Positions 1 through 6,649 of a stretch of DNA of 6,649 nt are shown in pieces. Below the pieces are notes generated by a model. That model did not search any database. It was not told the origin of the DNA and worked only from the letters and a program-made list of their open reading frames with translations. How positions within the stretch are numbered: position 1 is the first letter of the stretch; each line of letters opens with the position of its first letter. A program made the translations under genes and the position numbers. The stretch covers positions 1 to 6,649 of the forward strand of contig JAGGVJ010000001.1 in the NCBI GenBank assembly GCA_021158055.1. The letters run 5' to 3'. Source of the DNA: Candidatus Iainarchaeum sp. (GTDB lineage Archaea; Iainarchaeota; Iainarchaeia; JAGGVJ01).

Positions 1-1
1 G

Positions 2-691
2 GCTTCAAATATTTATTCGTTTGTTGCTGAGGGGGAGCCGGGTTTGTGGCAGGTATTGGCAAAGGCGTTTGATGGTGAGTACTGGGGCAGTGAGTTTTCA
101 AAAGAAGTGTTTGTGAATGATTCAGGTCTTGCAACTGTGGGTTTGAGTCTGGATGATGGAACATATGATAACACTGAGTTGTCTGGTGAGAGTGTGGTTC
201 TTTCAGGCACGCAGTCAAGCGGGAGTTTCACAACCAATGCAATTGAGCCAGTGAATTTCAGCAAGTGGGGTGTGGTAATGTTTTTAAAAACCACTCCCGG
301 AAACTCAGCTCTCACAGTAGACATTTTGGATGCGTCAGATGATTCGGTTTTGATTGCGGATGTGAAGAACGGGCAGAATATTTCAGCAACGGTCGGAAGT
401 GTTCCGATTAAACTGAGGGCGAATTTCACTTCCGGGAGTACTCCGTCTTTGGATTCGTGGGACGTGAGTTATTACTCTCAATTTAAAATCACGGTCACTG
501 ATTGTTCAAACCCGTATCCAGGAGACGTAACTGCAGAGGCGGTGAGGGTAACCGATTCAGAAGAGTTCGGTCTGTTCACCGGAACCAACGGGCAGGTGTT
601 TGTTGAAGTCCCGCCCGGAGTTTACAATATCCACGCGTGCATTCCTGCAACAGGCAAGTGCAGTGATAAGTTTGGTGTTGTGCTTGCGTAG
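2..691 (+). CDS. C-terminal part of a secreted modular surface protein (5' end outside window)
   Basis: The frame is open from the first full codon at position 2, so the gene begins upstream; 229 residues are visible before the TAG at 689-691. Three segments can be seen. Residues about 1-45 look like the end of an Ig/fibronectin-like domain (G-L-W-Q-V ... A-F-D ... W-G-S-E-F-S). Residues about 60-165 form a beta-sandwich module common in archaeal surface proteins: S-G-S-F-T-T start, K-W-G-V centre, T-P-S-L-D-S-W end. Residues about 165-229 resemble a carboxypeptidase-regulatory/Ig-like fold (V-P-P-G-V-Y-N-I-H-A) with three cysteines that could form a disulphide. Several N-x-S/T sequons (NDS, NFS, NIS, NFT) suit N-glycosylation. 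No C-terminal membrane anchor or sorting signal is present. It is probably exported, by analogy with the protein at the other end of the window; the ligand is unknown. Confidence 0.8.
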   Translation, partial: ASNIYSFVAEGEPGLWQVLAKAFDGEYWGSEFSKEVFVNDSGLATVGLSLDDGTYDNTELSGESVVLSGTQSSGSFTTNAIEPVNFSKWGVVMFLKTTPGNSALTVDILDASDDSVLIADVKNGQNISATVGSVPIKLRANFTSGSTPSLDSWDVSYYSQFKITVTDCSNPYPGDVTAEAVRVTDSEEFGLFTGTNGQVFVEVPPGVYNIHACIPATGKCSDKFGVVLA

Positions 692-738
692 TTTATGGTT
701 GGCATTTAAAAATTTGATATTCACAAAATTGGTTGCCA
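692..738. other. Short convergent intergenic gap
   Basis: This 47-base A+T-rich gap separates two genes that run toward each other. A run of five A at 708-712 would be a U5 tract for transcripts of the minus-strand ATPase and could act as a weak archaeal terminator. No strong T-run serves the plus-strand gene. A 5-bp TGGCA/TGCCA pairing spans most of the gap but has a loop too long to be convincing. Confidence 0.35.
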
Positions 739-2007
739 TTACAAAAGCATCCATTTCCAAAGTGGCACAAATTTAATCCCGTTTTCTGTTTTTTCAAGGT
801 CTTTGGTCAGCAAGGTTAGGTTTTTTGTTTTTTTGAATGTGTTTTTGAATTCAATCAAGCCTTTTAGTTCCCGTTCGTTTAAGTCGTTGGTAAACGAGAC
901 GTTTATTGCTTCAAGTGATTCGTCGTTGTTTTTTATCACGAAGTCAATTTCGTTTTTTCCTTTCCAGTAAAAGATATTTTTGTTTTTTCTCTTTAGTTCA
1001 AGGAAAACCAGGTTTTCAGCAAGTCTTCCCTCGTCTTTTGAAAACGTAAAGGCGACCGCGTTTCTTAACCCGTTGTCGACGCAAAATGCTTTTTTGGCGC
1101 GTGTTTGCTGTTTTTTCAGTGAGTAGTCAAAAAAAGGGATTAAGTAAATGAAGTTTATATCCTCAAGATAAGAGACATAGTCGCTGATTGTTTCTTTGCT
1201 TGCAGGCGTTTGTTTTGAAATTTGCTTGTAGTATGAGTTTATGCTGAATATGTTTGCAAGGTTGGTTACCAGAAACTTGGAAACGTTTCGTAGAAGGGCG
1301 GTGTTTTTTATTGAAAACCTGTCAATTAGGTCTTTATATATTGTCATTTCAAAATAGTTCTGCAGCAAGGTCTGTTTTAGTTCAGGGCTTTCAAGCACCA
1401 CTTCAGGAAAACCCCCAAAACGCAGGTATTCAGTGAATTTTTTTTTTATTGTGAACCGCAAAGGGGAATATTCAAAGTTTTTTTCAAGCTCAATGTTTTT
1501 GAACCTCAAGAATTCCCTGAAACTAAGGGGAAATACCTGAAACGAAAGGGTCCGCCCCCTAAGTGAAGTCGCTATTTCTTTGCTTAACAGTTTGGAACTT
1601 GATCCTGTCAGGAACAGTTTTACGTTTTCAGTGTCGTTTATTCTCCTCACAAAAGATTCCCAGCCCGGGACGTTTTGTATTTCGTCAAAGAAAAAGTGTT
1701 TTTGTTTTTCTTTGTTTTCAGGATACAACTCAAAATATGCTTCAATCAAGTCGTTTAAGTCTTTTAGTTCCAAAGGAAAAATGCGGTCGTCTTCAAAATT
1801 CACGTACAGGATTTGTTCAATTGAAGTTGTTTTTTTCAGTTCAATTATCAACTGGTAAAAATAAGTGGTTTTTCCGATTTGCCTTGACCCGATCAAGGTA
1901 GTTATTTTTTTTGTGGCAGGAATTTTCAAGTCCCGGTTTATGATTTTCGGAAACTTTTTTTTGTGAAATTCTTTTATTAACAGTTTGAATGTTTCTTTTT
2001 TGGACAT
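739..2007 (-). CDS. AAA-family ATPase with C-terminal DUF4143 domain
   Basis: This 422-residue protein has the AAA_14-winged helix-DUF4143 layout, at the usual length for the family. The Walker A loop is G-S-R-Q-I-G-K-T at 40-47, Walker B is H-F-F-F-D-E-I-Q at 104-111, and a sensor-1-like L-F-L-T-G-S-S-S lies at 131-138. S-L-R-G-R at 148-152 is the conserved segment after it. Residues about 230-290 resemble a winged helix. The C-terminal part contains G-K-N-E-I-D-F-V at 350-357, typical of the PD-(D/E)XK-like fold of DUF4143, but the catalytic lysine position is not evident (E-A-I-N-V-S at 366-371), so nuclease activity is doubtful. The family is widespread and often multicopy in archaea; its cellular role is not settled and links to toxin-antitoxin-like or mobile functions are only suggestions. 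It is transcribed alone. Its codons are strongly A/T-biased (AAA, TTT, ATT), more than the neighbours, hinting at transfer. Confidence 0.93.
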   Translation of the reverse strand: MSKKETFKLLIKEFHKKKFPKIINRDLKIPATKKITTLIGSRQIGKTTYFYQLIIELKKTTSIEQILYVNFEDDRIFPLELKDLNDLIEAYFELYPENKEKQKHFFFDEIQNVPGWESFVRRINDTENVKLFLTGSSSKLLSKEIATSLRGRTLSFQVFPLSFREFLRFKNIELEKNFEYSPLRFTIKKKFTEYLRFGGFPEVVLESPELKQTLLQNYFEMTIYKDLIDRFSIKNTALLRNVSKFLVTNLANIFSINSYYKQISKQTPASKETISDYVSYLEDINFIYLIPFFDYSLKKQQTRAKKAFCVDNGLRNAVAFTFSKDEGRLAENLVFLELKRKNKNIFYWKGKNEIDFVIKNNDESLEAINVSFTNDLNERELKGLIEFKNTFKKTKNLTLLTKDLEKTENGIKFVPLWKWMLL

Positions 2008-2024
2008 AATCTGAATATGGCTGA

Positions 2025-2038
2025 CTTTATATATAAAG
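2025..2038 (-). promoter_or_regulatory. TATA box of the ATPase gene; leaderless promoter
   Basis: The 14-base perfect palindrome CTTTATATATAAAG is a near-ideal archaeal TATA box. Its centre is about 24-25 bases from the A of the ATPase ATG at 2007, the normal TATA-to-start-site distance. No Shine-Dalgarno sequence lies between them, so the transcript is probably leaderless. This also supports the chosen start codon. Confidence 0.75.
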
Positions 2039-2041
2039 GTT

Positions 2042-2091
2042 GTCTTCTTCAGAAGACCACTAATGCCAAAAACCTGTCTTTTAGAGAAGAC
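2042..2091. repeat. Pair of similar inverted repeats upstream of the ATPase TATA box (putative operators)
   Basis: Two 16-base sites share the form GTCTT...AAGAC. Site 1 at 2042-2057 is GTCTTCTTCAGAAGAC, with 7-bp perfect arms around a 2-base centre. Site 2 at 2076-2091 is GTCTTTTAGAGAAGAC, with 5-bp perfect outer arms (6 when the flanking T/A pair is included). Their centres are 34 bases apart, a little over three helical turns. Site 1 begins four bases beyond the TATA palindrome, over the BRE region, where a dimeric regulator would affect TFB/TBP loading. The regulator is unknown. Confidence 0.5.
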
Positions 2092-2130
2092 AACTCTATT
2101 TGTTTGTTATGGCATTGCGGAAGAACAAAA

Positions 2131-2147
2131 ATAGTCAATTTGACTAT
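2131..2147. repeat. Perfect 17-base inverted repeat ATAGTCAATTTGACTAT
   Basis: Two 8-bp arms, ATAGTCAA and TTGACTAT, flank a single central T. The repeat overlaps a TATA-like string (CTATATTTAT on the plus strand). It lies between the ATPase promoter and the end of the nucleotidyltransferase gene and belongs to no coding region I accept. It could be a regulator site; an RNA hairpin is less likely given the one-base loop. Confidence 0.45.
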
Positions 2148-2168
2148 ATTTATGCTTTCGCAGGCAAC

Positions 2169-2188
2169 AATCATTTATTTTAATGATT
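2169..2188. repeat. Inverted repeat AATCATT/AATGATT
   Basis: Seven-bp arms at 2169-2175 and 2182-2188 flank a 6-base T-rich loop, so it can fold as a short A+T hairpin. It lies downstream of the minus-strand nucleotidyltransferase and may take part in ending or protecting that transcript. The rest of the gap, about 2189-2270, shows no further structure that I can support. Confidence 0.35.
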
Positions 2189-2271
2189 TTGGTATAAGGC
2201 AAATATGCTGTGTGATTCAAATTTTTGTGTGGTGGATTTATTATCATTTCCTTAAATGTGGGGTTGGTTTG

Positions 2272-2278
2272 AAAAAAA
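2272..2278 (-). terminator. T7 terminator directly after the nucleotidyltransferase stop codon
   Basis: Seven consecutive A on the plus strand give a U7 tract in the minus-strand transcript, one base after the TAA stop. Archaeal RNA polymerase terminates efficiently on such T-runs without a hairpin. Confidence 0.55.
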
Positions 2279-2279
2279 G

Positions 2280-3110
2280 TTATCTCCAGATTTCCTTTGC
2301 TTTTTCAAGTGTTTCGGGAACCCCGACGTCAATCCATGCCCCGGAAAAAGGGTAACCTGTCAGTTCCCCTTGCTTGGAGCTGTTTATCAGCACCTGGAAG
2401 AATTCAAAGAATTTTTCTTCAGGGAAAAACCTGTCTGAATCAGGGTTCAGGACAAATACCCCGGCGTTAATCAGGTTTGAAGGCGCGTTTTTTGCATCCG
2501 GCTTTTCAACAAACCCTGTTACTTTGTTTCCCTCAATTTCCGCTACCCCGAACCTTGAGGGGTCTTCAACTGTTTTGAGCGCAACAGTTATTGCGCGGTT
2601 TCTCTGTTTGTGCATTTCAATCATTTTATACAGGTCAAAATGACATAAGATGTCGCCGTAAAGAAGCACTACAGGATCGTGGATTAAGCTTTTCATCATG
2701 CGCAGGGCTCCGCCGCTTCCAAGCCGCTCTTCCTCTTCCACGTATTTTATCTGCACGCCGAAGTCAGAGCCGTCCTTAAATTTTTCCTTGATGGTTTCTC
2801 CTTTGTAGCCGATTGCAAGGATGATGTTTTTTATTCCTGAGTTTGAAAGCCATTCGATCTGGTGCTCTAAGATGGTTTTTGAGCCGAGCTTGATCATGGC
2901 TTTGGGCACGTCAAAGGTAATGGGGCGGAGTCTTGTTCCCTGTCCCCCGGCCATGATTACTGCGGTTTTGATTTTTCGTTTTTTCAGCGCCTCGTTCACA
3001 AGCGATTCGATAGCGTGGCTCCTGCTTCGGATTACTGTCCCGTCGATCAGTGAGTCAAGATCGCTTAAAGTGTTTCCGTCAATAGATATGGTTATTCTTT
3101 CCTTGTCCAA
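2280..3110 (-). CDS. Sugar-phosphate nucleotidyltransferase with N-terminal ribbon-helix-helix domain
   Basis: The 276-residue product has two parts. Residues about 4-44 match a ribbon-helix-helix (CopG/Arc type) DNA-binding domain: strand E-R-I-T-I-S-I-D, helix L-S-D-L-D-S-L-I-D, turn R-S-R-S-H, helix A-I-E-S-L-V-N-E. Residues about 47-276 form a GT-A-type NTP_transferase that would make an NDP-hexose and pyrophosphate from a hexose-1-phosphate and NTP. Its landmarks are G-G-Q-G-T-R-L-R-P-I-T at 55-65, K70, L-G-S-G-G-A-L at 130-136, metal-binding D153 in Y-G-D, E-K-P at 202-204, N-A-G-V-F at 215-219 and W-I-D-V-G at 259-263. The L-G-x-G-G-A-L and G-D-I-L features lean toward mannose-1-phosphate guanylyltransferase-like enzymes, but nucleotide and sugar are unproven. 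There is no left-handed beta-helix tail. The start is TTG, supported by AGGTGAT just upstream; no in-frame ATG lies nearby. The enzyme is cytoplasmic and may be autoregulatory. Confidence 0.92.
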   Translation of the reverse strand: MDKERITISIDGNTLSDLDSLIDGTVIRSRSHAIESLVNEALKKRKIKTAVIMAGGQGTRLRPITFDVPKAMIKLGSKTILEHQIEWLSNSGIKNIILAIGYKGETIKEKFKDGSDFGVQIKYVEEEERLGSGGALRMMKSLIHDPVVLLYGDILCHFDLYKMIEMHKQRNRAITVALKTVEDPSRFGVAEIEGNKVTGFVEKPDAKNAPSNLINAGVFVLNPDSDRFFPEEKFFEFFQVLINSSKQGELTGYPFSGAWIDVGVPETLEKAKEIWR

Positions 3111-3113
3111 AAA

Positions 3114-3120
3114 ATCACCT
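3114..3120 (-). promoter_or_regulatory. Shine-Dalgarno AGGTGAT fixing the TTG start of the nucleotidyltransferase
   Basis: On the minus strand AGGTGAT matches seven bases of the anti-Shine-Dalgarno complement GGAGGTGATC. The AGG core sits seven bases before the TTG at 3110-3108. This decides the non-ATG start and retains the whole ribbon-helix-helix domain. Confidence 0.75.
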
Positions 3121-3149
3121 GTTAAACCGGGAAATGAATCAAAACCGGA

Positions 3150-3160
3150 TTTTTTAAAAA
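3150..3160 (-). promoter_or_regulatory. Probable TATA box of the nucleotidyltransferase gene
   Basis: TTTTTAAAAAA on the minus strand is TATA-like. Transcription starting about 25 bases downstream would begin near 3128-3130 and give a leader of roughly 20 bases that includes the Shine-Dalgarno site. Confidence 0.45.
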
Positions 3161-3214
3161 GAAATTTTGAGGTAATCTGATTGCCAGGTTACATCAGGCA
3201 TTTGATTGATTAGT

Positions 3215-3241
3215 TGTGTTAAATGTGTTGAATGTGTTAAA
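3215..3241. repeat. Three tandem 9-bp repeats, TGTGTT(A/G)AA
   Basis: Copies at 3215-3223, 3224-3232 and 3233-3241 read TGTGTTAAA, TGTGTTGAA and TGTGTTAAA with no spacer. They lie in the 296-base region between two divergent genes, about 105 bases upstream of the nucleotidyltransferase start and 165 bases upstream of the S-component start. Short regular repeats like these suit cooperative binding by a small dimeric regulator; the ribbon-helix-helix domain encoded next door is a candidate. Confidence 0.6.
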
Positions 3242-3268
3242 TCAATAAAGGGTAATTTGATTATAAAA

Positions 3269-3285
3269 ACTTTTTCATAAAAAGT
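3269..3285. repeat. Inverted repeat ACTTTTT-CAT-AAAAAGT
   Basis: Seven-bp perfect arms flank a 3-base centre. A TATA-like TTATAAAA at 3261-3268 directly precedes it, so the site could be an operator or part of a secondary promoter in the divergent region. Being A/T-rich, it could also occur by chance. Confidence 0.35.
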
Positions 3286-3343
3286 ATGATTTTTTTATTT
3301 ACCTTGATTTTCCAGTAAAAACAAAGTTTAAGAGTGAAGAAAA

Positions 3344-3352
3344 CATATTTAT
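3344..3352 (+). promoter_or_regulatory. Probable TATA box for the S-component/DUF4430 operon
   Basis: ACATATTTA resembles an archaeal TATA box. Initiation about 25 bases downstream, near 3373, would leave a leader of some 30 bases before the ATG at 3407. It would also place the alternative GTG at 3353 outside the transcript. Confidence 0.4.
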
Positions 3353-3406
3353 GTGGGGCAATTCTTTCCGATAAAAAGCAGAACACAAGAATCCAGATGT
3401 GGTTTC

Positions 3407-4219
3407 ATGAAAAAAAGTTTTGAGTCAATTCAAAAAACAGTGCTTGTTTCAGGCAGGGAACTTGAAAGGCAGATAATGAAAACACTTGATTTGAGAAAAG
3501 AAAAAACAAGACAGATTTTTTCAAAAACACTGCGTGAGTTTAAGTTGAGGTCCCATGCAGGCGAAAGAGAAAAAAGCAGATTTTCCCTTCACAGGCTGCA
3601 GTCCCTTAAGTTTGATTTTCAGGAAGCAAGACCTGCTGTCTTGTGGTTTGCGTTGCTTGCGGCGGCAGTCGCGGGAAGGGCCGCGTTTCAGGGAGTCCCG
3701 AGCGTTGAGCCGATAATCCCGATAACTGTTCTCGCGGCGTACCTGCTCGGCCCCCTTGGAGCAGCGGCTCTTGGCTTCAACGCGTACATGGCTTCAAATT
3801 TTGTGGTCTGGGGGGGTCAGGGCTGGTGGACTGTCTTCCAGGCAGCGGGAGGGGCTGCAGCGGGACTTACAGCAGGCGTTTATTACAAGTTCAGGAAACC
3901 GACGCCGTTAAACTCTGCTTTTCTGGTGGTGGTCGGAACAGCTTTGTTTGAAATCAGCGTGAACGCGCCATGGACAATTATGGCTGGTCTGCCGTCGCTT
4001 TTGCTTGCAATCCCATTCACTTTCACTCATTTTGCCTCAAATATTGCGTTTTCCCAGGCGATTCCTTTTCTTTCAGGATCAAAAAAACTGAAAAAACTGG
4101 CAAATAAAGAAAAACCAGATCAAAAACAAGGAGGAAATTCAAATGAGGAACTTACTTTTTACCGCATTAATTCTGACGGCAGTGTTGCTGGCATGCGGGT
4201 GCGTAAGCCAAGGAAATGA
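3407..4219 (+). CDS. ECF-transporter S component-like membrane protein with basic N-terminal extension
   Basis: From the ATG at 3407 the product has 270 residues. Residues 1-74 form a highly charged, lysine/arginine-rich cytoplasmic segment. Residues about 76-222 are membrane-embedded, with five to six hydrophobic segments (about 76-94, 103-127, 141-160, 169-188, 193-218). The pattern P-S-V-E-P-I-I-P-I-T, L-L-G-P-L-G-A, and S-N-F-V-V-W-G-G-Q-G-W-W-T-V-F-Q at 130-145 matches a family of energy-coupling-factor substrate-binding (S) subunits whose members carry G-Q-G-P-W-T-P-x-Q. AxxxA motifs in the first segment (A82-A86, A85-A89) are typical contacts with the T subunit. S components usually have about 180-200 residues, so the extension is unusual. 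It is followed by, and overlaps, a DUF4430 lipoprotein gene, which points to corrinoid uptake. No A or T subunit genes are in the window. The 54-base upstream extension to GTG 3353 lacks a ribosome-binding site. Confidence 0.75.
   Translation: MKKSFESIQKTVLVSGRELERQIMKTLDLRKEKTRQIFSKTLREFKLRSHAGEREKSRFSLHRLQSLKFDFQEARPAVLWFALLAAAVAGRAAFQGVPSVEPIIPITVLAAYLLGPLGAAALGFNAYMASNFVVWGGQGWWTVFQAAGGAAAGLTAGVYYKFRKPTPLNSAFLVVVGTALFEISVNAPWTIMAGLPSLLLAIPFTFTHFASNIAFSQAIPFLSGSKKLKKLANKEKPDQKQGGNSNEELTFYRINSDGSVAGMRVRKPRK
4130..4134 (+). promoter_or_regulatory. Shine-Dalgarno GGAGG of the DUF4430 gene, inside the upstream coding region
   Basis: GGAGG lies eight bases before the ATG at 4143, within codons of the S-component gene. 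A strong site here means the second gene can initiate independently although its start is 77 bases before the first gene's stop. Confidence 0.8.
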
Positions 4220-4577
4220 TTATCCGGCACCGGATTCAGGTTTGCCTGTTTCAGGCACAGACCTTATGCCCCTGGATGTCGTAATAAATATTGCTTCAGG
4301 CAATTCAACGCAAACTTTTTACTCAACAGCAAAAACAGGCTCAAGTGCTTTTGACGCGCTTGACAAAATCGCTGAAGTCGAGGCGACAGACGGCGAGTAC
4401 GGAAAGTTCATAACATCAATTAACGGTGCCAGTCAGGACGAGTCGCATTACTGGATGTTTTTTGTGAACGGCAAGCTTGCAAGCGTCGGGTCTTCAAGTT
4501 ACGTGCTTGAATCGGGAGACGAGATAGAATTCAGACTGATGGATTCTCAGGAAGCAGGCGCGCTTATGGGCTATTGA
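4143..4577 (+). CDS. DUF4430 (transcobalamin-like C-terminal domain) lipoprotein
   Basis: This 144-residue protein starts with a short basic end and hydrophobic stretch, then L-L-A-C-G-C. Lipidation is most likely at C20 (G-C-V-S-Q-G-N), with C18 possible, so it would be anchored outside the membrane. A flexible linker follows to about residue 43. Residues about 44-135 match DUF4430, related to the beta domain of transcobalamin and intrinsic factor: T-F-Y-S-T-A-K-T-G-S-S-A-F-D-A-L near 58-73, W-M-F-F-V-N-G at 104-110, and Y-V-L-E-S-G-D-E-I-E-F at 120-130. In bacteria DUF4430 proteins are found near S components linked to cobalamin, so the inferred job is corrinoid capture and handover to the membrane partner encoded just upstream. 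Binding itself is not shown by the sequence. It is translated from its own Shine-Dalgarno site and followed by T-run terminators. Confidence 0.85.
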   Translation: MRNLLFTALILTAVLLACGCVSQGNDYPAPDSGLPVSGTDLMPLDVVINIASGNSTQTFYSTAKTGSSAFDALDKIAEVEATDGEYGKFITSINGASQDESHYWMFFVNGKLASVGSSSYVLESGDEIEFRLMDSQEAGALMGY

Positions 4578-4581
4578 GTTG

Positions 4582-4608
4582 TTTTCTGTTGATTTTTTCT
4601 ATGTTTTT
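4582..4608 (+). terminator. Cluster of T-runs after the DUF4430 gene
   Basis: Runs of four, six and five T at 4582-4585, 4593-4598 and 4604-4608 begin five bases after the stop codon. Successive T-runs are the usual archaeal intrinsic terminator and would close the two-gene operon. Confidence 0.6.
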
Positions 4609-4635
4609 CCAAATCAATCAGTTAATAATAAATGC

Positions 4636-4644
4636 TTTAAATAT
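4636..4644 (+). promoter_or_regulatory. Best TATA box candidate for the downstream surface-protein gene
   Basis: TTTAAATAT is the closest match to the archaeal TATA consensus in the gap. Initiation about 25 bases downstream, near 4665-4670, would give a long leader of roughly 115 bases carrying the repeats at 4681-4752. A weaker alternative lies in TGTTAAATTGA near 4742-4752, which would make the leader very short. Confidence 0.4.
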
Positions 4645-4680
4645 GATTTTCTATTTACTTAAAGAGTTAAACAGTTATTG

Positions 4681-4713
4681 TTATCTGTTATCGGCAGATA
4701 AACCAGGTTTATC
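4681..4713 (+). repeat. Two overlapping, mutually exclusive inverted repeats
   Basis: TTATCTG (4681-4687) can pair with CAGATAA (4695-4701) around a 7-base loop. GATAAACC (4697-4704) can pair with GGTTTATC (4706-4713) across a single base at DNA level, or with the further copy at 4730-4737 as RNA. The two pairings share GATAA, so only one can form. The arrangement could be an operator cluster or a leader switch. Confidence 0.45.
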
Positions 4714-4752
4714 CGCATGTTAAATTGAAGGTTTATCTGTATGTTAAATTGA
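4705..4752 (+). repeat. Perfectly abutting tandem repeat of 24 bases, two copies
   Basis: Copy 1 (4705-4728) and copy 2 (4729-4752) differ at two positions only: CCGC against CTGT after the shared AGGTTTAT. Each contains GGTTTATC and TGTTAAATTGA. The 24-base period is close to two helical turns plus a few bases, so proteins bound to equivalent points would lie on roughly similar faces. The repeat is just upstream of the surface-protein start region. Confidence 0.75.
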
Positions 4753-4783
4753 TTTGCCGGTGTTTGGGTTGAATGTAAATAAA

Positions 4784-6649
4784 GTGCAGTTGGGTTTTTT
4801 TAAAAAAACAGTTTTTGTTTTTGTGTTTGTTTTGATGTTTTTTTCTTTTTCTTTAGCGGCAGGCACGTGGTGGGATTCAAACTGGGATTACAGGAATCCG
4901 ATTACAATCACTGAAACAAGCGGTTCGGAGTTGATTGATTTTCAGGTCCCGATTGATTTGGCTGACGCGATTTATGATAATTCTGGTTTGGTTGGTTCTT
5001 GGCATTTTTCTGAAGGGTCAGGTCAGTCAGCGGCGGATATGTCAGGCAATTCCAATAATGGACAATTGGGTTCTGCTTCCACCCCTGATGTAAGCGATCC
5101 GACTTGGACAACAGGAAAGTTCGGGAACGGGTTGCAGTTTGACGGTGTTGATGATTATGTTTCAGTGTCTGATGATGCCAGCCTGGATATAGTTGGCGAT
5201 GTTTCAATCATGGCGTGGGTTAATGCAGACAGTGTTCCTGCTACTTACAAATTTATAGCAGGCAAAGGACCTGGAGGTGATGAGAACTATGACCTTCGTG
5301 TAATGGAGGGTGTAGGAACTTTTGTTTTTCTTGTCCGGGATTCGGCTGGCTATTACTATGCCAACACAGGCATATCCTCGACCGGGACTTGGATTCATCT
5401 GGTTGGAGTGTTTGACAGCAGCAGTAAAGAAGCGAAAGTGTATGCAAACGGCGAACTAAAAGACACTGTTAGCACAACTTATTCTGTTCTTAACACAAAT
5501 AATGAACCGTTCTCTGTTGGTGCGAGATATTATGGTGGATTATGGCGTGATTTTTTAGACGGTGCTATTGACGAGGTTCGCGTTTACGACCGCGCTCTTT
5601 CCGAAACTGAAATTCAGGAATATTTCAGTGCGGGTAAGGCAAGGCTTGATTACAGTGACTTGAGGTTCACTGATGATTCAGACACGCAGGAACTCAGCTA
5701 CTGGCTTGAGAACGACAATAAAGCGTGGGTGAAGGTTCCAAGCATTCCTGCAAATTCTTCAACTGACATTCACATGTATTACGGCAATCCGACTGCTGAG
5801 AGTGTGAGTAGCGGATCAGGTACTTTTGAGTTTTTTGATGATTTTGAGGGAACTGTTTTGGATGAGGTGAAGTGGGATATTTTGTCAGGCGCTCCAAATG
5901 TTTCAGGCGGTGTTTGTACAGTTGAATCTGATAAGATTAGATCTGATAACAGTTTCAGTGCTCCGGTGGTGGTTGAATGGAGAGTGAATCAGGAAGATGG
6001 TAATGATGCGGATACTGGATTGGCTAATGACGGCAGGACTGACAGGTTGTGGTTTACCAGAGGCACTTCGTGTCCGAATCACGTGGAATGGATGGATTCC
6101 GGCAGTAGTGGCGTGCAGCCAATAGCTGATTGGTTTGGGGATTACAAAACCCTGAAAGTTGAATGGGCAGATGATGACAATGCAAAATGGTATGTGGATA
6201 ACAATCTGCGACATAGCCAGACCGGTGACATTCCAGATGCAGGCATAAAAATGCAATTTATCTCGTCAGGAGATAATCCTGCCATTAAAGTTGACTGGAC
6301 TTTTGCCCGCAAATATGCCTCGTCCGAGCCGGTTTTAAGCGCGGGTGGTGAGGAGCAGATAAAGTGGCTGGATGAATGGCATGACTACAACGGGAACGAA
6401 TTCCCTTACAGGAAACCAATTACACTCTCCAACGCAGGTTCAATTCTTTCAGATTATCAGGTGCAGGTGGATTCAGATACGTCTTCTTTGATTTCAAGCA
6501 ATAAGATGCAGGCTGACTGCGATGACCTGAGGTTTGTTTACAGGGATGGTTCCGATTATTTCCAGTTGCCTCACTGGGTTGAGTCCGGCTGCAATACTTC
6601 GGGTACAAAGGTCTGGGTAAAGGTTCCGTCGGTTCCAAACGGGGATTCA
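4784..6649 (+). CDS. N-terminal part of a large secreted DUF2341/LamG surface protein (3' end outside window)
   Basis: The frame is open from 4748 to the window end without a stop. With the GTG at 4784 as start, 622 residues are visible. Other starts are possible (TTG 4769, TTG 4790); none has a clear Shine-Dalgarno site, so the start is uncertain. Residues 1-27 are a signal peptide: G-F-F-K-K, a V/F-rich core, then S-L-A-A-G. DUF2341 begins at about 29 (W-D-S-N-W-D-Y-R-N-P-I-T) and is interrupted at about 68 by a LamG/concanavalin-like domain (G-L-V-G-S-W-H-F-S-E-G to D-E-V-R-V-Y-D-R ... F-S-A-G, near 285). It then resumes with D-L-R-F, A-W-V-K-V-P and M-Y-Y-G-N-P to about 340. A further beta-sandwich runs from F-F-D-D-F-E-G near 350 to F-A-R-K-Y-A-S-S-E-P near 515. 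A second DUF2341 starts near 527 (F-P-Y-R-K-P-I-T-L) and runs off the window. The protein is extracellular, probably carbohydrate-binding or adhesive; no catalytic domain is seen. Confidence 0.88.
   Translation, partial: MQLGFFKKTVFVFVFVLMFFSFSLAAGTWWDSNWDYRNPITITETSGSELIDFQVPIDLADAIYDNSGLVGSWHFSEGSGQSAADMSGNSNNGQLGSASTPDVSDPTWTTGKFGNGLQFDGVDDYVSVSDDASLDIVGDVSIMAWVNADSVPATYKFIAGKGPGGDENYDLRVMEGVGTFVFLVRDSAGYYYANTGISSTGTWIHLVGVFDSSSKEAKVYANGELKDTVSTTYSVLNTNNEPFSVGARYYGGLWRDFLDGAIDEVRVYDRALSETEIQEYFSAGKARLDYSDLRFTDDSDTQELSYWLENDNKAWVKVPSIPANSSTDIHMYYGNPTAESVSSGSGTFEFFDDFEGTVLDEVKWDILSGAPNVSGGVCTVESDKIRSDNSFSAPVVVEWRVNQEDGNDADTGLANDGRTDRLWFTRGTSCPNHVEWMDSGSSGVQPIADWFGDYKTLKVEWADDDNAKWYVDNNLRHSQTGDIPDAGIKMQFISSGDNPAIKVDWTFARKYASSEPVLSAGGEEQIKWLDEWHDYNGNEFPYRKPITLSNAGSILSDYQVQVDSDTSSLISSNKMQADCDDLRFVYRDGSDYFQLPHWVESGCNTSGTKVWVKVPSVPNGDS

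What the first reader, a model, noticed from the sequence alone, without database searches (positions are those of the whole stretch)
2280..3110. Ribbon-helix-helix DNA-binding domain fused to a sugar nucleotidyltransferase
Residues 4-44 read as a complete ribbon-helix-helix domain, joined by a few lysine-rich residues to a full catalytic domain with all expected motifs. The strong Shine-Dalgarno before the TTG shows that the fused form is the translated product. Joining a transcriptional regulator fold to a biosynthetic enzyme suggests the enzyme may sense sugar-phosphate or nucleotide-sugar level and repress its own or the divergent promoter.
Basis: partly seen in the sequence, partly recalled or inferred. 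Interest (0 to 1): 0.62.

Follow-up and report, generated by a model that had tools for sequence, protein, structure and literature searches.

The report
Sugar nucleotidyltransferase with DNA-binding domain
An archaeal enzyme that makes activated sugars carries a DNA-binding domain at its front, and a short mirror-image DNA site next to its gene, shared with relatives in related genomes, suggests that the enzyme switches its own gene or the facing gene on and off.

Summary
Window 2280-3110 (-) encodes a 276-aa protein: a ribbon-helix-helix (RHH) domain, residues 4-44, fused to a sugar nucleotidyltransferase (NTase) whose checked catalytic residues are all present. It is not a chance fusion. 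The architecture occurs in 25 of 87 genomes searched in the window's archaeal phylum, and in about 19 of 300 genomes of a second phylum. The window genome has a second copy, facing a nucleotide-sugar operon. Two subgroups keep the RHH residues but have lost the enzyme's nucleotide-binding loop, so the DNA-binding part is maintained without catalysis.

I found a candidate operator. A 15-bp palindrome, TCATA-N5-TATGA, lies just upstream of most relatives. Its half-sites match those of E. coli NikR, whose RHH is the best structural match by profile. In the window it lies at 3275-3289, between the gene and its divergent neighbour, and it is the only exact copy in the 1.15-Mb genome. Twelve of 14 sites in 15 genomes sit beside such a gene. 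The half-site base changes with RHH residue 9.

Best reading: an active enzyme that also binds one local operator (PutA-like), with a sugar or nucleotide ligand as the likely signal. DNA binding, ligand and direction of control are inferred.

The parts
2280..3110 (-). RHH-sugar nucleotidyltransferase gene, 276 aa, TTG start
2979..3101 (-). RHH domain, residues 4-44; predicted base-contact residues R5, T7, S9; helix-B motif RSRSHAIE
   Evidence: RHH_1 match, NikR profile match, AF2 model and SvtR fold match, alignment
2289..2966 (-). NTP_transferase catalytic domain, residues 49-274, with G-loop, K70, D153, E202-K203, W259-x-D261
3114..3120 (-). Shine-Dalgarno AGGTGAT, 3 nt before the TTG, complementary to ATCACCT of the 16S rRNA 3' end
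3275..3289 (.). candidate RHH operator, palindrome TCATACTTTTTATGA (- strand) / TCATAAAAAGTATGA (+ strand)
   Evidence: only exact TCATAN5TATGA in the genome; 0 of 4000 shuffles as good; same element upstream of relatives
3294..3301 (-). TATA-like TAAATAAA beside the operator, facing the RHH-NTase gene (assignment by eye)
   Evidence: inference
3261..3269 (+). TATA-like TTATAAAAA on the other side of the operator, facing the divergent gene (assignment by eye)
   Evidence: inference
3215..3238 (-). three AACACA repeats at 9-bp period, unique in the genome; a possible second binding site
   Evidence: function inferred
3407..4219 (+). divergent gene facing the operator: 270-aa predicted membrane protein, no confident family

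Best explanation
The protein is a sugar-1-phosphate nucleotidyltransferase with an N-terminal NikR/CopG-like RHH domain. As RHH dimers, probably held together by the oligomeric enzyme part, it binds the palindrome at 3275-3289 between overlapping divergent promoters and controls transcription there: its own gene, the divergent membrane-protein gene, or both. Occupancy of the NTase active site by sugar phosphate, NTP or nucleotide sugar probably changes the placement of the RHH dimers and so DNA binding. In relatives the enzyme part has lost its nucleotide-binding loop while the RHH and operator persist, so those would be pure sensor-regulators. Shown: the fusion, its conservation, intact catalytic residues here and eroded ones in relatives, the conserved operator-like site. 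Inferred: catalysis, DNA binding, ligand, sign of control.
For: RHH by family, profile and fold. NTase domain with all checked catalytic residues. Architecture in 25 of 87 genomes of the phylum and about 19 of 300 in a second phylum. RHH residues kept while the G-loop and W-x-D are lost in 17 group-B and 4 group-C proteins, each group one clade. Palindrome: exact TCATACN3GTATGA occurs 6 times in 87 genomes, 3 of them at most 61 bp upstream of RHH-NTases; TCATAHN3GTATGA gives 14 sites in 15 genomes, 12 beside RHH-NTases; all 22 of 243 upstream regions with at most 2 mismatches belong to RHH-NTases or the gene facing them. The window site was not used to define the motif and is the genome's only exact copy of TCATAN5TATGA. 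Half-site base and residue 9 covary, 9/9 against 0/12. Half-sites equal those of E. coli NikR, GTATGA-N16-TCATAC (PMC7055735), whose strand RVTITL matches RVTITI of group B. Relatives face UDP-glucose dehydrogenase operons.
Against: The window palindrome ends 165 bp before the TTG; most relatives have it 21-61 bp upstream, so it may serve the divergent gene only. The paralogue in the same genome lacks the site, though its contact residues also differ (I/S/N). The divergent gene has no evident link to sugars. Covariation counts are not independent; about three lineages carry them. No experimental data.
Confidence: 0.62

Rival explanations
1. The protein is solely a transcription factor; its NTase domain binds a nucleotide sugar as ligand but does no useful catalysis, as in the eroded relatives.
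For: Groups B and C lack the G-loop and the second catalytic Asp yet keep the RHH, and most keep the operator; the own paralogue has a damaged G-loop, AGGRSSQLHP.
Against: The window copy keeps every catalytic residue checked, including G-loop Arg60, D153 and W-x-D261, and sits on its own long branch, outside groups B and C.
Confidence: 0.2
2. The RHH part only dimerises the enzyme or tethers it to DNA; there is no specific regulation.
For: RHH domains are obligate dimers (general knowledge); no binding data exist here.
Against: Contact residues R5/T7 and the helix-B residues R30/S31 are near-invariant; conserved palindromes lie beside the genes and covary with residue 9.
Confidence: 0.1
3. 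The palindrome belongs to another regulator or is a promoter element; the RHH-NTase binds elsewhere, for example the AACACA triple repeat at 3215-3238.
For: In the window the repeat is nearer the start codon and is unique in the genome; the palindrome is far from the TTG.
Against: The palindrome goes with RHH-NTase genes across many families, is otherwise rare, and has NikR half-sites.
Confidence: 0.12

Closest known systems
PutA (RHH + proline dehydrogenase + P5C dehydrogenase), general knowledge
   Same: N-terminal RHH fused to a metabolic enzyme; PutA represses at a local divergent promoter region, which is the role inferred here
   Different: Unrelated enzyme fold and pathway; bacterial; flavin redox is its signal, whereas here a sugar or nucleotide ligand is assumed
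NikR nickel regulator
   Same: Best profile match of the RHH; same strand pattern R-x-T-x-T/S; same half-site TCATAC/GTATGA
   Different: C-terminal nickel domain replaced by an NTase; half-sites 3 bp apart in opposite order instead of 16 bp apart
GMPPB / tlr0611 / MurU-type sugar-1-phosphate nucleotidyltransferases (7d72, 8x7s, 4y7t)
   Same: Catalytic domain by sequence and fold
   Different: No RHH domain matched in them; the C-terminal left-handed beta-helix of GMPPB is absent here
GMPPA, catalytically inactive partner of GMPPB (general knowledge; complex 7d72)
   Same: An NTase that has lost activity and is kept as a sensor beside an active paralogue, like groups B and C
   Different: GMPPA acts on the enzyme by contact, not on DNA

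Membership tests
RHH (MetJ/Arc/CopG) superfamily | Sequence profile match over the full domain | tested here: met
   RHH_1 1-39/39, 21.8 bits over cut-off 20.5 for residues 1-48 alone (17.1 bits in the whole protein); NikR E=1.1e-5 with the family profile
RHH (MetJ/Arc/CopG) superfamily | Strand-helix-helix topology | tested here: met
   Extended 1-11, helices 12-19 and 30-44; best fold match SvtR, though Foldseek E is 0.74; the strand is not formed in the monomer model
RHH (MetJ/Arc/CopG) superfamily | Two-stranded ribbon in an obligate dimer | not testable with these tools
   Only single chains could be modelled
RHH (MetJ/Arc/CopG) superfamily | Sequence-specific DNA binding | not testable with these tools
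   Indirect only: conserved site and covariation
Sugar nucleotidyltransferase (PF00483) | Profile over its gathering score | tested here: met
   150.5 bits against 21.2
Sugar nucleotidyltransferase (PF00483) | G-loop GGxGTRLxP, catalytic Lys, metal Asp, second Asp | tested here: met
   Present in the window; lost in groups B and C
Sugar nucleotidyltransferase (PF00483) | Catalytic activity and substrate | not testable with these tools
   No NCBIfam equivalog reaches its cut-off
PutA-like trigger enzyme | Active enzyme that regulates a promoter through a fused DNA-binding domain | tested here: inconclusive
   Architecture and operator-like site present; regulation not measured
PutA family proper | Proline dehydrogenase domain | tested here: not met
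   Pfam finds only the NTase families and the RHH
NikR family proper | C-terminal nickel-binding ACT-like domain | tested here: not met
   NikR models match residues 3-46 only, far below their cut-offs

The most novel reading that the evidence does not exclude
A widespread archaeal family in which a sugar nucleotidyltransferase gained a DNA-binding domain and then, in two clades, lost its catalytic centre and became a dedicated nucleotide-sugar-responsive regulator of a single local operator. The window copy would be a still-active enzyme-repressor, so that the path from enzyme to transcription factor can be read in living genomes.
Probability: 0.45. Interest if true: 0.75.

Novelty: new variant of a known kind. 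Interest (0 to 1): 0.62.

Why it matters
Few enzymes are known that also act as DNA-binding regulators, and my full-text searches found no report of one made from a sugar nucleotidyltransferase. Here the family supplies active-looking and eroded members and a predicted operator with a residue-to-base covariation, so the regulator, its site and its likely ligand class can be tested directly. It would offer a handle on how small-genome archaea control synthesis of surface sugars.

Tried and rejected
The genome-contig scan with the whole protein found NTases whose matches begin after the RHH in nearly all cases; the archaeal ones read in full have no RHH. A literature search for this fusion found nothing relevant; the toxin-antitoxin 'minimal nucleotidyltransferase' of DPANN (PMC6393860) is, from general knowledge, a different fold and was set aside. 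Plasmid relatives align mainly to the NTase part; no RHH was looked for in them. The AACACA triple repeat was my first operator candidate; it occurs once in the genome, and I did not see it upstream of relatives when reading those regions, so I rank it below the palindrome. A second palindrome, CATA-N7-TATG, upstream of many Thermoproteota members is weaker: individual shuffle fractions 0-0.17 for 13 of 19, and it overlaps a TATA-like box. No Rfam family reaches its cut-off in the window.

Full report
What was checked. The ORF at 2280-3110 (-) is real and open from a TTG start, with no earlier start codon in frame. AGGTGAT precedes the TTG by 3 nt and is complementary to ATCACCT in the 3' end of this genome's 16S rRNA. 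The genome is archaeal by SSU and LSU rRNA; the window is one whole 6649-base contig of a 1.15-Mb assembly.

The two domains. Residues 5-44 match RHH_1 over its full length; the score passes the Pfam cut-off only when the segment is scanned alone. A profile from 21 homologous N-termini finds NikR at E=1.1e-5 and then other RHH proteins weakly. The AlphaFold2 model of the domain has the two helices in place (pLDDT 89), and its best PDB match is the archaeal-virus RHH regulator SvtR, TM 0.77, probability 0.95, with a weak E-value of 0.74 as expected for 47 residues. Residues 50-272 are an NTP_transferase, closest in fold to tlr0611 and GMPPB. G-loop, Lys70, Asp153, Glu202-Lys203 and Trp259-x-Asp261 are present.

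The family. A profile of the fused proteins gives full-length matches in 25 of 87 genomes of the window's phylum, 11 of 23 families by my count from the table, and in about 19 of 300 genomes of the phylum of a Desulfurococcales MAG (sequences). The window's genome has a second copy whose G-loop is damaged (AGGRSSQLHP); it faces gmd, an epimerase and a UDP-glucose dehydrogenase. Within the phylum there are three kinds. Group A has an intact or nearly intact G-loop (window and relatives in families f6 and f20). Group B (17 proteins in the tree) has lost the G-loop and W-x-D but keeps Asp153 and a near-intact EKP. Group C (4 proteins) is eroded further. B and C are each one clade (100/99 and 100/100); group A is not, and the window sits on a long branch of its own. 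In all of the RHH segments aligned, R30, S31, A33 and E35 are invariant. Group-B genes are head to head with a nucleotide-sugar dehydrogenase gene in at least ten loci, often with a GalU-like NTase and an epimerase behind it.

The operator candidate. Reading the upstream regions of relatives showed a shared palindrome, TCATAC-N3-GTATGA, usually ending a few bases before the start codon and following a TATA-like TTTAAATA. The exact form occurs only 6 times in 87 genomes, and 3 of the 6 lie at most 61 bp upstream of RHH-NTases. The form TCATAH-N3-GTATGA has 14 distinct sites in 15 RHH-NTase genomes, roughly 16 Mb, of which 12 lie directly upstream of an RHH-NTase. The pattern came from these genes, so presence there is partly circular; the rarity elsewhere is not. 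The window is a fair test because its sequence was not used to set the pattern: it has one site with one mismatch, at 3275-3289, none of 4000 dinucleotide shuffles of the intergenic region did as well, and TCATAN5TATGA occurs exactly nowhere else in the genome. Among 243 upstream regions in the fetched loci, the 22 with at most two mismatches all belong to an RHH-NTase or to the gene facing it.

Recognition. The half-sites are those of E. coli NikR, GTATGA-N16-TCATAC (PMC7055735), and the RHH strand RVTITI of group B is nearly NikR's RVTITL. Proteins with Thr at position 9 never have T as the first base of a half-site (0 of 12); those with Ser or Asn always do (9 of 9, Fisher 3.4e-6). These are not 21 independent cases; about three lineages carry the Ser/Asn state. 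The own paralogue, with different contact residues, lacks the site.

Limits. In the window the palindrome lies 165 bp before the TTG, between TATA-like boxes on both strands, so it may serve the divergent gene, the RHH-NTase, or both. The divergent gene (3407-4219) has no confident family. Nothing here measures DNA binding, ligand or enzyme activity. Similarity to PutA and GMPPA rests on general knowledge.

Verdict. A real, conserved fusion with a well-supported candidate operator; a new variant of the enzyme-plus-DNA-binding-domain kind.

Noticed in passing
window 3215-3238 (-): Three AACACA repeats at 9-bp period in the probable 5' leader of the RHH-NTase gene, unique in the genome.
   Followed up: partly
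window 3407-4577 (+): Divergent predicted membrane protein (weak ECF S-component hit, E=0.11) overlapping a DUF4430 lipoprotein-like gene (2.4e-20): possibly a vitamin-uptake pair.
   Followed up: no
window 739-2007 (-): AAA_14/DUF4143 ATPase downstream of the RHH-NTase.
   Followed up: no
L088-L091 (G018, G050, G038, G051): Group-C RHH-NTases with heavily eroded enzyme part; L090 has four tandem TCATACNNNN repeats upstream at 10-bp period.
   Followed up: partly
L164-L179: Thermoproteota RHH-NTases of a second RHH type (KHRTSIEFP...) with a G-loop lacking the Arg, and CATA-N7-TATG at -37 to -42 in many.
   Followed up: partly
L080, L081, L093, L094: Group-B RHH-NTase followed closely by an intact NTase without RHH on the same strand: an eroded and an active-looking copy side by side.
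   Followed up: partly
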